From Streptomyces sp. NBC_00224 (GTDB lineage: Bacteria; Actinomycetota; Actinomycetes; Streptomycetales; Streptomycetaceae): 64,000 nt of DNA. Shown here piece after piece: positions 1 to 64,000 of this stretch. A model generated the notes under the pieces. The model was not told the DNA's origin. It did no database searches and saw only the letters and a list, made by a program, of their open reading frames with translations. Both the position numbers and the translations under genes were made by a program. The DNA is taken from NCBI RefSeq assembly GCF_041435195.1, contig NZ_CP108107.1, positions 156,251 through 220,250 of the forward strand, written 5' to 3'. Numbering within the stretch: position 1 is the first letter of the stretch; every line of letters starts with the position of its first letter.

Positions 1-1306
1 AGTCCTTGACGATGTCCTGCGGGGCGTCGTAGCCGAGCCAGGCGATGGTCGACACGGACGCGTTGTGATCCGCGTGCTGGGTCTGGCGCCACAGCTCGGT
101 CGTCCGGTCGATACTGCCGCCGAACCCTTCGAGGTTCGACGTCGTACCGGGTACGTACACGGCCTGGTGCTTGGCGGTGTCCGGGTTGCCGTTGGCCAGG
201 ATGGCCCGGCCGTGGCCCTCGGGGCTGAAGCCGAGCAGATACGCCTCGGGGAGCCCGTCCTTGCTGGTCTGGTCGAACCGATTCTGGATGGCGCCCATGC
301 CCTTGAGGGACGACTCCAGGTGCCGGTACCGGTCTCCGTACTTCTTGTCCCAGTCCATCCACTCGTCGGTGTGCACCTTGGAGGGGAACATACCGGCGGT
401 GATCCACGTCCACTCGTTGGCGGGCGGCTTCGGGATGCCGTTCAGCTCCGTCTGGTACTGGCCCCGCCGCTCGTCGAGGACCATACGGTTGGCCTCGTCC
501 CGGACCGTGGCCGGCAGGCCGTCGAGGCTGCCGACCGTATCGGGATGCAGCGCGGTCCAGGCGGCCTGCTGGTCGGGGTCCAGGCCCTTCCACCAGTCCG
601 CGTTGGCCTTCGGGCTGCCGTCCTTCGGGGGCTGCGGCAGGGAGTCCAGATAGTGCTGACCCGCCCCGCGCACGCCCTCCGTGTCCTTCGCGACGTCCGC
701 CCAGTCCCCGTCGGAGACGACCAGGTCGTCGTCCGCCTTGAGCTTGCGCAGTTGCGGCGCCCACTTGTGATCCGTGTCGGTGGCCTCCTTGAGAGCCTCG
801 GCTATGCGGTTGGCGATGCCCTGGGCGATGGCGTGGTTGGGGTTCGGGTCCTGGTTGACCGCCTGCTGCTCGATCAACCCGGCTGTCCCGGTGTACTTCG
901 ACGCGCCCGCCGAACCGGCCTTCGGCGGTGACCCGCCCGGGTTCTCCCCCGCCGCCGGATAACTCACCGCGCCGTCCGCACCCACCGTGAACTTGTGCTC
1001 GGCCGCCTCCGACAGCGCCCGCGTCAGCTTGTCCTGCGCCGGGCGCATGTCCGCCGCGAACGCCTTCAGGGCCGTCGCGATCAGGCCGCACTCGACCTGG
1101 ACGTAGTGGAAGTCCTTGGTCACTTCCCGCAGTTGGCCGACGGCGGCGTCGGCCGTCTCTCCCTTGAGTACCTTCTGCATCTGAACGGTGATCCGCTGCT
1201 CCACAGCGTCCTTCGCCGAGCTCGCCATGTCGCTGGACGAGCGGTATCCGGCCGCGGCTTCCTCGAACTCGTTCAGCTTGAGCGTCTTGAGCGCCTCGAT
1301 GTCCAT
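1..1306 (-). CDS. DUF1023-type alpha/beta hydrolase, C-terminus cut off by the window edge
   Basis: The reading frame starts at an ATG at 1306 and stays open to the left edge, so at least 435 residues are present and the C-terminal end is missing. The N-terminal 130 residues are helical and lack a signal peptide. The middle contains WWKGLDPDQQAAW and GLPATVRDEANRM, and the last visible part contains YLLGFSPEGHGRAI and a strand AVYVPGTTS, all typical of actinobacterial DUF1023 alpha/beta hydrolases just before the nucleophile elbow. The nucleophile and most of the triad lie beyond the edge. It is 8 bp downstream of a small helical protein gene and probably co-transcribed with it. That pairing is common in Streptomyces and resembles WXG100-like partner genes, but the substrate is unknown. 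Confidence 0.8.
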   Translation of the reverse strand, partial: MDIEALKTLKLNEFEEAAAGYRSSSDMASSAKDAVEQRITVQMQKVLKGETADAAVGQLREVTKDFHYVQVECGLIATALKAFAADMRPAQDKLTRALSEAAEHKFTVGADGAVSYPAAGENPGGSPPKAGSAGASKYTGTAGLIEQQAVNQDPNPNHAIAQGIANRIAEALKEATDTDHKWAPQLRKLKADDDLVVSDGDWADVAKDTEGVRGAGQHYLDSLPQPPKDGSPKANADWWKGLDPDQQAAWTALHPDTVGSLDGLPATVRDEANRMVLDERRGQYQTELNGIPKPPANEWTWITAGMFPSKVHTDEWMDWDKKYGDRYRHLESSLKGMGAIQNRFDQTSKDGLPEAYLLGFSPEGHGRAILANGNPDTAKHQAVYVPGTTSNLEGFGGSIDRTTELWRQTQHADHNASVSTIAWLGYDAPQDIVKD

Positions 1307-1314
1307 GGCTCAGA

Positions 1315-1752
1315 TCACTTTCCCTCGCCACCGACGGCCGGGGTGTCCTGGTACTGCTTCCCCAGTTCCACGAAGAGGCCCTTGATGTTGTCGTCGGTCA
1401 GGAGCAGGTCGTTGCCCGCCCGCTCCAACTTGCCCTGGAGGGCGGTGCACCGCCCGGACAGCTTGTCCAGGTACGTCTTCCAGCTCTGGTAGACCTCGGA
1501 CTGCGCGGCCGCGCTCTCCACTCCGCCGCCGGCGCCCAGCCCCTGCTGACCGGTTTCGAGGGCGGTCAGCGCCTTCTTGACGTCGCTGCCCAGTCCGCCG
1601 ACGGCACTGCCGGCCGCCGTCCAGGCGGCTTTGCTGGACTGAACGTCTCCCTTGCCGCTGCCACCGCTGTCGCCGGCACCGGCCAGCCGCATCCCGCCGC
1701 CGCCCGCAGGGCCACTCTTGAGCTGAGCCCACTCCTCAGCGAACGAACCCAC
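1315..1752 (-). CDS. small helical protein, partner of the DUF1023 hydrolase
   Basis: A 145-residue soluble protein with no signal peptide or membrane segment. It has a Gly/Ala-rich N-terminal part and long amphipathic helices (roughly residues 40-135), including a central YQSWKTYLDKL stretch reminiscent of, but not identical to, WXG-type helical hairpin proteins. The GTG at 1752 is chosen because GAGGGGG sits 6 bases upstream; a GTG at 1773 is possible but has a poorer ribosome site. Its stop is 8 bp before the hydrolase ATG, so the two are read as one operon. I do not recognise a named family; a role as chaperone or secretion partner of the hydrolase is inference from position only. Confidence 0.65.
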   Translation of the reverse strand: MGSFAEEWAQLKSGPAGGGGMRLAGAGDSGGSGKGDVQSSKAAWTAAGSAVGGLGSDVKKALTALETGQQGLGAGGGVESAAAQSEVYQSWKTYLDKLSGRCTALQGKLERAGNDLLLTDDNIKGLFVELGKQYQDTPAVGGEGK

Positions 1753-1861
1753 GCGTTCCCCCTCTGGTCCCACCTGTCCCGCACGTCACCTTGGCCTCCA
1801 CCGCCGCCAGGCTACAAGGAGGGGAACGGGGGCTTGTGAGTACGCGTACTCAGATCACGCG

Positions 1862-1890
1862 TTCCACGGGCCGCGCGGGTGCGGTATATT
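1862..1890 (+). promoter_or_regulatory. candidate promoter of the tRNA-like gene
   Basis: TTCCAC and TATATT separated by 17 bp. The -10-like box is the most A/T-rich hexamer in the region and lies about 40 bp before the folded RNA described next, which fits a stable-RNA promoter. Not experimentally supported. Confidence 0.4.
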
Positions 1891-1931
1891 GGATCTTGAG
1901 CTTGCGGCCGCGATGAGCGGTTGCGGGACAT

Positions 1932-2001
1932 GCGTTGGTGGTCCAAGGAAAGGCGCCCCACTTCCTGTGGGGAGATGTAGGTGCAAGGCCTGCCCAGCGC
2001 T
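1932..2001 (+). tRNA. unusual tRNA-Gly-like RNA (anticodon UCC)
   Basis: The 70 bases fold as a cloverleaf. The acceptor arm is GCGTTGG with CCAGCGC (7 bp, one U-G pair). The D-arm is a 3-bp stem with a loop that keeps GG. The anticodon stem is CCCCA/TGGGG around loop CTTCCTG, with U33 and anticodon UCC. The variable loop is 4 bases, and the T-arm is GTAGG/CCTGC with loop TGCAAGG. The discriminator is U. G1-C72, C2-G71, G3-C70, U73, C35 and C36 match the known bacterial GlyRS identity set. Odd points: the T-loop begins with TGC instead of TTC (GTGC in place of GTUC), base 37 is a pyrimidine and CCA is not encoded. A promoter lies upstream and a strong terminator 10 bases downstream. GTGC T-loops are known from the staphylococcal tRNA-Gly species dedicated to peptidoglycan bridges. 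That comparison is from established knowledge; the function here is inferred. Confidence 0.55.
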
Positions 2002-2009
2002 CGATGAAC

Positions 2010-2047
2010 AAGGGCCCCGGCCTCCGTATGGAGGCCGGGGCCCTTGT
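2010..2047 (+). terminator. strong terminator after the tRNA-like gene
   Basis: The arms AAGGGCCCCGGCCTCC and GGAGGCCGGGGCCCTT are perfectly complementary around a 4-base loop and end in TTGTCTG. It starts within 10 bases of the predicted tRNA 3' end, so it would release a short RNA of about 150 nt. Confidence 0.75.
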
Positions 2048-2396
2048 CTGTGCCGGCCGTTGGGACTTTGAGCGACAACGCCGAGCCTCCACCGCGTCGA
2101 CCCGCGATACGGCCTGACCGACGGCGACTTCGCCGTACTCGGCCGGTGGCTGCGGCAGTTCACGCCCGTGTAGCCGGGGCGAGGGACACGTCGGCACCTC
2201 CGGACCCCGCCGTCGGACTTTCGTCCGGGCGGAGATCGGCACGCCGGGCGGTGCGCGGCGACTTTCGTGTGTGGTCAGGTCGTCCTGTCCCTGAAGCGGG
2301 TCGTGCCGGCTCCGGCGGTCCGGTGCCTCCTCTGCGAGGGATGCTGCTGCGCCGTACCACGGGGTACGGGTGAGCGCCCTGACGAGAGGAGAGCGT

Positions 2397-3425
2397 ATGA
2401 GGCTGGGAGGCAAGCCGGTTGTACGGCTGGTGGCCGCACTGGCGGTGGCATCGGCCGGTGTCTTCGTGGCTACGGGCGAGAGGGCCCAGGCGATTGTGGG
2501 GGGAGCGAACGCGGAGCAGAGCTACTCGTTCATGGGCTCGCTGCAGGATGCCGGCGGCAACGAGGCGAAGCATCTGTGCGGTGTCGTACTCGTCAGGCCG
2601 GGTTGGGCGGTCACGGCCAATCACTGCACCTTCACGGGGCCCACCCCGAACGAAGCACGGTTTCTGAAGGTCAGGTTCGGCTCCGACCGGTGGAACAGCG
2701 GAGGCAAGGAGGTGGGCGTCGCACGGATCGTCCGCTACACCGAAGCGCCCGACTGGAGCGGCAAGGACATCGCCCTGCTGAAACTGTCCGAAGACGTCCC
2801 GCGAGCCCCCGCCGTGATCGGCTCGACGCGCCCTGAAGCCGGGGCAGCGGTCCGTCTCCTGGGCTGGGGCAGGACCTGCGGCAAGGAACGCGGGTGCGAG
2901 AAGACGACTCCCGAGGTGCTCAGGCAGTTGGACACCGCCGTGGCAGCGGATAAGGGCTGTGACGGCGGCAATTACGAGCCCACGCGCGAGATGTGTGTGA
3001 ACGCCACGCCGAAGGACACCGTCTGCAAGGGCGACTCCGGAGGCCCCGCGCTGGTGCGAGCGAACGACGGATGGGCGCTCGCCGGAATCGCCAGCCGCAG
3101 GATCCGGCTCGGTGACTGCGGTACGTCCAACTTCTCGTACACCGACGCCAGTTCATTCCGGCAGTGGATCGACGAGACGGTGAGCGCCGATCAGGAGAAG
3201 CCTGTGGAGCAGCCTGCCGGTGGGCCGAGGAAGCCGGCAGAACAACCTGCCGGCGGGCCGAAGGAGCCGGGTAAGCAGCCGGACGGTGGGCCGAGCGCTC
3301 CCGGGGCCGCGCAGGAAGACCGGCGAAGCCCGGGGAGCGGCGATGACGACGGGCGAGGCGGCGAGGGTGGCGGGGACGGGGATCCCGGCAGCGCTGCGCT
3401 TCCGCCCTGGATCGAGATCCACTAA
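2397..3425 (+). CDS. secreted trypsin-like serine protease with Pro/Gly-rich tail
   Basis: A 342-residue S1-family protease. Residues 1-32 form a signal peptide, and IVGG at 33-36 marks the usual mature N-terminus. The catalytic triad is complete: H76 in TANHC, D124 in KDIALL and S214 in GDSGGP. Paired cysteines flank the His loop and the Ser region. After about residue 265 there is a low-complexity tail with near repeats of EQPAGGPRKP and then Gly/Asp-rich sequence, an unusual extension compared with the roughly 230-residue Streptomyces trypsins. The tail may act as a wall spacer or be cleaved off. ATG 2397 is chosen over an upstream GTG at 2370 because GAGAGGAGAG immediately precedes it and the signal peptide begins there. 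Confidence 0.88.
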   Translation: MRLGGKPVVRLVAALAVASAGVFVATGERAQAIVGGANAEQSYSFMGSLQDAGGNEAKHLCGVVLVRPGWAVTANHCTFTGPTPNEARFLKVRFGSDRWNSGGKEVGVARIVRYTEAPDWSGKDIALLKLSEDVPRAPAVIGSTRPEAGAAVRLLGWGRTCGKERGCEKTTPEVLRQLDTAVAADKGCDGGNYEPTREMCVNATPKDTVCKGDSGGPALVRANDGWALAGIASRRIRLGDCGTSNFSYTDASSFRQWIDETVSADQEKPVEQPAGGPRKPAEQPAGGPKEPGKQPDGGPSAPGAAQEDRRSPGSGDDDGRGGEGGGDGDPGSAALPPWIEIH

Positions 3426-3925
3426 AGGAGTAGGTAGAAGGAGCACAAGGGGCCTCACGTCGATCCTGTGCTCAGCGGTCTGCACATGCCCTCACCCGTA
3501 CGCGGGCGGGGGCGGTGGGGAACATTCGGGGTGTATTGACCGTTTACCTGTACGTGGGGGCGGCAAGGGGACAATGTCCCCCGAGCGGCGACCGCCCTTT
3601 CCGCACCCACTTCTGGACGGCCCCGGCCGTATCCCCCGATCGACCCGGGCCCGCCCCGGCCAGCCATCCCCCCCGGCTGGCCGGGGCTCAACGGCCTCAA
3701 CGTGACCGTGCGGTAAATCGCCTGCGCGGCGGCAGCCGCCTCGGTAAGCGATCCTCGCGTCGTGTTATCGCCTTGTTAAGCCCCTCGGTCACGATTGCTT
3801 CATCGGGTCTGGACCGGGACCGAGTCGGGCGCATCGCATGTGGGTGTCTCCCGTCGGGAGGCCGTCCCGGGCTCCGGCATGAAGATCAAGAGCGGCCGTA
3901 AGTCGCTGACCTGTGGGGGTTTTCC
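3426..3925. other. 500-bp intergenic region with a terminator
   Basis: No convincing gene. A 12-bp stem CCCCGGCCAGCC/GGCTGGCCGGGG (3654-3686) is probably a terminator for the protease gene. A small palindrome GGGGACAATGTCCCC lies at 3568-3582. The last 200 bp are relatively A/T-rich and should hold the promoter of the next gene, but no clear -35/-10 pair is visible. Confidence 0.5.
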
Positions 3926-4282
3926 TTGCTTCGCTTCAAGAGCATCACTGTGGCCGCCGTGGGCGTGGGCCTGTCCGCTGCCGGCCTGCTGGCCGGCGCC
4001 GGAACGGCCGCCGCCGGCACCAGCGGTCAGCAGGTGAGTGTGTCGACCCGCTGGTCGGACCAGATCAGGATCTGTGGCCGCAACCAGGCCGACCAAGAGG
4101 CCTGCACCGGCTGGATCGCCTCCCCCAACGACTGGACGGCGCTGCCTGGTTGGTGGTGGAAGGGCGAGCTGACCATCCAGGGCTACCAGCAGGAGAACGG
4201 GGAATACCGCGTCGGTTACTGCGACGTACCTCCCTCGCAGTCCGAGGACTGGACGAAGTGCAACCTCTTCGGCACGCTCTGA
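3926..4282 (+). CDS. small secreted protein, function unknown
   Basis: A 118-residue protein with a signal peptide (about residues 1-30, ending AGTAAAG). The mature part is about 88 residues with four cysteines (CGRNQADQEAC and CDVPPSQSEDWTKC) and many tryptophans, suggesting a compact disulphide-bonded domain. The TTG start at 3926 is the only in-frame start that gives a positively charged signal-peptide N-terminus. GTGGGGG upstream is a usable ribosome site. No named family is recognised. It precedes another exported protein by about 150 bp. Confidence 0.7.
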   Translation: MLRFKSITVAAVGVGLSAAGLLAGAGTAAAGTSGQQVSVSTRWSDQIRICGRNQADQEACTGWIASPNDWTALPGWWWKGELTIQGYQQENGEYRVGYCDVPPSQSEDWTKCNLFGTL

Positions 4283-4431
4283 CGGCTCCGCGAGGGGACC
4301 GCGCCGGTCGCGGGCGGGGCTCAACCGCCTGTCCGTGACCAGTGCGCTCTCTGTCCTGGCCGCGCCATGTCGGGGCCCGGGGCGTCGCCCCGTACACCTG
4401 ATTCATCTAACTCATCTACAGGGGGACACTC

Positions 4432-4875
4432 ATGCGCAGGATTACTAAAGTGCTCATCGCGGGCGTCGCAGCGGCGACATCCATCGTCGGTGTGGCCGGG
4501 ACCGCTTCGGCGAACACCACAAGTGCCTTGTACCGAGGCCAGACCATCAACGTCGGGGACTCGATCATGGGCACCACCGGCACGAGCACGTGGTACGAGC
4601 TGATGATGCAGTCGGACGGCAACCTTGTCGAGTACCGCTGGGACGGCGACCCGACCCAGGGCTCCCAGAGCCGTCGGGTGTGCTGGTCATCGAACACCTA
4701 TGGGTCGGGCGCCAACCACGCGACGTATCAGCAGGACGGCAACTTCGTGGTCTACACCCCGGGCGGTTACGCGGCGTGGTCGTCGAACTCCGCGGGTGGA
4801 GGGGGCTCGACCGTCGACATCAGCTCGCGCGGCGCCCTGTACGTCGGCACCAAGCAGATCTCCGGGGCGTGCTGA
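4432..4875 (+). CDS. secreted bulb-type (GNA-like) lectin
   Basis: A 147-residue protein with a signal peptide (residues 1-27, ending AGTASAN). The mature domain carries the repeated sugar-binding signature of B-lectins: MQSDGNLVEY and YQQDGNFVVY match the QxDxNxVxY pattern well, and a third repeat near residues 130-140 is degenerate (SSRGALYV). This is the beta-prism II mannose-binding fold known from bulb lectins and from bacterial lectin-like bacteriocins. One domain without a catalytic partner suggests glycan binding or a toxin-like role outside the cell. The start has GGGGG spaced 5-6 bases upstream. Confidence 0.8.
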   Translation: MRRITKVLIAGVAAATSIVGVAGTASANTTSALYRGQTINVGDSIMGTTGTSTWYELMMQSDGNLVEYRWDGDPTQGSQSRRVCWSSNTYGSGANHATYQQDGNFVVYTPGGYAAWSSNSAGGGGSTVDISSRGALYVGTKQISGAC

Positions 4876-5176
4876 CCCGTCTCCCCAGCTGACCGACGAC
4901 TTGGTGCCGTCTCGCGAGCCGCGAGGCGGCACCGGCGTTTCAGCTTGACGTTCGAGGGCGGCGGCGCGTTCGCGTACCGGGGTTGCCTTGCCGTGTCAGC
5001 GGTCCATCCCCGGAAGACGTGGTGGGTCGGTCGGGGTTGGTGAGCCCCCTGTTAAAGTCACTTCACTCGCATGGGGGGCACGGCCGGGGGGCCTTTTCAC
5101 TTCGTACGACCGCATCGTGTGGCGACACGTGATGCGGCGGTCTCTCATGCCTTGGCAAGGCTTCCGGAGGACCATC
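4876..5176. other. intergenic region with terminator and promoter space
   Basis: A 14-bp stem GGTGCCGTCTCGCG/CGCGAGGCGGCACC (4903-4933, one G-T pair, 3-base loop) is a probable terminator of the lectin gene. The remainder to 5176 is the leader of the next gene. Nothing else is recognised. Confidence 0.6.
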
Positions 5177-8100
5177 TTGAGACGTCACATGCTCGTACGG
5201 AGCGCTATCGCCGCGGTGCTGGCGACCGCTGCCGGGATCATGCCGCTGAGCGGTTCGCCCGCGGGGGCGGCGGAGCTGCCCGGTGAGGTCGTCGTCCCGG
5301 CCGAGCAGCGGGCGGATCCCGATGCGGACATGCTGGTGGATGCCGGGGAGACCGGCTATCTGTGGGGCAGGCCGGGCAACGGGTACAACTGGACTTCGTA
5401 CGCCGACGGCTCCACCCGACGGCTTCCCCTGCCCAAGGGGAAGCGAGTGGAGGCCTACGCCACGGGCACCGACACGGTCGGGTTCGTCGACTCCGGCGAG
5501 CGTTTCGTGGTTCTGCGCGACATGAAGGACGGCTCGGAGCGGACCTTCCGGCTGCCCGATGGGCAGGCTCTGGAAGGCCTGTTCGGCGACGTGGTGGTGA
5601 CCAGCGAGGTCCTCGCGGACCGGACGTACCGTGCCCACCTGCTGTCGTGGGAGAACGGCCGTGTCGCGGACCGCGTGGTTGCGGGGCTTCCCGAGGACGC
5701 ACAGCTGATCCACGGACACTCCCAAAGCGGCGGGGACGGCGTGCTCGTCTTCTACGGGCAGGGCAGTGACCAGCTGCATGCGGCGTGGATCGACCGGTCG
5801 GGCCAGGCCCGGCTCTCGGACATACGCCCGACCGCACGCAGCGCCTTCAGCGGGGGCCGCTATGTCCAGTGGTGGCAGAGCGGGCGCGTCCGGGTGTGGA
5901 AGACCCCGGACTTCTCCACGCCTGTCCACGACTTCACCGTCCCCTACGAAGCGTCTTCGGCTGTGGTCGGCGTGCTGGGCAACGATCTCCTGATCACCCG
6001 CACCACCTCTGCGGACATCTCTTCGGGCACCGCCGCCAAGCGCCGTATCGTCGCGATCCCCCTCGGTGGCGGGCCTGAGCGGCCGGTGTTCGACGGCGTG
6101 TCCGGAAGCCCGGTCTTCCAGCCCGACGGAACGCTGCTGGTCGCACGGGCCACAGAAGGCCGTGAAGGACCGGAGCGGTCCGTGTACGCGGTGCGGCCGG
6201 CCGCCGACGGCGCCTTCACGGCCGACAAGATCGCGGACGCCCCCCGGGTCCGGACCGCGATCCGCGGCCTGACAATGGCCCAGGGGCGGCTGGACACGCT
6301 GGATCAGCTGCCGTGGAACCTCTCCAGGCTCCGCCGCACCGACATCTCCGTCTCCGGCCTGCTCACGCCGGGGCCGCGCCTGGACCGGGGCACCGACGGC
6401 TACGAGTTCCCTGACGCCAATTGCGGCGCGGCCTGGTGCAAGACGTTCCAGGCCACGGGCGACGGCAGGCTGGTGTACCGCTCGTCCGAGCGCAACAGCC
6501 TGCGCGTACTGGCCGACGGCGCGTCGCTGCCCGCCGCCGAGGTGCCCGTCGCGCGGGAGATGTACCAGGCCCACAAGTCCCATGCCTCCGGACGCTACGA
6601 CGCGGTGCCCGTCGCCGGATCGGCCGACGACGGATACATGACGCATATCCAGGTGATCGACCTGGACACCGGCAAGCCCGTCTACACCAGCGCCGGCCAT
6701 CGATCCGTGCCCGCGTACGCCTTGACCGGATCCACCCTGTGGCTGGAGGACGAGGACGGCGGCCCCGGTGCCGTCCTCTCCGTCGACGTCCGTACCGGCG
6801 CGGCCACCCCCCGGTTCCGCGCCGCGAACTGCGACATCACGGAACTGCTCGCCAACACGGGCTTCCTCTACTGGGCATGCGGCCAGACGGATTCGGGTCC
6901 CGTGGCCGCGGGCGGGTACGACCTCGCCGCCAAGCGGGCGGTACGGCTGCCCGAGCATCGTGAAGCCCTGCTGGGCGACGGCTACCTGGCCTGGGAGAAG
7001 GACGGCGTCCTCGCCGCCACCGACCTGCGCGGTACCACTGGCACCCGCACGCTCGGACGCCCCGCGCTGCGGGACGCGGGCATGGGCTGGACCGTGGACC
7101 GCTTCGGCGGCCCGCTCGCCTACACCGACCAGGACGGCGACCTCCACCTCGTCCCCTCGGGCGTACGGACCTCCGACCTCGCCGCCATCGACACGGACGC
7201 TCCGGCCGCGGCGCGGAACGGGGCCGACGGGTGGACGGCCCGCTGGTGGCTGTCGAAGCCCGCCGCCTCCTGGCAGTTGACGCTGAAGAGCACATCCACC
7301 GGCGCGGTCGTTCGCACGTTCGGAGGCGGTGAGGCGCGCGGCATCGTCAAGGCGGCCTGGGACGGCAAGGACGCTGCTGGACGGGCCCTCGCCAACGGCT
7401 CCTACACCTGGACCCTGACCGCTCGCCCCGCCGACGGACTCGGCACGGCCCTGAGCCGCAGCGGCACGCTCGTGCTCACCGGTGGACTCCCGGTCGCCCG
7501 CGACCACATCGGCCCGGGCGGCCCCGACGGCGTCGGCGACCTGCTTGGCTTCACCCCTGCCGGAACCGCCGACTTCCGAGGCGGTACCGGCCGCGGCGGT
7601 GTGGACGCGAAGGTGTCGGGCTCCGGCTGGACGGGGGCGAGCACCGTGACGGCCGCGGTCCCCTTCGGGGACGCGGACGGCGACGGCTGCAACGACGTCC
7701 TGATCCGCCTGAGCAGTGGTGAACTGCGCAGGTACAAGCCGGCCTGCGGTGCGGCGCTGACGCCCTCGGCGCCGTACACGAAGGTCGGCGGCGGCTGGCA
7801 CATCTTCGACTCGCTCACATCGCCGGGCGACCTCACCGGCGACGGCCGCCCGGACGTGATTGCCCGTCAGGCGGCGACTGGCGAACTCTACTTGTACGCG
7901 GACGACGGCAGAGGCAACTTCAGCGCCCGCCTACGGATCGGCACGGGCTGGAAGGGGTATGTCCTGGTCGGCGTGGGCGACCTCACCGGCGACGGCAAGG
8001 CCGACCTGCTGGCCCGTGACGCCTCCGGCGTGCTGTGGCTCTACCCGGGCACCGGCAAGGGGACACTCGGCAACCGGATCAAGGTCGGCGGTGGCTGGCA

Positions 8101-8272
8101 GGTCTACAACGCCCTTGTCGGCGCGGGCGACCTGAACAACGACGGCAAGCCGGACCTGCTCGCCCTCGGCACGGACGGCGTGCTCTGGTCGTACGCCGGT
8201 GACGGCCACGGCAACTTCGGCGGCCGCATGAGGATCGGCGGCGGCTGGCAGATGTACAAGTACCTGTTCTGA
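5177..8272 (+). CDS. large secreted FG-GAP/VCBS repeat protein with FlgD-like domain
   Basis: A 1031-residue exported protein. TTG 5177 is preferred over longer starts because GGAGG lies 6 bases upstream and a signal peptide (ending about residue 35, AGAAE) begins there. Residues about 60-650 look like a beta-propeller of WD40/TolB-like blades. Residues about 680-775 contain TWTLTARPADG and AWDGKDAAGRALANGSYTW, the FlgD Ig-like fold. From about residue 830 there are VCBS/FG-GAP repeats with calcium-type loops such as DADGDG, DLTGDGRPD, DLTGDGKAD and DLNNDGKPD, each followed by a GGGWQ-type strand. The protein ends MYKYLF. The family is abundant in Streptomyces exoproteomes; the ligand is unknown. 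A shorter relative lies at 58705-59607. Confidence 0.85.
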   Translation: MRRHMLVRSAIAAVLATAAGIMPLSGSPAGAAELPGEVVVPAEQRADPDADMLVDAGETGYLWGRPGNGYNWTSYADGSTRRLPLPKGKRVEAYATGTDTVGFVDSGERFVVLRDMKDGSERTFRLPDGQALEGLFGDVVVTSEVLADRTYRAHLLSWENGRVADRVVAGLPEDAQLIHGHSQSGGDGVLVFYGQGSDQLHAAWIDRSGQARLSDIRPTARSAFSGGRYVQWWQSGRVRVWKTPDFSTPVHDFTVPYEASSAVVGVLGNDLLITRTTSADISSGTAAKRRIVAIPLGGGPERPVFDGVSGSPVFQPDGTLLVARATEGREGPERSVYAVRPAADGAFTADKIADAPRVRTAIRGLTMAQGRLDTLDQLPWNLSRLRRTDISVSGLLTPGPRLDRGTDGYEFPDANCGAAWCKTFQATGDGRLVYRSSERNSLRVLADGASLPAAEVPVAREMYQAHKSHASGRYDAVPVAGSADDGYMTHIQVIDLDTGKPVYTSAGHRSVPAYALTGSTLWLEDEDGGPGAVLSVDVRTGAATPRFRAANCDITELLANTGFLYWACGQTDSGPVAAGGYDLAAKRAVRLPEHREALLGDGYLAWEKDGVLAATDLRGTTGTRTLGRPALRDAGMGWTVDRFGGPLAYTDQDGDLHLVPSGVRTSDLAAIDTDAPAAARNGADGWTARWWLSKPAASWQLTLKSTSTGAVVRTFGGGEARGIVKAAWDGKDAAGRALANGSYTWTLTARPADGLGTALSRSGTLVLTGGLPVARDHIGPGGPDGVGDLLGFTPAGTADFRGGTGRGGVDAKVSGSGWTGASTVTAAVPFGDADGDGCNDVLIRLSSGELRRYKPACGAALTPSAPYTKVGGGWHIFDSLTSPGDLTGDGRPDVIARQAATGELYLYADDGRGNFSARLRIGTGWKGYVLVGVGDLTGDGKADLLARDASGVLWLYPGTGKGTLGNRIKVGGGWQVYNALVGAGDLNNDGKPDLLALGTDGVLWSYAGDGHGNFGGRMRIGGGWQMYKYLF

Positions 8273-8685
8273 CCGTGAAGGCCGGTCCGCCCGTGCTGGG
8301 GCGGGCCAGGCCTACGGTACGGTCTGCCGCGGATGCCCGGGGACCGGGCTGATCGTCCTTTCAAGGGATGCGCACTCAAGGTTGGATGGTGCCCTCAGCC
8401 GGGGTTGCACGAGGGTCACTGCGGCGGGGCTCGGAGTGCAGGCCGGGTCGGTGAGGAGCCGGTTGTGTCGCCGACGCGGTTCCATGAGCCGGCTCCGCCG
8501 AACGAGGACTGCCCGCGGAGCCCTGGTGTGCTGCGGGTCCGGCCACCCTGACGGCCCGGCGTGACACGGCGCCACCGGGTGCCGGTCACTCGGCTGCGAG
8601 CGGTCAGATGCCTGGCGAGGTAGCACAGTTGGGTGTGGACAGATCGATCGCTGATGGATAGACAAGCACTCGAAACCGCGCCCGC
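8273..8685. other. 410-bp intergenic region, convergent genes
   Basis: A hairpin GGTCCGCCC/GGGCGGGCC (8284-8307) directly after the FG-GAP stop is a probable terminator. The rest contains only short unconvincing frames on both strands; no gene is recognised. Confidence 0.5.
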
Positions 8686-9081
8686 CTATACGCACCCGCA
8701 GTTGCTGCCGTAAAAGACGAACCACACGGCCACAGCGCCGACGATGGTCAGCACCGCTGCCCCCAGCAGCCATGGCGATCGACGGTCCGGGTGGCTTCGG
8801 GCTTTGACGGCGGCGACGGTGACGACCGCGCCGGTCAGCAGGACGACCACGGTGCCCAGCGTGAGAGCGGGACTTCGGCCCCATCCCCAAAACAACCCGA
8901 TGAGCACCCCTACGAGCAGCGCGCAACTCACCGCCTGCATGACGATTTCGGCGAGAAAGTCCCCGAGCAACTCGGTGAGGAACTCCAAGGCTTCGCGAAG
9001 GAGTCCGTGCTTGCGGCCGGGGCCGGTTGCCGGGGTGGTGTGATCGTGATCGGGTAACCCGTCCTCGGACGGCGAAGTCAT
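8686..9081 (-). CDS. small three-helix membrane protein (paralogue of 58019-58426)
   Basis: A 131-residue protein. A His/Pro-rich cytoplasmic N-terminus (PDHDHTTP) and an amphipathic helix are followed by three hydrophobic segments (about residues 44-66, 70-90 and 104-124) and a C-terminal GSNCGCV. The start ATG has GGGGG upstream. It is about 65% identical in the membrane part to the protein at 58019-58426, and both end in a short Cys motif (NCGC or NCEC). Both copies lie next to FG-GAP protein genes. The upstream segment CGGCG-TAGGCTC is also shared, suggesting a common -10 element. Function unknown. Confidence 0.7.
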   Translation of the reverse strand: MTSPSEDGLPDHDHTTPATGPGRKHGLLREALEFLTELLGDFLAEIVMQAVSCALLVGVLIGLFWGWGRSPALTLGTVVVLLTGAVVTVAAVKARSHPDRRSPWLLGAAVLTIVGAVAVWFVFYGSNCGCV

Positions 9082-9263
9082 GGCAGCCCCCGCTGGATGA
9101 GTACCGGCCCTGTAGGCCGTTTTCGCCGCGAGCCTATCGCCGAGTGAGCGGTCACTTGAGCCACTTCGTAGTGATCACCAGCATGGCCGGCGCCGGATCG
9201 CGCGGAGAGCCGCGGACGGCGCCCCCCCCCGGCATCAATCCTCTGGCCCTGTTGCCCTTGGTG

Positions 9264-10385
9264 TCACCGGGGTATCGGATGCGCCGCGGTCGGTCCGCCG
9301 TCGGTCTGCCGTCGGTCGTCTCTGTCCTGGGCCCGGCTCTCCAGCGGGGAGGGGAACGGCTCGGGCGTCGTCCGGGGGAAGGCTCGGCGGTAGGTGCCCG
9401 GGGACACGCCGATCTGTTTGAGGAAGTGGTGGCGGAGGTTGTTCGCCGTGCCGAGGCCGCTCAGCTCCCCGATCTTCTCGATGGGCAAGTCTGTTGATTC
9501 CAGCAGGCTCTGGGCCCGTCCCAGACGCTGGTTGAGGAGCCACTGGAGTGGAGTCGTCCCGGTGGCCGCCTGGAGTCGCCGGTGCAGGGTCCGCGGGCTC
9601 ATCGCCGCGCGCCGGGCCAGATCCTCGACTGTGAGGGGTTGGTCCAGGTGGGTACGGGCCCAGTCCAGGACGGGCCCCAGGCTCGCGTCGTCGGTGGTGG
9701 GTACGGACAGGTCGATGAACTGCGCCTGGCCGCCGGGCCGGTGGGCGGGCACCACCATCCGGCGGGCCAGCTGGTTGGCGACGTGTGCGCCCAGGTCACG
9801 GCGCACCAGATGGAGGCAGAGGTCGAGTCCGGCGGTCAGCCCGGCGCTGGTGAGTACGTCGCCGTCGTCCACGTACAGCACCGAGTCGTCGACTTGTACC
9901 TTCGGGTAGCGCTCGGCCAGTTGAGCGGTGTGCATCCAGTGGGCGGTGGCGCGGCGTCCGTCGAGCAGCCCCGCCTCGGCGAGTGCGAAGGCGCCGGTGC
10001 ACAGGGAGACCATGCGGGCGCCCGCGTCGTAGGCATCGCGCAGGGCCGTGATCAGCGCCGGTGGCAGCGGCATGCCCTCGTCTACGCAGGCATCGGGCAC
10101 CGAGGGCACGATGACCGTGTCGGTGCCGACCAGGTCAGCGAGCCCGTAGCGGGTCCGCAGTGACAGCCCGGACCCGGTCGCGGAGCCGTCCTGCTGAGGC
10201 TCGCCCGTACTGCACAGTCGCAGGTCGTACCAGGGGTCGGCCAGGTCCGGCTGCGGCTTCCCGAAGACGGTGCAGGGGATGCTCAACTCGTACAGATCCC
10301 ATGAGGGGACTCCGATGTCCTCGGCCACGACCACGGCGACGGAACCGGGACCGGGACCAGGACCAGGACCAGGACCAGGATTCAT
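9264..10385 (-). CDS. GlxA-family transcriptional regulator (DJ-1/PfpI plus AraC-type HTH)
   Basis: A 373-residue protein. Residues about 15-190 form a class-I glutamine-amidotransferase-like (DJ-1/PfpI) sensor domain, with SLCTGAFALAEAGLLDGR carrying the Cys elbow. Residues about 230-330 form the double helix-turn-helix AraC domain (LARRAAMSPRTLHRRLQ and LSGLGTANNLRHHF). The N-terminus is a run of (Gly-Pro) repeats coded by a CCTGGT microsatellite, so its length may vary between strains. The ATG overlaps an inverted repeat (CATACC/GGTATG). It is divergent from an NAD(P)-dependent reductase gene, which it probably controls. Confidence 0.85.
   Translation of the reverse strand: MNPGPGPGPGPGPGSVAVVVAEDIGVPSWDLYELSIPCTVFGKPQPDLADPWYDLRLCSTGEPQQDGSATGSGLSLRTRYGLADLVGTDTVIVPSVPDACVDEGMPLPPALITALRDAYDAGARMVSLCTGAFALAEAGLLDGRRATAHWMHTAQLAERYPKVQVDDSVLYVDDGDVLTSAGLTAGLDLCLHLVRRDLGAHVANQLARRMVVPAHRPGGQAQFIDLSVPTTDDASLGPVLDWARTHLDQPLTVEDLARRAAMSPRTLHRRLQAATGTTPLQWLLNQRLGRAQSLLESTDLPIEKIGELSGLGTANNLRHHFLKQIGVSPGTYRRAFPRTTPEPFPSPLESRAQDRDDRRQTDGGPTAAHPIPR
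10340..10385 (-). repeat. hexanucleotide microsatellite coding (Gly-Pro)n
   Basis: Tandem CCTGGT/CCCGGT hexamers at the very start of the GlxA-family gene encode a Pro-Gly run. Slippage here would lengthen or shorten the regulator's N-terminus without a frameshift. Confidence 0.6.
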
Positions 10386-10400
10386 ACCTTGAAGGGTATG
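10383..10400. promoter_or_regulatory. candidate operator between divergent genes
   Basis: A perfect 6-bp inverted repeat CATACC-TTGAAG-GGTATG overlaps the regulator's start codon in the short divergent intergenic region. Its position fits autoregulation and control of the reductase; this is inference. Confidence 0.4.
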
Positions 10401-10511
10401 GCAGGAATTTGGTGGTTGCCGTCACCAGCGTCACTGTTTCCGGCCGCCGCGCGCTGCGATCTTGGTCTTACGTGACCGACCGCCGCAGGCGGACGTAAAG
10501 GGAGTTGGGGC

Positions 10512-11396
10512 ATGCATTCCGACCAACCGGCAGTAACCGTCATCGGCTTGGGCTCCATGGGTTCGGCGCTGGCCGCCGTACTGCTGGAGCGGGGCCACCG
10601 CACCACCGTGTGGAACCGCTCGGCGCACAGGGCCCGGTCGCTGGTCGACCGGGGCGCCCACCTGGCCGCGACACCCGAGGAGGCGATCGCGGCGAGCCCG
10701 CTGACCATCGTCTGCGTACTGGACTACGAGGTGCTGCACACCGTCCTCGACCCCGTCGCCGGCTCCCTCGCGGGCAAGGTCCTGGTCAACCTCACCTCCG
10801 GTTCCCCGGAGCAGGCCAACGAGGCCGCCGCATGGGCCCGGTCACACGCCGCCGACTACCTCGACGGCGCGATCATGACCACCCCGCCGGGGGTCGGCAG
10901 CCCCGAGATGATGTTCCTCTACAGCGGTTCGCACGCCGTCTTCGAAGCCCACCGTCCGACCCTGGCGTCCCTGGGGGATCCTCTGCACCTGGGCACCGAC
11001 CCGGGCCTGGCCTCCCTCTACGACGCCGCCCTGCTCGGCCTGATGTGGTCCACCATGACCGGCTGGCTGCACGGCACCGCGCTGGTCGGCACGGAGAGGA
11101 CACCGGCCACGGCCTTCACCCCGGTCGCGACCCGCTGGCTGACCGCCGTGGCCGGCTTCCTGACGACCTACGCGCCCCAGGTGGACGCCGGACGCTACCC
11201 GGGCGACGACGCCACCGTCGACGTGCAGATCGCGGCCATCGACCATCTCATCCACGCCGCGGCGGCCCGCGGCATCGACAACGCCCTGCCCGAACTCCTG
11301 AAGTCCGCCATGGAACGGACCAGGGCTGCGGGCCACGGCTCCGACAGCTACGCGAGCGTGATCGAGGTCCTGAAGAACCCGGCGGACCACACATGA
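10512..11396 (+). CDS. NAD(P)-dependent oxidoreductase of the imine-reductase/beta-hydroxyacid dehydrogenase type
   Basis: A 294-residue enzyme. The Rossmann motif GLGSMGSALA begins near residue 12, with WNRS at the end of strand 2 where an Arg favours NADPH. The N-terminal domain is followed by an all-helical C-terminal domain containing LYDAALLGLMWSTMTGWLHG, as in imine reductases and their relatives in the 6-phosphogluconate dehydrogenase superfamily. The catalytic Lys of classical beta-hydroxyacid dehydrogenases is not evident at the start of that helix, which supports the imine-reductase side. The substrate is unknown. GGGAGTTGGGG precedes the ATG. It is divergent from the GlxA-type regulator. 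Confidence 0.8.
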   Translation: MHSDQPAVTVIGLGSMGSALAAVLLERGHRTTVWNRSAHRARSLVDRGAHLAATPEEAIAASPLTIVCVLDYEVLHTVLDPVAGSLAGKVLVNLTSGSPEQANEAAAWARSHAADYLDGAIMTTPPGVGSPEMMFLYSGSHAVFEAHRPTLASLGDPLHLGTDPGLASLYDAALLGLMWSTMTGWLHGTALVGTERTPATAFTPVATRWLTAVAGFLTTYAPQVDAGRYPGDDATVDVQIAAIDHLIHAAAARGIDNALPELLKSAMERTRAAGHGSDSYASVIEVLKNPADHT

Positions 11397-11544
11397 CCTG
11401 ACACCGACAGCCGCCGCTCATCCCGCGCCGGACCCGACGGGAACGGAGTCACCGGCATCCTGGTGCCGGTTTCGAACCCGACTCCGTGGAGGTCCAACCT
11501 GCCCACGGTCCGGGCTGCTGAAGCACCTGCATTCAGGCGGCGTC

Positions 11545-12411
11545 CTATCGGCGGAAGTGGGCGCGGTGTTCGTGCAGGAAGGCGTCGACGGTACGGGGCG
11601 GGCGGCCGAGGATGTCGGTGACAGTGGTGGTGGGGGTTTCGGGTCTGGTAACGGCGAGTTGCTGGATCTCCGTCACGTGGTCGGCGAGCCAGGTGGGCAT
11701 GTGGGCGCTGTGGATGAGGTTGTCGCGCAGTTCGTCCGGGGCGAGGTTGACGTAGCGGACCTGATTGCCCGTCAGGGTGGTCAGTCGTGACGCGAGTTCG
11801 GGGTGGGAGACGGCTTCGGGTCCGGTCAGGGAGTAGGTGCCGCCGACGATGTCGGGTCTGGTGAGGGCGGCGGCGGCGACGTCGCCGATGTCGCGGCAGT
11901 CGATGTAGTTGCAGGGTGCGTCGCCCATCGTGCCGAGGATGACGCCCTGGGCGACGGTGGGGGCCAGGCGTAGGAGGTTTTGCGTGAACGCGTAGGGGCG
12001 CAAGATGGTGTGGGGGAGGCCGCTGGCGCGCAGGTGTTCCTCGACGGCGTGGTGTCCGCGGGAGATGGCGACCGGGGAGTCGGGTTCGGCGGCGGGTGCG
12101 GAGATCTTGACGATGTGTCCGATGCCGGTGTGGGCGGCGATGTTGATGACGCGGGTTTCGAGTTCGACCTGTGCGGGGCTGTTGGCCATGGCGAGGAAGA
12201 GCTGGCTGGCGCCCTTGAAGGCGGTGCGCAGGGAGTGGGGGTCGGTGGCGTCGGCGTACTGGATCTCGACGGGCGGTTGGTGTGCGCCGGTTATGCCGGG
12301 GATCGGCCTGTGCGGGGTGCGGGTCAGTGCGCGGACGGGTGTGCCGAGTGTCAGGAGGCTGTGGAGCAGGGCATTTCCGGTTGCACCGGTCGCTCCCATG
12401 ACAACGATCAT
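11545..12411 (-). CDS. NmrA-like NAD(P)-binding protein
   Basis: A 288-residue atypical SDR. The nucleotide-binding motif GATGATGNALL is at residues 6-16, followed by RTPHRP after strand 2, suiting NADP(H). YxxxK is not conserved, as usual for NmrA/quinone-oxidoreductase-2 and azoreductase-like members. The sequence PHTILRPYAFTQNLL and the C-terminal GRPPRTVDAFLHEHRAHF are typical of this subfamily. It is the distal gene of a unit with a small membrane protein and probably a MarR repressor upstream, suggesting an inducible stress or detoxification role (inference). Confidence 0.8.
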   Translation of the reverse strand: MIVVMGATGATGNALLHSLLTLGTPVRALTRTPHRPIPGITGAHQPPVEIQYADATDPHSLRTAFKGASQLFLAMANSPAQVELETRVINIAAHTGIGHIVKISAPAAEPDSPVAISRGHHAVEEHLRASGLPHTILRPYAFTQNLLRLAPTVAQGVILGTMGDAPCNYIDCRDIGDVAAAALTRPDIVGGTYSLTGPEAVSHPELASRLTTLTGNQVRYVNLAPDELRDNLIHSAHMPTWLADHVTEIQQLAVTRPETPTTTVTDILGRPPRTVDAFLHEHRAHFRR

Positions 12412-12528
12412 CGTGTGCTCATTCCTTGGTGACTTCCCGGCGGCGGGTGCTGCCGGGGTGGGCTCGGTCGGGCTTGGGCTCGGTTGGGCTTGGGCACGTG
12501 GGGTGGGCGGGCCCGATGCAGGGGTGGG

Positions 12529-12993
12529 CTATACCGGGGATGCTGTGGCGGTGCTGCGCCAGCGCAGGGTGACGATGGCGGTGGCGAGGGCTGCGGAGAC
12601 GGGCAGGTCGATGCGCAGGCGCTCCAGCCACGGGGTGGCGGGGACCGGGGTGTGGGCGGGTAGCCATTGGGCGGTGAACCATCCCAGCAGGGCCGCCGCG
12701 CCGGCGGCGATGATGACGAGTGCGGCGGTCAGGGCGACGCGCGGCGTGGTGGTGGTCCACCGTCGGGGCTGCCCTCCGTGCCGCAGCCAGGTGCCGGCCA
12801 GGAACGCCACCACGGCGGAGGTGCCGGCGATGGAGGTGCAGGCGGCCACGGCCAGGTCCTGCTGCCCGGTGACGACTCCGGCGGTACCGGCCATCAGCGC
12901 GGGGGCGGCATAGGCGGTCAGCACCTCGCGCCACAAGGTGAACGGCCGGGAGGCTGCCCGGTTTCGGCTGGTTCTGTCCTTCGTTGCGGGCAT
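12529..12993 (-). CDS. small integral membrane protein, four predicted helices
   Basis: A 154-residue protein with a basic N-terminus (residues 1-20) and about four hydrophobic segments (residues 25-45, 48-68, 86-108 and 128-146). No enzymatic motif is seen and no family is recognised. It lies between a MarR regulator and an NmrA-like gene on the same strand, 117 bp from the latter. Its promoter region contains a palindrome resembling the one before the MarR gene, so it is probably part of that regulator's target set. Confidence 0.6.
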   Translation of the reverse strand: MPATKDRTSRNRAASRPFTLWREVLTAYAAPALMAGTAGVVTGQQDLAVAACTSIAGTSAVVAFLAGTWLRHGGQPRRWTTTTPRVALTAALVIIAAGAAALLGWFTAQWLPAHTPVPATPWLERLRIDLPVSAALATAIVTLRWRSTATASPV

Positions 12994-13066
12994 GCTTGGC
13001 CTCTTTCTCGTTCGTGTGAGGGAAGCGAAGAGTTGGGGTGGGGAGCGGCAGGCCTACTCCGCCAAT

Positions 13067-13086
13067 ATAATTAGGCAGCTAACTAT
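13067..13086. promoter_or_regulatory. candidate MarR operator 1
   Basis: ATAATTAG-GCAG-CTAACTAT is an imperfect 20-bp palindrome (7 of 8 positions in each arm) in an A/T-rich patch upstream of the membrane-protein gene. A related site is found just upstream of the MarR gene at 13666-13687. Assignment to the MarR protein is inference from location and similarity. Confidence 0.45.
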
Positions 13087-13100
13087 TGCCTCGTAGAAAG

Positions 13101-13123
13101 GGCCCTGCCCGGTGGGCGGGGCC
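13101..13123 (-). terminator. terminator of the MarR gene
   Basis: GGCCCTGCCC-GGT-GGGCGGGGCC, a 10-bp stem with one G-T pair, about 20 bp after the MarR stop codon. Confidence 0.6.
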
Positions 13124-13143
13124 AAACCGGCCGAGAGTAAGAG

Positions 13144-13662
13144 TCAGTCGGCGGCCAGGGCCGCGCTGCCGCGCACCACACGGGCGAGCAGATCCAGGAA
13201 CACCGCACGCTCCTCGACGGAAAGCCCGCCCACCATCGCCTCCAGCCGCCCGAAATGCTCGGACGCCATGTCACGCAGGCGCTGCGCGCCGCGCGCGGTC
13301 AGGACGGCCACCGTGCCCCGGCCGTCCTCCGTGGACGGGCGGCGGGCGATCAGGCCCTCGCGCTCAAGGCCGTCCAGCAGGCCGGTGACCGTGGCCCTGG
13401 AGACATCGAGGTCGAGCGCGAGGCGCGAGGGGGATTTCTCCCCGCCGTGGTCTTCGAGGTCGGCGAGCAGGCGGTAGCGCCCCGTCGACAGGCCGAACTT
13501 GGCGAAGTGCGCCTCGGCCGCCCGGCCGACCCTCGCGCCCGCCGAGATCAGCCGTACCGCGACCAGCACCGCCTGCGGATCGACCTCCAGGCCGTAGTGC
13601 TCGACCTGTCGTCGGGCCTGGTCCAGCGTGGGGGCCTCGCCATCGATGTCTGCCCTCGTCAT
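13144..13662 (-). CDS. MarR-family transcriptional regulator
   Basis: A 172-residue winged-helix regulator. The HTH region reads SPSRLALDLDVSRATVTGLLDGLEREGL-type sequence (about residues 78-105), followed by the wing RRPSTEDGRGTVAVLT with the conserved D-R pair. The N- and C-terminal helices form the dimer interface. The ATG at 13662 is chosen over far longer in-frame starts because the family length fits and an A/T-rich operator-like palindrome precedes it. It is the first gene before a membrane protein and an NmrA-like enzyme on the same strand. The ligand is unknown. Confidence 0.88.
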   Translation of the reverse strand: MTRADIDGEAPTLDQARRQVEHYGLEVDPQAVLVAVRLISAGARVGRAAEAHFAKFGLSTGRYRLLADLEDHGGEKSPSRLALDLDVSRATVTGLLDGLEREGLIARRPSTEDGRGTVAVLTARGAQRLRDMASEHFGRLEAMVGGLSVEERAVFLDLLARVVRGSAALAAD

Positions 13663-13665
13663 GCA

Positions 13666-13687
13666 AGTAATATGGCGGCTAATCACT
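13666..13687. promoter_or_regulatory. candidate MarR operator 2
   Basis: A 22-bp imperfect palindrome (AGTAATAT...TAATCACT) lies immediately before the MarR start codon, related to the site at 13067-13086. It is likely an autoregulatory operator. Confidence 0.4.
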
Positions 13688-13857
13688 CTGACTGTCAAGG
13701 GCGATCTGCTACGGCAAGCGCGACCGCATCCAGCAGTCCTTTCGCCAGGGTCAGGAGGACCAGTGACGCCAGGGGGTGGGTGAGTGGCTTCGTGTGGTGT
13801 GGTGGTGGACGGCCGCAGGCCAACGGCCTTGTGGGCCGGGGCCTTCCGGCCGGCCGA

Positions 13858-14220
13858 ATGCGCGACCAGACAGCAGTGAAGGCCGAGGGAATCTGCGACC
13901 TGTTCGAGCAGTATCCCCAGGTCAGGGCCAAGGTCGACGCGGGCTAGCGCGGACTTGCCAAGCAGTTCCCCGACCAGGTCCAAGCCCCGCCGCTCAAAAC
14001 GAAGAAGGGCGCCCCACCCGAAGACATCACAGCCTGGGACTCGGCCCGCCATCAGCAGTCCTCGGAGCGCATCTGCGTCGAGCACGCCAACGCTGAACAC
14101 AAGCAGTGGCCAACCCTCCAGCGCTACGGCACGACGAACCTCGACGAACTGAGCGAGTCCTTCCACGACTGCTTCACCAGCGGAGACCCCGGGTGCGTGG
14201 GCGACATGCTGTTCGGCGGT
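13858..14220 (+). pseudogene. remnant of an IS5-type DDE transposase
   Basis: The translation contains blocks typical of the C-terminal part of Streptomyces IS5-group transposases: QVRAKVDAG followed by a TAG stop (13945-13947) exactly where the family has Tyr in DAGYRG, then RGLAKQFPDQVQAPPLK, RICVEHANAEHK (a degraded R-x-x-VEH-x-x-x-x-x-K box with the catalytic Glu) and WPTLQRY. The N-terminal half is missing and no inverted repeats are visible. It is a non-functional remnant and marks old insertion activity. Confidence 0.7.
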
Positions 14221-14292
14221 ACCACCCGCGACCACCGCTGACCAGCGGGTTCCGAGAAAGCGGCGATCTCGGAGTTGCGGGCCCCAGCCGTT

Positions 14293-14631
14293 TCAGGCCG
14301 CGTTGGTGGGGTTGGTCGTCTGGGTGGTGCGGCGGTGTTCGGCGTTGATGCGTTGGGCTTCTTGGAGTTGGTCTTCGAGGATGATGATGCGGCAGGCGGC
14401 TTCGATGGGGGTGCCCTGGTCGACGAGTTCGCGGGCGCGGGCGGCGATGCGCAGTTGGTAGCGGGAGTAGCGGCGGTGTCCGCCTTCGGAGCGCAGTGGG
14501 GTGATGAGGCGGGCGTCTCCGATGGCGCGGAGGAAGCCCTGGGTGGTGCCGAGTATTTCGGCGGCCCGGCCCATGGTGTAGGCGGGGTAGTCGTCGTCGT
14601 CGAGACGGCCGTAGGAGTCGTCTGCTGTCAT
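14293..14631 (-). CDS. short MerR-type HTH regulator
   Basis: A 112-residue protein. Residues about 15-85 form a MerR-like winged helix: YTMGRAAEILGTTQGFLRAI, then GHRRYSRYQLRIAARARELV with the conserved HRRY wing. A short C-terminal helix (IILEDQLQEAQRINAEH) would give a coiled-coil dimer. There is no effector-binding domain, so it resembles the short BldC/MerR-like DNA-binding proteins. ATG 14631 with AGAGGTG upstream is preferred to a start 200 bp further up. The 5' region has a perfect 32-bp palindrome. Confidence 0.8.
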   Translation of the reverse strand: MTADDSYGRLDDDDYPAYTMGRAAEILGTTQGFLRAIGDARLITPLRSEGGHRRYSRYQLRIAARARELVDQGTPIEAACRIIILEDQLQEAQRINAEHRRTTQTTNPTNAA

Positions 14632-14684
14632 CTGCACCTCTCTGGGGTTCCTGTGGTGTCTGTGGTGTCCGTGGAACGCGTTGA

Positions 14685-14716
14685 GGGGCCCTGGTGCCAT
14701 TTGGCACCAGGGCCCC
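14685..14716. repeat. perfect 32-bp inverted repeat
   Basis: GGGGCCCTGGTGCCA and TGGCACCAGGGCCCC are perfectly complementary with only TT between them. It sits 55-85 bp upstream of the MerR-type gene and is not followed by a T-tract, so it could be an operator, a leader hairpin or a terminator. Confidence 0.7.
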
Positions 14717-14943
14717 GAAGGAACTACTACACCATCTGCCGGCCCTAGTGCCGCACCGGCCTTCTGTGTCCGCAGAGCCGGCCGACATGCTGCCGGGGCT
14801 GCGGGGATCGCGGTTGCTTGACCGGAGACCACCTCACTATCGATGTCCTGCGGTACCCGGGCTCAAGGCTTCCGCCCGGGCGATCCTGATGGCGCTCGGC
14901 TCCTCCGTTCTTCCCTCTGAACCAATCACTTACCAAACGGGGT

Positions 14944-15018
14944 ACTGCGAACTGCTTGCACTGCTGATACCGCGTACTGCACTAACTGGTACTGCCACTG
15001 CGTCAACTGCCGTACTGC
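14944..15018. repeat. cluster of eight ACTGC pentamers
   Basis: ACTGC occurs at 14944, 14951, 14960, 14976, 14991, 14997, 15006 and 15014, all on the + strand, often as GTACTGC or AACTGC. A further copy is at 15036. They lie in a non-coding stretch upstream of the MerR-type gene. Confidence 0.6.
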
Positions 15019-15322
15019 TCACGGCGGCCCCTGATCACTGCGGGCCACCCGGTCCGGTCGTCAGCCCCGTCGCCGTCCTGCGACAACCTGGCTTCGCGAC
15101 TCCACCACCGCACCGTCCTGCCAACTACACCTACAAGTACTGCTCCCCGGCAGTTCGTCTCTGCCGGGCCCTGCTTGTCTCTCTGGGCTACGAGAGAAAC
15201 CATAACCACACCACCGACGAATGTCTACTCCGGCGAAGATAGATTTCCGCATGTTCGAAAACGAGGTAATCGCCCTCGAACAGAGACGCAGGCAGGGCGC
15301 AGGGGCGGCCGACGACGGGGTG

Positions 15323-15829
15323 TCAGCCGAAGATCGCGGTGGGTTCGCCGGTGAACCAGGTGTTGTCGATGCGGAGCCGGCGGATGACCCAGCGCTCCCC
15401 GTCGCGGACCAGGTCGACGTCGTACGGGTTCTTCAGCAGTGCGTGCGTGGTGGGGTCGGCGGTGAGCAGGTGCTGGGCTTCCACCAGGGCGGTGAGCCGG
15501 GCGGTGTCACCGTCGACGGTGATCCGCACGTTGGTGATCTGGTGGGTGGTGTCCACCCGGCCGGTGAACATGGCCAGGATGGTGGTGACGATCGTGTCGC
15601 GCCCCGACATCAGCGGCGGCTCGGCACCCCACCTGGCGGCGGCCGGACGGAAGTCCAGCTCGGCGTCGGCGGCGAAGGCCGAGGCGAAGAGCTCCTTGTC
15701 CTTGAGGTCCTGGCCGAGACCGAAGCGGTAGAGCGCGTCGGTGATCTCCGTACGGTCCCGGAGCTCCGCGACCACTGCGGCGTCGTCGTGGGCCGGGGTG
15801 GTGAGGGCGCGGTCGTGGGTGACGTACAT
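15323..15829 (-). CDS. SnoaL-like/NTF2-fold protein
   Basis: A 168-residue cone-fold protein. The N-terminal helix with ITDALYRFGLGQDLKD and the pattern FAADAELDFRP followed by strands TTHQITNVRITVDGDTARLTAL are typical of SnoaL_4/NTF2-like small enzymes such as hydratases, isomerases and dehydratases. A His-Gln pair (TTHQ) at the pocket is compatible with catalysis, but no substrate can be named. ATG 15829 has AGGAGAAC upstream. It is divergent from a LysR regulator 155 bp away, which probably controls it. Confidence 0.78.
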   Translation of the reverse strand: MYVTHDRALTTPAHDDAAVVAELRDRTEITDALYRFGLGQDLKDKELFASAFAADAELDFRPAAARWGAEPPLMSGRDTIVTTILAMFTGRVDTTHQITNVRITVDGDTARLTALVEAQHLLTADPTTHALLKNPYDVDLVRDGERWVIRRLRIDNTWFTGEPTAIFG

Positions 15830-15913
15830 GATGTTCTCCTGTGCGGGTCGGGCGGTGTTCCAACGCCTTTGATCCTGCTGCGGGCCGGAGGGGGCATCAA
15901 TGCGCACCTGCGC

Positions 15914-15923
15914 AACGATCGTT
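15914..15923. promoter_or_regulatory. candidate LysR-type operator
   Basis: AACGATCGTT, a perfect palindrome in the divergent region between the SnoaL-like gene and the LysR gene. The position is right for a recognition site, but the T-N11-A core is only loosely met. Confidence 0.3.
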
Positions 15924-15933
15924 AAGCCCCAGT

Positions 15934-15973
15934 TGACGAGGGATGACGAGGGATGACGAGGGATGACGAGGGA
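15934..15973 (+). repeat. four tandem copies of TGACGAGGGA before the LysR start
   Basis: Four perfect 10-bp units occupy the leader just upstream of the LysR ATG at 15985. The last unit merges into the ribosome-binding sequence GGGAAGGG. Every unit carries GAGGGA, a ribosome-site-like sequence. Confidence 0.8.
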
Positions 15974-15984
15974 AGGGCGCGGCG

Positions 15985-16890
15985 ATGCTGGAGCGACACG
16001 AGCTGGAGGCGTTCCTGACACTCGCCGAGGAACTGCACTTCGGTCGCACCGCCGAGCGGCTGCACCTGTCCACGGCCCGGGTCAGCCAGACCATCGCCAA
16101 GCTGGAGCGCCGCATCGGCGTGCCGCTGTTCCACCGCACCAGTCGCCGGGTGGAACTGTCCGCGGTGGGGCGACAGTTGTACGAGGAGGTGCGGCCCGCC
16201 TGGGGCCTGATCACCGACGCGTTCGCGCGGGCCGTCGACGCCGGGCGCGGTCTGACCGGGCTGCTGCGGGTCGCCTTCAACGGACCGGCGGCGGGCCAGC
16301 TGCTGGTCGGCGCCACGCAGGTGTTCCGTGGCCGGCACCCCGACTGCGAGGTCCAGATCCGTGAGGTGCACCTGCCGGACGTCCTGCCGTGGCTGCACAG
16401 TGGCGAGGCGGACATCGCGCTGACCTGTCATCCGATGCGCGAGGAGGGAATCGCCATGGGGCCGGTCCTGGTACGGGAGGCACGCATGCTCGCCGTACCG
16501 ATGGGGCATCCGTTCGCCCGCCGCACGACCGTCTCCGTCGAGGAGCTGGCTCGCGTGACCGTGCTGCAGATGCCCGAGACGCTGCCGCAGTCCCTGCGCG
16601 ACGATCGCTCACCGCGCCGGACACCCTCCACAAGGCCCGTCGGACTCGGCCCGTCGGCCACGACGTTCAACGAAATGCTGACGCAAGTCGGCGCGGGGGA
16701 GGGCGTCTTCGCCGTCAGCGCCCACGCGAGGCGCTACTTCGCCCGCCCCGACATCGTCTATGTGCCCTTCGCGGATGCCGCACCAGTGGAATGGGGCCTG
16801 GTATGGCTCGCTGACGGCGCCACCGCCCGTATCCGCGCTTTCAGCGAGGCCGCACTCGACGTGGTCCAGGGGGCCGAGCTGTCCCCCTGA
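15985..16890 (+). CDS. LysR-family transcriptional regulator
   Basis: A 301-residue regulator. The N-terminal winged HTH spans residues 1-60 (LEAFLTLAEELHFGRTAERL and VSQTIAKLERRIGVPLFHRT). The type-2 periplasmic-binding-protein-like effector domain spans about 85-295. It is the first gene to the right of the divergent SnoaL-like gene. Its leader carries four perfect TGACGAGGGA repeats. The co-inducer is unknown. Confidence 0.88.
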   Translation: MLERHELEAFLTLAEELHFGRTAERLHLSTARVSQTIAKLERRIGVPLFHRTSRRVELSAVGRQLYEEVRPAWGLITDAFARAVDAGRGLTGLLRVAFNGPAAGQLLVGATQVFRGRHPDCEVQIREVHLPDVLPWLHSGEADIALTCHPMREEGIAMGPVLVREARMLAVPMGHPFARRTTVSVEELARVTVLQMPETLPQSLRDDRSPRRTPSTRPVGLGPSATTFNEMLTQVGAGEGVFAVSAHARRYFARPDIVYVPFADAAPVEWGLVWLADGATARIRAFSEAALDVVQGAELSP

Positions 16891-16929
16891 CCGTGCCGAA
16901 CATCCGCTCCGCGGAGTCCGCCACGGCGG

Positions 16930-17709
16930 TCAGCCGCGTACGTGCAGCCCGAAACCCGTGCGGCCCGCGGGCTCCAGTCCCTCTTTCAGGTGCAGCGAGG
17001 GGATCTCGTAGTCGCCGAAGTTCTGCCGCCGGAACGCGATCGGCTCGGTCGACTCCAGGGTGAGCAGGCGCTGCTCCCAGGCCTTGGCGACGTCCGGGTA
17101 CTCCTCGTTGGTCATCCGGTCGCTGCCGTGCAGCACGAACGGCGGCAGCACATCGATGCCGGGGTAGTAGAGGATGCCGTGGTGGATCGGGAACAGCAGG
17201 TCCTCGATGGGGCCGTTGATCCCGCGGGCGGCGTAGTGCGACTCCGGGCCGCCGACGGTCACCGACAGCAGCGCCCTCTTGCCCGCGAGGGTGCCCTCGC
17301 CGAAGCGCTCGCCGTACTTGGTGGCGCTGTGCTCGCCGACGCCGTACGCGAAGCGGTAGGTGAACACCCGGTCCACCCAGCCCTTGAGGATCGCGGGCAT
17401 CGAGTACCACCACAGCGGGAACTGGAAGATGATCGTGTCGGCCCACAGCAGCTTCTCCTGCTCGGCGAGGACGTCCGGGGTGAGTGTCCCGGCCTCGAAG
17501 GCGCGGCCCGAGTCCCGGGCGACCCGCAGCGGACTCGATGCGTCGGGGCCGTAGTCCGCGGCGTCCACGGCCGCCTTCCAGTTCATCGCGTACAGATCAC
17601 TCACCCGTACCTCGTGCCCGGCGGCCTCCAATGTGGACACCGCGAGGTCCTTCAGCGAGCTGTTGAGCGACTTCGGCTCCGGGTGGGCGTGGACGATCAG
17701 CGTCTTCAT
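16930..17709 (-). CDS. NAD(P)H-dependent FMN oxidoreductase (quinone reductase family)
   Basis: A 259-residue flavodoxin-like enzyme. The start MKTLIVHAHPEPKSLNSSLK gives the HAHP phosphate-binding loop. FQFPLWWYSMPAILKGWVDR and GGPESHYAARGINGPIEDLL are hallmarks of the MdaB/KefF/NQO1-like family that reduces quinones with NAD(P)H. ATG 17709 has AAGGAGTT upstream. It is divergent from an MmyB-type XRE regulator, a very common Streptomyces arrangement in which the regulator controls the reductase. Confidence 0.88.
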   Translation of the reverse strand: MKTLIVHAHPEPKSLNSSLKDLAVSTLEAAGHEVRVSDLYAMNWKAAVDAADYGPDASSPLRVARDSGRAFEAGTLTPDVLAEQEKLLWADTIIFQFPLWWYSMPAILKGWVDRVFTYRFAYGVGEHSATKYGERFGEGTLAGKRALLSVTVGGPESHYAARGINGPIEDLLFPIHHGILYYPGIDVLPPFVLHGSDRMTNEEYPDVAKAWEQRLLTLESTEPIAFRRQNFGDYEIPSLHLKEGLEPAGRTGFGLHVRG

Positions 17710-17869
17710 GGGAACTCCTTGGGATCGGATGCCTTCGATTGCCTTCGACTGCTTTCGATCCTGGGCGCTGCGGCGCCCGGCGTTCAGGGGCGCCGCTTCC
17801 ATCGGACGGGACTTCCTGGTATTGGCAGGGCCACCCTTCACAGGCAGCGGCGCGGCCATACTGGGGGGC

Positions 17870-18718
17870 ATGGACGATCTTGCGGGTTTCCTGCGGACCC
17901 GGCGTTCCCGGGTCGACCCGGCGGCCGTCGGCATACCCACCGACAGCCGCCGCCGAGTCGAAGGGCTGCGCCGAGAAGAGGTCGCGCACCTGTCCGGAGT
18001 CAGCGTCGACTACTACGTACGCCTGGAGCAGGGCCGCGCGACCCAGCCCTCCGAGCAGGTCCTCGACGCGCTCGCCGGCGTCCTCGGCCTCGACGAGACC
18101 GAACGCGGGCACCTCTACCGGCTCGCCCGGCAGCGCCGCCGCCGCGCGAAGGCGCCGGGCGGGCGGGTCCGGCCGGAGGTGCTGCGCGTCCTCGACCTGG
18201 TCGCCGGCGCACCCGCGCTGATCATGGACCACCGCCTGGACGTGCTCGCCGGGAACCGCCTCGCCGGGCTCCTCTTCGGCCGGCCGATGCCGGGCCTGAA
18301 CACCGCCCGGCACCTCTTCCTTGAGGAGGCCGAGCGCGGCCTCTACGCGGACTGGGAGACATGCACCCTCGACGTGGTCGGGCACCTGCGCCTGGCCGCC
18401 GGCCAATACCCCGACGACCCCCGCCTGGCCTCGCTCATCGGCGAACTGGCGATGGGCAGCGAGCGCTTCCGCCGCCTGTGGGCCCGCGCGGACGTGCGCG
18501 CCCGCACCCATGGACGCAAGGCGTACCGGCACCCGCTGGTCGGCCTCCTCGAACTGCACCAGGAGAACTTCGCGCTACCGGAGGAATCCGGCATGGAGCT
18601 GGTGGTGCTGTCCGCGGCCCCCGCCAGCCCCGCCGAGGACGGGCTGCGCCTGCTCGCGGGCCTGGGCGCGGACAGCGGTGCCGCGCATCCCGCGGTGAAC
18701 GCTCGGGTCCGCGAGTGA
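17870..18718 (+). CDS. MmyB-type XRE regulator
   Basis: A 282-residue regulator. The N-terminal helix-turn-helix (residues about 25-80) includes GLRREEVAHLSGVSVDYYVRLEQGR and is followed by the MmyB-like ligand-binding domain (PALIMDHRLDVLAGNRLAGLLFG; NTARHLFLEEAERGLYADWE; HPLVGLLELHQENF). ATG 17870 with GGGGGG upstream is preferred over an upstream start inside the neighbouring gene. It probably regulates the divergent quinone reductase. Confidence 0.88.
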   Translation: MDDLAGFLRTRRSRVDPAAVGIPTDSRRRVEGLRREEVAHLSGVSVDYYVRLEQGRATQPSEQVLDALAGVLGLDETERGHLYRLARQRRRRAKAPGGRVRPEVLRVLDLVAGAPALIMDHRLDVLAGNRLAGLLFGRPMPGLNTARHLFLEEAERGLYADWETCTLDVVGHLRLAAGQYPDDPRLASLIGELAMGSERFRRLWARADVRARTHGRKAYRHPLVGLLELHQENFALPEESGMELVVLSAAPASPAEDGLRLLAGLGADSGAAHPAVNARVRE

Positions 18719-18777
18719 CTTCAGCGGGTGCGGATATGGCTGACCTGCGGCGATGGGCTACTCGGCAGGTTGCGCGG

Positions 18778-18978
18778 CCCCGGGGAGTCCTGGTGAGCCC
18801 ATGGCCTCGGCGAGCGTGATTCGTCGCCCTCGTTGGTGCCCTGAACGATGAGTTCGCGGATGAACTCGGCGAGGGCGACGAAGACGTGGAAGACGAGTCG
18901 GCCGCCGGGGGTGGTGGTGTCGAGTGCCTCGTGGAGCGAGGTGAAACCGATGCCGCGCTTGCGCAGGCCGGAGCCGTT
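18778..18978 (-). pseudogene. fragment of a Tn3-type serine resolvase/recombinase
   Basis: The minus strand encodes LRKRGIGFTSLHEALDTTT, then PGGRLVFHVFVALAEFIREL and IVQGTNEG, a close match to the central part (after the catalytic Ser region) of Tn3/gin-like resolvases. There is no start or catalytic N-terminus, and after GTNEG the frame no longer resembles the family. The fragment abuts the dehydrogenase gene at 18992, so it may mark one edge of the RiPP-like operon. Confidence 0.7.
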
Positions 18979-18991
18979 GGCTTTCGAGCCG

Positions 18992-19996
18992 TCAGAGCCC
19001 GTAGCGCTCGGGTTTCGGGGTGCGGGACATCAGCAACTCAGCGGCTTGCGCGGCGGTGAGCTGCCCGTTGATGACGCCAACGACGACCTCAGTGATGGGC
19101 ATCTCCACGCCGTGCCTTTGGGCCAAGGAGAGAAGCGCTGTGGACGACTTGACGCCCTCGGCGGTCTGGGTGGTGGCCGCGGTTGCCTGTGCGAGACTCA
19201 GGCCTTCGCCCAGATACCGACCGAAGGTCCGGTTGCGGGAGAGCGGCGAAGAGCAGGTCGCGATCAGGTCGCCCACCCCAGCCAGTCCGGAGAACGAGAT
19301 CGGGTCGGCGCCGAGTACCGCGCCGAGCCGGGCGGTCTCCGCAAGTCCCCGGGTCATCAGCACGGCGGTCGCGTTGTCGCCGAGGCCCAGCCCACCTGCC
19401 AGGCCGACGGCCAGGGCAATGACGTTCTTGACCGCGCCGCCGAGCTCGCAGCCCACGATGTCCGTGTTGGTGTACGGGCGGAAGTACGAGGTGAGGAACG
19501 CGCCTTGTAGCCGCTCGGCCACCATGTGGTCGGGGCAGGCGATGACGGAGGCGGCAGGCCGACGGGCGGCGACCTCCCGGGCCAGGTTCGGTCCGGAGAG
19601 CACCGCGACGCGTTCGGCGGGTAGGCCTGCCACCTGGCGGATCACCTGCGACATGCGCAGGCCGCTGTCGGTCTCGATGCCCTTCATCAGGCTGACCACG
19701 ATGGTGGACGGGCCGATCAGGGGCGCCCATGCGGCGAGGTTGGCGCGAAGGGTCTGCGCGGGAATCGACACCACCGCGATGTCGGCTCCGGCGAGCGCCT
19801 GGGCGGGGTCCGTGGTCGCGCGCAGCGAGGCGGGCAGGTCGATGTCGGGCAGGTAGTCGGGGTTCACGTGGCGGGTGTTGATCGCGTCGGCGATCTCGCT
19901 GCGGCGGGCATGGACGGTGACGTCGGTGCTGGCGTCGGCGAGTACGGCCGCGACCGTTGTGCCCCACGAACCGGCTGAAAGGACCGCCGCCTTCAT
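18992..19996 (-). CDS. gpsA: GpsA-like NAD(P)H-dependent glycerol-3-phosphate dehydrogenase in a RiPP-like operon
   Basis: A 334-residue enzyme of normal GpsA length. The Rossmann loop is SAGSWGTTVAAVLAD, with Ser replacing the first Gly of the usual GAGSWGT. The family blocks SLMKGIE, LSGPNLAREVA, VGCELGGAVKNVIALAVG and LAGVGDLIATCSSPLSRNR are all intact, including the catalytic Lys in GAVKN. It starts 36 bp after the methyltransferase stop on the same strand, so it is the last gene of the operon with YcaO and TfuA. Streptomyces also need a chromosomal gpsA for lipids, so this copy may be specialised, for example supplying or reducing a small substrate for a peptide modification (inference). 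Confidence 0.85.
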   Translation of the reverse strand: MKAAVLSAGSWGTTVAAVLADASTDVTVHARRSEIADAINTRHVNPDYLPDIDLPASLRATTDPAQALAGADIAVVSIPAQTLRANLAAWAPLIGPSTIVVSLMKGIETDSGLRMSQVIRQVAGLPAERVAVLSGPNLAREVAARRPAASVIACPDHMVAERLQGAFLTSYFRPYTNTDIVGCELGGAVKNVIALAVGLAGGLGLGDNATAVLMTRGLAETARLGAVLGADPISFSGLAGVGDLIATCSSPLSRNRTFGRYLGEGLSLAQATAATTQTAEGVKSSTALLSLAQRHGVEMPITEVVVGVINGQLTAAQAAELLMSRTPKPERYGL

Positions 19997-20032
19997 CGTC
20001 TTCGTCTTCCTCTCGTCGGTGACGTACGGAGC

Positions 20033-20815
20033 CTATAGACCCGCGGGTCCCTGAGGCTGCGGGCGGCGCAGGGTCAGCGTCAGAGCCCGGCGGCCTGCGA
20101 GGCGGTCAAGCATGCGGTGCGCCTCGCCGAGCATGTTCTGGGCTTGCGTGTCGCCCAGCTCGCGGCGCAGCTCGTCTGCGTGCGCGATCCACAGCCGGTA
20201 CAGGCGGGCCCACATGGCAGGCTCGCCGGGCCTCTCGTCCACGTACTCGACGGTGAAGCCCGCGGCCTGCTCCTGCTCGGTGACGGTGGTGGTGTCGCGG
20301 CGTACGGCGCGGGTGAGGACGGCGCGGCCGCCGGGCTTGAGGATCCGGTGCATCTCCCGCAGAGCCGCCGCGCGGTCCGCGGCGCAGCTGAGGGCGTCCA
20401 CGCAGATCACCCCGTCCGCCTGGGCGTCGGGCAAGCCGGACGCCTCCAGCGTTCCCACGGCGAAGGCCGCCTGGCCCGGGGGGACGAAGGTGCATCTGCG
20501 GGTGGTGGCGAGCTGGATGGCGACCGGGGAGAGGTCGATGCCGATCAACCGCACGGCCAGGGCGCGAGCGAGCCACAGGCCTACCCCGCCGCTCCCGCAC
20601 CCCATGTCCACGAGGAGTTGGCCGGGCCCCAGACGCAGGCGGCCCACGAGCGTGGCGAGCAGCCGCCAGTCGCACGAGCTGTCCGCGGCGACTTCGGTGG
20701 CGTAGGCGTCTCCCATGGCCTCGGCGTACAGCGCGGCCACCAGGCAGGTGCGGGACCGTGCGCGGTGGAAAGCGTCGAAGCCCGCCCGGAGGTGGTGCTC
20801 GGTGGTGCTGTTCAC
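20033..20815 (-). CDS. class I SAM-dependent methyltransferase of the RiPP-like operon
   Basis: A 260-residue methyltransferase. Motif I is VDMGCGSGGVGLWLAR near residue 70, then LIGIDLSPVAIQLA (motif II acidic residue), DGVICVDALSCAADR (motif IV) and LREMHRILKPGGRAVLT (motif V/VI), as in ubiE/COQ5-like enzymes. The GTG start overlaps the YcaO stop codon (GTGA at 20812-20815), a sign of translational coupling. A role in N-, O- or S-methylation of the YcaO/TfuA-modified peptide is inference. Confidence 0.85.
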   Translation of the reverse strand: MNSTTEHHLRAGFDAFHRARSRTCLVAALYAEAMGDAYATEVAADSSCDWRLLATLVGRLRLGPGQLLVDMGCGSGGVGLWLARALAVRLIGIDLSPVAIQLATTRRCTFVPPGQAAFAVGTLEASGLPDAQADGVICVDALSCAADRAAALREMHRILKPGGRAVLTRAVRRDTTTVTEQEQAAGFTVEYVDERPGEPAMWARLYRLWIAHADELRRELGDTQAQNMLGEAHRMLDRLAGRRALTLTLRRPQPQGPAGL

Positions 20816-21966
20816 CGGGGCACCGCCTTGCGGATTCTGGAGCGTGCGCCGGGACAGATGACCTTGACGGCGGCTACCCGGTCGTCGGCAGCGGACAAGA
20901 TCAGGCGGATGGGTTCGTGCCCGGTGACCTGGTGGATGCGGCGGGCGACGCGGGCGCTCTGCTTGGGGAAGGAGGCGGCGAACCGCAGAGGCGCGGCGTC
21001 GGCCGCCCACGCTGGCCACGGCATGTGCGGCCCTGGGGAGGAGGTGAAGCGGGGCGGGCCGGTGGTGGCGTCGTGGTGGGAGGGCAGGTCGTCGCGGGTC
21101 CCGGCGATGGAGGTGAGGCGGGACTGCACGGCCTCGGTGATGGCACGGGAGAGCGCGATGTGCGGAGTCCCGTGGCATCCGCTCCCGGCGAAGACAGCCG
21201 CCGGGTAGTCCTCGCACCACACGAACGCCAGGCACACCGGGACGGCGTAAGCGTTGTCCACGGCCGCGATTTCGACCGCCACGCCTGCTTGCCGGAGTCG
21301 GTCGAGGAGCGTGCGACAGTACGGATCGTCGACCGAAGCGGGGTCGATCAGCTGACGGTGGGTGCCGCCTTTGATCTCATCGGCGAACAGGGCGTCGCGC
21401 TCGACGACTTCGTACAGGGCGTGCAGCAGTGCTTCGGGGCGGGTGGTGCCGCAGGCCAGGCCGGTGCTGGTGGCGCGGAACAGGTCCGGCTCCCACAGCG
21501 GCCGGCACCCGTGGCGGCGCACCAAACCCAGGGGCACCGGCACCTGGCGCCCGCTGATCAGTCCGGTGCCGTACATCCACTCCAGCTGCACCTTCTCCGC
21601 GCCAGTCAGGGCCTCGCCGCTCACCTTCACCGGCAGGGCCGCCAGCGGGTAGGGCAGGTCGATGTCGGCGGCGGCCGCCCGCAACTCGACTGTCCGGGGC
21701 TGCTCGACGTGCCATAGCTCGATGGCTTCCATCACGGCGGAGGTCTTCGCCAGCAGGTCGGTGGCGCCCTTGCCCTGGGTGGCGACCAGGGTTTTGGCGG
21801 CGGGGCGGATCGCCGTCCACACCGGCAGACCCAGATGGTCGAGGCCGGTCAGCCGGGCGACGCGGGTGATCCCGTAGCGTCGCAGCAGGGGCTTTAAGAC
21901 CGCCCACGTCTCCTCCGGGCTTCGCGCCCGTACCGTCCCGTCCAGCGTCAGCACGTCATCGGGCAT
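20812..21966 (-). CDS. YcaO-domain protein (peptide backbone cyclodehydratase/thioamide-forming)
   Basis: A 384-residue YcaO enzyme. The ATP-binding signatures are visible: KTSAVMEAIELW (SxxxE-type, near residue 78), HALYEVVERDAL (ExxxE) and TEAVQSRLTSIAGTRDD (ExxQ and the RDD tail). YcaO proteins phosphorylate the peptide amide oxygen; partnered with TfuA, they are known to introduce backbone thioamides (methanogen McrA, thioviridamide-type peptides). There is no fused E1-like or ocin-ThiF domain, which supports the TfuA-dependent type. It overlaps the TfuA gene by 11 bp upstream and the methyltransferase by 4 bp downstream. Confidence 0.88.
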   Translation of the reverse strand: MPDDVLTLDGTVRARSPEETWAVLKPLLRRYGITRVARLTGLDHLGLPVWTAIRPAAKTLVATQGKGATDLLAKTSAVMEAIELWHVEQPRTVELRAAAADIDLPYPLAALPVKVSGEALTGAEKVQLEWMYGTGLISGRQVPVPLGLVRRHGCRPLWEPDLFRATSTGLACGTTRPEALLHALYEVVERDALFADEIKGGTHRQLIDPASVDDPYCRTLLDRLRQAGVAVEIAAVDNAYAVPVCLAFVWCEDYPAAVFAGSGCHGTPHIALSRAITEAVQSRLTSIAGTRDDLPSHHDATTGPPRFTSSPGPHMPWPAWAADAAPLRFAASFPKQSARVARRIHQVTGHEPIRLILSAADDRVAAVKVICPGARSRIRKAVPR

Positions 21967-23206
21967 CGGTCAGCTTCCTTGTCTGCTCCTGGTCGTGGAC
22001 GAGCCCGGCCATGAAGACCTTCAGCTCCTCGGTCGCATGCGCGCTGCTCCGGAATCCCCGAGAGGCCGCCGCCTCCTCCAGACGGGCGGGCGCTATGTCC
22101 CACAGGCGCAGCAGCACCCGGCGCGTCGTGTCCTCGTCCACGGCCTGCGGACAGAACCCGGCTTGGGCACGGCGGGCGGTGTCGTTGCACGCCGTATACC
22201 GGGTGATGGCTGCCCGGTCGGCGGCCGTCTCCCGCTCCAGCAGGCGCGCCACCGTCCCGCTGTCACGCAGGTCCGGCTGAGGGCGGAAGAGGACATGCGC
22301 GGGCGGGGCGCCCTCAGGTGCCACGCTCCGGATCCGCTCCGCCAGTGGCATCCCCCGCGTCCCGTCACCGGGGTGGCGGGAGAGGTGGTCCAAGAAGCCG
22401 GACCACACCTGTGGGAAGACGGGATCGAACAGCTGCTGGTAGGCCACGCGCTGAGCGGTGTGAAGGAGCACGCCGTCGACGTTCTGCGTGGCGAATGCGT
22501 TGCCCCACCGCCGGAAGTAGCCGCTCTCCCCCGCCCCCGTCGTCGAGCGCCAGAGCGGCAGCGGGCCGGCCAGCGCCACCTGGACGGCTTCGAGCGCGTC
22601 GTCGCGCTTGACGTCGGCGAAGAACGGATCCGCGGCCTTGTGTTCTTCGAGCCAGGCCGCCAGCGTTCGCGCGCCGCGTCTGCGGCAGACGGCCAGGACC
22701 GCGGCGACCGTGCGCTGCGGGTAGTAGACCGCCCGCGCAGCCTCCAACAGCGCGGCTGCGGCCTCGCGCGTCACCACCCTCTCACCGACGGCGAGCCTGA
22801 AGGCCTGACGGACGTTCACCAGTGGCCAGGTCAGCGCCCGCAGATCACCGTCCGGTGCCTGGCCGACCGCCACCTCGTCGTCCCCGTCGATCTCTCCTCG
22901 CCGGTAGGCGCGGAAGACGCGGCCCACTCCGGTCATCCCGAACCGGTGGAGCTCGGCCGCGCGCAGCGCCCCCACGGACGCGGCCCCGATCACGCGGACG
23001 CCCCGGTCGAGCAGGCCCACGAGTTCCTTGTGGCGTACGGCGGGGGCCTGGTGCCAGGCCCCGTCGATGACCACCACCGTGTCTTCGCTGACGATCGCCG
23101 GGTCGAACAGGTCCCCGTGGCGCACCGGCTGCAACACCCGGATGCGGGGCGTGGCCAGGACCGGCTCCGCGCGGCCCAGGGTCGGGCCGACGTACACGTG
23201 GATCAC
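21956..23206 (-). CDS. TfuA-like protein, partner of YcaO, with a long C-terminal extension
   Basis: A 416-residue protein. The first ~130 residues match the TfuA family: VYVGPTL, VVVIDGAWHQAPAVRHKE, then VIGAASVGALRAAELHRFGM and RAYRRGEIDGDDEVAV. TfuA proteins help YcaO enzymes make thioamides, probably by delivering sulphur. The family core is about 200 residues, so the remaining 200-250 residues are an extension, largely helical and rich in Arg/Ala, of unknown role. GTG 23206 is chosen because the TfuA homology begins at the next residues (IHVYVG); the much longer open frame upstream crosses the precursor gene and is not coding. It lies downstream of a hairpin that separates it from the precursor gene. 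Confidence 0.85.
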   Translation of the reverse strand: MIHVYVGPTLGRAEPVLATPRIRVLQPVRHGDLFDPAIVSEDTVVVIDGAWHQAPAVRHKELVGLLDRGVRVIGAASVGALRAAELHRFGMTGVGRVFRAYRRGEIDGDDEVAVGQAPDGDLRALTWPLVNVRQAFRLAVGERVVTREAAAALLEAARAVYYPQRTVAAVLAVCRRRGARTLAAWLEEHKAADPFFADVKRDDALEAVQVALAGPLPLWRSTTGAGESGYFRRWGNAFATQNVDGVLLHTAQRVAYQQLFDPVFPQVWSGFLDHLSRHPGDGTRGMPLAERIRSVAPEGAPPAHVLFRPQPDLRDSGTVARLLERETAADRAAITRYTACNDTARRAQAGFCPQAVDEDTTRRVLLRLWDIAPARLEEAAASRGFRSSAHATEELKVFMAGLVHDQEQTRKLTDAR

Positions 23207-23231
23207 CGTGCAGCACCACCTTCGAAACGGG

Positions 23232-23270
23232 CCTGCGGTGCCGGAGGGACCTCGTCTCCGGCACCGCAGG
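23232..23270 (-). terminator. hairpin between precursor and modification genes (attenuator-like)
   Basis: CCTGCGGTGCCGGAG and CTCCGGCACCGCAGG form a perfect 15-bp stem with a 9-base loop, with no T-tract. It starts 14 bp after the precursor stop and ends 26 bp before the TfuA start. Partial terminators or 3' stabilisers at this position are common in RiPP operons because they allow more precursor than enzyme. Confidence 0.7.
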
Positions 23271-23283
23271 GCCGATGGGAGGG

Positions 23284-23412
23284 TCAGGGACCCTCGTCCT
23301 CCACGTCCTCGATGCGCACCACGCCCGACAGCGCAACGATCGAGATGACGCCGCCCGGCGCGTCCACCACGACGGGCCCCTGCAGGGCTTGTTCGGACTT
23401 GGACTGCTCCAT
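23284..23412 (-). CDS. putative RiPP precursor peptide, 42 residues
   Basis: Start ATG 23412 with a very strong ribosome site (GAGAGGAGG). The 42-residue product begins MEQSKSEQALQGPVVVDAPG and continues GVISIVALSGVVRIEDVED before EGP. It has a short polar leader-like N-terminus, a Val/Ile-rich centre with alternating hydrophobic pattern and an acidic C-terminus. There is no Cys, only two internal Ser in the body and no Thr, so heterocycles of the thiazole type are unlikely, which fits thioamidation instead. It lies directly upstream of TfuA and YcaO and is bracketed by hairpins on both sides. The cleavage site cannot be seen; the two Gly of APGG are a plausible leader boundary (inference). 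Confidence 0.7.
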   Translation of the reverse strand: MEQSKSEQALQGPVVVDAPGGVISIVALSGVVRIEDVEDEGP

Positions 23413-23427
23413 GGATTCCTCCTCTCG

Positions 23428-23456
23428 TAGGGCGCGGACCGGATGCCCGCGCCCTA
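23428..23456 (-). promoter_or_regulatory. hairpin in the leader of the precursor gene
   Basis: TAGGGCGCGG and CCGCGCCCTA, a perfect 10-bp inverted repeat with a 9-base loop, ends only a few bases before the ribosome site of the precursor. It could stabilise the mRNA 5' end or act as an operator. Confidence 0.5.
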
Positions 23457-23774
23457 TGGGTGATGGATGCCGCCCCCTCGGGGGAAGGGGCGGGAAGGGG
23501 GCCACCGGATCCGCAGCGGGCGGGCCCCTCCGGCGCCGCCCCGGCGAAAAAGGGTCGCCGGGGCGGCAACGCTCCGCGCCGGAGGGTGGAGAGCGGCGCC
23601 GGCGCGGAGCCGTCTCAGGTCCGCGACACCGCGTATCGCAACAGCTGTTCCACCGCGCCAGCCCGCCGCAGTGCCGACCGGACGGGCACGCGCCAGGGTC
23701 CTGGCGAGCCGGATGTCGCGGGAGATGGTCGTGGGGGAAGGGGGCGTTCCCTGCTGTTCGGGTGTGGCGGTCAT
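23454..23774 (-). CDS. doubtful small ORF upstream of the precursor
   Basis: An open frame of 106 codons starts at an ATG with GGAAGG 7 bases upstream, and its first 30 codons have coding-like G/C third positions (MTATPEQQGTPPSPTTISRD). Further on it runs through a strong hairpin and becomes Arg/Ala/Pro-rich without structure. It may be a short real gene interrupted by a frameshift, or chance. No family is recognised. Confidence 0.3.
   Translation of the reverse strand: MTATPEQQGTPPSPTTISRDIRLARTLARARPVGTAAGWRGGTAVAIRGVADLRRLRAGAALHPPARSVAAPATLFRRGGAGGARPLRIRWPPSRPFPRGGGIHHP
23535..23567. terminator. strong hairpin upstream of the precursor promoter region
   Basis: GCCGCCCCGGCGA and TCGCCGGGGCGGC pair over 13 bp with a 7-base loop. 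An outer repeat CCTCCGGCG/CGCCGGAGG extends the structure. It would insulate the RiPP-like operon from upstream transcription on the minus strand. Confidence 0.55.
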
Positions 23775-23831
23775 CGGGGTCCTTCCGCAGGCTTCGGCGT
23801 GGCTCTCGGGCCCGCGCGCCGTACGCAGTAA

Positions 23832-23845
23832 GTAACCGCCGTTAC
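23832..23845. promoter_or_regulatory. candidate operator GTAAC-CGCC-GTTAC
   Basis: A short perfect inverted repeat in the divergent region between the RiPP-like operon and the XRE/TPR regulator. It could be the binding site of that regulator; position is the only evidence. Confidence 0.3.
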
Positions 23846-23952
23846 CGGTGGGCCGGCCATGACCAACCGTCGGTGGCCTGCTTGCACGCACCCTGTCGTA
23901 TTGACCGCTTCTTTACCCGTTGAGGGTGGGTCTCCGGTTCTACGGTGGAGCC

Positions 23953-25221
23953 ATGGACCGCAAGCGCAACGCGGCGCTGATCCGCTGGATGGCCAAGTAC
24001 ACGATGACGACCCGCGAGTTCTCGGACGCCCTCAACGGCTACATCGGGGAACTGACCGGCCGCCAGGGGATCGTCACCGAGCGCACCGTCCTCAAGTGGC
24101 GTGCGGGCGAGATCCGCTGGCCCCAGACCGTCCAGCGCGCCGCGATCCAGGCCGTCACCGGGCAGGCGCCCTCCGACTTAGGGTTCGTCGCCCCCACGCG
24201 CAGCACCCGACGGCAGAAGGAGGGCTCGGCCGTGCACCGTCGCCGTTTCGTCACTGTCACCACCGGAACGGCCCTCGGCGCCCTCATGCCCGTCCCCGTC
24301 AAGGGCCCAAGCCCGCGCGTCGGCGCCCCGGATGTGGAGCTGCTGACCGCCAAGCTCGCGGCGGTCGTGGCGTCCGACAACCGGCACGGCGGCACTACGA
24401 AAGTCGAAGTCCGCGCCGCCCAGCTCGCCCGCCAGACCCTTGCCCTTCAACAGCACGGCACCGTCACTTCCCGGGTCCGCGGGCAGCTGTACTCGCTTGC
24501 CGCCGCGTTCACCTCCTCCGCCATGTGGGCCGCCATCGACGGCCACCGCCTGGACGCCGCGCAACAGCACATGCAACAAGCCGTCACCCTGGCCGGCCTG
24601 TCCGGCGATACCGCCATCGTCTTCCGCGTCTGGGGGCACGCCGGAGCGCTCTACCGCCACCTCGGCCGCTACACCGACGCCCTCGCCGCCGACGACGCCG
24701 CCCGCTCCACCAGCATCGTGCGCCGCGACCCGCTCTACGCCTCCCTCGCCCACGCCCGCACCGCCGTCCACCATGGCGACCTGCGCGACCACAACGCCGT
24801 CAAGCGCAGCATCGGCCACGCCCACGATGCCCTCACCCGCGCCGACACCACGGCCCCGCGACCGCCCTGGATGCTGTTCTACGACCAGGCCGAACTGGAA
24901 CTCCTCGGACTCATCGCGCACGTCTCCCTCCACCACTGGGCCGACGCCGAAGCCCACGCCCACCGCCACCTCGCCCTGCTGCGCCCCGACCTTGTACGCA
25001 ACCGCTCCCTGGCCCTGGCCCACATGGCCCGCGCCCAGCTCGAACAAGGCGCCCTCGAAGCAGCCGTCTCCTCCGCACACGCCATCCCGCCCGACGCCTG
25101 GCACGGCCGGACTGGAAAGCTCGTCAAAGGCTTCACCGGCCGCCTGTCCGGCCTCACCTCCAACGACCCGGCGGCCCGGTCCTGGGCCGACTACACCCGA
25201 GAGAAAGGCATGTTCACGTGA
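23953..25221 (+). CDS. XRE-like regulator with TPR-type helical repeats
   Basis: A 422-residue protein. The N-terminal 75 residues resemble a helix-turn-helix (REFSDALNGYIGELTGRQGIVTERTVLKWRAGEIRWPQ), followed by a basic linker and an alpha-helical repeat domain (residues about 140-400) with TPR-like hairpins such as QQHMQQAVTLAGLSGD and HAGALYRHLGRYTDAL. This layout is common in Streptomyces regulators that sense small peptides or signals. ATG 23953 has GGTGGAG upstream. It is divergent from the RiPP-like operon and its stop overlaps the next gene's start, so it is a candidate pathway regulator (inference). Confidence 0.78.
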   Translation: MDRKRNAALIRWMAKYTMTTREFSDALNGYIGELTGRQGIVTERTVLKWRAGEIRWPQTVQRAAIQAVTGQAPSDLGFVAPTRSTRRQKEGSAVHRRRFVTVTTGTALGALMPVPVKGPSPRVGAPDVELLTAKLAAVVASDNRHGGTTKVEVRAAQLARQTLALQQHGTVTSRVRGQLYSLAAAFTSSAMWAAIDGHRLDAAQQHMQQAVTLAGLSGDTAIVFRVWGHAGALYRHLGRYTDALAADDAARSTSIVRRDPLYASLAHARTAVHHGDLRDHNAVKRSIGHAHDALTRADTTAPRPPWMLFYDQAELELLGLIAHVSLHHWADAEAHAHRHLALLRPDLVRNRSLALAHMARAQLEQGALEAAVSSAHAIPPDAWHGRTGKLVKGFTGRLSGLTSNDPAARSWADYTREKGMFT

Positions 25222-25760
25222 CCGTTGAGCTGCGCCACTACCGCGATGTCGAAGAAGTCCGGAACACGATCGTGGACATCCACGTCGAAGTACGGCAACG
25301 GGACTTCAAGCTCGTCGGCGACTTCTATAGCGCGGAGCGGTTCAACGACCGGCTGACCAACCACAGCTCGGCACCCGGCTGGGAGGCCGTCATCGCCTGC
25401 GACGACGGCACACCGGCCGGATTCGCCTACGCCACCCCCCTCGGCCCCAAAACCCGCTGGTGGTCCGCCATGACCACACCATTGCCCGACGGCTACACCG
25501 AGGAGAACGGCACCCGCACCCTCGCGCTCAACGAGATCGTCATACGCCGCACCTGGCGCGGCACCGGCCTCGCCCACCGCATCCACGAGGACCTGCTGAC
25601 CGGTCGCACCGAGGAACGAGCGACGCTGCTGGTCAACCCGAAGGCCGGCGATGGGAAAGTCCAGGCCGTCTACGAGCGGTGGGGCTACGAGAGGATCGGC
25701 GACCAGCAGCCCTTCCCCGACTCTCCCGTCTTCGCCGCCATGATGCGATCCTTGCACTAA
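25218..25760 (+). CDS. GNAT-family N-acetyltransferase
   Basis: A 180-residue protein. The acetyl-CoA motif is RTWRGTGLAHRIHEDLL (Q/RxxGxG/A type) near residue 112, preceded by ALNEIVI (strand 4) and followed by LLVNPKAGDGKVQAVYERWGY. The GTG start overlaps the regulator's stop (GTGA), so the two are translationally coupled. XRE/TPR-GNAT pairs are recurrent in Streptomyces. The acceptor is unknown; it could acetylate the RiPP product or a signal, or be unrelated. Confidence 0.82.
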   Translation: MTVELRHYRDVEEVRNTIVDIHVEVRQRDFKLVGDFYSAERFNDRLTNHSSAPGWEAVIACDDGTPAGFAYATPLGPKTRWWSAMTTPLPDGYTEENGTRTLALNEIVIRRTWRGTGLAHRIHEDLLTGRTEERATLLVNPKAGDGKVQAVYERWGYERIGDQQPFPDSPVFAAMMRSLH

Positions 25761-25810
25761 GGGTTCGAAACTGGCAGGAACCGTGCCACGAGCCACCCAC
25801 GAGGGGATCG

Positions 25811-26473
25811 CTACTCCGGCACGACGCCTTGCACGGCGTCGGCTTCGCTGCGCAGGGTCCGCCATGCAGCGCGGACCCGCTGCTCAGGAGTTGCCTCGTT
25901 CAGGATGCGCTTCATCTCGGCGACCTGGAGCTGGACCTGGATGGAGCGGAACGTCAGGTCACCGGCAGCGGTCTCATCCACGGTCGCGATTTCCTCTATG
26001 CGCCGTTGGTAGCCGTTGGCGAGAAGGAGGCCCAGACGGTCAACTGCCTGGGCGTCGGGCAGGACGCCCCACTCATCCGCTTGCGGCGCTGCGGCAGATG
26101 CTGGCCGCAGGACCTTGTTCGTGCTCCGGTCGATGACCTCGCCCCAGTACTCTGCCGCGACCGTGCCGGGGCTGACATACCAGCTATCCGGCTCTCCCCA
26201 CGGCTCCAGGGCTCCGGCGTTGGGTACCAGGTGTCTCCACATCCTCCAGTAGCGGATGCCCCCCTCCGGGGCCACGGTTATGCGGATCTGTGTGCGTCCC
26301 GGGTCGCTCAAAGCGGTGTCCGCCGGGTTCGTACTGTCTGTGAGCCACAGCAGCGGCATGGCGCAGTCGATGTGCTCGGCAGCCAGGGATGTCGGCCGTA
26401 TTTGCCCGGCGGCGGCGATCTCCTTCCAGGAGGCGAGGCTGGTGTAGTGGAAGAGCACGTGGGGTTCCGTCAC
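25811..26473 (-). CDS. hypothetical protein with N-terminal HYT motif
   Basis: A 220-residue soluble protein. GTG 26473 (GGGAG about 9 bases upstream) places LFHYTSLASWKEIAAAGQIR at the N-terminus, and PLLWLTDS and RTQIRITV follow. An H-Y-T near a first strand, a later strand after a W/F-rich turn and a C-terminal Glu-containing helix recall ADP-ribosyltransferase-like folds, but I cannot identify the catalytic set with confidence. It has no membrane segment or signal. It is convergent with the GNAT gene. Confidence 0.55.
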   Translation of the reverse strand: MTEPHVLFHYTSLASWKEIAAAGQIRPTSLAAEHIDCAMPLLWLTDSTNPADTALSDPGRTQIRITVAPEGGIRYWRMWRHLVPNAGALEPWGEPDSWYVSPGTVAAEYWGEVIDRSTNKVLRPASAAAPQADEWGVLPDAQAVDRLGLLLANGYQRRIEEIATVDETAAGDLTFRSIQVQLQVAEMKRILNEATPEQRVRAAWRTLRSEADAVQGVVPE

Positions 26474-26745
26474 GGGTGACAGTCTCCCGGACGCGCAATG
26501 CTCACCAGGACTTCGCCGTGGAAACCCGTCGGCCTCTCCGGCCTCGGCGGCAAGTTGGGCAGTGGTGTCGTTGTGGTAGCCGAGCATGCGGTCGATGACT
26601 GGAGCCAGGGCCATGACGGAGCCTCAAGAGCCTTACCCGACCGACGTGGACGAAGTCGAGCGCCCTGCCTGCAGGTGACGACCTCGTCCAACGACTCGCC
26701 ATCGGACCCGGCGGCGGTACCGAAGGGGTCAACCCGGCCGACCCG

Positions 26746-27747
26746 TCAGTGGCCGGACCCGGCCCGGCCGGTGCCGGAGCCGGTGGCTGTCCGACGGATC
26801 GCGTCGAGCAGCGAGGCCTGGTCCAGCACCGGATCGTCGGACGGTGCGCCGCCCTCGCGCACCGCACGCGCGAAGGCGCTGACCGCCGCGGCCACCTGGT
26901 CCTCGGGCGCGAGGGCGATCTCCTCGGTGCGGGTGCCGCGCTCCAGACGCAGTACGGGCCGGTGGTCGGCGGGGGGTGTGAAGGCACGGTCCACCGTGAT
27001 CCGGCCCTCGGAGCCGCGCAGTTCGTACCCCGAATGGTAGGCGTGCCCGATCCCGAACGTCAGATGGGCGACGGCGCCCGCCTCACTCCGCAGGAGCGCG
27101 GCCCCCGAGGTATCGACCTCGCGGCCGGGGTCGGACATGAGGACCGCCCCGGCGACCGTGAGAGGGGAGCCGAGCAGGTACAGAGCCGCCCGCACCGGAT
27201 AGACGCCGACGTCCCACAACGCGCCGCCGCCGAGCGCCGCCCGGTAGCGGATGTCGTGCTCGGGCCGGGCCGGGACGGCGAACGAGGCTTGCAGCGAGCG
27301 TGTCTGACCGATCGCGCCGTCGCGGACCAGCGCGCGCACCGCGGCGTGCTGTCCGTGGTGCACGAACAGCACGTTCTCCACGAGGGCCAGACCGCGGGCC
27401 GACGCGAGCCGCAGGAGCTCGGCCGTACGCACCTGGCTGGTGGTCAGCGGCTTTTCCGCCAGTACGTGTTTACCGGCGCGCAGAGCCGCCTCCACCCAGA
27501 CGTCGTGGAGCGCGGCGGGCAGCGGCACGTACACGGCGTCGACATCGTCGCGTGCCAGCAACGCGTCGTATCCGTGCACGGCCGCGCACCCGAAGCGCCG
27601 CGCCGTCTCGTTCGCCTTGTGGGCGTCCCGGCTGGCGACGGCGATCAGCTCCACGTCCGCCGAGGCGGCCATGGCGGGGAGCATCCGGCGCAGCGCGATG
27701 TCCGCGCAGCCGAGGACGGCGACCCGTACGCGGGACGTCACGGGCAT
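26746..27747 (-). CDS. NDP-hexose 3-ketoreductase (Gfo/Idh/MocA family)
   Basis: A 333-residue oxidoreductase. The Rossmann motif is VAVLGCADIALRRMLPAM near residue 8, followed by VPLPAALHDVWVEAALRAG and the signature AEKPLTTS with the catalytic Lys, as in EVxxxK of the family. The length and motifs match dTDP-3,4-diketo-2,6-dideoxyhexose 3-ketoreductases (UrdT/LanT/SpnN-type), which act after the 2,3-dehydratase encoded at 32427-33824. It follows the 3-dehydratase gene by 37 bp in the same operon. The product should be a dTDP-4-keto-2,6-dideoxyhexose. Confidence 0.85.
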   Translation of the reverse strand: MPVTSRVRVAVLGCADIALRRMLPAMAASADVELIAVASRDAHKANETARRFGCAAVHGYDALLARDDVDAVYVPLPAALHDVWVEAALRAGKHVLAEKPLTTSQVRTAELLRLASARGLALVENVLFVHHGQHAAVRALVRDGAIGQTRSLQASFAVPARPEHDIRYRAALGGGALWDVGVYPVRAALYLLGSPLTVAGAVLMSDPGREVDTSGAALLRSEAGAVAHLTFGIGHAYHSGYELRGSEGRITVDRAFTPPADHRPVLRLERGTRTEEIALAPEDQVAAAVSAFARAVREGGAPSDDPVLDQASLLDAIRRTATGSGTGRAGSGH

Positions 27748-27784
27748 GCGCGCCTGCCTTCGTGGAGCGGGGAACGGCCGGCCA

Positions 27785-29089
27785 TCAGCCGCGACTCGCG
27801 ATGAACTCCTTCACCGTGGAGACGACGTAGTCGATCATCTCGTCGGTGATGGCGGGGTAGACGCCGATCCAGAAGGTCTGGTCGGTGATGATGTCGCTGT
27901 TCGTCAGGTCACCGACGACGCGGTGCCGCTGGTCCTGGTAGGCCGGGTGGCGGGTCAGGTTGCCGGCGAACAGACGCCGCGTGCCGATCTTGCGCTCCTC
28001 CAGGTGGTCGACGAACTCGGCGCGGCTGAACGGCGCTTCGCGGTCGACGGTGATCGCGAAGCCGAACCAGCTCGGGTCGCTGCGGTCGGTGGCCTCGGGC
28101 AGCAGCAGGTGCGGGACGCCGTCGAGGCCCTCGCGCAGACGGCGCCAGTTGTGCCGGCGCGCGTCGCAGAAGTCGTCCAGCTTGGCCAGCTGCGTCAGGC
28201 CCAGCGCCGCCTGGATGTCGGTCGCCTTCAGGTTGTAACCGACGTGGGAGAAGATGTACTTGTGGTCGTAGCCCTCCGGCAGGCTGCCCATCTGGTACTT
28301 GAAGCGCTTGAGGCACTTGTCGTTCTCGCCCGGCTCGCACCAGCAGTCGCGGCCCCAGTCGCGCAGCGACTCCACGATCCGGGCCAGCGCCAGGTTCGAG
28401 GTGAGGACGCAGCCGCCCTCGCCCATCGTGAGGTGGTGCGCGGGATAGAAGCTGACCGTGGTCATGTCGCCGAAGGTGCCGGTCAGCTGGCCGTCGTACG
28501 TGGAGCCCACCGCGTCGCAGTTGTCCTCGATCAGGAACAGCCCCCGGTCGGCGGCCAGTTGGGCGATCTCGGCGACCTCGAAGGGGTTGCCGAGGGCGTG
28601 CGCGATGATGATGGCCCGGGTACGCGGGCCGATTGCCTGCTCCACCCGGGCGGCGGTGGTGTTGTACGTGCCGAGCTCGACGTCGACGAAGACGGGAGTG
28701 AGGCCGTTCTGCAGAATGGGGTTGACGGTGGTGGGAAACCCGGCGGCGACCGTGATGATCTCGTCGCCCGGCCGCAGCCGCTCGTCCTCCAGCACGTGCG
28801 AGGTCAGTGCGGACACCGCCAGCAGGTTCGCGGAGGACCCGGAGTTCGTCAGATGCGCCTTACGGCGCTTCATCTTGCGGGCGAAGGACGACTCGAACTT
28901 GCGGGAGCTGACGCCCGCGGCGATCCGCATCTCCAGCGCCGCCTCGACCAGCGCGACCCGGTCCTCCTCCTCCAGGACCGCGCCGGACGGCCAGATCTCG
29001 GTCACGCCGGGAACGAAGCCGCCCTGCGGCTGGGTGTCCTGGTGGAACTTGCGGACCTCGTCGAGCACGAGGTTCTTGTGAGCGCTCAC
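27785..29089 (-). CDS. dTDP-4-keto-2,6-dideoxyhexose 3-dehydratase (PLP, [2Fe-2S])
   Basis: A 434-residue member of the DegT/DnrJ/EryC1 fold. The active-site Lys of aminotransferases is replaced by His in FYPAHHLTMGEGG (H218/H219), the hallmark of C-3 dehydratases such as RfbH/E1, UrdQ and SpnQ. Cysteines in EDNCDAVG and RDCWCEPGENDKC fit the [2Fe-2S] ligand set. The enzyme removes the C-3 hydroxyl to give a 2,3,6-trideoxy-4-keto sugar with electrons from a reductase partner, which is not encoded nearby and may be a housekeeping ferredoxin system. GTG 29089 with AAAGGAC upstream is chosen. The 4-ketoreductase stop overlaps this start. Confidence 0.87.
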   Translation of the reverse strand: MSAHKNLVLDEVRKFHQDTQPQGGFVPGVTEIWPSGAVLEEEDRVALVEAALEMRIAAGVSSRKFESSFARKMKRRKAHLTNSGSSANLLAVSALTSHVLEDERLRPGDEIITVAAGFPTTVNPILQNGLTPVFVDVELGTYNTTAARVEQAIGPRTRAIIIAHALGNPFEVAEIAQLAADRGLFLIEDNCDAVGSTYDGQLTGTFGDMTTVSFYPAHHLTMGEGGCVLTSNLALARIVESLRDWGRDCWCEPGENDKCLKRFKYQMGSLPEGYDHKYIFSHVGYNLKATDIQAALGLTQLAKLDDFCDARRHNWRRLREGLDGVPHLLLPEATDRSDPSWFGFAITVDREAPFSRAEFVDHLEERKIGTRRLFAGNLTRHPAYQDQRHRVVGDLTNSDIITDQTFWIGVYPAITDEMIDYVVSTVKEFIASRG

Positions 29090-30096
29090 GTGCGCGTCCT
29101 TTCTTGCTCCGGCAGCCGGACGGCCGCGAGCAGATCTGTCAGTGATGTGTCCAGGTCCACGGCGGGCTGCCAGCCGAGAAGGCGCCGCGCCCGCGAGATG
29201 TCCAGCTGCTGCCATTCCAGGTCCGCGCGCAGTACGCGGGCGTCCTGGCCCGGCCCGGCCCGGCCGGGCACCGGCGGCGGCCGGTGCTCGGTCAGCCGCA
29301 CGGGCCGGTCCGCCAGGGATATGAGCCGTTCGACCAGCCGGCGTACGGGTACGGCCTCGCCCCGGGCGATGTTGATGACGCGGCCGGTGACCTCGCCGGC
29401 CGGGGCGGTCGCCGCGAGCACGGCGGCGGCCGCGACGTCCCGGACGTCCACGAAGTCGCGCTGAGCGCGCAGCGGCGCGAGCCGCAGCTCCGCCCGCTCG
29501 GCGCCGTCGTGGGCGGGCTCCGGTGCGGCGAGGCGGTGCGCGACCGTTCCCAGGAGGCTGTTGGCCGGCACGCCCGGTCCCGTGGCGTTGGCGACCCGCA
29601 GCACCACGGCGGCGAGCCCCCGCTCGCGGACGGTGTCCAGCACCGCCTCGGTGGCGGCGAGCTTGGTGCGCCCGTACACCGAGACGGGCGCGCACACGGC
29701 GTCCTCGGCGGTGCTGGTGCCCGGCTCGCTCGGCCCGTACTCGTGGGAGCTGCCCAGCTGGACGAGGCGGGCCGGGGTCGCCAGCGCCGCCGTCGCACGG
29801 GCGAGCCGCTCGGCGAAGCGGGCGTTGAGGGACCACATGCGGTCCTCCTCGGCCTGCCACACCACACCGGCCGCGTTCACGATCACCTGGGGTGCCACGT
29901 CGGCCAGCAGCGCCGCCACGTCCTGTGTCGGCGCACCGAGTTCGTGGTGCAGATGCACCAGGCCGTCGTCGCCGGGCCGCGTCCGGGACCGGCCGCGCGA
30001 GACGCAGACGACACGGTGCCCCGCGGCGCGGAACGCGGCACACAGATGCCCGCCCATGAATCCGGTGCCGCCCAGCACCAGGGCCGTGGGGGCCAT
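29086..30096 (-). CDS. NDP-4-keto-deoxyhexose reductase (extended SDR)
   Basis: A 336-residue NAD(P)-binding epimerase/reductase. It has GGTGFMGGH (residues 9-17), SRGR after strand 2 and a YGRTK motif giving the YxxxK catalytic pair, with SSHEYG upstream. Extended SDRs of this type reduce the C-4 keto group at the end of deoxysugar pathways (UrdR/LanR/OleU-like). Its ATG overlaps the rfbB stop (ATGA) and its own stop overlaps the next start, so it is tightly coupled in the operon. The stereochemistry at C-4 cannot be read from sequence here. Confidence 0.82.
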   Translation of the reverse strand: MAPTALVLGGTGFMGGHLCAAFRAAGHRVVCVSRGRSRTRPGDDGLVHLHHELGAPTQDVAALLADVAPQVIVNAAGVVWQAEEDRMWSLNARFAERLARATAALATPARLVQLGSSHEYGPSEPGTSTAEDAVCAPVSVYGRTKLAATEAVLDTVRERGLAAVVLRVANATGPGVPANSLLGTVAHRLAAPEPAHDGAERAELRLAPLRAQRDFVDVRDVAAAAVLAATAPAGEVTGRVINIARGEAVPVRRLVERLISLADRPVRLTEHRPPPVPGRAGPGQDARVLRADLEWQQLDISRARRLLGWQPAVDLDTSLTDLLAAVRLPEQERTRT

Positions 30097-31070
30097 CAGG
30101 GTCTGTTCCCCTTCAGCGGCTTCCACCAGGCGGGGTTGTCGCGGTACCAGGCGAAGGTGTCGGCGAGCCCCTGCTCGAAGGAGACGCGGGGGGCGTACCC
30201 CAGCTCTTCCCTGATCTTCGTGTCGTCCAGGGCGTAGCGCAGATCGTGGCCCAGGCGGTCGGCGACGCGACGGATCACGGAGCTGTCGGCGCCGCCCAGT
30301 TCCACCAGGCGCTCCGCGATCTCGCGGTTCGTCCGCTCGTTGCCGCCGCCCACGTTGTAGACCTCGCCGGCCGCCCCGTTCAGGAGCACCAGGCAGATGG
30401 CCCGGCAGTGGTCGTCGACGTGCAGCCACTCCCGGATGTTCAGGCCGTCGCCGTACAGCGGGAGCGGGATGCCCTCGATGAGGTTGGTGACGAACAGCGG
30501 GATGAGCTTCTCGGGGTGCTGGTACGGGCCGTAGTTGTTGGAGCAGCGGGTGATCGACAGATTGAGGCCGTGGGTGCGCCAGTAGGCCCGGGCGATCAGG
30601 TCGGAGGCGGCCTTGGAGGCGGCGTACGGGGAGTTGGGCAGCAGCGGTTCCTGCTCCGTCCAGGAGCCGGAGTCGATGGAGCCGTACACCTCGTCGGTGG
30701 AGACGTGCACGACCCGCTCCACGCCGGTGCGCCGGCACGCCTCGAAGACGTTCTGGCTGCCCTCCGCGTTGGTGCGGACGAACACGTTCGCGTCGTCGAT
30801 GGAGCGGTCCACGTGCGACTCGGCGGCGAAGTGCACCACCGCGTCGTGCCCGGGGAGCAGGTCAAGCAGCAGCGGAAGATCGAGGATGTCGCCCTGGACG
30901 AAGTCGAGGCGCGGGTCGGCGGCGGGCAGGTTGGCGCGGTTGCCGGCGTAGCTGAGCGAGTCGAGGACGGTGACCGCAGCGCCTTCGAGCCCGGGGTAGC
31001 CGTCTTCGAGCAGGGTGCGGACGAAGTGGGAACCGATGAAGCCGGCCCCACCGGTGACGAGCACTCTCAC
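30096..31070 (-). CDS. rfbB: dTDP-glucose 4,6-dehydratase
   Basis: A 324-residue extended SDR. It has GGAGFIGSHF (residues 7-16), FAAESHVDRSI, STDEVYGSID with the catalytic Asp-Glu pair, YAASKAASD giving YxxxK, and RCSNNYGPYQHPEKLIP. All of these are diagnostic of RfbB. It makes dTDP-4-keto-6-deoxyglucose, the common entry to deoxysugars. GTG 31070 has AAGGAG upstream. It is the first gene of a four-gene operon (rfbB, 4-ketoreductase, 3-dehydratase, 3-ketoreductase). Confidence 0.93.
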   Translation of the reverse strand: MRVLVTGGAGFIGSHFVRTLLEDGYPGLEGAAVTVLDSLSYAGNRANLPAADPRLDFVQGDILDLPLLLDLLPGHDAVVHFAAESHVDRSIDDANVFVRTNAEGSQNVFEACRRTGVERVVHVSTDEVYGSIDSGSWTEQEPLLPNSPYAASKAASDLIARAYWRTHGLNLSITRCSNNYGPYQHPEKLIPLFVTNLIEGIPLPLYGDGLNIREWLHVDDHCRAICLVLLNGAAGEVYNVGGGNERTNREIAERLVELGGADSSVIRRVADRLGHDLRYALDDTKIREELGYAPRVSFEQGLADTFAWYRDNPAWWKPLKGNRP

Positions 31071-31173
31071 CGCGTCTCCTTCTTCACGAGGGCACCTGTC
31101 CGGCACCGGGCTGCAGTCATCGTTGAGGTCTCCTCGTCGGGTTCGATCTGCGGAGGGACGAGCCGGGGGCTCA

Positions 31174-31208
31174 CCGGGGCGCGGCGGCTGTGCCGTGGCG
31201 CGCCCCGG
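31174..31208 (-). terminator. terminator after the glycosyltransferase gene
   Basis: CCGGGGCGCG and CGCGCCCCGG, a 10-bp stem with a 15-base loop, 10 bp past the glycosyltransferase stop. It separates the two deoxysugar operons. Confidence 0.55.
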
Positions 31209-31217
31209 CCGCCGGGT

Positions 31218-32369
31218 TCAGCGGACGGCGAGCTTCTCCAGGACGCTCGCCACCTCGGCCGGTGCGGGAAGCACGGCCATCTCGTGTGCGAGGACGCCCG
31301 CACGCTGCGTGTAGCGCGCATCGGACAGGAGCTCCCGGCAGCCCGCCAGGATCGCCTCGGTGGAGTCCTGTTCCGCGCTCGCAACGGTGAGGCCGGCGCC
31401 GAAGTCCGTCAGGGCCTTCGCGACGATCTCCATGTAGGAGGCCTCGGGGGTGATGAGCTGCGGCACCCCGGCGTTCATGGCGGTCATGGCCGTGACGCCG
31501 CCACCGTGGTGGACCAGCAGGTCGCACGTCGGCACCACGACGTCCAGCGGGAGCCAGCCAATGCGGGTGTCGCCCAGCTCCGGGGCGAACTTCTCGGTGA
31601 CCTGCTCGGGCGCCGCGATCAGCACCTCGGCCCCGGTCCGGCCCAACTCCTCCACCAGACGCCGCATCTCCTCGGCGGACTGGAAGGCGAGGGCGCGGGT
31701 GCCCGTGGTGATCACCACGCGCTTGCGGTCCTGGGGACGGGTGTACATCCACGGCTCCAGGCGGCGCTGGCTGTTGCCGGGGAGCCAGTGCATCGGCTGC
31801 GCCCCGTCGGCGTGCGGCGACGGCAGGTGCGGCCGCAGCGAGGGCGGGCACACGTCGATGTGCAGGGCGGGCACCGGCAGCCCGGCGAGGCCCAGGCGCT
31901 CCAGCTCGGGCCTCAGCTCGTCCTCGGCCCCGGGGTCGGCCTCGGTGGTCGGGACCACGTCCCAGTCCTGGCGTACGTAGGGGACGCCGATCTCGGCGGC
32001 GAACAGCCCCGCGGCGTAGGTCATCGAGCCGCCGACGACGACATCGGGCCGCCAGTCCGCTCCGAGGCGGCGCAGGGTGTCCAGGCCGGCTATGCCCATC
32101 CTGGCGAAGGACCGGGCGGTGTGCAGCATGTTCTCCCGGTGTCCCTTGGGCGGGTCGACGGGCTTGCCGGCCCGGTCGAACCGCATGAAGTGGAAGACCG
32201 GCTCGGGGTTGAGCGAGACCGACGGCAGCCCGACGCTCGACGCGGTGTCGGTCAGCGGCTCGTTGGCGGCGAGGAGCACCTCGTGTCCGGCGTTGCGCAG
32301 GGCGGTTGCCAGCGGGACGACGGTGAAGACGGTCGCCGGGCTGCCGCCGGCGATGAACAGGAATTTCAT
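31218..32369 (-). CDS. macrolide/angucycline-type glycosyltransferase (GT1)
   Basis: A 383-residue GT-B enzyme. The N-terminal acceptor domain starts MKFLFIAGGSPATVFTVVPLA with a catalytic-type His-containing loop further on. The C-terminal nucleotide-binding domain has VVPTCDLLVHHGGGVTAM, the HHGGxGT-like sugar-donor motif, and GVPQLITPEASY. This matches antibiotic glycosyltransferases of the UrdGT/LanGT/EryCIII class. It presumably attaches the trideoxyhexose made by the flanking genes to an aromatic aglycone. It is the only glycosyltransferase in the window. The acceptor is unknown. Confidence 0.88.
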   Translation of the reverse strand: MKFLFIAGGSPATVFTVVPLATALRNAGHEVLLAANEPLTDTASSVGLPSVSLNPEPVFHFMRFDRAGKPVDPPKGHRENMLHTARSFARMGIAGLDTLRRLGADWRPDVVVGGSMTYAAGLFAAEIGVPYVRQDWDVVPTTEADPGAEDELRPELERLGLAGLPVPALHIDVCPPSLRPHLPSPHADGAQPMHWLPGNSQRRLEPWMYTRPQDRKRVVITTGTRALAFQSAEEMRRLVEELGRTGAEVLIAAPEQVTEKFAPELGDTRIGWLPLDVVVPTCDLLVHHGGGVTAMTAMNAGVPQLITPEASYMEIVAKALTDFGAGLTVASAEQDSTEAILAGCRELLSDARYTQRAGVLAHEMAVLPAPAEVASVLEKLAVR

Positions 32370-32426
32370 GGGGGTCAAAGGCTTCCGGTGAGAGGGCATG
32401 GGTGGCGTGCGTTCACGTGCGACGTG

Positions 32427-33824
32427 TCAGTCGGTGTGCTCCAGGCGCACCGCGCCCGTGCTGAGGCAGGACAGCAGCGTCCGGGCCTGGACGTTGACGT
32501 AGTGCCCGTGCGAGGTGAGCGCACTGAGCTGGTCCTGGGTGCACCACCGGAATCCGGGCGGGGCATCCAGTGGCGCCACGGCTTCGTCGGCCTCGACGAA
32601 CATGTAGCGGCTCTCCGCGTACAGGAAGCGCCCGCCCTCCTCGGAATGCACCGCCTCGTAGCGGACGCGTTCGGGGGAGGCACTGAGCACCTCCTCCAGG
32701 AAGGGGGGCCGCTCAGCGGGGTCCAGGTGGTCCCAGTTCCCCGGAGTGCACTGCACGGTGGGGCCGAGCTCGATGGTGTCCAGGAAGCCCGCCTCCGCGC
32801 GGGCCCGCACCAGCAGGTGCACGACGCCGTCGATGCGGCGGAAGAGGAAGGCCGCGACTCCCAGGCCGACGGGTTCGAACAATGGCTGCGACCAGGCCGG
32901 CACTTCGCGGCTGCCCGCCTGCACGGCGACCGCGACCACACGGAAGAACCGGCCGTCGGTCCGGGCGAGTGTGTCCTCGCCCCGCTCCCAGCCGTCGATG
33001 CCGGAGAGGGGGACGAGCCGGGTCACCACGTCCTGGCCCGAACGCTCGGTGGTGATCCAGGACTGGAACTCGGCGTCGGAGTGCAGCGCCCGTGGTTCGA
33101 CGTCCCCGGCGGGAAGGCAGGCGAGCACGGTCCGCGCGTCCATGTTGACCACGTTGTCCTGCCGCAGCAGCTGCCCGATCTGACCAAGCGTCAGCCAGCA
33201 GAAGTCGTCGTGCTCCGCCACGTCGCCGACGGCCTCGACGAGCATGTTGCGGTTGGCCTTGCGGTAGAACCACGAGCCGTGCTCCGACTGGCGCACGTCG
33301 TAGAGGATCCGGCCCCGGTCGGGCCGGGTGAAATGCTCCAGGTACCGCACCTGCGCGCCCTGGTGCACCCGCAGGTAGTTGCTCCGGGTCGCCTGCACGG
33401 TGGGCGACAGCTGGAGCAGATTGCGGTTGCCGGGTTCCAGCTTCGCCTGCATCAGGAAGTGCAGTACGCCGTCGAACTCCTTCACCACGATGCCCAGGAT
33501 CCCGGCCTCGGGCTGGTTGATCGTCGGCTGCTCCCAGCGGTGGAAGGGCCCCTCGGAACTGGTGACGGACAAACCCTCCACCGAGAAGAACCGGCCGCTG
33601 CGGTGCACCAGGTTTCCCGTGTCCTTCGCGAAGGACCATCCGTCCAACTCGGCGAACGGAATGCGCTCCACGGCGAAGTGATGGGCCTGTGTGCGCTTTT
33701 CGAGCCACTTGGCGACGTCTTCCGTGCGCAGGCTGTGCCCCGTGTCCCGCACGCTCGCCGACCTCGCCAGCCGCTCTCGCAGGTCGTGTTCCGTCCGCGG
33801 GCGAAGCCGCGTCGTCGCGTTCAT
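32427..33824 (-). CDS. NDP-hexose 2,3-dehydratase
   Basis: A 465-residue protein made of two homologous halves (about residues 20-230 and 240-460), each with a W-Q/S-P and GVLHFLMQAKLEPGN or GVVHLLVRARAEAGF core, exactly as in the EvaA/UrdS/TylX3 family. The enzyme removes the C-2 hydroxyl of dTDP-4-keto-6-deoxyglucose to give the 3,4-diketo intermediate, which the 3-ketoreductase at 26746-27747 then captures. It lies 34 bp after the rfbA stop, in the same operon. Confidence 0.9.
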   Translation of the reverse strand: MNATTRLRPRTEHDLRERLARSASVRDTGHSLRTEDVAKWLEKRTQAHHFAVERIPFAELDGWSFAKDTGNLVHRSGRFFSVEGLSVTSSEGPFHRWEQPTINQPEAGILGIVVKEFDGVLHFLMQAKLEPGNRNLLQLSPTVQATRSNYLRVHQGAQVRYLEHFTRPDRGRILYDVRQSEHGSWFYRKANRNMLVEAVGDVAEHDDFCWLTLGQIGQLLRQDNVVNMDARTVLACLPAGDVEPRALHSDAEFQSWITTERSGQDVVTRLVPLSGIDGWERGEDTLARTDGRFFRVVAVAVQAGSREVPAWSQPLFEPVGLGVAAFLFRRIDGVVHLLVRARAEAGFLDTIELGPTVQCTPGNWDHLDPAERPPFLEEVLSASPERVRYEAVHSEEGGRFLYAESRYMFVEADEAVAPLDAPPGFRWCTQDQLSALTSHGHYVNVQARTLLSCLSTGAVRLEHTD

Positions 33825-33858
33825 CCCGTGCCCTCCCCAGGTCCGGTGAACAGCGGCC

Positions 33859-34728
33859 TCATCCGGAGAGGGCCACTTCCATGACGTACTGGCCATAGGG
33901 CGACTTCGCCAGCCGGCTGCCGAGCCGGTAGCAGGCGTCGCGGTCGATGTACCCCATGCGCCAGGCGATTTCTTCGAGGCAGGCGATCCTCACGCCCTGC
34001 CGGTGCTCCAGGATCTGCACGTACTGCCCGGCTTCGGTCAGGGCGTCGTGGGTGCCCGTGTCCAGCCAGACGAAGCCGCGGCCGAGCGGTATCAGCGTGG
34101 CTTGGTCGCGCTCCAGGTAGGTGCGGTTGACATCGGTGATCTCCAGCTCGCCCCGCTCGGAAGGCCGCAGCCCCCGGGCGATGTCGACCACGTCGTTGTC
34201 GTACAGGTAGAGCCCGGTGATCGCCATGTTGGTGCGCGGCTGGGCGGGCTTCTCCTCGATCGAGATGAGCTTTCCCCGCTCGTCCACCTCGCCGACGCCG
34301 TAACGCTCCGGGTCGCGCACCGGGTAGCCGAAGAGGACGCAGCCCTCCACGTTCTGAACGGCCCGGTACAGCAGACTGCCGAACTTCGGGCCGTGGAAGA
34401 TGTTGTCACCGAGGACCAGGGCGACGGAGTCGTCGCCTATGTGGTCGGCGGAGACGAGGAACGCGTCCGCCAGACCACGGGGCTTGTCCTGCTCGGCATA
34501 GCTCAGCGAGATGCCGAGTTCGGATCCGTCTCCCAGCAGAGCCCGGAAGTTCTCGACATCGTGCGGCGCGGAAATGATTTGTATATCGGTGATTCCCGCG
34601 AGCATCAGCACCGAAAGCGGGTAGTAGATCATGGGCTTGTCGTAGACGGGGAGCAGTTGCTTGGAAACGCCGATCGTAATCGGATGCAGCCGTGTTCCGT
34701 GCCCACCGGCAAGGATTATCCCCTTCAT
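33859..34728 (-). CDS. rfbA: glucose-1-phosphate thymidylyltransferase
   Basis: A 289-residue nucleotidyltransferase. LAGGHGTRLHPIT at the N-terminus is the nucleotide-binding signature. KQLLPVYDKPMIYYPLS, GDNIFHGPKF and EEKPAQPRTN are the usual RmlA blocks. ATG 34728 (GGGGAG upstream) is preferred over a start 24 bp earlier. It makes dTDP-glucose for RfbB and is the first gene of the operon with the 2,3-dehydratase and glycosyltransferase. Confidence 0.93.
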   Translation of the reverse strand: MKGIILAGGHGTRLHPITIGVSKQLLPVYDKPMIYYPLSVLMLAGITDIQIISAPHDVENFRALLGDGSELGISLSYAEQDKPRGLADAFLVSADHIGDDSVALVLGDNIFHGPKFGSLLYRAVQNVEGCVLFGYPVRDPERYGVGEVDERGKLISIEEKPAQPRTNMAITGLYLYDNDVVDIARGLRPSERGELEITDVNRTYLERDQATLIPLGRGFVWLDTGTHDALTEAGQYVQILEHRQGVRIACLEEIAWRMGYIDRDACYRLGSRLAKSPYGQYVMEVALSG

Positions 34729-35044
34729 GCTGCTCCCCTTTGTTTTTTTCATGTCGATTCAACGGACATCGGCATCAATGATCACTTCCAGACAGTACGG
34801 ATACAAGCCATCTGCAGTCACATGATCGTCAATTTACTGTCAGATTTCTGCAGGCTTGCCGATGGATTTCTGGGAATGAATCGGGTGGAAAACCCAAAGG
34901 GCGAGCCAGCACCCCGTGCATGGGAACGGTGTGTGATCGACTCGCCCCGCTGGGCGTGTAGGCAAGAGGGTCGCCCCTGAACTCCGCCCGTTTCGGTGCC
35001 GGAGGAAGCCGGCCCGGAGAAGGCCGGCGGTGGCAAATGAGGAA
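34729..35044. other. intergenic region, promoter of the sugar operon
   Basis: A 316-bp stretch with an A/T-rich part (34740-34880) that should hold the rfbA promoter reading leftwards, and GCCGG-rich hairpins near 34995-35030 that would terminate the PPOX gene. No gene is seen. Confidence 0.5.
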
Positions 35045-35503
35045 TTAGACGTTCCGGCTCATGACCCGGTCGACGGCGATCTCGATGACCACCGGGTTGG
35101 GCGGGTTGAGCCAGTCCTTCTTGTAGCGCTCGGCGTACCTGCGCGACCCGTCCGCCAGGCGCTCGGCGTCGTCGAAGACCGTGCCGGTGCCCTCAAGCGT
35201 CACCCAGGAGGAGATGTTGTCGCGCTGGCACAGGGAGACCCGCCCGCCCGGCACCTGGATCAGGTTCCGGGCCTTCTTCGACATGCCCACCGTCATGACC
35301 CGGGCCAGCCGCGCCTCGCCGTCCCAGGTGAAGCTGACGGGCACCGAATGCAGGGTGCCGTCGGGCCGCAGAGTGGTGAGAATGCCCTGGCCGTCCGCCG
35401 CGAGGAATTCCTCGATCTCGGGGCTGAGGGGCCAGCCCTGCGTGTCACGGTGACCCGCAGGCATGACGCCCACCTTCGGCTTGTGTGCGGCATCAGTCGT
35501 CAT
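35045..35503 (-). CDS. PPOX-class (F420 or FMN) oxidoreductase
   Basis: A 152-residue split-barrel protein. The strand pattern GILTTLRPDGTLHSVPVSFTW, then RVSLCQRDNISSWVTLEGTGTV, is typical of the pyridoxamine 5'-phosphate oxidase-like superfamily, in which many Streptomyces members use F420. AAGGAG precedes the ATG. It may act as a tailoring reductase, but no substrate can be named. Its upstream region carries a perfect 24-bp palindrome. Confidence 0.82.
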   Translation of the reverse strand: MTTDAAHKPKVGVMPAGHRDTQGWPLSPEIEEFLAADGQGILTTLRPDGTLHSVPVSFTWDGEARLARVMTVGMSKKARNLIQVPGGRVSLCQRDNISSWVTLEGTGTVFDDAERLADGSRRYAERYKKDWLNPPNPVVIEIAVDRVMSRNV

Positions 35504-35955
35504 TGATTTCCAACTCCTTGAGGCAAATCGTCGGCGGCCCCGTGTGCGGCGTTTTCCGGTCCATCGGTACAGGAAAGTGCATCCGCCACCGAATTCGGCA
35601 GAAATGTCCATTTCTGCCGTCTGTGGGGGCATTCATCGGCTATCGTTTCCGTCGCCCGGCCGGGGGCGATTTTCGGACGGCGCCAAGATTTACATAGTGG
35701 CGCATGCGACAGGGGAGCGCGTTCAACTGCGAAATACCGCGCTTGCACACGTACGGCCTTGAACATTGCATGATCCAGCCCGTTGTGATCATAGTCGCCG
35801 ATGTCGGCGGGTCGTTCTCGTACCGAATAAAAGATTTGACAACGCGCTATACCGGGCGACGGAAGAGCCTGAAGTCCACCGGTATCGGCCGTGACCGCCA
35901 CGCACCGAACCCCGGCGCTCGTGGACGCGCCGACCGAGCAGAGGAGAGCCCCCCC
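35504..35955. other. 450-bp divergent regulatory region
   Basis: Between the PPOX gene (leftwards) and the hydrolase gene (rightwards). It is unusually A/T-rich for this window, contains the palindrome at 35596-35619 and has no coding frame. Confidence 0.5.
35596..35619. promoter_or_regulatory. perfect 24-bp palindrome, candidate operator
   Basis: CGGCAGAAATG-TC-CATTTCTGCCG: 11-bp perfect arms with a 2-bp centre, 93 bp upstream of the PPOX start. The size and symmetry fit a dimeric TetR- or GntR-type regulator, none of which is encoded next to it. Confidence 0.6.
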
Positions 35956-36645
35956 ATGAAGAGACCGGTAGTGGCGGTCACCGCGGACGCGGTTCCAGCG
36001 AACTGGGGCATCTGGGGCACCATTCCGGCGGCCGTGCAGCCCTGGGCCTACATCGCCAGGGTGACCGAGGCGGGCGGCTCACCGCTGCTGCTGCCACCGG
36101 TACCCGAAGCCGTCGAGGACGTGATGGAGACCGTGGACGCGCTCCTCATCACCGGCGGCGGCGACATCGACCCCGCGCGTTACGGCGCCGAGCGCGACCC
36201 GCACACCTTCCCGCCGGACAAGCTGCGCGATGTCACCGACTTCGCCGCCCTGGCCGTCGCCGAACGGCGCGGCATCCCGGTGCTCGGCATCTGCCGCGGC
36301 CTGCAGGTGATCGCAGTGTCCCGGGGCGGGACACTGCACCAGCACCTGCCCACCCACGGTCCCTCCGTCCCGGGCCGGCACACGGACCGCGAGATCAAGG
36401 TCCTGTCCGAATCCCTGCTGGGGAGCGCCGTCGGCGCCGTCACCAGCGGAAAGTGCCACCACCACCAGGGCCTGGCCACGGTCGGCGAGGGACTCGTCGC
36501 CACCGCCTGGGCGGAGGAGGACGGTGTCATCGAGGCGGTGGAGGACCCGTCCGCGCGCTTCCTGGTCGGGTTCCAGCCGCATGCCGAAGAGGGCAGCTCC
36601 GAGATCACGGGCCTGTTCAAGGCCTTCGTCAACGCGGCGTACTGA
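35956..36645 (+). CDS. gamma-glutamyl-gamma-aminobutyrate hydrolase family protein (class I GATase-like)
   Basis: A 229-residue peptidase C26-type hydrolase. The nucleophile elbow GICRGLQVIA supplies Cys and the C-terminal GFQPHAEE supplies His and Glu, completing the Cys-His-Glu triad. LLITGGGDIDPARYG is the family's oxyanion loop. Relatives cleave gamma-glutamyl amides (PuuD). In secondary-metabolite clusters such enzymes remove gamma-glutamyl protecting groups, but no gamma-glutamyl ligase is visible here. Confidence 0.85.
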   Translation: MKRPVVAVTADAVPANWGIWGTIPAAVQPWAYIARVTEAGGSPLLLPPVPEAVEDVMETVDALLITGGGDIDPARYGAERDPHTFPPDKLRDVTDFAALAVAERRGIPVLGICRGLQVIAVSRGGTLHQHLPTHGPSVPGRHTDREIKVLSESLLGSAVGAVTSGKCHHHQGLATVGEGLVATAWAEEDGVIEAVEDPSARFLVGFQPHAEEGSSEITGLFKAFVNAAY

Positions 36646-36745
36646 GTGGCGTACTGAGCGGTCCATGCGGCGGACTGAGGGGCGCCCTCGACCGGCCGCG
36701 CTCAGCCACCGGTGCTGATGCCCGGAAACCGAATACCGCCGCTCG

Positions 36746-36817
36746 GGCGGTCACCACAGGCCCTCACCCTGTGGTGGCCGCCCTTCGGCGTGTCCGGGGC
36801 CGGGCCCCGGACACGCC
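36746..36817. terminator. two consecutive terminator hairpins between convergent genes
   Basis: The first stem is GGCGGTCACCACAGG/CCTGTGGTGGCCGCC (15 bp, one G-T). The second is GGCGTGTCCGGGGC/GCCCCGGACACGCC (14 bp perfect, 3-base loop), 5 bp from the sigma-factor stop. Together they stop transcription in both directions. Confidence 0.75.
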
Positions 36818-36821
36818 GGGG

Positions 36822-37700
36822 TCAGGCCGGCGCGGGCAGGTCCACCCGCGCGAGCTTCGCCGGGTCGACCACCGCCCTGATCTCGGTGATCCGGTCGTCG
36901 GTGACGGTGAACGCGAGCAGCGCCATCGGAGTGCCGTCCTCGTGCCAGGAGAGCACCCCCGGAAGCCCGTTGACGAGCACCGGCCGGCCCAGGGCGGCCG
37001 CGCTGGCGGACAGCCGGGCACCGGCCGCGACCTCGGTGGCGCCGAGGGTGACGACCGTACCGGCCGGGGTGTCCACGGTCAGCTTCACCTCGGGGTCGAG
37101 CACCCGCAGCAGCCCCTCGAAGTCGCCGTCGCGGGCCGCCGCGAGGAACGCCTGGACCACGGCGCGCTGTTGGGGTCCCGCGGCCCCCGGCCGCTCGGTC
37201 GCCTGCACCTTCCGGCGGGCGCGGCTGGCGAGCATCTTGGCCGAGTCGGTGGACTTGCCGAGGATCTGGCCGATCTCGCTGAACGGCACGGCGAACAGAT
37301 CGTGCAGGACGAAGGCGAGCCGTTCGCTGGGCCGCAGCGAATCGAGGACCACCAGGAGAGCGAGCGCGACCGAGTCGGCCACCTCCGCGTTCTCCTCGGG
37401 AGCGGGCCCGGCGTCGAGAGCCACCTCCAGCTCGGGCAGCCGGTCGTCGTAGGAGGCCTCCGGACGGGCCTGGCGCGAGCGCAGGACATCGAGACTGATC
37501 CGGCCGACCACCGTGGTGAGCCATCCGGTGAGGTTGTCGATGGTCGCCGCATCCTGGCGGGAGAGCCGCAGCCAGGCGTCCTGCACGACATCCTCGGCGT
37601 CGGCGTGCGATCCGAGCACACGGTAGGCGACGGCGCGCAGCCGGTCGCGCTGGGCCTCGAACGCCTCGGCCACGGAGTCTGTCGGGCGGGTGTCGGACAT
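36822..37700 (-). CDS. ECF41-type sigma factor with SnoaL-like C-terminal domain
   Basis: A 292-residue sigma factor. Region 2 has AYRVLGSHADAEDVVQDAWLRL; region 4 has LAFVLHDLFAVPFSEIGQILG and STDSAKMLASRARRKV. The ~95-residue C-terminal extension is an NTF2/SnoaL-like fold with DGTPMALLAFTVTDDRITEI, the defining feature of ECF41, whose extension controls activity in place of an anti-sigma factor. It is divergent from its classical partner, a carboxymuconolactone-decarboxylase-like gene. Confidence 0.92.
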   Translation of the reverse strand: MSDTRPTDSVAEAFEAQRDRLRAVAYRVLGSHADAEDVVQDAWLRLSRQDAATIDNLTGWLTTVVGRISLDVLRSRQARPEASYDDRLPELEVALDAGPAPEENAEVADSVALALLVVLDSLRPSERLAFVLHDLFAVPFSEIGQILGKSTDSAKMLASRARRKVQATERPGAAGPQQRAVVQAFLAAARDGDFEGLLRVLDPEVKLTVDTPAGTVVTLGATEVAAGARLSASAAALGRPVLVNGLPGVLSWHEDGTPMALLAFTVTDDRITEIRAVVDPAKLARVDLPAPA

Positions 37701-37702
37701 CT

Positions 37703-37729
37703 TGTTACCTTCCTCGGTCCTGCTTCGTC
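37703..37729 (+). promoter_or_regulatory. ECF41-type promoter of the CMD-family gene
   Basis: TGTTACC followed after exactly 16 bp by CGTC, close to the known ECF41 consensus TGTCACA-N16-CGTC. It sits between the sigma-factor start and the CMD gene and reads towards the latter. Confidence 0.65.
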
Positions 37730-37786
37730 ATAAGGAGTGAGAGCACAGGTAATCCGATCAGCTAACCCGATGAAGGAGCAAGGACC

Positions 37787-38242
37787 ATGGAATCCCGCGT
37801 CAAGAACGCCAAGCTCAGCCCCGACCTCTACTCCGCGATCCAGAGCCTGCACAAGGCGATTGCCGCCGGTGGCGTCGACCAGAAGCTCCTTGAGCTGGTC
37901 CACCTGCGCGCCAGCCAGATCAACGGCTGCGCGCCGTGCGTCTACGCGGGTATCGCCGGGGCGAAGAAGGCCGGCGAGACCGATGAGCGGCTGCACAGCG
38001 TCGTCGCCTGGCGCGAGTCGCCCTTCTACACCGACGAGGAGCGCGCGGCGCTGGCGCTGGCCGAGGCCGCCACCCGCCTCCAGGACGGCGCGGCGGGTGT
38101 CACCGACGAGATCTGGGACGCCGTTGCCGACCACTTCACCGAGGAGCAGCTCAACGCGATCATCCTGGAGATCGCGATGACGAACTTCTTCAACCGCATC
38201 AACCGCACCACCCTGGAGCCGGCGGGCAACACCTGGTCCTGA
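37787..38242 (+). CDS. carboxymuconolactone decarboxylase/AhpD-like protein
   Basis: A 151-residue all-helical protein. ELVHLRASQINGCAPCVYAG holds the CxxC pair (C-A-P-C) and upstream acidic residue of AhpD-like peroxidase-type enzymes; a downstream His is present in the helical repeat. CMD-family genes are the standard target of ECF41 sigma factors, and a matching promoter lies upstream. ATG 37787 has AAGGAGCAAGG upstream. A role in redox stress is likely (family knowledge). Confidence 0.88.
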   Translation: MESRVKNAKLSPDLYSAIQSLHKAIAAGGVDQKLLELVHLRASQINGCAPCVYAGIAGAKKAGETDERLHSVVAWRESPFYTDEERAALALAEAATRLQDGAAGVTDEIWDAVADHFTEEQLNAIILEIAMTNFFNRINRTTLEPAGNTWS

Positions 38243-38750
38243 CTCCGGGCCGGAGGCGTCGCCCGGGTATGCCCCGACGGCGCTCCGGTACGGCGGCACG
38301 GCGGTCGCACCCATCGGGACCACTGATCGTCGCCGCCATGTCCGCGTGACGCGCACGACGCTTCACCGGACAGGCAGCACATTTGGCGGGAGGCCCCCAG
38401 AGACGTCGAAGTTTCTGGGGGCCTCCGTCTCGCGCGGCGCCGACGGCACGACCGGCCGCCGCGGCGAGCTGAACGGCGGTACCTCGACCCGGGCCCACGG
38501 CCAAGCCGCCGCCCCACTCGCGCGCTCCCGGCACGCTCCGGAGCCGGTGCCCCCCGACCCGTGCGGCAGTACCTGCCTCGCCCGCGGAGGGCACCACACG
38601 CACCCCGCATCAGCGGGGCAACCACGCGCTCACCGGCGCGAGTCGGGCAGGACGCGGTCGAGGCCATCGCAACCCCCTGCACCGTACGGCCGCGGGGACT
38701 TCGACGGCGCGGGTCCTGGGCCCGCGACCATGAGGGTGGGAAACGACGGC
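38243..38750. other. 500-bp intergenic region with a terminator
   Basis: GGAGGCCCCCAGA/TCTGGGGGCCTCC (38389-38426, 13 bp) is a probable terminator of the CMD gene. No convincing gene lies on either strand; the remainder is presumably the promoter region of the exporter. Confidence 0.5.
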
Positions 38751-40598
38751 ATGGCAAACGATCACCCGGAGGGCGTCCGCGCCTCGACAACGACCCGGCA
38801 GCCCACCGGCACACCCGCCGCCTCCGCGGCGACCGCTCCGCCCACGCGGCGCGCCACCGACCGCACGAGGGCGAGCGCGCCCCCGGCCGCCCCCGCCGAC
38901 GACACCAGGACATCCGCCCCGGCCGGCCCCAGCCACCGGCAGATCCTGACCATCCTCAGCGGTCTCATGCTGGGCATGTTCCTGGCCTCGCTCGACCAGA
39001 CGATCGTCTCCACCTCGATCCGGACCATCGCGGACGACCTGCACGGGCTCGACCAGCAGGCGTGGGCGACGACCGCCTACCTGATCACGTCGACGATCAC
39101 AACGCCGCTCTACGGCAAACTCTCCGACCTGCACGGGCGCAAGCCGTACTTCCTGGCCGCGATCTCGGTCTTCATCGTCGGCTCCGTCCTGTGCACCTTC
39201 GCCACCTCGATGACCGAGCTGGCCGTCTTCCGCGCGGTGCAGGGTATCGGCGCCGGTGGTCTCATGTCCCTGGCCCTGGCGATCATCGGCGACCTCGTGC
39301 CGCCTCGCGAACGCGCCCGCTACCAGAGCTACCTGCTCGCCACGTTCGCCGCCTCCAGCGTCGCGGGCCCGCTCATCGGCGGGTTCCTCGCCGGGCAGAG
39401 CAGCATCCTCGGCGTGGTCGGCTGGCGGTGGGTGTTCCTGGTCAACGTGCCGGTCGGCATCATCGCGTTGTTCGTCGTCGCCAAGGTCCTCAACCTTCCG
39501 CACACCCGGCGCGACCACCGCATCGACTGGTGGGGCGCGCTCACCATCGTGCTCGGCGTGGTGCCGCTCCTGCTCGTCGCCGAGCAGGGCCGTGCCTGGG
39601 GCTGGGGTTCGGCGCGGTCGCTGGCCTGTTACGGCATCGGCGTGGCCGGCATCATCGCGTGGATCTTCGTGGAGCGGAGCATGGGCGACGACGCGCTCAT
39701 CCCGATGCGTCTGTTCCGCAGCGGCATCTTCAGCAAGACCAGCCTGCTGGCCGTGCTGGTCGGCGCCGGCATGTTCGGCGGGATGCTGATGATCCCTCAG
39801 TACCTGCAGATCGTGAAGGGCGCGAGTCCGACCCGCTCAGGCCTGCAGATGCTGCCGCTGATGGTCGGCCTGATCGTCGCTTCCCTCGTCAGCGGCCGGC
39901 TCACCTCGAAGACCGGGCACTACAAGATCTTCCCGGTGGTCGGCAGCGTCTTCATGGGTGTGGCCCTGCTGCTGTTCCACTTCCAGGTGCAGTGGGACAC
40001 GCCGCTGCCCAAGACGATGGCGTTCATGGTGCTGTTCGGGCTGGGGCTCGGCGCGGTCATGCAGACGCTGGTTCTCGTGGTGCAGAACGGCGTGCCGCCG
40101 CAGGACATGGGTGTGGCGACGGCCTCCTCCACGTTCTTCCGGCAGATCGGAGGCACCCTCGGTACCGCGGTCTTTCTCTCCATCATGTTCAACAGCGTCG
40201 GTGACAAGATCGCCTCGGCCTTCAAGTCGGCAGCGCAGACGCCGGAGTTCCAGGCGGCGCTGCACGACCCGGCCGTGCTGCAGAACCCGGCCAACAAGCC
40301 GGTGCTCGACCTGGTGAACAACCCCGGTTCGGGCGGTTCGGCCGCGCTCAACGACTCCTCATTCATCCAGAATCTGGACCCGCGCCTGGCCGTGCCCTTC
40401 AAGGAGGGCTTCGCCGACTCCATGCAGGGGGTCTTCCTCCTCACGGCCGGGGTGATGGCGCTCGCGTTCCTGACCGTCCTGTGGACCAAGGAGGTTCCGC
40501 TGCGCAATGTGTCGGACCCGCAGGCGCCGACGGCCGAGGAGGACCAGGCCGACGCGACCGCGGTACGCGGCACGTCGGGGCCGGTACCGGCGAAGTAG
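38751..40598 (+). CDS. DHA2-family (14-helix) drug exporter
   Basis: A 615-residue MFS transporter. After a Pro/Ala-rich cytoplasmic N-terminus (about 60 residues) come 14 hydrophobic segments. Signatures are LDQTIVSTSIRTIADDL (motif D1 region), GKLSDLHGRKPY (motif A) and AVQGIGAGGLMSLALAIIGD (motif C of antiporters), with a long extracellular loop before the last helix. DHA2 pumps are common self-resistance exporters in antibiotic clusters. ATG 38751 is chosen; ATG 38730 is also possible. It is followed by a bidirectional terminator. Confidence 0.88.
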   Translation: MANDHPEGVRASTTTRQPTGTPAASAATAPPTRRATDRTRASAPPAAPADDTRTSAPAGPSHRQILTILSGLMLGMFLASLDQTIVSTSIRTIADDLHGLDQQAWATTAYLITSTITTPLYGKLSDLHGRKPYFLAAISVFIVGSVLCTFATSMTELAVFRAVQGIGAGGLMSLALAIIGDLVPPRERARYQSYLLATFAASSVAGPLIGGFLAGQSSILGVVGWRWVFLVNVPVGIIALFVVAKVLNLPHTRRDHRIDWWGALTIVLGVVPLLLVAEQGRAWGWGSARSLACYGIGVAGIIAWIFVERSMGDDALIPMRLFRSGIFSKTSLLAVLVGAGMFGGMLMIPQYLQIVKGASPTRSGLQMLPLMVGLIVASLVSGRLTSKTGHYKIFPVVGSVFMGVALLLFHFQVQWDTPLPKTMAFMVLFGLGLGAVMQTLVLVVQNGVPPQDMGVATASSTFFRQIGGTLGTAVFLSIMFNSVGDKIASAFKSAAQTPEFQAALHDPAVLQNPANKPVLDLVNNPGSGGSAALNDSSFIQNLDPRLAVPFKEGFADSMQGVFLLTAGVMALAFLTVLWTKEVPLRNVSDPQAPTAEEDQADATAVRGTSGPVPAK

Positions 40599-40629
40599 CC
40601 CACCGGGGTCGGCCCGAGAACGCGGAAAT

Positions 40630-40665
40630 GGCCTGACGCCGGCTGCTGGCAGCCGGCGTCAGGCC
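40630..40665. terminator. bidirectional terminator between exporter and acyltransferase genes
   Basis: GGCCTGACGCCGGCTGC and GCAGCCGGCGTCAGGCC, a perfect 17-bp stem with a 2-base centre, between convergent genes. Confidence 0.8.
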
Positions 40666-40691
40666 AGTCCTGGAAGTGCGGGGGCAGGGGC

Positions 40692-41888
40692 TCAGGCCGT
40701 CGCCCCGGCCCTTTCCGCTCTGGCCTTCCGGGAGGTGGCGAAGAGGCGGTAGACCGGCCGTTCCAGCACCGCGTACACCATCCAGGAGAACAGCACGGCG
40801 ATCGCCGTCAGCATGATCTCCAGCCCTATCGTCTGCGGTATGGAGTACAGGTCGTGGCCCAGCAGTTTGCGCCCGTACTGCAGGACGAGGAAGTGGCACA
40901 TGTAGAAGGCGAAGGACACCTCGCCCAGCCACACCATCGTTCTGTTCCGGAAGACGGTGAACTCGCCCTTGACGTCCTTGGTGGCGGCCGCGGCGATCAG
41001 CAGCGCGATCGGGATGATGGAGACGGAGCGCTTGGCGTAGAGCATGTCCACGTTCTGGGAGACATACCAGCTGACCGCGACCAGGAAGGTCGACCAGATG
41101 AGGCCGATGTTGCGCCAGCGGCCCCGCATCACCGCGTGCGCCACCAGCATGCCGAGGGCGAAGTCCAGCAGCCGGACCGGCGGCAGGAAGACGGCGACCC
41201 AGTACTGCGTCACCGAGGCGTCCCCGGCCGACGCGGTCTGGTCCGAGGTCATCTGCGTACCGTTGCCGGGCAGGAAGGTGTAGGTGAACCACGGCGTCAG
41301 GATGATCGCCGCCGTCACACCGGCGATCCAGTACTTCAGGTGCTCGTCCCGGATGCGGACGAACAGCCGGTGCAGCAGCGGGAAGCAGAGGTAGAAGATG
41401 AGCTCGCACGCCAGCGACCAGCTCACCGGGTTCACGCTGTACATGTACGCGAAGTCCGGCTTCCACACCTGGACCATCAACACGTTGGCGATGGCCACCC
41501 GGGTCGGGGTGTAGGTAGAGGCGAACAGGATCAGCGCCAGGGCCCACGCCAGCACGTAGTTGGGGTAGATCTTGACGAACCGCCGGCGCCAGAAGGCGGG
41601 GGCGGTGTCCTTCGTCCGTGCGGACCAGGTCAGCACGAAACCGCTGAGGACGAAGAAGAAGGCCACGCCCAGCGCGCCCGCGTTCTCGGTGAACTTGGCG
41701 AGATCGGACGCCGCCCCGTCGGATTTCAGCAGACGCAGCTGGGGAAGCGCCAGACCGACATGGCTCAGGAAGACCAGGAACGCGGCGGGGAACCGCAGTC
41801 CGGTCAGGGAGGGCAGCCGCGAGAGAGCGGGGCGCTGCCCCTGCTCTGACGACCCCTCAGTGGGCGACTCGGTAATGCCGTGCGTCAT
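40692..41888 (-). CDS. membrane acyltransferase (acyltransferase 3 family)
   Basis: A 398-residue protein with about ten membrane helices. It begins LTGLRFPAAFLVFLSHVG, with the conserved His and R of the family, and FFFVLSGFVLTWS; later WSLACELIFYLCFP and FAFYMCHFLVLQYG are typical. Such enzymes O-acylate sugars or lipids with acyl-CoA from the cytoplasm. In this neighbourhood it may acylate the deoxysugar (inference). ATG 41888 with AAAGG upstream. Confidence 0.85.
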   Translation of the reverse strand: MTHGITESPTEGSSEQGQRPALSRLPSLTGLRFPAAFLVFLSHVGLALPQLRLLKSDGAASDLAKFTENAGALGVAFFFVLSGFVLTWSARTKDTAPAFWRRRFVKIYPNYVLAWALALILFASTYTPTRVAIANVLMVQVWKPDFAYMYSVNPVSWSLACELIFYLCFPLLHRLFVRIRDEHLKYWIAGVTAAIILTPWFTYTFLPGNGTQMTSDQTASAGDASVTQYWVAVFLPPVRLLDFALGMLVAHAVMRGRWRNIGLIWSTFLVAVSWYVSQNVDMLYAKRSVSIIPIALLIAAAATKDVKGEFTVFRNRTMVWLGEVSFAFYMCHFLVLQYGRKLLGHDLYSIPQTIGLEIMLTAIAVLFSWMVYAVLERPVYRLFATSRKARAERAGATA

Positions 41889-42008
41889 GACCAACCTTTC
41901 AGTTGGATGGGGACGGGGGGTGGCAGCGACGAACCACCGCTCAACCGCGTCGCGCGGTTCGCGGCGGTCGCCGGGACATACGGGCGACATGGCTGTCGCC
42001 GGGGACGG

Positions 42009-43475
42009 TCAGAGGGCCGTGCCGAACCAGCGCTCCAGGGCGTCGCGGAGTTTGCCGCCGCCCGGTGCGGCCCAGGCGACGTGTCCGTCGGGGCGCAGGA
42101 GTACGGCTTCGGGGTCGTCGCCTGTGGGGTTGTCGGCGGGGACCCAGCTGCCGCTGACGACGTCGACGCGGTCGGCCCAGCCTTCGGCGAGTTCGGCCGC
42201 TTCGCGCGAGTCGCCGGTGGTGATCAGCACGCCGCGGGCGGTGTGGAGCAGCTCCGCGATGCGGGTGCGGGTGCCGTCGGCGAGCGTCAGCTCGCGGTCC
42301 GGCGAGAGGCGGAAGCCGAGGAGGGGGTGGCCGGTGGCGCCCATGTCGTACTGCACGTCGAGGCCGCTGACCTGGCCGGCGAGGTGGCGGGCGACGTCGG
42401 GAGAGGTGACGAGCTCGCGCATCACCGCACGCAGCGGCTCCATCTCATCGCCGGTGAGGTAGAGGCGGGTCTGGGCGCGGGTGTTGCGCATCAGCTTCTC
42501 ACCGACCGGGTGCCGCTCGGACTGGAAGGTATCCAGCAGGCCCTCGGGCGCCCAGCCGTTGATGGCCGCGGCCAGCTTCCAGCCCAGGTTCACCGCATCC
42601 TGCACCCCCACACTCATCCCCTGCGCACCCGCCGGCATATGAATGTGCGTGGCGTCCCCGACCAGGAAGATGCGGCCCTTGCGGTACTGGGAGGCCTGGC
42701 GGGTGGTGTCGGTGAACGCACTGATCCACCGCACCTCCGCATGATGCAGCGACTCCCCCGTCATCCGCTGCCACGCATCCGCCACAACCTCGAACGTCAG
42801 CTGGCTCTTGTCCTCATGCGGACGCAGCTTCTCGTCATGGATGACGATCCGGTCGACACCGTTCTCCAGATTGAACGCCATCACCATGCCCCCGGGCACC
42901 TGCTCCCCGATCGGCCGCTGACGCACCCCCGCACCGACCAGATCGGCCATGTACATACCCCGGGTGGCATCCCAGCCCGGGAAGTCGATCCCCGCGCTCT
43001 TGCGGACGATGGAGCGGGCACCGTCACAGCCCACCACGTACCGGGCCTCGGCCTCGCCCGGCCCGTCAGGGCCCTCGAAGGAGACCACGACACTGTCCTC
43101 GGTCTCCCGGAACCCGGTGACCTCGTGGTTGCGGTGGACCTGCACACCGAGCTCGCCCAGCCAGGCCTCCAGGATCTCCTCGGTACGGAACTGCGGCACA
43201 CCCCGCACACTGAAGTGGTTGTCCTCCAGCCTGGAGAAATCGATCCGCACCCCCCCGAAGTGGCCCTGCGCCCACTCGACGTCACCGAACCGGGCCAGCA
43301 GCCCCCGCTGATCGAAAACCTCCGCGGCACGCCGGGTGAAACCCACACCACGCGACTCACCACTCGGCGCGGGCAACCGGTCATAGACCGCCACCTCCAC
43401 ACCACCCAGCTTCAGCTCACCGGCGAGCATCAACCCAACCGGACCGGCCCCAACCACTATGACGTCATGCTTCAT
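42009..43475 (-). CDS. FAD-dependent aromatic monooxygenase (PgaE/UrdE-like)
   Basis: A 488-residue class A flavin monooxygenase. It has GAGPVGLMLAGEL at residues 9-21 (FAD Rossmann), VVGCDGARSIVRK (DG motif) and FLVGDATHIHMPAGAQGM (GD motif), then a thioredoxin-like C-terminal domain ending LLRPDGHVAWAAPGG. Length and motifs match angucycline and anthracycline hydroxylases such as PgaE, UrdE and RdmE. It should hydroxylate a polycyclic aromatic polyketide with NADPH and O2. The next upstream gene, an epoxide-hydrolase-like enzyme, ends 29 bp away in the same operon. The second copy of this type lies at 45448-46932. Confidence 0.9.
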   Translation of the reverse strand: MKHDVIVVGAGPVGLMLAGELKLGGVEVAVYDRLPAPSGESRGVGFTRRAAEVFDQRGLLARFGDVEWAQGHFGGVRIDFSRLEDNHFSVRGVPQFRTEEILEAWLGELGVQVHRNHEVTGFRETEDSVVVSFEGPDGPGEAEARYVVGCDGARSIVRKSAGIDFPGWDATRGMYMADLVGAGVRQRPIGEQVPGGMVMAFNLENGVDRIVIHDEKLRPHEDKSQLTFEVVADAWQRMTGESLHHAEVRWISAFTDTTRQASQYRKGRIFLVGDATHIHMPAGAQGMSVGVQDAVNLGWKLAAAINGWAPEGLLDTFQSERHPVGEKLMRNTRAQTRLYLTGDEMEPLRAVMRELVTSPDVARHLAGQVSGLDVQYDMGATGHPLLGFRLSPDRELTLADGTRTRIAELLHTARGVLITTGDSREAAELAEGWADRVDVVSGSWVPADNPTGDDPEAVLLRPDGHVAWAAPGGGKLRDALERWFGTAL

Positions 43476-43504
43476 TGGTTTCTCCTCCCCGTTGATCGCA
43501 CCGT

Positions 43505-44431
43505 CTACTGTGCGAGAAAACCGAGCAGCTCACGGGAGACCAACTCCGGGTCGTCCTCGGCGAGCCAGTGCAGGGACTTGTCCACCCGCACCATGCGTAC
43601 GTCGGTCGCGATCTGCGACAGCTGCTCCTGCACCTGGTCGTACTGGGTGGGAGCCGCGAGCGCGAGCAGCGGCAGCGACACCTTGTCGTAGGTCTTGAGG
43701 TCCTCGATGTCCTGGTGGTACGCCTGGTACCAGCCGTTGGCCGCGCGGATGCCCTCCGGTGTGTCGTACGCCCGCGCGTAGACGGCACGGTCGAAAGCCG
43801 TGACGGACTCCGGGTCCTTGAGGGAATTGCTGTACAGCCAGTCGATCAGGTGCCAGCCGCGGCCGGCGAAGACCTGCTCCGGCAGGCCCTGCACCTGGTT
43901 GAACGCCACCCACCACATGTTGAAACCGGTACGGGGGCGCCGCAGCATCGGCCGGTCGTAGTACGTCTCATCGGGGTGGACGACATCGAGCAGAGCCAGC
44001 CGACGTGTCGCTTCGGGATAGTTCGCGGCAAAGCTGTAGGCGACCATCGCCCCGAGGTCGTGACCCACGATGTGGGCGCTTTCGTACCCAAGTGAACGGA
44101 TCAGCTCGTAGACGTCGCGCGCCATGTTCTTCTTCGTGAACCCGTCCGAAGGCTTCAGCTCGTCCGGAATTCCAATGCCCCGATGGTCTATCGCGACGAC
44201 CTTGTAGTGTTCTGCGAGCTTCGGCATCAGCTTCCGGAATGCCCACCATGTCTCCGGCCACCCGTGCAGCAGGACGACGAGGTCTCCGGTGCCGCCCACG
44301 ACGTAGTGCAGCTGCGTTCCATTCACGTTAGCGAATTCGCTGCGGAAGTCTCCGTCCAGTGACCGCGCCAGTTCTGCATTGTCCGGCACTGCGGGGGCCT
44401 CGATAGCGGATTCATTCGGCATGCAGTTCAC
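43505..44431 (-). CDS. alpha/beta hydrolase, epoxide-hydrolase type
   Basis: A 308-residue enzyme. It has HGWPET (oxyanion region, near residue 56), a VGHDLGAM nucleophile elbow with Asp (about residue 125), YDTPEGIRA in the cap and SLHWLAEDDP with the catalytic His. An Asp nucleophile means ester-intermediate chemistry as in epoxide hydrolases or dehalogenases. In aromatic polyketide pathways such enzymes can open epoxides made by PgaE-type oxygenases. GTG 44431 (GGGGATGG upstream) or ATG 44422 could be the start. First gene of the two-gene operon. Confidence 0.85.
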   Translation of the reverse strand: MNCMPNESAIEAPAVPDNAELARSLDGDFRSEFANVNGTQLHYVVGGTGDLVVLLHGWPETWWAFRKLMPKLAEHYKVVAIDHRGIGIPDELKPSDGFTKKNMARDVYELIRSLGYESAHIVGHDLGAMVAYSFAANYPEATRRLALLDVVHPDETYYDRPMLRRPRTGFNMWWVAFNQVQGLPEQVFAGRGWHLIDWLYSNSLKDPESVTAFDRAVYARAYDTPEGIRAANGWYQAYHQDIEDLKTYDKVSLPLLALAAPTQYDQVQEQLSQIATDVRMVRVDKSLHWLAEDDPELVSRELLGFLAQ

Positions 44432-44476
44432 CCATCCCCTTCATCGAATTTTCTCGACTATAGCTAGAACCGGTGG

Positions 44477-44507
44477 TGTTCAACCTTGGTGGAGTGATGG
44501 TTGAACA
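44477..44507. promoter_or_regulatory. candidate operator between divergent tailoring genes
   Basis: TGTTCAACC and GGTTGAACA form a perfect 9-bp inverted repeat with a 13-bp spacer, in the region shared by the hydrolase/oxygenase operon and the SDR gene. Related half-sites occur at 47169-47197. Confidence 0.5.
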
Positions 44508-44605
44508 GTTTCCGTAATCCGCTCGACTTAGCCGCGATGATTCGCCAAGCTGGGCAATGCAAGGAGCGGCGGAATTCGCCGCGCCGACGGGGAGGAGTTC
44601 ACTTC

Positions 44606-45370
44606 ATGGGCAGACTTACTGACAAAACGGCTCTGGTAACCGGTGCAAGCCGGGGCATCGGACGAGGTATCGCCCGACGACTGGCGGGAGACGGCGCCCT
44701 CGTGGCCGTTCATTACTCGACCGGTGAGACCGAAGCCAAGGAAACCGTCGAGCTGATCAGCGCGGAAGGCGGGCGTGCGTTCACCGTGCGCGCCGACCTC
44801 GGCGAGCCCGACGAGGTCACGGAGCTCTTCGAGGTGCTGCAGCGGGAGCTCAGGGAGCGGACCGGTTCCGCCGCCCTGGACATCCTGGTCAACAACGCGG
44901 CGTACGGCGGCCAGACCGCGCTGCCCGAGGACGTCACCGTCACGGAGCTCGACAAGTACCTCGCGGTGAACGCGCGGGCGCCGTTCCTGGTCGCCCAGCA
45001 GGCGCTTCCGCTGCTCTCCGAGGGCGGACGCATCGTCAACATCTCGTCGGGGATCACCCGGAGCGCCCAGCCCGACATGATCGCCTACGCGATGTCCAAG
45101 GGCGTCATCGAGCAGCTCACCCTGCATCTGGCGCGCCACGTCGCCGAACGCGGCATCACCGTCAACAGCGTCGCGCCGGGCCTGACCGACAACGGCAAGC
45201 CGATGTTCTCCATCCCGGCTGTCGTGGAACGCCTGGCCGAGCTGTCCGCGTTCAAGCGGGTGGGCCAGGTCCAGGACATCGCCGACGTGGTGGCGTTCGT
45301 CGCCTCCGACGAGGCGCGCTGGATCACCGGCAGCTACATCGACGCCAGCGGCGGCACGCTGCTCGGCTGA
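44606..45370 (+). CDS. SDR-family ketoreductase
   Basis: A 254-residue short-chain dehydrogenase. It has TGASRGIGRGIA (residues 11-22), NNAAYG, an NISSG strand with the catalytic Ser and YAMSKG giving YxxxK, and ends GSYIDASGGTLLG. It resembles polyketide ketoreductases and the angucyclic C-6 reductases (LanV/UrdM-type) that act with PgaE-like oxygenases; the exact substrate cannot be assigned. GGAGGAG lies upstream of the ATG. It is divergent from the hydrolase/monooxygenase operon. Confidence 0.85.
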   Translation: MGRLTDKTALVTGASRGIGRGIARRLAGDGALVAVHYSTGETEAKETVELISAEGGRAFTVRADLGEPDEVTELFEVLQRELRERTGSAALDILVNNAAYGGQTALPEDVTVTELDKYLAVNARAPFLVAQQALPLLSEGGRIVNISSGITRSAQPDMIAYAMSKGVIEQLTLHLARHVAERGITVNSVAPGLTDNGKPMFSIPAVVERLAELSAFKRVGQVQDIADVVAFVASDEARWITGSYIDASGGTLLG

Positions 45371-45395
45371 TCCCGGATCCCGACTCCGTACATGT

Positions 45396-45434
45396 GCCGG
45401 GGCCCGCAGCGGTTTCACCGCTGCGGGCCCCGGC
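45396..45434. terminator. bidirectional terminator
   Basis: GCCGGGGCCCGCAGCGGT and ACCGCTGCGGGCCCCGGC, a perfect 18-bp stem with a TTC loop, followed by ATTTTC, between the convergent SDR and second oxygenase genes. Confidence 0.88.
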
Positions 45435-45447
45435 ATTTTCTTCCGTC

Positions 45448-46932
45448 CTACGCGGCCGGCTCACCGAACCATCGGGTGAGAGCGGCGCCCAGGTCACCGC
45501 CGTCCGGCGCGGTCCACGCGACGTGCCCGTCGGGCCGCACCAGCACCGCGTCCGGCAGCGGCAGCGCGCCCGGCCTGCCGTCGTCCTCGTCCGCCACCCA
45601 CGTGCCGCGGACGGTGTCGACGCGGCCGGACCAGCCGTCCGCCGTGTACGCGGCCCCCGGACCGGTGATGAGCACGCCGCGTGCGGAGTGCAGCAGCTCG
45701 GCGGCGCGCCGAACAGTGCCGTCCACCGTGATCCGCCGGTCCGGCGACAGACGCAGCCCCAGCAAGGGGTGCGCCGCCTCCGCTCCGGCACCCATGTCGT
45801 AACGGATGTCCACGCCGGAGACCTGACCGGCCAGCTGCCGTGCGGCCGCCGGGATCTGGGCCAGCTCGCGCAGCACGGCGCGCAGCGGCTCCATCTCCTC
45901 ACCGCTGAGGTAGATCAGGGAGGCGGCGAGGGTGTCACGCAGCAGTCGCTCTCCCACCGGGTGCCGCTCCGAGTGGTAGCTGTCCAGCAGCGCCTCCGGC
46001 GCCCGGCCGCCCGTCACCGCGGCCAGCTTCCAGCCGAGGTTGACCGCGTCCTGGATTCCCGTACTGACGCCCTGGGCCGCCAGCGGAGCGTGGTCGTGGG
46101 CGGCGTCACCAGCCAGGAAGACCCGGCCGCTGCGGTACTGCTCGGCCTGGCCCTGGGCGTTGGTCAGGGCGGCCATCCAGGTCGCGCTGCCGTGGTGGAT
46201 CGAGTCGCCGGTCATGCGCTTCCAGGCGTCCGCGACTTCCTGGAACGTCGGCTCGCTCTCGCCGTGGTGCGGCGGGACATCGGGCTCGTGGACGACGATC
46301 CGGGAGACGCCGGGGCCCAGGGTGACCGAAAGGATCATGCCCCCGCCGTCGATGTGCCGGCCGATGGGGTTCATCGGCAGCTCGACACCCACCACGTCCG
46401 CGAGGAATATGCCGCGGGTGGCGGGCTGGACGGGGAAGGCGATGCCGGCCAGCTCGCGCACGGTGCTCTTGCCGCCGTCGCAGCCGACCAGGTACGAGGC
46501 GGTGTCCTCGCCCCGGCCGTCCGGCCCCTCGAACACGACGGTGACCGACTCGTCGTCCTGCCGCAGGTCGAGGACCTGGCAGCCGCGCCTCACGGTCACG
46601 CCCAGCTCCTCGACCCACTTGCCGAGGGCCTCCTCCGTGTGGGACTGGGCCAGCCCCATCACGCCGTAGTGGCGGTCCGGCACCTGGTCGAAGTCGACGC
46701 GCACGCCGCCGAAGTGGCCCTGCTTGCCCCAGCGGAACTCACCGAGCTTTTCCAGCAGACCGCGCTGGTCGAGGACTTCGGCGGTACGCCGGGTGAATCC
46801 AAGCCCGCGGGACTCGCCACTGGGCGCCGCCAATTTGTCATAAACAATGACGTCCGCGCCGCCGAGCTTGAGCTCCCCGGCAAGCATCAGCCCGACCGGT
46901 CCCGCGCCGACAACAATCACATCTCGGCCCAT
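45448..46932 (-). CDS. second FAD-dependent aromatic monooxygenase (PgaE-like)
   Basis: A 494-residue class A flavin monooxygenase, clearly paralogous to 42009-43475. GAGPVGLMLAGELKLGGAD, LVGCDGGKSTVRE and FLAGDAAHDHAPLAAQG are the three flavin motifs. The GD motif differs from the first copy (HDHAPLAAQG instead of HIHMPAGAQG), which changes residues near the substrate and may mean a different site of hydroxylation. ATG 46932 has AAGGAG upstream. It is transcribed alone, convergent with the SDR. Confidence 0.9.
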   Translation of the reverse strand: MGRDVIVVGAGPVGLMLAGELKLGGADVIVYDKLAAPSGESRGLGFTRRTAEVLDQRGLLEKLGEFRWGKQGHFGGVRVDFDQVPDRHYGVMGLAQSHTEEALGKWVEELGVTVRRGCQVLDLRQDDESVTVVFEGPDGRGEDTASYLVGCDGGKSTVRELAGIAFPVQPATRGIFLADVVGVELPMNPIGRHIDGGGMILSVTLGPGVSRIVVHEPDVPPHHGESEPTFQEVADAWKRMTGDSIHHGSATWMAALTNAQGQAEQYRSGRVFLAGDAAHDHAPLAAQGVSTGIQDAVNLGWKLAAVTGGRAPEALLDSYHSERHPVGERLLRDTLAASLIYLSGEEMEPLRAVLRELAQIPAAARQLAGQVSGVDIRYDMGAGAEAAHPLLGLRLSPDRRITVDGTVRRAAELLHSARGVLITGPGAAYTADGWSGRVDTVRGTWVADEDDGRPGALPLPDAVLVRPDGHVAWTAPDGGDLGAALTRWFGEPAA

Positions 46933-47666
46933 GGTTGTACTCCTTGCGGATGGGGCGAATAGAAGACGTCCAGTGAATCCTGCAGTGCACCCAGGAATCA
47001 ATGATTTCGCACCACTTGCCCAAACATCGATGCGGGCGACGTTTGTCAATGCCGCAAAATCGCATACCGCACCCACATATTTGCGTACGCAAGCATCAAG
47101 AGTATTGCTGGGCCGCAATGTCGGATTTGTTCTCCGTTGGTAAAGCGTTCGACTCCGGATTGTCCGCCGTTGAACGGGTGTACATACTGTTTTCAACACT
47201 GCTATGAAGCCCGGTTGGGCGAGTGTGGCGATCCAGGAAAGGCAAGGAGGTATCGGCAAAGGGAGACCGACCAAGCCGGACCCCTTGCGGAGTAATTGCG
47301 ACAGAGCGCTCCAAGGGGGCGCATGGAGACGATCCGCCGATTCCCGCGAATTCGGCACCGCTGACCGCCCCGCACGGTCGGTGCCTTCTATTGACAGGCC
47401 GTTCATCGTTCAAGAGCTTTGAGAAGTATGGCGGGTACGGTCAGGGGTGTACATCGATGTGACTACAGATCTTGGACAGATACGTCAGCGCTACGACAGC
47501 AGGAACTGCGAGAGGCGTAGGAGATCTTGGTACCGCCACATATGGAGTCCATTCGCGTACTCTCGGTAACCATCTTCTCTCGGTGTCAATCCGAGTGAGG
47601 GCGGGGCTGGTCTGCGTGGGGCGGTATCAGGCTGCGGTTCAGATTCCGGAGCGGCCCGGGAGTGGT
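46933..47666. other. 730-bp intergenic region, A/T-richer than average
   Basis: Contains the promoter side of the second oxygenase, an inverted pair of half-sites GTTGAAC/TTTCAAC (47169-47197) and an imperfect hairpin near 47355-47390. Stop codons in all frames; no gene is recognised. Confidence 0.55.
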
Positions 47667-48152
47667 TTATGAGCAGGTGAGGGTTCCCGCGGAGTCGCGC
47701 TGGCCGCAGGTGAGTGTCTTGGTGAGGGTGGCGGTGCTGATGGGCAGACCTGCGGCGGTGCGGTCGATGCCGATGAGGGTGACCACCACGTGCTCGCCGG
47801 GGGTGAGGTGTCCGGCGGCGATGGTTTCCGTGACCGTGATGGCCTGGGTGCCGTCCTTGAGGGGAACAGTCGTCTCCCCGATACCGGCCTCAAGGCCCGG
47901 GGCCTCCGACTCTCCGATCACCGTGGTGGTTGCTCCCACGAACGCGCCTTCGTTGCGGGTGTTCGCCAGGACGTTGAGCTGGATGGGGCCGTTGAGCATG
48001 TTGCGCAGGGTGAGGACTCTGGTCAGGTCGAGAAGAGTAGGTGCCGCGTGAGCGGTGGGGACGACGACGAAGGTGCTGGTCACGGCCAGGGCAGTGGCGC
48101 CGAGCAGCACCCCTGCCCGCGAGCTGTGGGTGAGGGAAGAGCGAAGGGGCAT
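47667..48152 (-). CDS. small secreted protein, function unknown
   Basis: A 161-residue protein with a signal peptide (residues 1-37, ending PTAHAA). The mature ~124 residues are rich in Thr, Val and beta-strand patterns (TTTVIGESEAPG; EHVVVTLIGIDRT) with two Cys at the end (TCGQ and LTCS). No family is recognised. The neighbour upstream is a secreted metalloprotease on the same strand, separated by 130 bp. Confidence 0.65.
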   Translation of the reverse strand: MPLRSSLTHSSRAGVLLGATALAVTSTFVVVPTAHAAPTLLDLTRVLTLRNMLNGPIQLNVLANTRNEGAFVGATTTVIGESEAPGLEAGIGETTVPLKDGTQAITVTETIAAGHLTPGEHVVVTLIGIDRTAAGLPISTATLTKTLTCGQRDSAGTLTCS

Positions 48153-48282
48153 GGGGTGTCTGCCTTTCGGTCTACGGGTGCGCCTCGGCGGGGAGGTGCC
48201 GGAGCGGCACTCAGTGGGGGAGTCCGCGGTGTTGGTCACCGGTACTGCAGGATTTCCACATCGGCCCCTGCTGGACGGGCGT

Positions 48283-50208
48283 TCACGAGGGAACGTAGGT
48301 GAAGTCCGCCGACGCGGTCAGTGTCCGGCCGGCCGCCGTGGCGATCTGGACGGCCTCGGCCTTCTGCCAGGCGGGCATCGTGAAGGTGACGGTCGAGTCG
48401 TCGACCGCCTTCACGTCGTTCCCCTGGAGTCCGCTGAACCCGGTGGCGGTACGGGTGCCGACGAGCACGGTCGTCGTGCTGGACAGCCCGGCGCCGGTGA
48501 GGGTGACCGTATAGCCGCCCTTCGTGGAGCCGGTGGCGGGCGACACCTTGGTGATCGTCGCAGGAAGCCGGGTGAGGGCGACTGTGGACTTGACGAACTT
48601 CGCGGTCACGAAGTGGTCGCCGTCCATCGTGACCGTGAAGGCCGCAGGCCGCGTGGACTGGATCTTGCCGTCGACGGCCCAGTAGTCGAGCTTGTAGCCC
48701 GCTTTGGCGTAGGCGGTGAGGGTGACCTGGTCGCCCTTGTCGAACAGGCCGGTCGCCGCGGGCGTCACCGTACCGCCGTCGGTGTTGCTCGACGCCCCGG
48801 TCAGCGAATAGCGGGCCGGGACCGCACTCGTCGACGAGGCGCGGTAGCCGGCGAGGACGGGACCGGTGAGGTTCATGACGCGTACGCAGTCGGCCGGTCC
48901 CGGCTTGCCGAGCGGAACACCGCGCGGCTTGCCGTCGTACGTCTGCAGTGGGTTGGAGAACCACAGCTTGGTCTCGCACTCGTCCTCGTCGTCGCAGGCC
49001 ATCGTGTAGCCCATGATGTCCGTCCACGTGCGGTCGGTGGGAAGGAAGCCGTGGTTGTCCGGGTAGTACGGGTTGTAGTTGCCTGCCTGGTACCCCTCTT
49101 CGCCCGGTTCGATGGGGTCGGTGTGGTAATCGTGGTTCAGGCCGAAGTTGTGGCCGATCTCGTGCGCCAGGTGATACGTGCCGAGGGTGTCGGACTGCTG
49201 TGCGCCGAAGGCCTGGCCCTCCGTGCTGTACGACGGTCCGGTGGCGGGCTTGGGGATGGGCAACGTCGGTGTGTTGGCGATGCCCGCGGTGTAGGTGGTG
49301 CCGGCGGCGGGAGTGAACTGGGTCAGCACGTGCAGCAGGTCAGCGCCCTTGTCCTCGCGCATCTTGCGGGCACCGACCCCGAAATCACTGGAGTACAGGG
49401 CGTCTTTCGGGTCCGACAGGGCGCTCAGCATGCCCTCCAGATCCTTGTCGTCGCCGTCCCACTCCTGGGTGGCGAAGGTCCCGACCAGGTTGAGCCGGGC
49501 GCTCACCGTACTGTCGGCATATGCCTTGTTCGCCCCTTCCACGGACGCCTTCACCTTCAGGTCCAGCGCCGCGGCACCACCCGTGGTGTGACGAACCGTC
49601 GCCGGTGTGTAGCCGATGAGCAGATCGATGACGGGTGCTGCGACGGCCGCGCGGGGAAGCGGCTTGAGCCGCGGTGCCGCGGGGCCGACCGGGGGTGCGA
49701 TCCGCCGGATGTCGTCCTTGAGGGAAGCCTGCCGGTGTGACGGGAGCCGGCGCACGGTGGAGACACCGGGCTGGTCGGCGTCGATGGTGTACTCCGCAGT
49801 GCCCAGATGCACCTCCCCGGCCACCCGGGGAACCCCGCTCCCGCAGGCGTTGTCGGCGGCGAGGATCACCGGCAGGTCGGGGTGGCCGACGACGTGCCCG
49901 GCCCACAGCAGGGTGCCCTGCCGGTCCCGAGAAACCTTCGCGGCGACCGCCTCCACCTGGGTGCCTGCGGCGAGACGGAGGGTGCGGCGGTCGGGCTGTG
50001 CCCCCTGCCGGGCGCCGCACAGTGCGCGGAAGGCACCCTGCGGCCATTGAATCTGGTCCGCGCCGGCCTGTCCGGGCGGTGCCGTGGCGCCCTCGTCCGC
50101 CGGGACGGTCGCCGCCACGGCGGCCGGCAGGGCGGTGGAGGTGAGCGCGGCGGCGAGGAGCGCGGCGCCGAACAGATGCCAGGGACGGGGCACGGAAGGT
50201 CTCCTCAT
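48283..50208 (-). CDS. secreted zinc metalloprotease (reprolysin-like, metzincin)
   Basis: A 641-residue exported protein. Signal peptide 1-33; pro-region to about residue 185. The catalytic domain has HEIGHNFGLNHD at 349-360 (HExxHxxGxxHD) and a Met-turn DIMGYTMAC near residue 399. The C-terminal part contains an InlB-B-type repeat (GGTVTPAATGLFDKGDQV) and a TIG/IPT domain (VSPATGSTKGGYTVTLTGAG), both adhesion-like beta modules. The zinc ligands are all present, so it should be active. The target is unknown. Confidence 0.88.
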   Translation of the reverse strand: MRRPSVPRPWHLFGAALLAAALTSTALPAAVAATVPADEGATAPPGQAGADQIQWPQGAFRALCGARQGAQPDRRTLRLAAGTQVEAVAAKVSRDRQGTLLWAGHVVGHPDLPVILAADNACGSGVPRVAGEVHLGTAEYTIDADQPGVSTVRRLPSHRQASLKDDIRRIAPPVGPAAPRLKPLPRAAVAAPVIDLLIGYTPATVRHTTGGAAALDLKVKASVEGANKAYADSTVSARLNLVGTFATQEWDGDDKDLEGMLSALSDPKDALYSSDFGVGARKMREDKGADLLHVLTQFTPAAGTTYTAGIANTPTLPIPKPATGPSYSTEGQAFGAQQSDTLGTYHLAHEIGHNFGLNHDYHTDPIEPGEEGYQAGNYNPYYPDNHGFLPTDRTWTDIMGYTMACDDEDECETKLWFSNPLQTYDGKPRGVPLGKPGPADCVRVMNLTGPVLAGYRASSTSAVPARYSLTGASSNTDGGTVTPAATGLFDKGDQVTLTAYAKAGYKLDYWAVDGKIQSTRPAAFTVTMDGDHFVTAKFVKSTVALTRLPATITKVSPATGSTKGGYTVTLTGAGLSSTTTVLVGTRTATGFSGLQGNDVKAVDDSTVTFTMPAWQKAEAVQIATAAGRTLTASADFTYVPS

Positions 50209-50530
50209 GGAAAGCGTCAGTGATCAACGCCCCCACATTCAGATACGGCGGCCATCGCGGCACGGCGGCAGCGGCGGACGGGTGGCGCCCAGATGGAGCA
50301 GCCTTCCCGGGCCACAATGCCGCGGGTTGCCCTGCCGCTACCCCACCACCGGCCTGGGGCAGGAGGTCACCCGTGGGCTCCCGCCAGCGTCAAGCCCGCC
50401 TCCGACGCCCGAACAGCAGACGGCGGTGAACGTGACACGGTCCGGGGGCATCTGCTCCAGGCCGACGGCGCCTGCACACCCAGCGCACCCACCCCGAAAT
50501 CAACACCCCGCTCCACCCCGCGGGGGCGGG
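50209..50530. other. intergenic region, nothing recognised
   Basis: Short frames on both strands without conserved features. It includes the metalloprotease promoter region. Confidence 0.4.
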
Positions 50531-50662
50531 TCAGTCTGGAGTGGTGCCGGTGAGGACTGCGAGAATGGCGAGTCGGGTGCGGTTGTCTCGGCCTGTTTTC
50601 GTCATCAGGGTTGCCACGTGCGTCTTGACCGTGGTGGCTTCGTGCACTTCAAGCGACAGCAT
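50531..50662 (-). pseudogene. C-terminal fragment of a LuxR-family response regulator
   Basis: The minus strand encodes EATTVKTHVATLMTKTGRDN, then RTRLAILAVLTGT and a stop, a clear match to the recognition helix and end of NarL/LuxR-type HTH domains (usually SEATVKTHV, here with an extra Thr). An in-frame TAA just upstream of LSLEV and the absence of a receiver domain show it is a relic. Confidence 0.65.
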
Positions 50663-50914
50663 TTATCCACCGGTTCGGGAGACAGCTGGCGGCCGGCCGT
50701 GACCGGAATGTTCGCGGGAAATGACGTCACTGCGTGGGCGGCCCGCCGCCTATGAGCAAGCGACGCTGTATGGGACACCCGGCGAAGCGGGAGGTAACCC
50801 ACACGGGGTACCGAGATCCTTCTTTCGTCTCTTGTTTCGGCAGTTGCGGCACATGCTCGGCAGAGCTGAGGACATGCTTGGGCGAATAGCTCTTACTACC
50901 CGGAATGGGGCCTC
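50663..50914. other. promoter region of the small secreted protein gene
   Basis: A/T-richer stretch ending in the leader of the next gene. No gene is seen. Confidence 0.4.
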
Positions 50915-51271
50915 ATGCGACTCTGCCGCTCTGTCGGCGCCGCCCTCGGCGCGCTTGCTCTGGTACTGACCCTGCCGACCTCCGCCAACGCCGCCACCGG
51001 CGACTTCTCCTACAAGTTCGTGGGCCTGGACGGCACCACGCAGTCGGCCACCCTCCACGACCCGGAAAGCCCCGCCTGCATCACGCTCCCCGAGGTCGCC
51101 GACCCGGACTCCTCCGAGCCCGCGTTCGCCCCGCACAACGACACCGACACCTGGGCGATGGTCTTCACCGAGGAGGACTGCACCGGCGACTCCTGGACCC
51201 TGAAGCCCCACGGCAAGCCCGCCACGGAAAGCCTCAAGCTGCGCTCGGTGTACCTCAGCGACCGGCACTGA
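50915..51271 (+). CDS. small secreted protein, crystallin-like pattern
   Basis: A 118-residue protein with a signal peptide (1-26, ending SANAA). The mature part has one Cys pair (SPACITLP and EEDCTGDSW) and a Greek-key-like rhythm (VFTEEDCTGDSWTLKPHG) seen in Streptomyces beta/gamma-crystallin-like or small inhibitor-type exoproteins. The assignment is tentative. A clean terminator follows. The ribosome site is weak. Confidence 0.65.
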   Translation: MRLCRSVGAALGALALVLTLPTSANAATGDFSYKFVGLDGTTQSATLHDPESPACITLPEVADPDSSEPAFAPHNDTDTWAMVFTEEDCTGDSWTLKPHGKPATESLKLRSVYLSDRH

Positions 51272-51281
51272 TCCACCCTTT

Positions 51282-51315
51282 GCCCCGATGCAGGCCCAGG
51301 TGCCTGCATCGGGGC
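51282..51315 (+). terminator. terminator after the small secreted protein gene
   Basis: GCCCCGATGCAGGC and GCCTGCATCGGGGC, a perfect 14-bp stem with a 6-base loop, 10 bp after the stop codon. Confidence 0.8.
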
Positions 51316-51968
51316 ATCCGCATGCATCGGGGGCAACAAGAGCCTTGGCGTCCCCGACGCTCGCTGCTGAGGTTCCGACAGCGTCGGAGCCTCAAGCTTC
51401 CCGGCCAAGCCAACTACGAAGGGCGGCGGCCCTGCGGAGCGGAACCGTGGGTGTCAGCCTTGCGCGGCGCGTCCAGATCCGCCCGGAGCAGGGCGGAGTA
51501 CGCGCGGATCGCGGGCGCGATCACGATCGTCAACGTGCCCGCGGCAGTGTCCCCGGTCCGCCGCCCATCCTGTGTCAAGGAGGTTCTTCGGTACTGGTTG
51601 TTGCCGCGCCATGTCTGGGGGTCTCGCAGGCGCTCTACAAGGCCCTGTACAACCTGCACGTCGCGCACCGGCGTGGCCACGATCAGCAGGAGCCGCTGGC
51701 CCGGCTTGTCTCCATGGATCCCGTGCGGGTCAGGCTCCCGGACAGGGAGGAGGGCCGTCGGCTCTGGGCCGCCCTCCGTGCCGTGCGTGGCGCCTGATCC
51801 CCGCCCACCGGTCGGCCGTGAGTGCGACGTTGTCTAGGGCTCCGGTTGAGGATGCGCGCTACCCGCGACCGCAGACGTTCGAGCGCCGTATCGACAAGAT
51901 CAGGGCTGGGCGGGGGACTGGCCACCCGCTGCGGCAAGGCACCTGAAGACGGCCTTGCCGGACTGGAC
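51316..51968. other. 650 bp of degraded sequence
   Basis: A + strand frame near 51580-51797 ends in a protein-like helix (LARLVSMDPVRVRLPDREEG), but it has no clear start or family and may be a relic. Nothing else looks coding. Confidence 0.35.
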
Positions 51969-52556
51969 TTACGTGGAGCGGTCCGCTGGATCCGCAGCCT
52001 CCGCCCCGCCTGGGCCGTGCGGCGGGAGGCCGAGGCTGCGTCGCATCTCGCTGAGCTGGTCCCAGAGCCCCACGATCTGCGGGTGAACCTGCCCGAGGGA
52101 CTCGCCCTCCTGATGCGGCGGGATTCCGCCGTCGAGGCGCTTGAGGACTCCGTACATCCGGTTGAGCCTTCGGTGGACAGTGTCGGCAGCGGCGAGCACG
52201 TCGTCCGGGATCTGCATCTGCGCCTCGGAGTAGCGTGCCCGGTGCTCGCGCCGCGCGTCGTCCAGACGCGACCGGAGGCCGTCGGTGACGTGGCCGGCCC
52301 GCAGTGCGTACCAGAAGGTGTTCAGCTCGGAGTGGTACTCCAGGGAAGCGGTGTTCAGTATGACGCAGCAGGCCCGGACAGCCTCCGCCGTCGCACGCTT
52401 CGTCTCGAACTGCCGCTCCGCAGCACGCTGCCGCGCAGAGTGGTCCCACTCCTTGGACTTGGCCTTCTCGGCGAGCCGCTGCGTCATGAGCCCTGAGGCG
52501 AGCGTGCCGGCGATACCCAGGAACGCGATCACCAGTGCAACCACCGCACTGCTCAT
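51969..52556 (-). CDS. membrane-anchored hypothetical protein
   Basis: A 195-residue protein. Residues 4-24 are one hydrophobic segment (VVALVIAFLGIAGTLASGLM), followed by a long charged helical region (residues 25-170; SARQRAAERQFETKRATAEA) without Cys clusters or catalytic motifs. This N-in anchor plus coiled-coil-like layout is common in Streptomyces hypothetical proteins. ATG 52556 with AGAGG upstream is chosen over a 330-residue longer frame that runs through a pseudogene. No function is recognised. Confidence 0.65.
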   Translation of the reverse strand: MSSAVVALVIAFLGIAGTLASGLMTQRLAEKAKSKEWDHSARQRAAERQFETKRATAEAVRACCVILNTASLEYHSELNTFWYALRAGHVTDGLRSRLDDARREHRARYSEAQMQIPDDVLAAADTVHRRLNRMYGVLKRLDGGIPPHQEGESLGQVHPQIVGLWDQLSEMRRSLGLPPHGPGGAEAADPADRST

Positions 52557-52627
52557 CTGGAACCTCTCTTTCCCGCTCCGGGCAAGCAGTCTCCACCCCG
52601 CTTCGTGATCTCGGCCAACGGCAGACC

Positions 52628-53230
52628 TTAATCGTCTGCCGGTTGACGGCTGGCCAGGCGGCGGGCGAGGTTCTGGGCCAGGTTTTCCGCCTGCCAGGCC
52701 CACTCGGGGCTGTCGCTGTGTTCGGCGTAGTGGCGCAGCACGTCGACGATGTCCTGCGCCTCGTCGTGGGGAACGCGGATGTCGTTGTCGCGGCTCGTGT
52801 CCGTACGCGATGAGTGCCCGTCGGACCGACGGTTCGAGGCCGGGATCGGTGACGACGGTCACCTGGTGGCCATGGGCCATGCCGGCCAGGGCGGGGCCGA
52901 GTCCGGGGGTGGCGCTGGAGGACTCGACGGTCGGGGCGCCGTCGGTGGGCTCGCCGCGCGCCCGCGCTCGGACGGCCATGTGCGGGGCGGGGGGCCTTGA
53001 TTCCACGGGGGTTGGCGCCCTGCGGCTTGGCTCAGAAGCCCCGGCTGTCCGGGGCGAACGGCTCGCCGATCCACAGCACCGGGGTGTGGCCCACCGGCGT
53101 GGCGGGGCCGTGGGCGGCTGTCGGCGCGCAGGCGTACGTGCTGGCCGGGCCGGTGGTGGGATTCGTGGGCTCCATGGCGTCCATGAACGGGCCGCAGCCG
53201 CTCTTCCAGGACCGGATGTGCGAAGAGTGA
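52628..53230 (-). pseudogene. decayed PLP-dependent cysteine synthase, fused to another gene fragment
   Basis: On the minus strand, GHTPVLWIGEPFAPDSRGF is followed by a TGA where the family has Trp (FWAKLEG), then AKPQGANPRGIK, and after a frameshift ARARGEPTDGAPTVESSS and GLGPALAGMAHGHQVTVVTD, a recognisable cysteine-synthase-like core. Homology stops near 52790. In another frame an unrelated fragment with VPHDEAQDIVDVLRHYAEHS ends at a TAA at 52628. At least one stop and one frameshift make it non-functional. Confidence 0.7.
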
Positions 53231-53687
53231 GCAGTGTCCGAGGACCGTCGCGCCGCCTGGTCAGGTCCTGCGCCACCCGTCCGTACAGCCCTGGAGCCAC
53301 CATCGGTGAGGAAGCTCCGCGGAATGTGTCGCCGTTCCGGCTGATCCGGTCTGCCGGGCCGCCCGGTCTCCGGGTGGCCATGGCCGGCGGCGTGGCCGCT
53401 GTGTGCAAGGCCGCGACCCTGGAGCGAGAGCGCGACGGGGTCCGCGAAGAGCACGACACGTTGCCGGAGCGGCGAGCGGAGCTGCTGAGCCTGGCATGCC
53501 GAGTCCCTGAAGCTGTCGGGGATCTTGGGCGAGCGCTTTTCTGAGAGTCCGTCAAAGAGCATGGGCCGTCCCTGTCGTACGCGCTCCGCGGTCAGGGGCG
53601 GTGGCGGCTCGGGGGAGTGCCGGGGCTTCTTTTGGTGTTCCGCGCGGCAGGCGCGCGACCTGATCGTCTCGATCCGATAATGCCGCC
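53231..53687. other. intergenic/degraded region
   Basis: A + strand frame ending at 53544 has a short charged helix (LERERDGVREEHDTLPERRA) but no start or relatives that I recognise. The upstream half of the cysteine-synthase relic may extend into it. Confidence 0.3.
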
Positions 53688-54980
53688 ATGAATGCCTGTC
53701 GGCGGTTGTCCGGAATCGTGAGGGCGGTGGCCCTGGTCGGCATCGGGGTTTGCCTTCTGGGGTCGGCGCCCCTGGGAGGTGGCGATGGTGACGCACTGCG
53801 GATGGCAGTCTCGACGAACAGCGTTCCCGTCGCGGGTGTCCCGGTCCGGATGGGGCAGGAATTGATCCGTACCTATCAGTTGCGTAATTTCGCGGAATAC
53901 GGCCTGCACAGTGTCAAGGTGGTCGACGAGCAGGCCGTGGGGGGTGCGGCCCGGTGTCCCCGGACGTCGCTGCCGCCGTTGGGAACCATGGTGTGCCGTG
54001 CGGTGGTCCGCGCGGTGGCGGGTCGCCACGTGGGCCGTGTCAGGGCCTCGGGCGTCCCGACGTGGCAGGGGTACCGGTCCGCTTCTGTCGCCGTCTCGGC
54101 TGGCTACGATGCCCGCACCTCGGTGTTGACGCTTGAGCGTGCCGCTTCGCAGAAACGTCTCTCTTATCGGCTGGTGTACTCGGGCCCGGCGGCTTTGGAG
54201 AACCTCCAGTTGCGGGACCCGCTGCTCGACGCGGCGGCCCTGCGGTGTGCTTCGGGCGGGGGACTTCCCGCTGTGTTGCCGGCGGGTACGGAACTGGAGT
54301 GCTGGGCTCCGGCGCCGGATCGGCCCGGTCGGCACGAGTCCGTGGCTCGGGCCTCGGGAACGACCGCGGACGGAGCTGTGTCCCCGGAAGGAAGGCCGCT
54401 GCCCCTGCTGGCTCTTGCCGCCCAGGCGGCCGCGGGATACACCGTGCCGGCTCCGCCCGAGCGGGTACGCCCGGTCCGCCCGGCCGGTCCGTCCGGGCGT
54501 GCGGACGGGGGGAAGCGCCGCTCTGCCCGGGAGGCGGTGCCACGCGGTGCGCCGGCCCGGCGCCCCCGGCCGAATCCTCCTGCCGCCGGCCCCCGGCGGC
54601 CGGGAGCGCTGTCCGCACCGGGCCCGGCCGGGCCGGCGGCCGCTGCGCTCTCCCCGGGAATTGTCGCGCGCCTCGGTGTCCCCGTCGCGCCGGGTGCTCC
54701 GATTGCCCCCGGCGATCCGGTGGCGGGGGACTTCCTCGGCCCGGCTCCGGCCGGTCGGACGCCGGGGCGAGCCGTGCCCGTCGTACCCGCCGTGCCTACC
54801 GCAGGGGCACTGCCCCCAGGTTCCGGGGCGGCCGAGCGCCGCCTCCCGCCGCGTAGCGCCTCGCTCGGAGAGGGGATGGACTGGGCGTTCATCTCGCTGC
54901 TGGTCGTGAGTTTCCCGGCCCTCCTGGTGGCCGTCACCTCCGTATCGCGCACATCGAAGCCCCAAGGGGGGAAGGACTGA
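53688..54980 (+). CDS. membrane-anchored surface protein with Pro-rich stalk
   Basis: A 430-residue protein. The N-terminal signal/anchor spans residues 10-30. Two beta-rich domains (about 38-130 and 130-240) each carry a paired-Cys pattern (ARCPRTSLPPLGTMVC and ALRCASGGGLPAVLPAG...C), like DUF11-type repeats. A long Pro/Ala/Gly/Arg stalk (250-395) follows, and a C-terminal membrane helix (about 400-420; WAFISLLVVSFPALLVAV) with a basic tail. It is therefore likely a surface protein held by its C-terminus. The next gene starts 1 bp after its stop. Confidence 0.65.
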   Translation: MNACRRLSGIVRAVALVGIGVCLLGSAPLGGGDGDALRMAVSTNSVPVAGVPVRMGQELIRTYQLRNFAEYGLHSVKVVDEQAVGGAARCPRTSLPPLGTMVCRAVVRAVAGRHVGRVRASGVPTWQGYRSASVAVSAGYDARTSVLTLERAASQKRLSYRLVYSGPAALENLQLRDPLLDAAALRCASGGGLPAVLPAGTELECWAPAPDRPGRHESVARASGTTADGAVSPEGRPLPLLALAAQAAAGYTVPAPPERVRPVRPAGPSGRADGGKRRSAREAVPRGAPARRPRPNPPAAGPRRPGALSAPGPAGPAAAALSPGIVARLGVPVAPGAPIAPGDPVAGDFLGPAPAGRTPGRAVPVVPAVPTAGALPPGSGAAERRLPPRSASLGEGMDWAFISLLVVSFPALLVAVTSVSRTSKPQGGKD

Positions 54981-54981
54981 C

Positions 54982-55794
54982 ATGTTCGGCGTGGGAATTG
55001 TGTGCGCACTGGTGGGTGCGGCGGCGGCGTTCGTTCTGACGTGGGCGCTGTCGCGGAGCGAAGCATCGAAGCAGGCGCACCTGGAAGCTCCGGCGCTGGC
55101 GTTCGTGGGGAGCGCGACGCTGGCGCTGTTCGTCCTGACGGCGGCCTTCCTGGTGGCCAGCTCGTGGCAGCAGCGCAACGCGGCGAGCGATCACACCTAC
55201 CAGGAGGCCCGCGGCCTGGAGTCCGCGTATGCCGCTGCTGGTGCGCTGCCCGCCGTCCAGGGGCAGCCGGTCCGTCGGCAACTGAGGGCCTACGTCCCGG
55301 AGGTGGCAGGGCCCGAATGGGCTCTCATGCGGCGCCAGGAGATGAGCCCGCGCGCCTCCCGCGTGCTCGACCAGGCGCGGCTGACGGCCGCGCGCGCCCA
55401 GAGTACGAGCGAGGAGGACAAGGCCGCGAAGGAGACGCTCACTACCGCCCTGGACACCGTGACCACCGCCCGCAACCAGCGGTCCAGCGACATGCGGTGG
55501 AGCGTTCCGGACCCGATCTTCTACGCCCTGATCGCCACGGCCGTGCTGGTCGTCCTGTTCCCCGCGCTGGTCGGTATCAACGCCGGCCCGCGGCACATGC
55601 TGGTGATGATCATGCTGGGAACCGTCCTGGGGTTCGGTGTGTATCTGGTATCGAGCCTCCAGCATTCTTTTGCTCCGCCGCTGGGGGTCGAGCCGGATGC
55701 CTACCGTCAGACCCTGACCCGATTCGACCAGCTCGACGTGTCCACCCCGCACGGGCCGGGGCCCCAGCGGACAGGCGTGGGCCATTCGGGCTAA
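54982..55794 (+). CDS. DUF4239-like (bestrophin-like domain) membrane protein
   Basis: A 270-residue protein with two N-terminal hydrophobic segments (residues 4-24 and 40-62), a central soluble helical region containing YQEARGLESAYAAAGALP and two C-terminal segments (about 178-198 and 205-228). This layout fits DUF4239 proteins distantly related to bestrophin channels. GGGGGGAAGG precedes the ATG, and the gene is one base from the surface-protein gene, so they form an operon. Confidence 0.7.
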   Translation: MFGVGIVCALVGAAAAFVLTWALSRSEASKQAHLEAPALAFVGSATLALFVLTAAFLVASSWQQRNAASDHTYQEARGLESAYAAAGALPAVQGQPVRRQLRAYVPEVAGPEWALMRRQEMSPRASRVLDQARLTAARAQSTSEEDKAAKETLTTALDTVTTARNQRSSDMRWSVPDPIFYALIATAVLVVLFPALVGINAGPRHMLVMIMLGTVLGFGVYLVSSLQHSFAPPLGVEPDAYRQTLTRFDQLDVSTPHGPGPQRTGVGHSG

Positions 55795-55858
55795 AGACGA
55801 GGACGCGTGTGAGCGTGGCCGGTGCGGTGAGCGACGGGTGTGACTGCATGGTGAGGCT

Positions 55859-57877
55859 ATGCATTCGCCTCACGCCTCCGGGACACCGCCCCGCTCCAAC
55901 TCTCTGTCCCGGCGCGGCTTTACCGCCACCACGGTGGCGAGCGCGGTCGGCCTCGCCACGACAGCAGCCGGTCCCGCAGCCGCTTCCCCTTCCCTTACGG
56001 GAGGTGCCCTCCGGGCTCCCGCAGCCGGGAACGCGCTCTCGCACCGCTGCCTGGAGGTGGCGCGAGCGCTCCTGCTGCGGGGGCCCGACGGCCAGGATCT
56101 GGTGCCGTCCTACCGGCAGGTGCTGGTAGACGGTGGCCTTCCCCGGTCGGCGACCGCCCCGAAGAAGATCCTCGTGGTCGGGGCCGGCCCGGCGGGCCTG
56201 GTGGCCGCCATGCTGCTGCGGCGTGCCGGGCACACGGTCACCCTCCTTGAGGCCAACGGCAATCGCGCGGGCGGCAGGATCAAGACCTTCAGGACCGGCG
56301 GCCACGAGCGGGCCGCCCAGCCGTTCGCCGATCCACGGCAGTACGCGGAGGCCGGAGCCATGCGGATTCCGCAGAGCCACCCCCTGGTCATGGCACTCAT
56401 CGACCACCTGGGAGTGCCGCGGCAGAAGTTCCGCCTGGTCGACGAGCACGCCGACGGGACACCGGCCCAGCAGACCTGGATCCACGTCAACGGACTGCGG
56501 GTCCGCCGCGCCGACTACGCGCGCGACCCGCGGCAGGTGAATCGTTCCTTCGGTGTTCCCCGCGCACTCTGGGACACCCCCTCCGCCACCATTCTCAGCA
56601 ACGCCCTGGACCCGGTCCGGAACGAGTTCAGCACGCGCGGCGCCGACGGGCGCCGCATGGACAAACCGTCCGAAGAGATGATCGCCGGCTGGGCGCGGGT
56701 CATCGAGCGCTTCGGCGACTACTCGATGCGCCGCTTTCTGAGCGAGGTCGCCAAGCTCGACGAAGCCACCATCGACCTGGTCGGCTGCCTGGAAGACATC
56801 ACCTCCCGTCTTCCCCTCTCCTTCCTCCACAGTTTCCTCGACGCGGCGCTCATCAGCCCCCGGACCACATTCTGGGAACTGGACGGAGGAACCGCCGCGC
56901 TACCGGACGCGCTGCTCAAGAAGGTGGGACCGTGCATCCGCTTCGACCGGCGCGTCACCCGCATCGAGTACTGGGACCCGGACCGCTCCCACACCGACAC
57001 CCCGCACGTGAGCGCGAACGGTCCACACGTATGGGTCGACACCGTCTCCGAGGGGCGCGGCGCAACGCCGGTCCGTGAGCAGTTCACCGCGGACCTCGCC
57101 CTCATCACCGTGCCGTTCTCGGGGCTGCGCCACATCCAGGTCGCCCCGCCCATGTCGTACGGCAAACGCCGGGCCGTCACCGAACTCCACTACGACAGCG
57201 CCACCAAGGTGGTGCTCGAATTCAGCCGCCGCTGGTGGGAGTTCACCGAGACCGACTGGCGACGCGAGCTCGACACCATCGCGCCCGGCCTGTACGACTC
57301 CTACCGCAAGGGCCGGACCCCCGACGACGGGAGTCTGCTCGGGCGGCACGACTCCGTCACCGGCGAGCGTCTGTCCGAGAGTCAGCGTACGTACTACGCC
57401 GCCTACCGCTCCGCCACCCGCGACCAGCCGGCAGCGGTGGCCAGCCTGGGCGGGGGATCGGTCAGCGACAACCCCAACAGGTTCACCTTCAACCCCTCCC
57501 ACGCCGTGCCCGGCAGCCCCGGCGGGGTCGTCCTCGCCTCCTACACCTGGGCCGACGACGCCATGCGCTGGGACGCGTTCGACGACGACGCCCGCTACCC
57601 GCACGCCCTGGCCGGACTGCAGGACATCTACGGCCAGCGCATCGAGGTCTTCTACACCGGAGCGGGGTGCACCCAGAGCTGGGCACGCGACCCCTACGCC
57701 TACGGTGAGGCCTCGGTCCTCCTGCCCGGCCAGCACACCGAACTGTTCCACGACATCGCCGCCCCCGAAGGCCCCCTGCACTTCGCCGGCGACCACACCT
57801 CCCTCAAACCCGCCTGGATCGAAGGAGCCGTGGAATCGGCGGTCCGCGCCGCGCTGGAGATCCATGTCGCACCCTGA
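55859..57877 (+). CDS. secreted flavin L-amino-acid oxidase, L-glutamate-oxidase-like
   Basis: A 672-residue flavin amine oxidase. It starts with a Tat signal ([10 protein letters not shown] at 17-26, cleavage about residue 42). [17 protein letters not shown] at about 108-124 binds FAD, followed by GGRIKTF. Segments [43 protein letters not shown] [14 protein letters not shown] and [19 protein letters not shown] follow Streptomyces L-glutamate oxidase closely. The enzyme oxidises an L-amino acid to the keto acid with release of ammonia and H2O2. Specificity for glutamate is not proven. The Tat signal implies export with bound FAD. Confidence 0.87.
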
Positions 57878-58018
57878 CCTGAGCACCGGGCCGGCACGGG
57901 GCAGCCCGGCGTCCGTCGGTGCGGCTGAGCCGGGCCGACGGATCCGGCGTGAGCGCCGTGCCGCGAGAACCCACCCCCGCGACAGCGAGAACACTCCCGC
58001 CTACGTGCATCGCAGTTC

Positions 58019-58426
58019 CTACGTGCACTCGCAGTTGCTGCCGTAGAAGAGGAACCACAGGGCTACAGCGCTGACCATGCTCAGCAACGCCGATCCCAGC
58101 AGCCACGGCCACCGACGGCCCGGATGACTGCGGGCCTCGACGGCGGCGACAGCGGCGACCGTGCCGGCCAGCAGGACGATCACAGTGCTCAGCGTGAGTG
58201 CGGGGCTGCGGCCCCAACCCCAGATCAATCCGAAGAGGACGCCGATGAGCAGCGCGCAGCTCACCACCTGAGCGACGATTTCGGCGAGGAACTCCCCGAT
58301 CTGCTCAGCTAGGAACTCCAAGACACCGCGAAGGATTCCGTGCTTGTGGCTGTGGCCGTAGGCGGAGTCGGTTGCTGGGGTGGGGTGATCGTGATCCGGT
58401 AACGGGCCCTCGGACGTCGCTGTCAC
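58019..58426 (-). CDS. small three-helix membrane protein (paralogue of 8686-9081)
   Basis: A 135-residue protein. GTG 58426, with GGAGGC upstream, is chosen because it aligns with the start of the paralogue at 8686-9081 (TSEGPLPDHDHPTP versus SPSEDGLPDHDHTTP); a longer ATG start 45 bp upstream is also open. Three membrane segments and the C-terminal GSNCECT match the paralogue. Neighbouring gene on the right is an FG-GAP protein, as on the left end of the window. Confidence 0.7.
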   Translation of the reverse strand: MTATSEGPLPDHDHPTPATDSAYGHSHKHGILRGVLEFLAEQIGEFLAEIVAQVVSCALLIGVLFGLIWGWGRSPALTLSTVIVLLAGTVAAVAAVEARSHPGRRWPWLLGSALLSMVSAVALWFLFYGSNCECT

Positions 58427-58704
58427 AGCAGCCTCCGCTGGATGAGTCACGGCTCCGTACACCGTCTTCACCGGGAGCCTAGCGCCGAGCGAGCCGGAAC
58501 CCGCGGTCGAGGAGGCTCAGGGCGCTTGATACCGGCCGGACCGGTAGACGGGGTACACGGCGGTGTTGCTGCTCGCCGCCGCCCCGGGCGGCGGGAATCC
58601 CCAGGCCGCAGCCGTCGGCAGCGAGCGCTCTCGCCGCCAACGGCGGGGCCGTCCGATCGTCGCGCTCAGACGACCGGCCGACGGGCCGACGGGCGACCGG
58701 TCGA

Positions 58705-59607
58705 TCAGAAGAGGTCGCGGTACTGCTGGAAGCCGTAGCCGATCTTGGCCTTGGCGCGGAAGGGCGCGGCAGCATTGCCGGTCCCCTTGTACAGGTAGAG
58801 GTCGCCCCTGGTGTCACGGGCGATCAGGTCGCTGTGGCCGTCGCCGTCGACGTCCCCGGTGGCCACCAGCTTGTTGAACTGGTTCCAGCCACCGCCGATA
58901 CGGACCCGCGGGGCGAACGGCTTGCGCAGGTCGCCGGTGCCCTTGTACAGCCACAGCACGCCCTGCTTGTCGCGGGCGACGATGTCCGGCTTCGTGTCGC
59001 CGGTCAGATCGCCGACGCCGGTGATCTGGGAGTACTGATTCCAGCCGCCCCCGATCTGCGTACGCGGAGCCAGCGAGCCGTCCATGCGGGTCTGCCAGCG
59101 CCACAGGACGCCCTGCTTGTCGCGCGCCAGCAGGTCGGGGTGCTTGACGCCGCCGAGGGCGCCGGGCACGAAGACGCTGTCGTACGGACTCCAGCCGCCG
59201 CCCACCCGCTTGAGCTCCCCGTGACGCCACAGGTTCAGCGTTCCGTCGTCCATGACGTGGTACCCGCCGTCCTGGGAGCCGGTCATCTCCAGGTCGATCG
59301 ACGCCCCGTACTTGAAGTGCTTCCAGACGTAGGCACCGGACCGGGCCTCGAAGCCACCCTTCCCGTCGGTCATGTACACGTACATCTGCCCCGACGGGAG
59401 GATCCCGGACAGGAAGTAGGACGGCGCGGCGGGCGTCGGCTTGTGCGCCCCGGCCGCGACAGCGCCCACGGCGCTGTTCTTCGCCGAACGTGACGCGGCT
59501 GGGCTGTCGGCGACGGCCGTACCGGCGGCCGTGGCGGCCACGGCGACGGACGTCGCCACCGTGGCCACGCGTGCCAGCACGCGTCGGCCGCGGGAGGATC
59601 TCTTCAC
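58705..59607 (-). CDS. secreted FG-GAP/VCBS repeat protein
   Basis: A 300-residue exported protein. Signal peptide 1-34 (AVAATAAGTAVADS). Four to five FG-GAP/VCBS units follow, with DLTGDTKPDIVARD and DVDGDGHSDLIARDTRG calcium-type loops, each preceded by an IGGGWNQ strand. It ends GYGFQQYRDLF, like the C-terminal part of the larger protein at 5177-8272 (GGGWQMYKYLF). GTG 59607 has GGAG upstream. Role unknown. Confidence 0.82.
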   Translation of the reverse strand: MKRSSRGRRVLARVATVATSVAVAATAAGTAVADSPAASRSAKNSAVGAVAAGAHKPTPAAPSYFLSGILPSGQMYVYMTDGKGGFEARSGAYVWKHFKYGASIDLEMTGSQDGGYHVMDDGTLNLWRHGELKRVGGGWSPYDSVFVPGALGGVKHPDLLARDKQGVLWRWQTRMDGSLAPRTQIGGGWNQYSQITGVGDLTGDTKPDIVARDKQGVLWLYKGTGDLRKPFAPRVRIGGGWNQFNKLVATGDVDGDGHSDLIARDTRGDLYLYKGTGNAAAPFRAKAKIGYGFQQYRDLF

Positions 59608-60056
59608 AAGGAACTCCGGACGATGGAATGGCGGGGCGGAACCAGCGCCGACGCACGGCAGTTGACCTGCCGCGCCGACAGACGCGAGCGCGCGCTGCTA
59701 CGCCGACCCTGCGGATCCCCCCACGAGGTCTAGACCGGAAGGATATCGCTGCCGGGCGGGGCCGGGGCGGCCGGTGGGGCCCGCACGCGGTGGCGGGCGT
59801 GGTGCGGCCTGCCGCTCGCCCGGCGGGACCGCGCCTGGCCAGAACGGGCGGGGTGCGAGGCGCCGGGCCGACGGAAGGGCCGCTTCCGCAGATCTGTTAG
59901 CCGGTTGCTAGGGGCTGTTGCCAGGCTGTTCCCGTTGGGTTTCCCGACGTTGTGCATGGGTGCGGCCGGCTCTTGCGGCCGCACCGATTCCGTTGGTTCC
60001 GCGTGCCCCGGGTGACCGCGGGGAAACGCGGAGTCCGTTTCAGAAGGGGGAATGTC
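59608..60056. other. 450-bp intergenic region
   Basis: G/C-rich sequence with only unconvincing short frames. It must hold divergent promoters for the FG-GAP gene and the small exported protein gene. Confidence 0.4.
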
Positions 60057-60375
60057 ATGAAGCGACTGCGCATGGCGGGGTCTGTGTCCACCGCGCTGGC
60101 GTTGGCGGCCGGGGCGATGCTCTTCGCCGCGCCGTCGGCGAGCGCGTCGAGCAGCTGCCACGCCTACAACCGTAACGACGGCGCCGGTGTGGGCTGGTGC
60201 GACAGCGGCAACGGCCGCTGGCGTGGCCACGGGCTACTGCGCCAACGTCGGCGGCGTGCGCGGCCCGTACACCGGGTCCGAGGGTGGCCGTTCGCTGGGC
60301 AAGGAGTGGGCGTCCATCCTCGGCTGCGGGATGGGCGGCGGCGCCGTGAACATGTGGGTCGAGACATACGGCTGA
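60057..60375 (+). pseudogene. frameshifted small secreted protein gene
   Basis: Frame 0 starts at ATG 60057 with AGAAGGGGG upstream and encodes a signal peptide and SSSCHAYNRNDGAGVGWC, a typical start of short Streptomyces exported proteins. Around 60205-60230 coding potential moves to frame 1, which continues with VATGYCANVGGVRGPYTGSE and ends normally at 60375 (MWVETYG). A single-base indel therefore splits a ~105-residue Cys-containing protein. It could be a true pseudogene or a sequencing error. Confidence 0.6.
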
Positions 60376-60641
60376 GTCGGCACGGCCTGGTGGACCGGCC
60401 CGTTCCCTCCGCATTCGGCGGTGGGGGCGGGCCGGTTCCGCGTTGCGGGTGCGGAAGCGGTAGGTGAACATCGCTTTCCCTGCGAAGCCGCTGCCCTTGT
60501 ACATGCCTTGCGGCCCGTACGCGCCGGGGATGGCCGGGGGATGGCCTGGTCGGCGCGTTCCTGCCTTGCCTCCTGTACTGCCCGGGGGCCCGTCCGAGGT
60601 CCCTGCCCCCGACCGGATCATTTGGTAGACCAACCACGTAT

Positions 60642-60748
60642 CCGACCAAGTTGTCGTGGACCCCGACCATGGAGGCCCGACCACGGCCACGGAAGGGGTA
60701 CGAAGCTCTTGGTGGGCCCGACCACGGGCCGACCAAGAGCGCGACCAC
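60642..60748. repeat. six CGACCA repeats
   Basis: CGACCA occurs at about 60642, 60664, 60678, 60719, 60730 and 60742, often as CCGACCA(A/C). The same half-site forms the arms of the palindrome at 61419-61445. Confidence 0.55.
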
Positions 60749-60963
60749 AGGCCGGGAACAGAGCTTGGCCCACTGGTGGTCTGGCTCCACGCCGAAAGTG
60801 AGCCGGGCATAGGAGCCCCGCCCACCGCCGTAATGGCAATGGGCGGGGCTTCGCCATTCCGGCCCCGTTCGGCGGTCTCAACCCAGGTGGCTGCACCGGG
60901 GCATCGATGACGGCTTGGTGGTGGGCCGCTGGCGACATGGTGCAGCCGATACGCCGCGGCCAT

Positions 60964-61190
60964 TGCGCAGTGTTGCGCACGGGTGTGCCCGGTGGTGCGC
61001 ACTGAGCGATGCGCACAGTGCCGTACGGCGGTGCGGCTGCCTGTGCGCACATGTCGAGGGGCCGTTGAGTGCAGTCGATGCGCATGCGATGCGCACTGGC
61101 CTGGCGGAGTGCATCGGCGAGTGCGCACCGGCCGGTGTCTGCGCACTGTCTGCGTGGTGGTGCGGCTGCTGGTGCGCAACTCGCTGCGCA
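60964..61190. repeat. array of eleven TGCGCA palindromes
   Basis: TGCGCA starts at 60964, 60974, 60996, 61010, 61044, 61079, 61090, 61122, 61140, 61173 and 61185. Several are extended (GTGCGCAC, TGTGCGCACA). At 70% G/C one would expect about 0.1 copies in 227 bp. The offsets from the first copy are 0, 10, 32, 46, 80, 115, 126, 158, 176, 209 and 221, and eight of the eleven are within about 1 bp of multiples of 10.5. Confidence 0.9.
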
Positions 61191-61418
61191 GCGGGCTGTG
61201 CGGCAGGTCGCATTCAGCGACCCACAGCGACTGTCCACTTGTGACAGGTGTCCTCGATGCGAGCGAGTGGTCGCCGATGGGAGCCACAGGGCCGACCGTG
61301 GCGTTGACCTGCCGTGTTCGGACTGGTGGTGCGTTGCCAAGTCGTGTGGGGCGGGTCTGGTGGGCAGTCCGGTGCGTGGTCGGCGTTGCTGGTGTCCGGG
61401 GTGGTCGTGTGGGCGTCC

Positions 61419-61445
61419 TGGTTGTGGTCGGCCCGACCACAACCA
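61419..61445. repeat. perfect 27-bp palindrome
   Basis: TGGTTGTGGTCGG-C-CCGACCACAACCA, 13-bp arms with a single central base. It contains the CCGACCA half-site repeated at 60642-60748. Not followed by a T-tract. Confidence 0.85.
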
Positions 61446-61799
61446 CTCGGTCTCGGTGGCCGGGTGGTGTGGCGTCGGTCGCGGATGAGCCATCCGGCAA
61501 GCGGCGTAGCAGGCATAAGGGTTCGCGGTCGTGGTGAGCAGACCGTGGTGACGGGGAGTGCGCGAGGACAGGCCCGGGCCACCGCATGCCGCAAAGGGGC
61601 ACGGCGCTGTGACACGGTGCGCCTCCGCCACGATGGGGGGCCTGGGCCCGAGCGCAGTCGACAACTTGGGAGCGGCCGGCCGCGCACGGCCCCGCAGCCA
61701 GCCCAACAGGCTTTTCCAGCGGGGTGCTCCGCAGCACCGCGACCTGTACAGCGACTGGCTCTGGAACTCGTCGAGGGCGTGCTGGTTACGCTGGCGGAC

Positions 61800-62261
61800 A
61801 TGGAGAACAGAACGGTCGCCGAGGGGCTCTACCTGCTACGGAACGTCGCGAGCGGGCTGGTCCTGGAGGTGTACGGCGGGGCGCGCGGCAGCGGGGCCAA
61901 CGTCCAGCAGGGCAAGGAGAACGGCGGCGCCGGCCAGGACTGGCACATCTCACCCGTCCACGCCGGCGGCGGGCTCTACCACCTGGTGAACGCCAACAGC
62001 GGCAAGCGGCTCGACGTGGCTAACGCCTCGACCGAGAACGGCGCCAACGTCCAGCAGTGGAAGGCCAACAACTTCGGTGCGCAGGAGTGGCTGATCGAGC
62101 GCCACCTCGACGCGCCCGGCCGCGTCACCCTCGTCAGCTACATCAGCGGACTGCTCCTGGAGGTCGAGGACGGCTCGGGCGCGGAGGGGGCCAATGTGCG
62201 GCAGTGGGAGGACACGGACTCGCCGGGCCAGTGGTGGGAGCTGGAGCCAGTGGATCCGTAG
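61800..62261 (+). CDS. ricin-type beta-trefoil lectin domain protein
   Basis: A 153-residue single-domain protein. Three beta-trefoil subdomains are visible: GLYLLRNVASGLVLEVYGG, YHLVNANSGKRLDVANAST and VTLVSYISGLLLEVEDGS, each followed by a G-A-N-V-x-Q-W/G (QxW-like) turn (ANVQQGKE, ANVQQWKA, ANVRQWED). This is the RICIN carbohydrate-binding fold. There is no signal peptide, so it may act in the cytoplasm or be exported by another route. The ribosome site is weak, and a GTG 24 bp upstream in frame could also start it. Confidence 0.8.
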   Translation: MENRTVAEGLYLLRNVASGLVLEVYGGARGSGANVQQGKENGGAGQDWHISPVHAGGGLYHLVNANSGKRLDVANASTENGANVQQWKANNFGAQEWLIERHLDAPGRVTLVSYISGLLLEVEDGSGAEGANVRQWEDTDSPGQWWELEPVDP

Positions 62262-62761
62262 CCGCCTCGGGGTGTCGCCCGGGCAGTGGCCCCGACGGGG
62301 CCGGTTAGCCGTATGAGGTGTCTTTCTCCGCGAGAGGTAGAGGTGGAGGCAGGGCGGGGCGGCGTGGTGTTTCCCTTGCGCCCAACCCCCGCGCTATCTC
62401 CTGAGCTATCTGCTGCGTTATCTCCTGACCTCGTCTTCCGGCACTCCCGTGAATGCTGCTGGTCACCACGGGTTTTGGTGTGGTGCGGGGGCCGGACATC
62501 CCCTCCAGAGCCCCTCGCCCGCCCCAGACAAGAAAAAAGGGAAGACAGGGAGGCAGGGGCGAGCGGCGCTGGAGGGGATCGGGGCGGCCGGTTTCCTGTT
62601 GCGCGGCGCCGGGGGCTCCGCGCTGCGCCCGCTGATGACGGGCGGGCGGCACGCGGCTGTGTGGAGCACGCTGCGCGGTCGTCTCTCGTGCTTCTGCCGT
62701 GCTCGGGCCTCCTCTGGTTGTCCGCGTTGGGGATCGGCGCTCACAGAGGCGGTGGTGGGGT
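62262..62761. other. 500-bp subtelomeric region with a 12-bp tandem repeat
   Basis: No convincing gene. Three near-perfect 12-bp units, GCTATCTCCTGA, GCTATCTGCTGC and GTTATCTCCTGA, lie at 62393-62428. On the minus strand they would encode a QEIT-QQIA-QEIA run within a 115-codon frame of low credibility. Confidence 0.45.
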
Positions 62762-63037
62762 TCATGGGTTGATGCGCTTGGCGAAGGTGTAGATGACGGT
62801 CGCGATGGCGAAGAGCGTGCCGACGCCTCCGAGGGCGGGGAGGGCCGCGGGGTGTTCGAACAGGACAGTGAAGGCGAACGCGGCGCCCAGGACGAGGAGT
62901 ACGACCACTACAGCCTGGAGCTGGCGACGCAGCGAGGCATCCGCCGGCACCGGCACCGGCGAGGGTGTGGGTGCGGCGGCCGGGGGCTGGGCCGGGCTGG
63001 GGGACGGTACCGGGTTCGGGGTCGGGTGGGTGTCCAC
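62762..63037 (-). CDS. small membrane protein with Pro-rich N-terminus
   Basis: A 91-residue protein. The first 35 residues are Pro/Ala/Ser-rich (PNPVPSPSPAQPPAAAPTPS), followed by two hydrophobic segments (about 41-61, AVVVVLLVLGAAFAFTVLF, and 68-85, LGGVGTLFAIATVIYTFA) and a basic end KRINP. Two-helix proteins with disordered tails are frequent near Streptomyces telomeres and on plasmids (for example Spd-like), but I cannot assign a family. It is the gene closest to the telomere. Confidence 0.6.
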   Translation of the reverse strand: MDTHPTPNPVPSPSPAQPPAAAPTPSPVPVPADASLRRQLQAVVVVLLVLGAAFAFTVLFEHPAALPALGGVGTLFAIATVIYTFAKRINP

Positions 63038-63839
63038 GATGGTCCTCTCGATGGATGTGTGGGTGGAACGGGGGCAAGATTCGGCGCTGGACGACGGGCA
63101 TTCAAGAGTTCGCGAAAATCCGTGAAGTCGCTGGTAGCGGGGCTCTTTCGCAGGGTTGGGCGAGGATTCGCGAACCCTTGAACGGGCCGTGGCGACCTGC
63201 TAGGGCAGCACGATGACGGACGGGCCGGTTAGCCACGCAAGTCCGGCTGAAGCCGGTGCCAGACGGCGGAGTGCGCACCGATGTTGCGTACGGGCGTTGC
63301 GCCCGCTGGCCGTCCGGCCGTGAAGCCGCCCTCCGGTGGGCCGGTCGCGCCTCGGGCGGGGCCTGCGCGCTGCGCCCGCTGTCGCGGGCCGGGGTATCGC
63401 GTGGGTGGGGCTGTCGGCGTGACAGATCCTCTGCGACCTGCGGGGCGCCTGGCCGACCCCCGTGGCTCAGTCCGACGCGACAGGTAACAGCACAAGCCGC
63501 GCGGTGGTGCTTACGCCGTAAGCGCCCGCAGTCCGTCACAGCCTGGCCAACGCGTGCCGCGCGTGCCGCGCGCGAAGGGCCCCGGGCTCAGGTGTCCGTG
63601 AGTGGGTGTCAGGCGCCCGAGGGGGCGGCCGGGGCCTGGGGCGCGGCGTGATGGTCACTCGCGCGGGGGGTTGCGGGGGTTGCCGGGTGTGTGCCACGGT
63701 GGGCACTCAATTCGAAAAGGGAAGCAAGTTGGGAATGTGCTGGATGGTGAATCCGGTATTCTGGTCCGAGAATTGACGGGTCCTCAGAAAACGGAAAGCA
63801 GAAAACCGTCCGACCCTGCCCCCAACCCTTAACCAGACC
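63038..63839. other. 800-bp subtelomeric non-coding region
   Basis: No convincing gene. It becomes progressively A/T-richer towards 63700-63840 (GAAAAGGGAAGCAAGTTGGG). One more TGCGCA lies near 63270. It leads directly into the telomere hairpins. Confidence 0.5.
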
Positions 63840-64000
63840 AATACAATTCGCGGAGCGAATTGTATTCCGGCCGGATCGCGAAGCGATTCGCGCCCAGGGC
63901 CAACGGAGTTGGCCCCTAAATTCCGGCGAAGCCGGAATTCAACCGCGCGGAGCGCGGTAATCCTCCCGCCGCGTAGCGGCGGCGCGTCGTGTCTGCGGGC
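63840..64000. repeat. telomere-like block of six hairpins with C-GNA-G loops
   Basis: Consecutive inverted repeats, read on the + strand (the 3'-ending strand): 63840-63866 (12 bp, loop GGA), 63872-63890 (8 bp with one G-T, loop GAA), 63897-63915 (8 bp, GGA), 63919-63939 (9 bp, GAA), 63942-63958 (7 bp, GGA) and 63966-63982 (7 bp, GTA). Every loop is a GNA triloop closed by C-G, which gives very stable sheared G-A hairpins, as in the GCA loops of known Streptomyces telomeres. The last 18 bases form no hairpin, so the true terminus may lie slightly beyond the window or be non-archetypal. Confidence 0.85.

Follow-up and report, generated by a model that had tools for sequence, protein, structure and literature searches.

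Organization of the TfuA/YcaO operon

The analyzed window, a stretch of 64,000 nucleotides, matches a 220-kb linear Streptomyces plasmid and contains an operon of five genes, all on the minus strand: a 42-codon ORF, tfuA, ycaO, a methyltransferase gene, and gpsA. The same five CDS, a 129-nt CDS among them, are annotated in the identical plasmid NZ_CP108254.1. The short ORF (23412-23284, ATG start) encodes the 42-amino-acid putative precursor MEQSKSEQALQGPVVVDAPGGVISIVALSGVVRIEDVEDEGP, which on the identical plasmid is the hypothetical protein WP_331723713.1. Sequence inspection placed the predicted ribosome-binding site AGGAGGA (23417..23423, minus strand) just upstream of the ATG, in agreement with the strong site named in the original prediction, and the translation has no Cys and no Thr, as had also been stated.

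The genes for TfuA (416 amino acids, GTG start, 23206-21956) and YcaO (384 amino acids, 21966-20812) adjoin each other, and both proteins scored over the Pfam cut-offs (PF07812, E 4.8e-43, and PF02624, E 2.7e-56, respectively). They are followed by a class I SAM methyltransferase (260 amino acids, GTG start, 20815-20033, PF08241), which, like YcaO, was also assigned by the subfamily alignment. The last gene (19996-18992) encodes GpsA, an NAD(P)H-dependent glycerol-3-phosphate dehydrogenase of 334 amino acids (NF000942, E 1.8e-131) and the proposed self-resistant target copy. Gene coordinates bore out the predicted spacing, with an 11-bp overlap between tfuA and ycaO, a 4-bp overlap between ycaO and the methyltransferase gene, and a 36-bp gap to gpsA.

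An extension of about 200 residues in TfuA had been considered unusual, which did not hold: among 75 TfuA ORFs from related loci whose length was determined, 73 have at least 366 residues, and both shorter ORFs (255 and 260 residues) are from Azospirillum. The long form is the rule in related loci, and the extension was ruled out as a special feature. The structure prediction for TfuA has a mean pLDDT of 91.5 and agrees with the solved structure of Methanosarcina TfuA (6xp8) over 218 alignment columns. No other PDB match at E 0.001 was found for this prediction, including its helical C-terminal part.

The gene to the left of the window operon had no Pfam match and is not significantly similar to the HTH/TPR regulator of locus L103, with which a shared divergent regulator had been sought. 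In the VEDEE clade, the downstream gene encodes an HTTM-like protein; this gene is absent from the window. Four proteins match the HTTM domain (PF05090) at E values between 3.8e-4 and 0.25, none of them reaching the gathering score. Gamma-carboxylation of the acidic precursor tail by the HTTM-like protein was set aside, given the sub-threshold domain match and the absence of the gene from the window.

Conservation of the precursor and gene order

A search of 5.8 billion proteins identified three relatives of the 42-amino-acid ORF (E 7.5e-6, 3.2e-4, and 2.3e-3), and a related ORF with a conserved acidic tail was found 5' of tfuA at 21 of 23 distinct loci of the YcaO subfamily. The small ORF is therefore not a chance ORF. 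Its conservation beside YcaO and TfuA had been set beforehand as the refuting test of the original prediction, and the ORF passed. In an alignment of 22 precursors, the tail was conserved and the middle was variable. Within the tail VVRIEDVEDEGP (23287..23322, minus strand), V32 and D36 are invariant and V37, E38, and E40 nearly so, while an SKS motif (23395..23403, minus strand) is kept in most precursors, with K5 and S6 nearly invariant. These patterns suggest the SKS motif as a possible recognition part of the precursor and the tail as its proposed core.

Among the same 23 loci, the methyltransferase gene was present at 22, and gpsA was located 3' of it at 19; three more loci ran off the contig first, and one had no gpsA. 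In several loci, gpsA overlaps the methyltransferase gene or starts a few bases past it. Additionally, gpsA was present on all 26 plasmid records with a subfamily YcaO, and at none of 95 TfuA/YcaO loci of other subfamilies. Co-occurrence of the precursor and GpsA genes with YcaO elsewhere, which had been suggested as a check, was thus observed, and the operon is a real gene family. Together, the conserved short ORF and the conserved gene order lend good support to the prediction of a RiPP operon of the TfuA/YcaO type with this precursor. Exceptions included locus L036, which retains YcaO and TfuA and lacks gpsA, the precursor, and the methyltransferase, and locus L071, a YcaO fragment without gpsA.

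Sequence features of the operon GpsA

The operon GpsA is 64% identical to the chromosomal GpsA of the same genome. At least two GpsA copies were found in 11 of 11 operon-bearing genomes, compared with one in each of three others. The residues K105, K190, N191, D243, T247, R254, and N255, which correspond to catalytic residues of human GPDH, were kept in all 29 tested copies of the operon type, hereafter GpsA-2. Judged by these residues, the operon GpsA is an extra copy that is predicted to be catalytically complete.

Two substitutions, W29H and S80A, distinguish the operon GpsA: codon 29 (19910..19912, minus strand) encodes His where Trp is usual, and codon 80 (19757..19759, minus strand) encodes Ala where Ser is usual. 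Ala80 occurred in 39 of 40 GpsA-2 copies, the other carrying Ser80, and in 5 of 5 copies of T2, a second operon gpsA lineage, in contrast to 1 of 42 housekeeping copies. This housekeeping count omits L089, a near-copy of L083 with Ala80 that comes from an operon-bearing genome. The housekeeping lineage L083 itself has Ala80 in a genome without the operon, and Ala80 was also found in 2 of 28 outgroup copies. The T2 lineage retains Trp29 and was placed among housekeeping GpsA in the tree (support 99/97). The hypothesis that every operon GpsA goes back to one origin was only marginally rejected (AU test, p 0.046, for a group named once the tree was seen), and T2 gpsA seems to have been recruited separately into the operon. 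The nucleotide loop reads SAG where GTG is otherwise found, but this was dismissed as a marker of operon copies, as Ser is also found there in 11 of 42 housekeeping copies.

GpsA loci without the operon

Across 394 genomes, 15 of 25 GpsA-2 loci had no subfamily YcaO, whereas GpsA was missing from 1 of 13 loci with a subfamily YcaO (sign test on 15 versus 1, p 5e-4, phylogeny ignored). Pooling of two samples gave a GpsA-only set of 20 GpsA-2 loci. A methyltransferase remnant was located just 5' of gpsA at 13 of these loci, and the aligned gpsA contained no stop at any of the 20. The dN/dS values were 0.16-0.42 for GpsA-only copies, 0.10-0.20 for operon pairs, and 0.09-0.14 for housekeeping pairs. 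GpsA-only copies are hence under purifying selection, with a somewhat weaker constraint than operon or housekeeping pairs.

No precursor was found near any of 21 compared loci (the 20 GpsA-2 loci and the T2 copy L295), nor was any neighbor gene common to them. The possibility of these loci forming another shared cluster type was rejected: gpsA aside, the only gene families in three or more loci were those of the syntenic L239, L243, and L244. Loci L247 and L284 have three gene families in common, as expected of their operon remnants. The plasmid locus L301 appears to be in mid-decay: next to an open gpsA, a YcaO truncated at its 5' end is joined to a broken methyltransferase, and this fusion is what is annotated there as 'YcaO'. 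Two decayed gpsA copies were also found: the genome that carries L298 has an intact operon at another locus, and the genome that carries L296 has none.

Comparison with known systems

The core of thioamitide precursors lies at the C-terminus, and in thioviridamide-like members it contains Cys and Ser/Thr for the AviCys ring. The window shares YcaO, TfuA, and a precursor with the thioviridamide-like thioamitides, whereas its precursor has a conserved acidic tail and neither Cys nor Thr for such a ring, and its operon has none of their other modifying genes. The pairing of YcaO and TfuA with a precursor in that group is covered by a 2019 survey (Santos-Aberturas, 2019; PMC6511847). According to the same survey, thiovarsolin precursors have repeats, with one non-repeating member described, and some clusters include amidinotransferase and ATP-grasp genes (PMC6511847). 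The window similarly combines a small peptide with YcaO and TfuA, but it has no precursor repeats and no amidinotransferase or ATP-grasp genes. In S. thermodiastaticus, the YcaO-TfuA of the std cluster modifies a conserved motif at the C-terminus, with thioamide formation on Asn shown in vitro; that motif is SNKEWQE, the std partners are an MNIO and a carbamoyltransferase, and GpsA is absent from the consulted part of the std description (PMC13174530).

The closest counterpart may be Network 2 of the RiPPER survey, which consists of 25 short, mostly unannotated Streptomyces peptides at the start of operons with TfuA/YcaO (Santos-Aberturas, 2019; PMC6511847). The window likewise has adjacent TfuA and YcaO genes and a short peptide heading a conserved operon, and its precursor family may be this network. 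No open-licence paper naming TfuA together with glycerol-3-phosphate dehydrogenase was found, including the main text of PMC6511847.

Proposed function of the operon GpsA

The operon would produce a ribosomal peptide. Judging from the enzyme families, YcaO would draw on ATP to activate the backbone at one or more amides, for which the C-terminal VVRIEDVEDEGP is the most likely site, TfuA would supply sulfide to form the thioamide, and the methyltransferase would contribute a methyl group; unlinked proteases would free the product. With the operon GpsA read as a resistant version of the peptide's own target, the peptide would act by inhibiting GpsA, the glycerol-3-phosphate dehydrogenase that makes the phospholipid backbone precursor. 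The operon copy would be working but insensitive and would shield the producer, i.e., self-resistance by target duplication, and the operon, often plasmid-borne, would be bacteriocin-like. The thioamide, the methylation, GpsA as the target, and the insensitivity are all features that we infer.

Features of target duplication, as used in target-directed genome mining, are present: a second copy of a core enzyme lies inside the biosynthetic operon with the normal copy elsewhere, and its catalytic residues are kept with changes at defined sites (29 and 80) of putative role in resistance. The literature searches yielded no case of GpsA as a duplicated self-resistance target, and open-licence papers yielded no natural inhibitor of GpsA or peptide class aimed at it. 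Counted against the resistance reading were the weaker constraint on GpsA-only copies, the marginal AU test, Ala80 outside operon copies, the GpsA-2 copy with Ser80, Trp29 in T2, the absence of gpsA from L036 and L071, and the decayed copies in L298 and L296, along with the consideration that a working GpsA paralogue could be maintained for ordinary metabolism.

The original prediction had treated the GpsA-like gene as part of an unmatched pathway. GpsA might be a biosynthetic step, supplying or consuming glycerol-3-phosphate or reducing a carbonyl of the peptide, so that the RiPP would bear a glycerophosphate-derived or reduced group. The constant position of gpsA 3' of the methyltransferase gene, with an overlap or a gap of a few bases in several loci, and its absence along with the precursor and methyltransferase in L036 agree with such a step. 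However, an enzyme serving only this pathway is not expected to persist without the rest of it, and gpsA is open and under purifying selection at 20 loci that have no subfamily YcaO, TfuA, or precursor tail. The catalytic residues are also those of an ordinary GPDH, and a Pfam search of the four-gene operon recognized no glycerophosphate transferase. A biosynthetic step is therefore unlikely, and a self-resistance copy is favored because a complete GpsA was repeatedly intact where other operon genes were gone.

The retention of every catalytic residue and the purifying selection on gpsA-only copies would equally suit an ordinary metabolic passenger, which would support the lipid or redox balance, move along with the operon, and be useful in its own right. 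This role is improbable in view of the restriction of gpsA to one TfuA/YcaO subfamily (19 of 23 versus 0 of 95 loci, and 26 of 26 plasmids) and the apparent two recruitments into it, with residue 80 altered each time. It is most improbable that YcaO and TfuA act on some protein, as in methanogen McrA, and that the short ORF has no role as a RiPP precursor: TfuA and YcaO do score next to McrA-thioamidation models, though under their cut-offs, but the short ORF heads the operon at 21 of 23 loci, its tail conserved and its middle variable, and is near none of the 21 gpsA-only loci.

On balance, it is somewhat more probable than not that the operon makes a peptide whose product inhibits GpsA and that the operon GpsA is an insensitive, protective copy. 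For the family as a whole, the chances seem about even that its members are often plasmid-borne, thioamidated, acidic-tailed peptides that inhibit GpsA, perhaps around the cofactor-binding loops, with the insensitive GpsA as an immunity gene that also persists alone.

To our knowledge, cryptic TfuA/YcaO peptide families are many and their targets are mostly unknown. Here, the operon genes themselves point to a candidate target, the phospholipid-synthesis enzyme GpsA. If this proposal is true, the family would constitute a class of natural products directed against the step with which phospholipid backbone synthesis begins, and the gpsA-only strains would represent a natural resistance experiment.

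The operon and its replicon

The original prediction described a short ORF with a strong ribosome site, followed by TfuA, YcaO, methyltransferase, and GpsA-like genes, and this layout was borne out. The 42-codon precursor ORF (23412-23284, minus strand) carries AGGAGGA directly 5' of its ATG and is followed on the same strand by tfuA, ycaO, the methyltransferase gene, and gpsA, ending at 18992; the protein families were confirmed by Pfam. YcaO passed the general YcaO domain model of NCBIfam (TIGR00702) and GpsA passed its glycerol-3-phosphate dehydrogenase subfamily model, while the McrA-thioamidation models of NCBIfam matched both YcaO and TfuA below those models' cut-offs.

Contig C2 (220,250 bp) has the window at its right end. 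Two plasmid records match the 4.6-kb operon region at 100.0% identity, the linear 220,216-bp plasmid of Streptomyces sp. NBC_00060 and one from NBC_00150; a third, from NBC_00648, matches at 99.3%. Deoxysugar genes adjoin the operon at 26746-33896 (minus strand), encoding a Gfo/Idh oxidoreductase, a DegT-family enzyme, an NDP-hexose 4,6-dehydratase-like protein, an EryCIII-like glycosyltransferase, and an NDP-hexose 2,3-dehydratase; the operon's relatives lack these genes except for a 4,6-dehydratase-like relative near locus L033.

A GpsA match was found in 40 plasmid-collection records, 26 of which also encoded a YcaO of the operon's own clade (hereafter, subfamily YcaO). As all 26 also carried gpsA and the methyltransferase gene, the operon is often plasmid-borne. 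Several of the 14 records without subfamily YcaO were chromosome-like or pieces, and seven were examined: Micromonospora pLB1, whose GpsA is housekeeping-like, and six from Streptomyces, all with an open gpsA encoding His29 and Ala80. Among these six, one had gpsA next to a YcaO-methyltransferase fusion in which YcaO is truncated and the methyltransferase broken, another had gpsA followed by genes sized like the two V-clade genes described below, and another had methyltransferase pieces; no operon remnants were recognised at the other three within the 3.5 kb covered. In the 25-kb record of Micromonospora terminaliae pLB1 (L300), gpsA and a lysophospholipid acyltransferase gene occur on each arm of an inverted duplication, which may be an assembly artefact.

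Distribution and gene content of the subfamily

Subfamily members, delimited at about 52% YcaO identity or above, were collected from 394 Streptomycetaceae genomes (at most four candidates scored per genome) and from the best 80 of 486 relatives in a species collection. Together with the window, the 12 loci from each search gave 23 distinct loci after removal of two duplicates (L104 = L035 and L108 = L043). A YcaO-TfuA tree (27 members, four outgroups) recovered the subfamily as one clade (support 100/100), divided into a window clade, a V clade, and a T2 clade sister to the other two.

The methyltransferase gene was present at 22 of the 23 loci and gpsA adjoined it at 19; at three others (L099, L101, and L102) the contig ends first. 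For L102, on the same contig as L283 of genome G416, gpsA and a methyltransferase tail lie on a separate small contig of that genome. The remaining locus, L036, falls inside the window clade and has neither gene. The comparison set comprised 96 further loci (L045-L072 and L110-L177), whose flanks reached about 9 kb (first group) or at most 6 kb (second group). One of them, L071, is a fragment of the window's subfamily without gpsA; within these flanks gpsA was found at none of the 95 loci of other TfuA/YcaO subfamilies, and the methyltransferase at one comparison locus, L124. There, in S. violaceorubidus, a methyltransferase gene of the same subfamily (55%; L124:293-1042) is divergently oriented next to another kind of YcaO/TfuA pair, with no gpsA seen up to the contig start.

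V operons often have two further genes downstream of gpsA, one for a small membrane-anchored protein that matches no Pfam family (10 of the 21 loci examined) and one for an HTTM-like membrane protein (9 of 21). The two may act together in processing or export; neither gene occurs in the window. The membrane-anchored ORF is about 118 aa long, and an example of the pair lies at L103:9102-10296, with relatives.

Precursor peptides

Non-conservation of the short ORF would have counted against the original prediction; the ORF was found 5' of tfuA at 21 of the 23 loci. It was missing at L036 and at L100, where TfuA also lacks its start, and was cut by the contig start in L101. An alignment of 22 precursors (18 from the loci, the window's, and three from a protein database) showed V32 and D36 to be invariant and K5, S6, V37, E38, and E40 nearly so. 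The tails read VRIEDVEDEGP in the window clade (VRIEDVEEEGGVA in L033), mostly VV[VI]AVDV[ED]DEE in the V clade (VEDEE; LVLAEDVEQEW in L043), and VV[RK]SED[VT]EQ[ED]EC[FY]TF in the T2 clade (C[FY]TF). The near-constancy of the tail suggests it as the core, with the SKS motif as a possible recognition element.

Short ORFs also occur in a neighbouring TfuA/YcaO subfamily, on the minus strand at L045:11663-11773 and L046:15320-15436. They end LIIADTEIRN and LVITDSEVRD and, like those of the window family, show a hydrophobic run followed by an acidic end.

GpsA as an additional, complete enzyme

The operon GpsA shares 64% identity with the copy encoded on the chromosome of its own genome. At least two GpsA copies were present in all 11 operon-bearing genomes compared, and one copy each in G064, G265, and G336, which lack an operon gpsA. 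The catalytic residues named for human GPDH in one study (K120, K204, N205, D260, T264, R269, and N270; PMC12874384) aligned with K105, K190, N191, D243, T247, R254, and N255 of the operon GpsA, where the correspondence of R269/N270 rests on a shared RN motif in a loosely aligned region. All seven positions were kept in 29/29 copies of the operon-type lineage (GpsA-2) and in both tested copies of a second operon lineage (T2).

The T2 copies, four from operons and one (L295) with no operon nearby, were placed among housekeeping GpsA (99/97), and a single origin of all operon GpsA was only marginally rejected (AU p 0.046, for a group named after the tree was seen). Residue 29 was His in 40/40 GpsA-2 and Trp in 42/42 housekeeping, 26/28 outgroup, and 5/5 T2 copies. 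Ala80 occurred in 39/40 GpsA-2 and 5/5 T2 copies versus 1/42 housekeeping and 2/28 outgroup copies. One housekeeping lineage has it as well, represented by L083 in G336, which lacks the operon, and by its near-copy L089 in the operon-bearing G217, which is left out of the count. Residue 79 was Thr or Ser in all five T2 copies and Pro in all housekeeping and GpsA-2 copies (42/42 and 40/40). Residues 79-81 align with Pro-His-Gln of human GPDH and residue 29 with its Trp, positions which we take to lie near the cofactor.

GpsA-2 without the operon

A tree built from 81 GpsA proteins grouped 20 operon copies and nine with no YcaO or TfuA nearby in the GpsA-2 clade (100/98), the latter state being scattered over the clade (seven changes). 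A GpsA-2 profile identified 25 loci in the 394 genomes (E-values up to 3e-169); housekeeping copies score only slightly lower with it, and the weakest two (G187 and G372) were assigned by their position inside the GpsA-2 clade. Second matches in G242 and G088 carry no assignment. Subfamily YcaO was present at 10 of these loci and absent at 15. Conversely, the 13 subfamily YcaO loci in these genomes had GpsA-2 at ten, T2 GpsA at two, and none at one. In a second sample, of 150 genomes and partly shared with the first, all six with subfamily YcaO had a second GpsA, and nine had GpsA-2 without subfamily YcaO. G221 has a T2-like copy without the operon.

The GpsA-only loci totalled 20, each examined over about 19 kb (12-13 kb for L236 and L290). 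No subfamily YcaO was found in nine of these genomes re-searched with a YcaO profile; in the other 11, its absence rests on the 394-genome search and the stretches around gpsA. None of the 20 genes had a stop codon in the aligned region (residues 2 to 323 or beyond). A methyltransferase remnant, mostly the 3' end, lay directly upstream of gpsA at 13 loci. Among the 14 V-type loci, 10 likewise had neither of the two V-type downstream genes detected; gpsA is therefore more than the gene that happened to be left last. No precursor tail occurred within 6 kb of any GpsA-only locus, nor was any neighbour gene common to these loci.

The dN/dS of GpsA-only copies, compared with operon or other GpsA-only copies, was 0.16-0.42, somewhat higher than in operon pairs (0.10-0.20) and housekeeping pairs (0.09-0.14). 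L239 and L243 (dN/dS 0.22 at dS 0.24) probably represent one loss event, since they have 11 gene families in common, gpsA counted. Decayed gpsA copies were found at L298 in G256, a genome with an intact operon, and as a broken copy at L296 in G451, where subfamily YcaO was not found.

Role of the operon GpsA

Network 2 of an earlier study comprises 25 related Streptomyces peptides heading a conserved operon (PMC6511847), and it may be the window's precursor family. That the operon makes no RiPP at all appears very improbable. Open-licence literature yielded no mention of TfuA together with glycerol-3-phosphate dehydrogenase, nor of this enzyme with self-resistance and a biosynthetic gene cluster. 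Judged by title and abstract opening, the papers in it that matched GpsA inhibitors, or the enzyme together with precursor peptide and RiPP, do not concern an inhibitor of the kind proposed below.

Were GpsA a step of the peptide pathway, it would be expected to decay together with that pathway, and the open GpsA-only copies make this role unlikely. A metabolic passenger should show no preference for one subfamily, and given the 19 of 23 loci against none of 95, this explanation seems rather improbable. We lean towards the operon GpsA being a self-resistance (immunity) copy against an inhibitor of GpsA, because a duplicate of a core enzyme is associated with one RiPP subfamily, survives under selection after pathway loss, and carries a recurrent change at one site.
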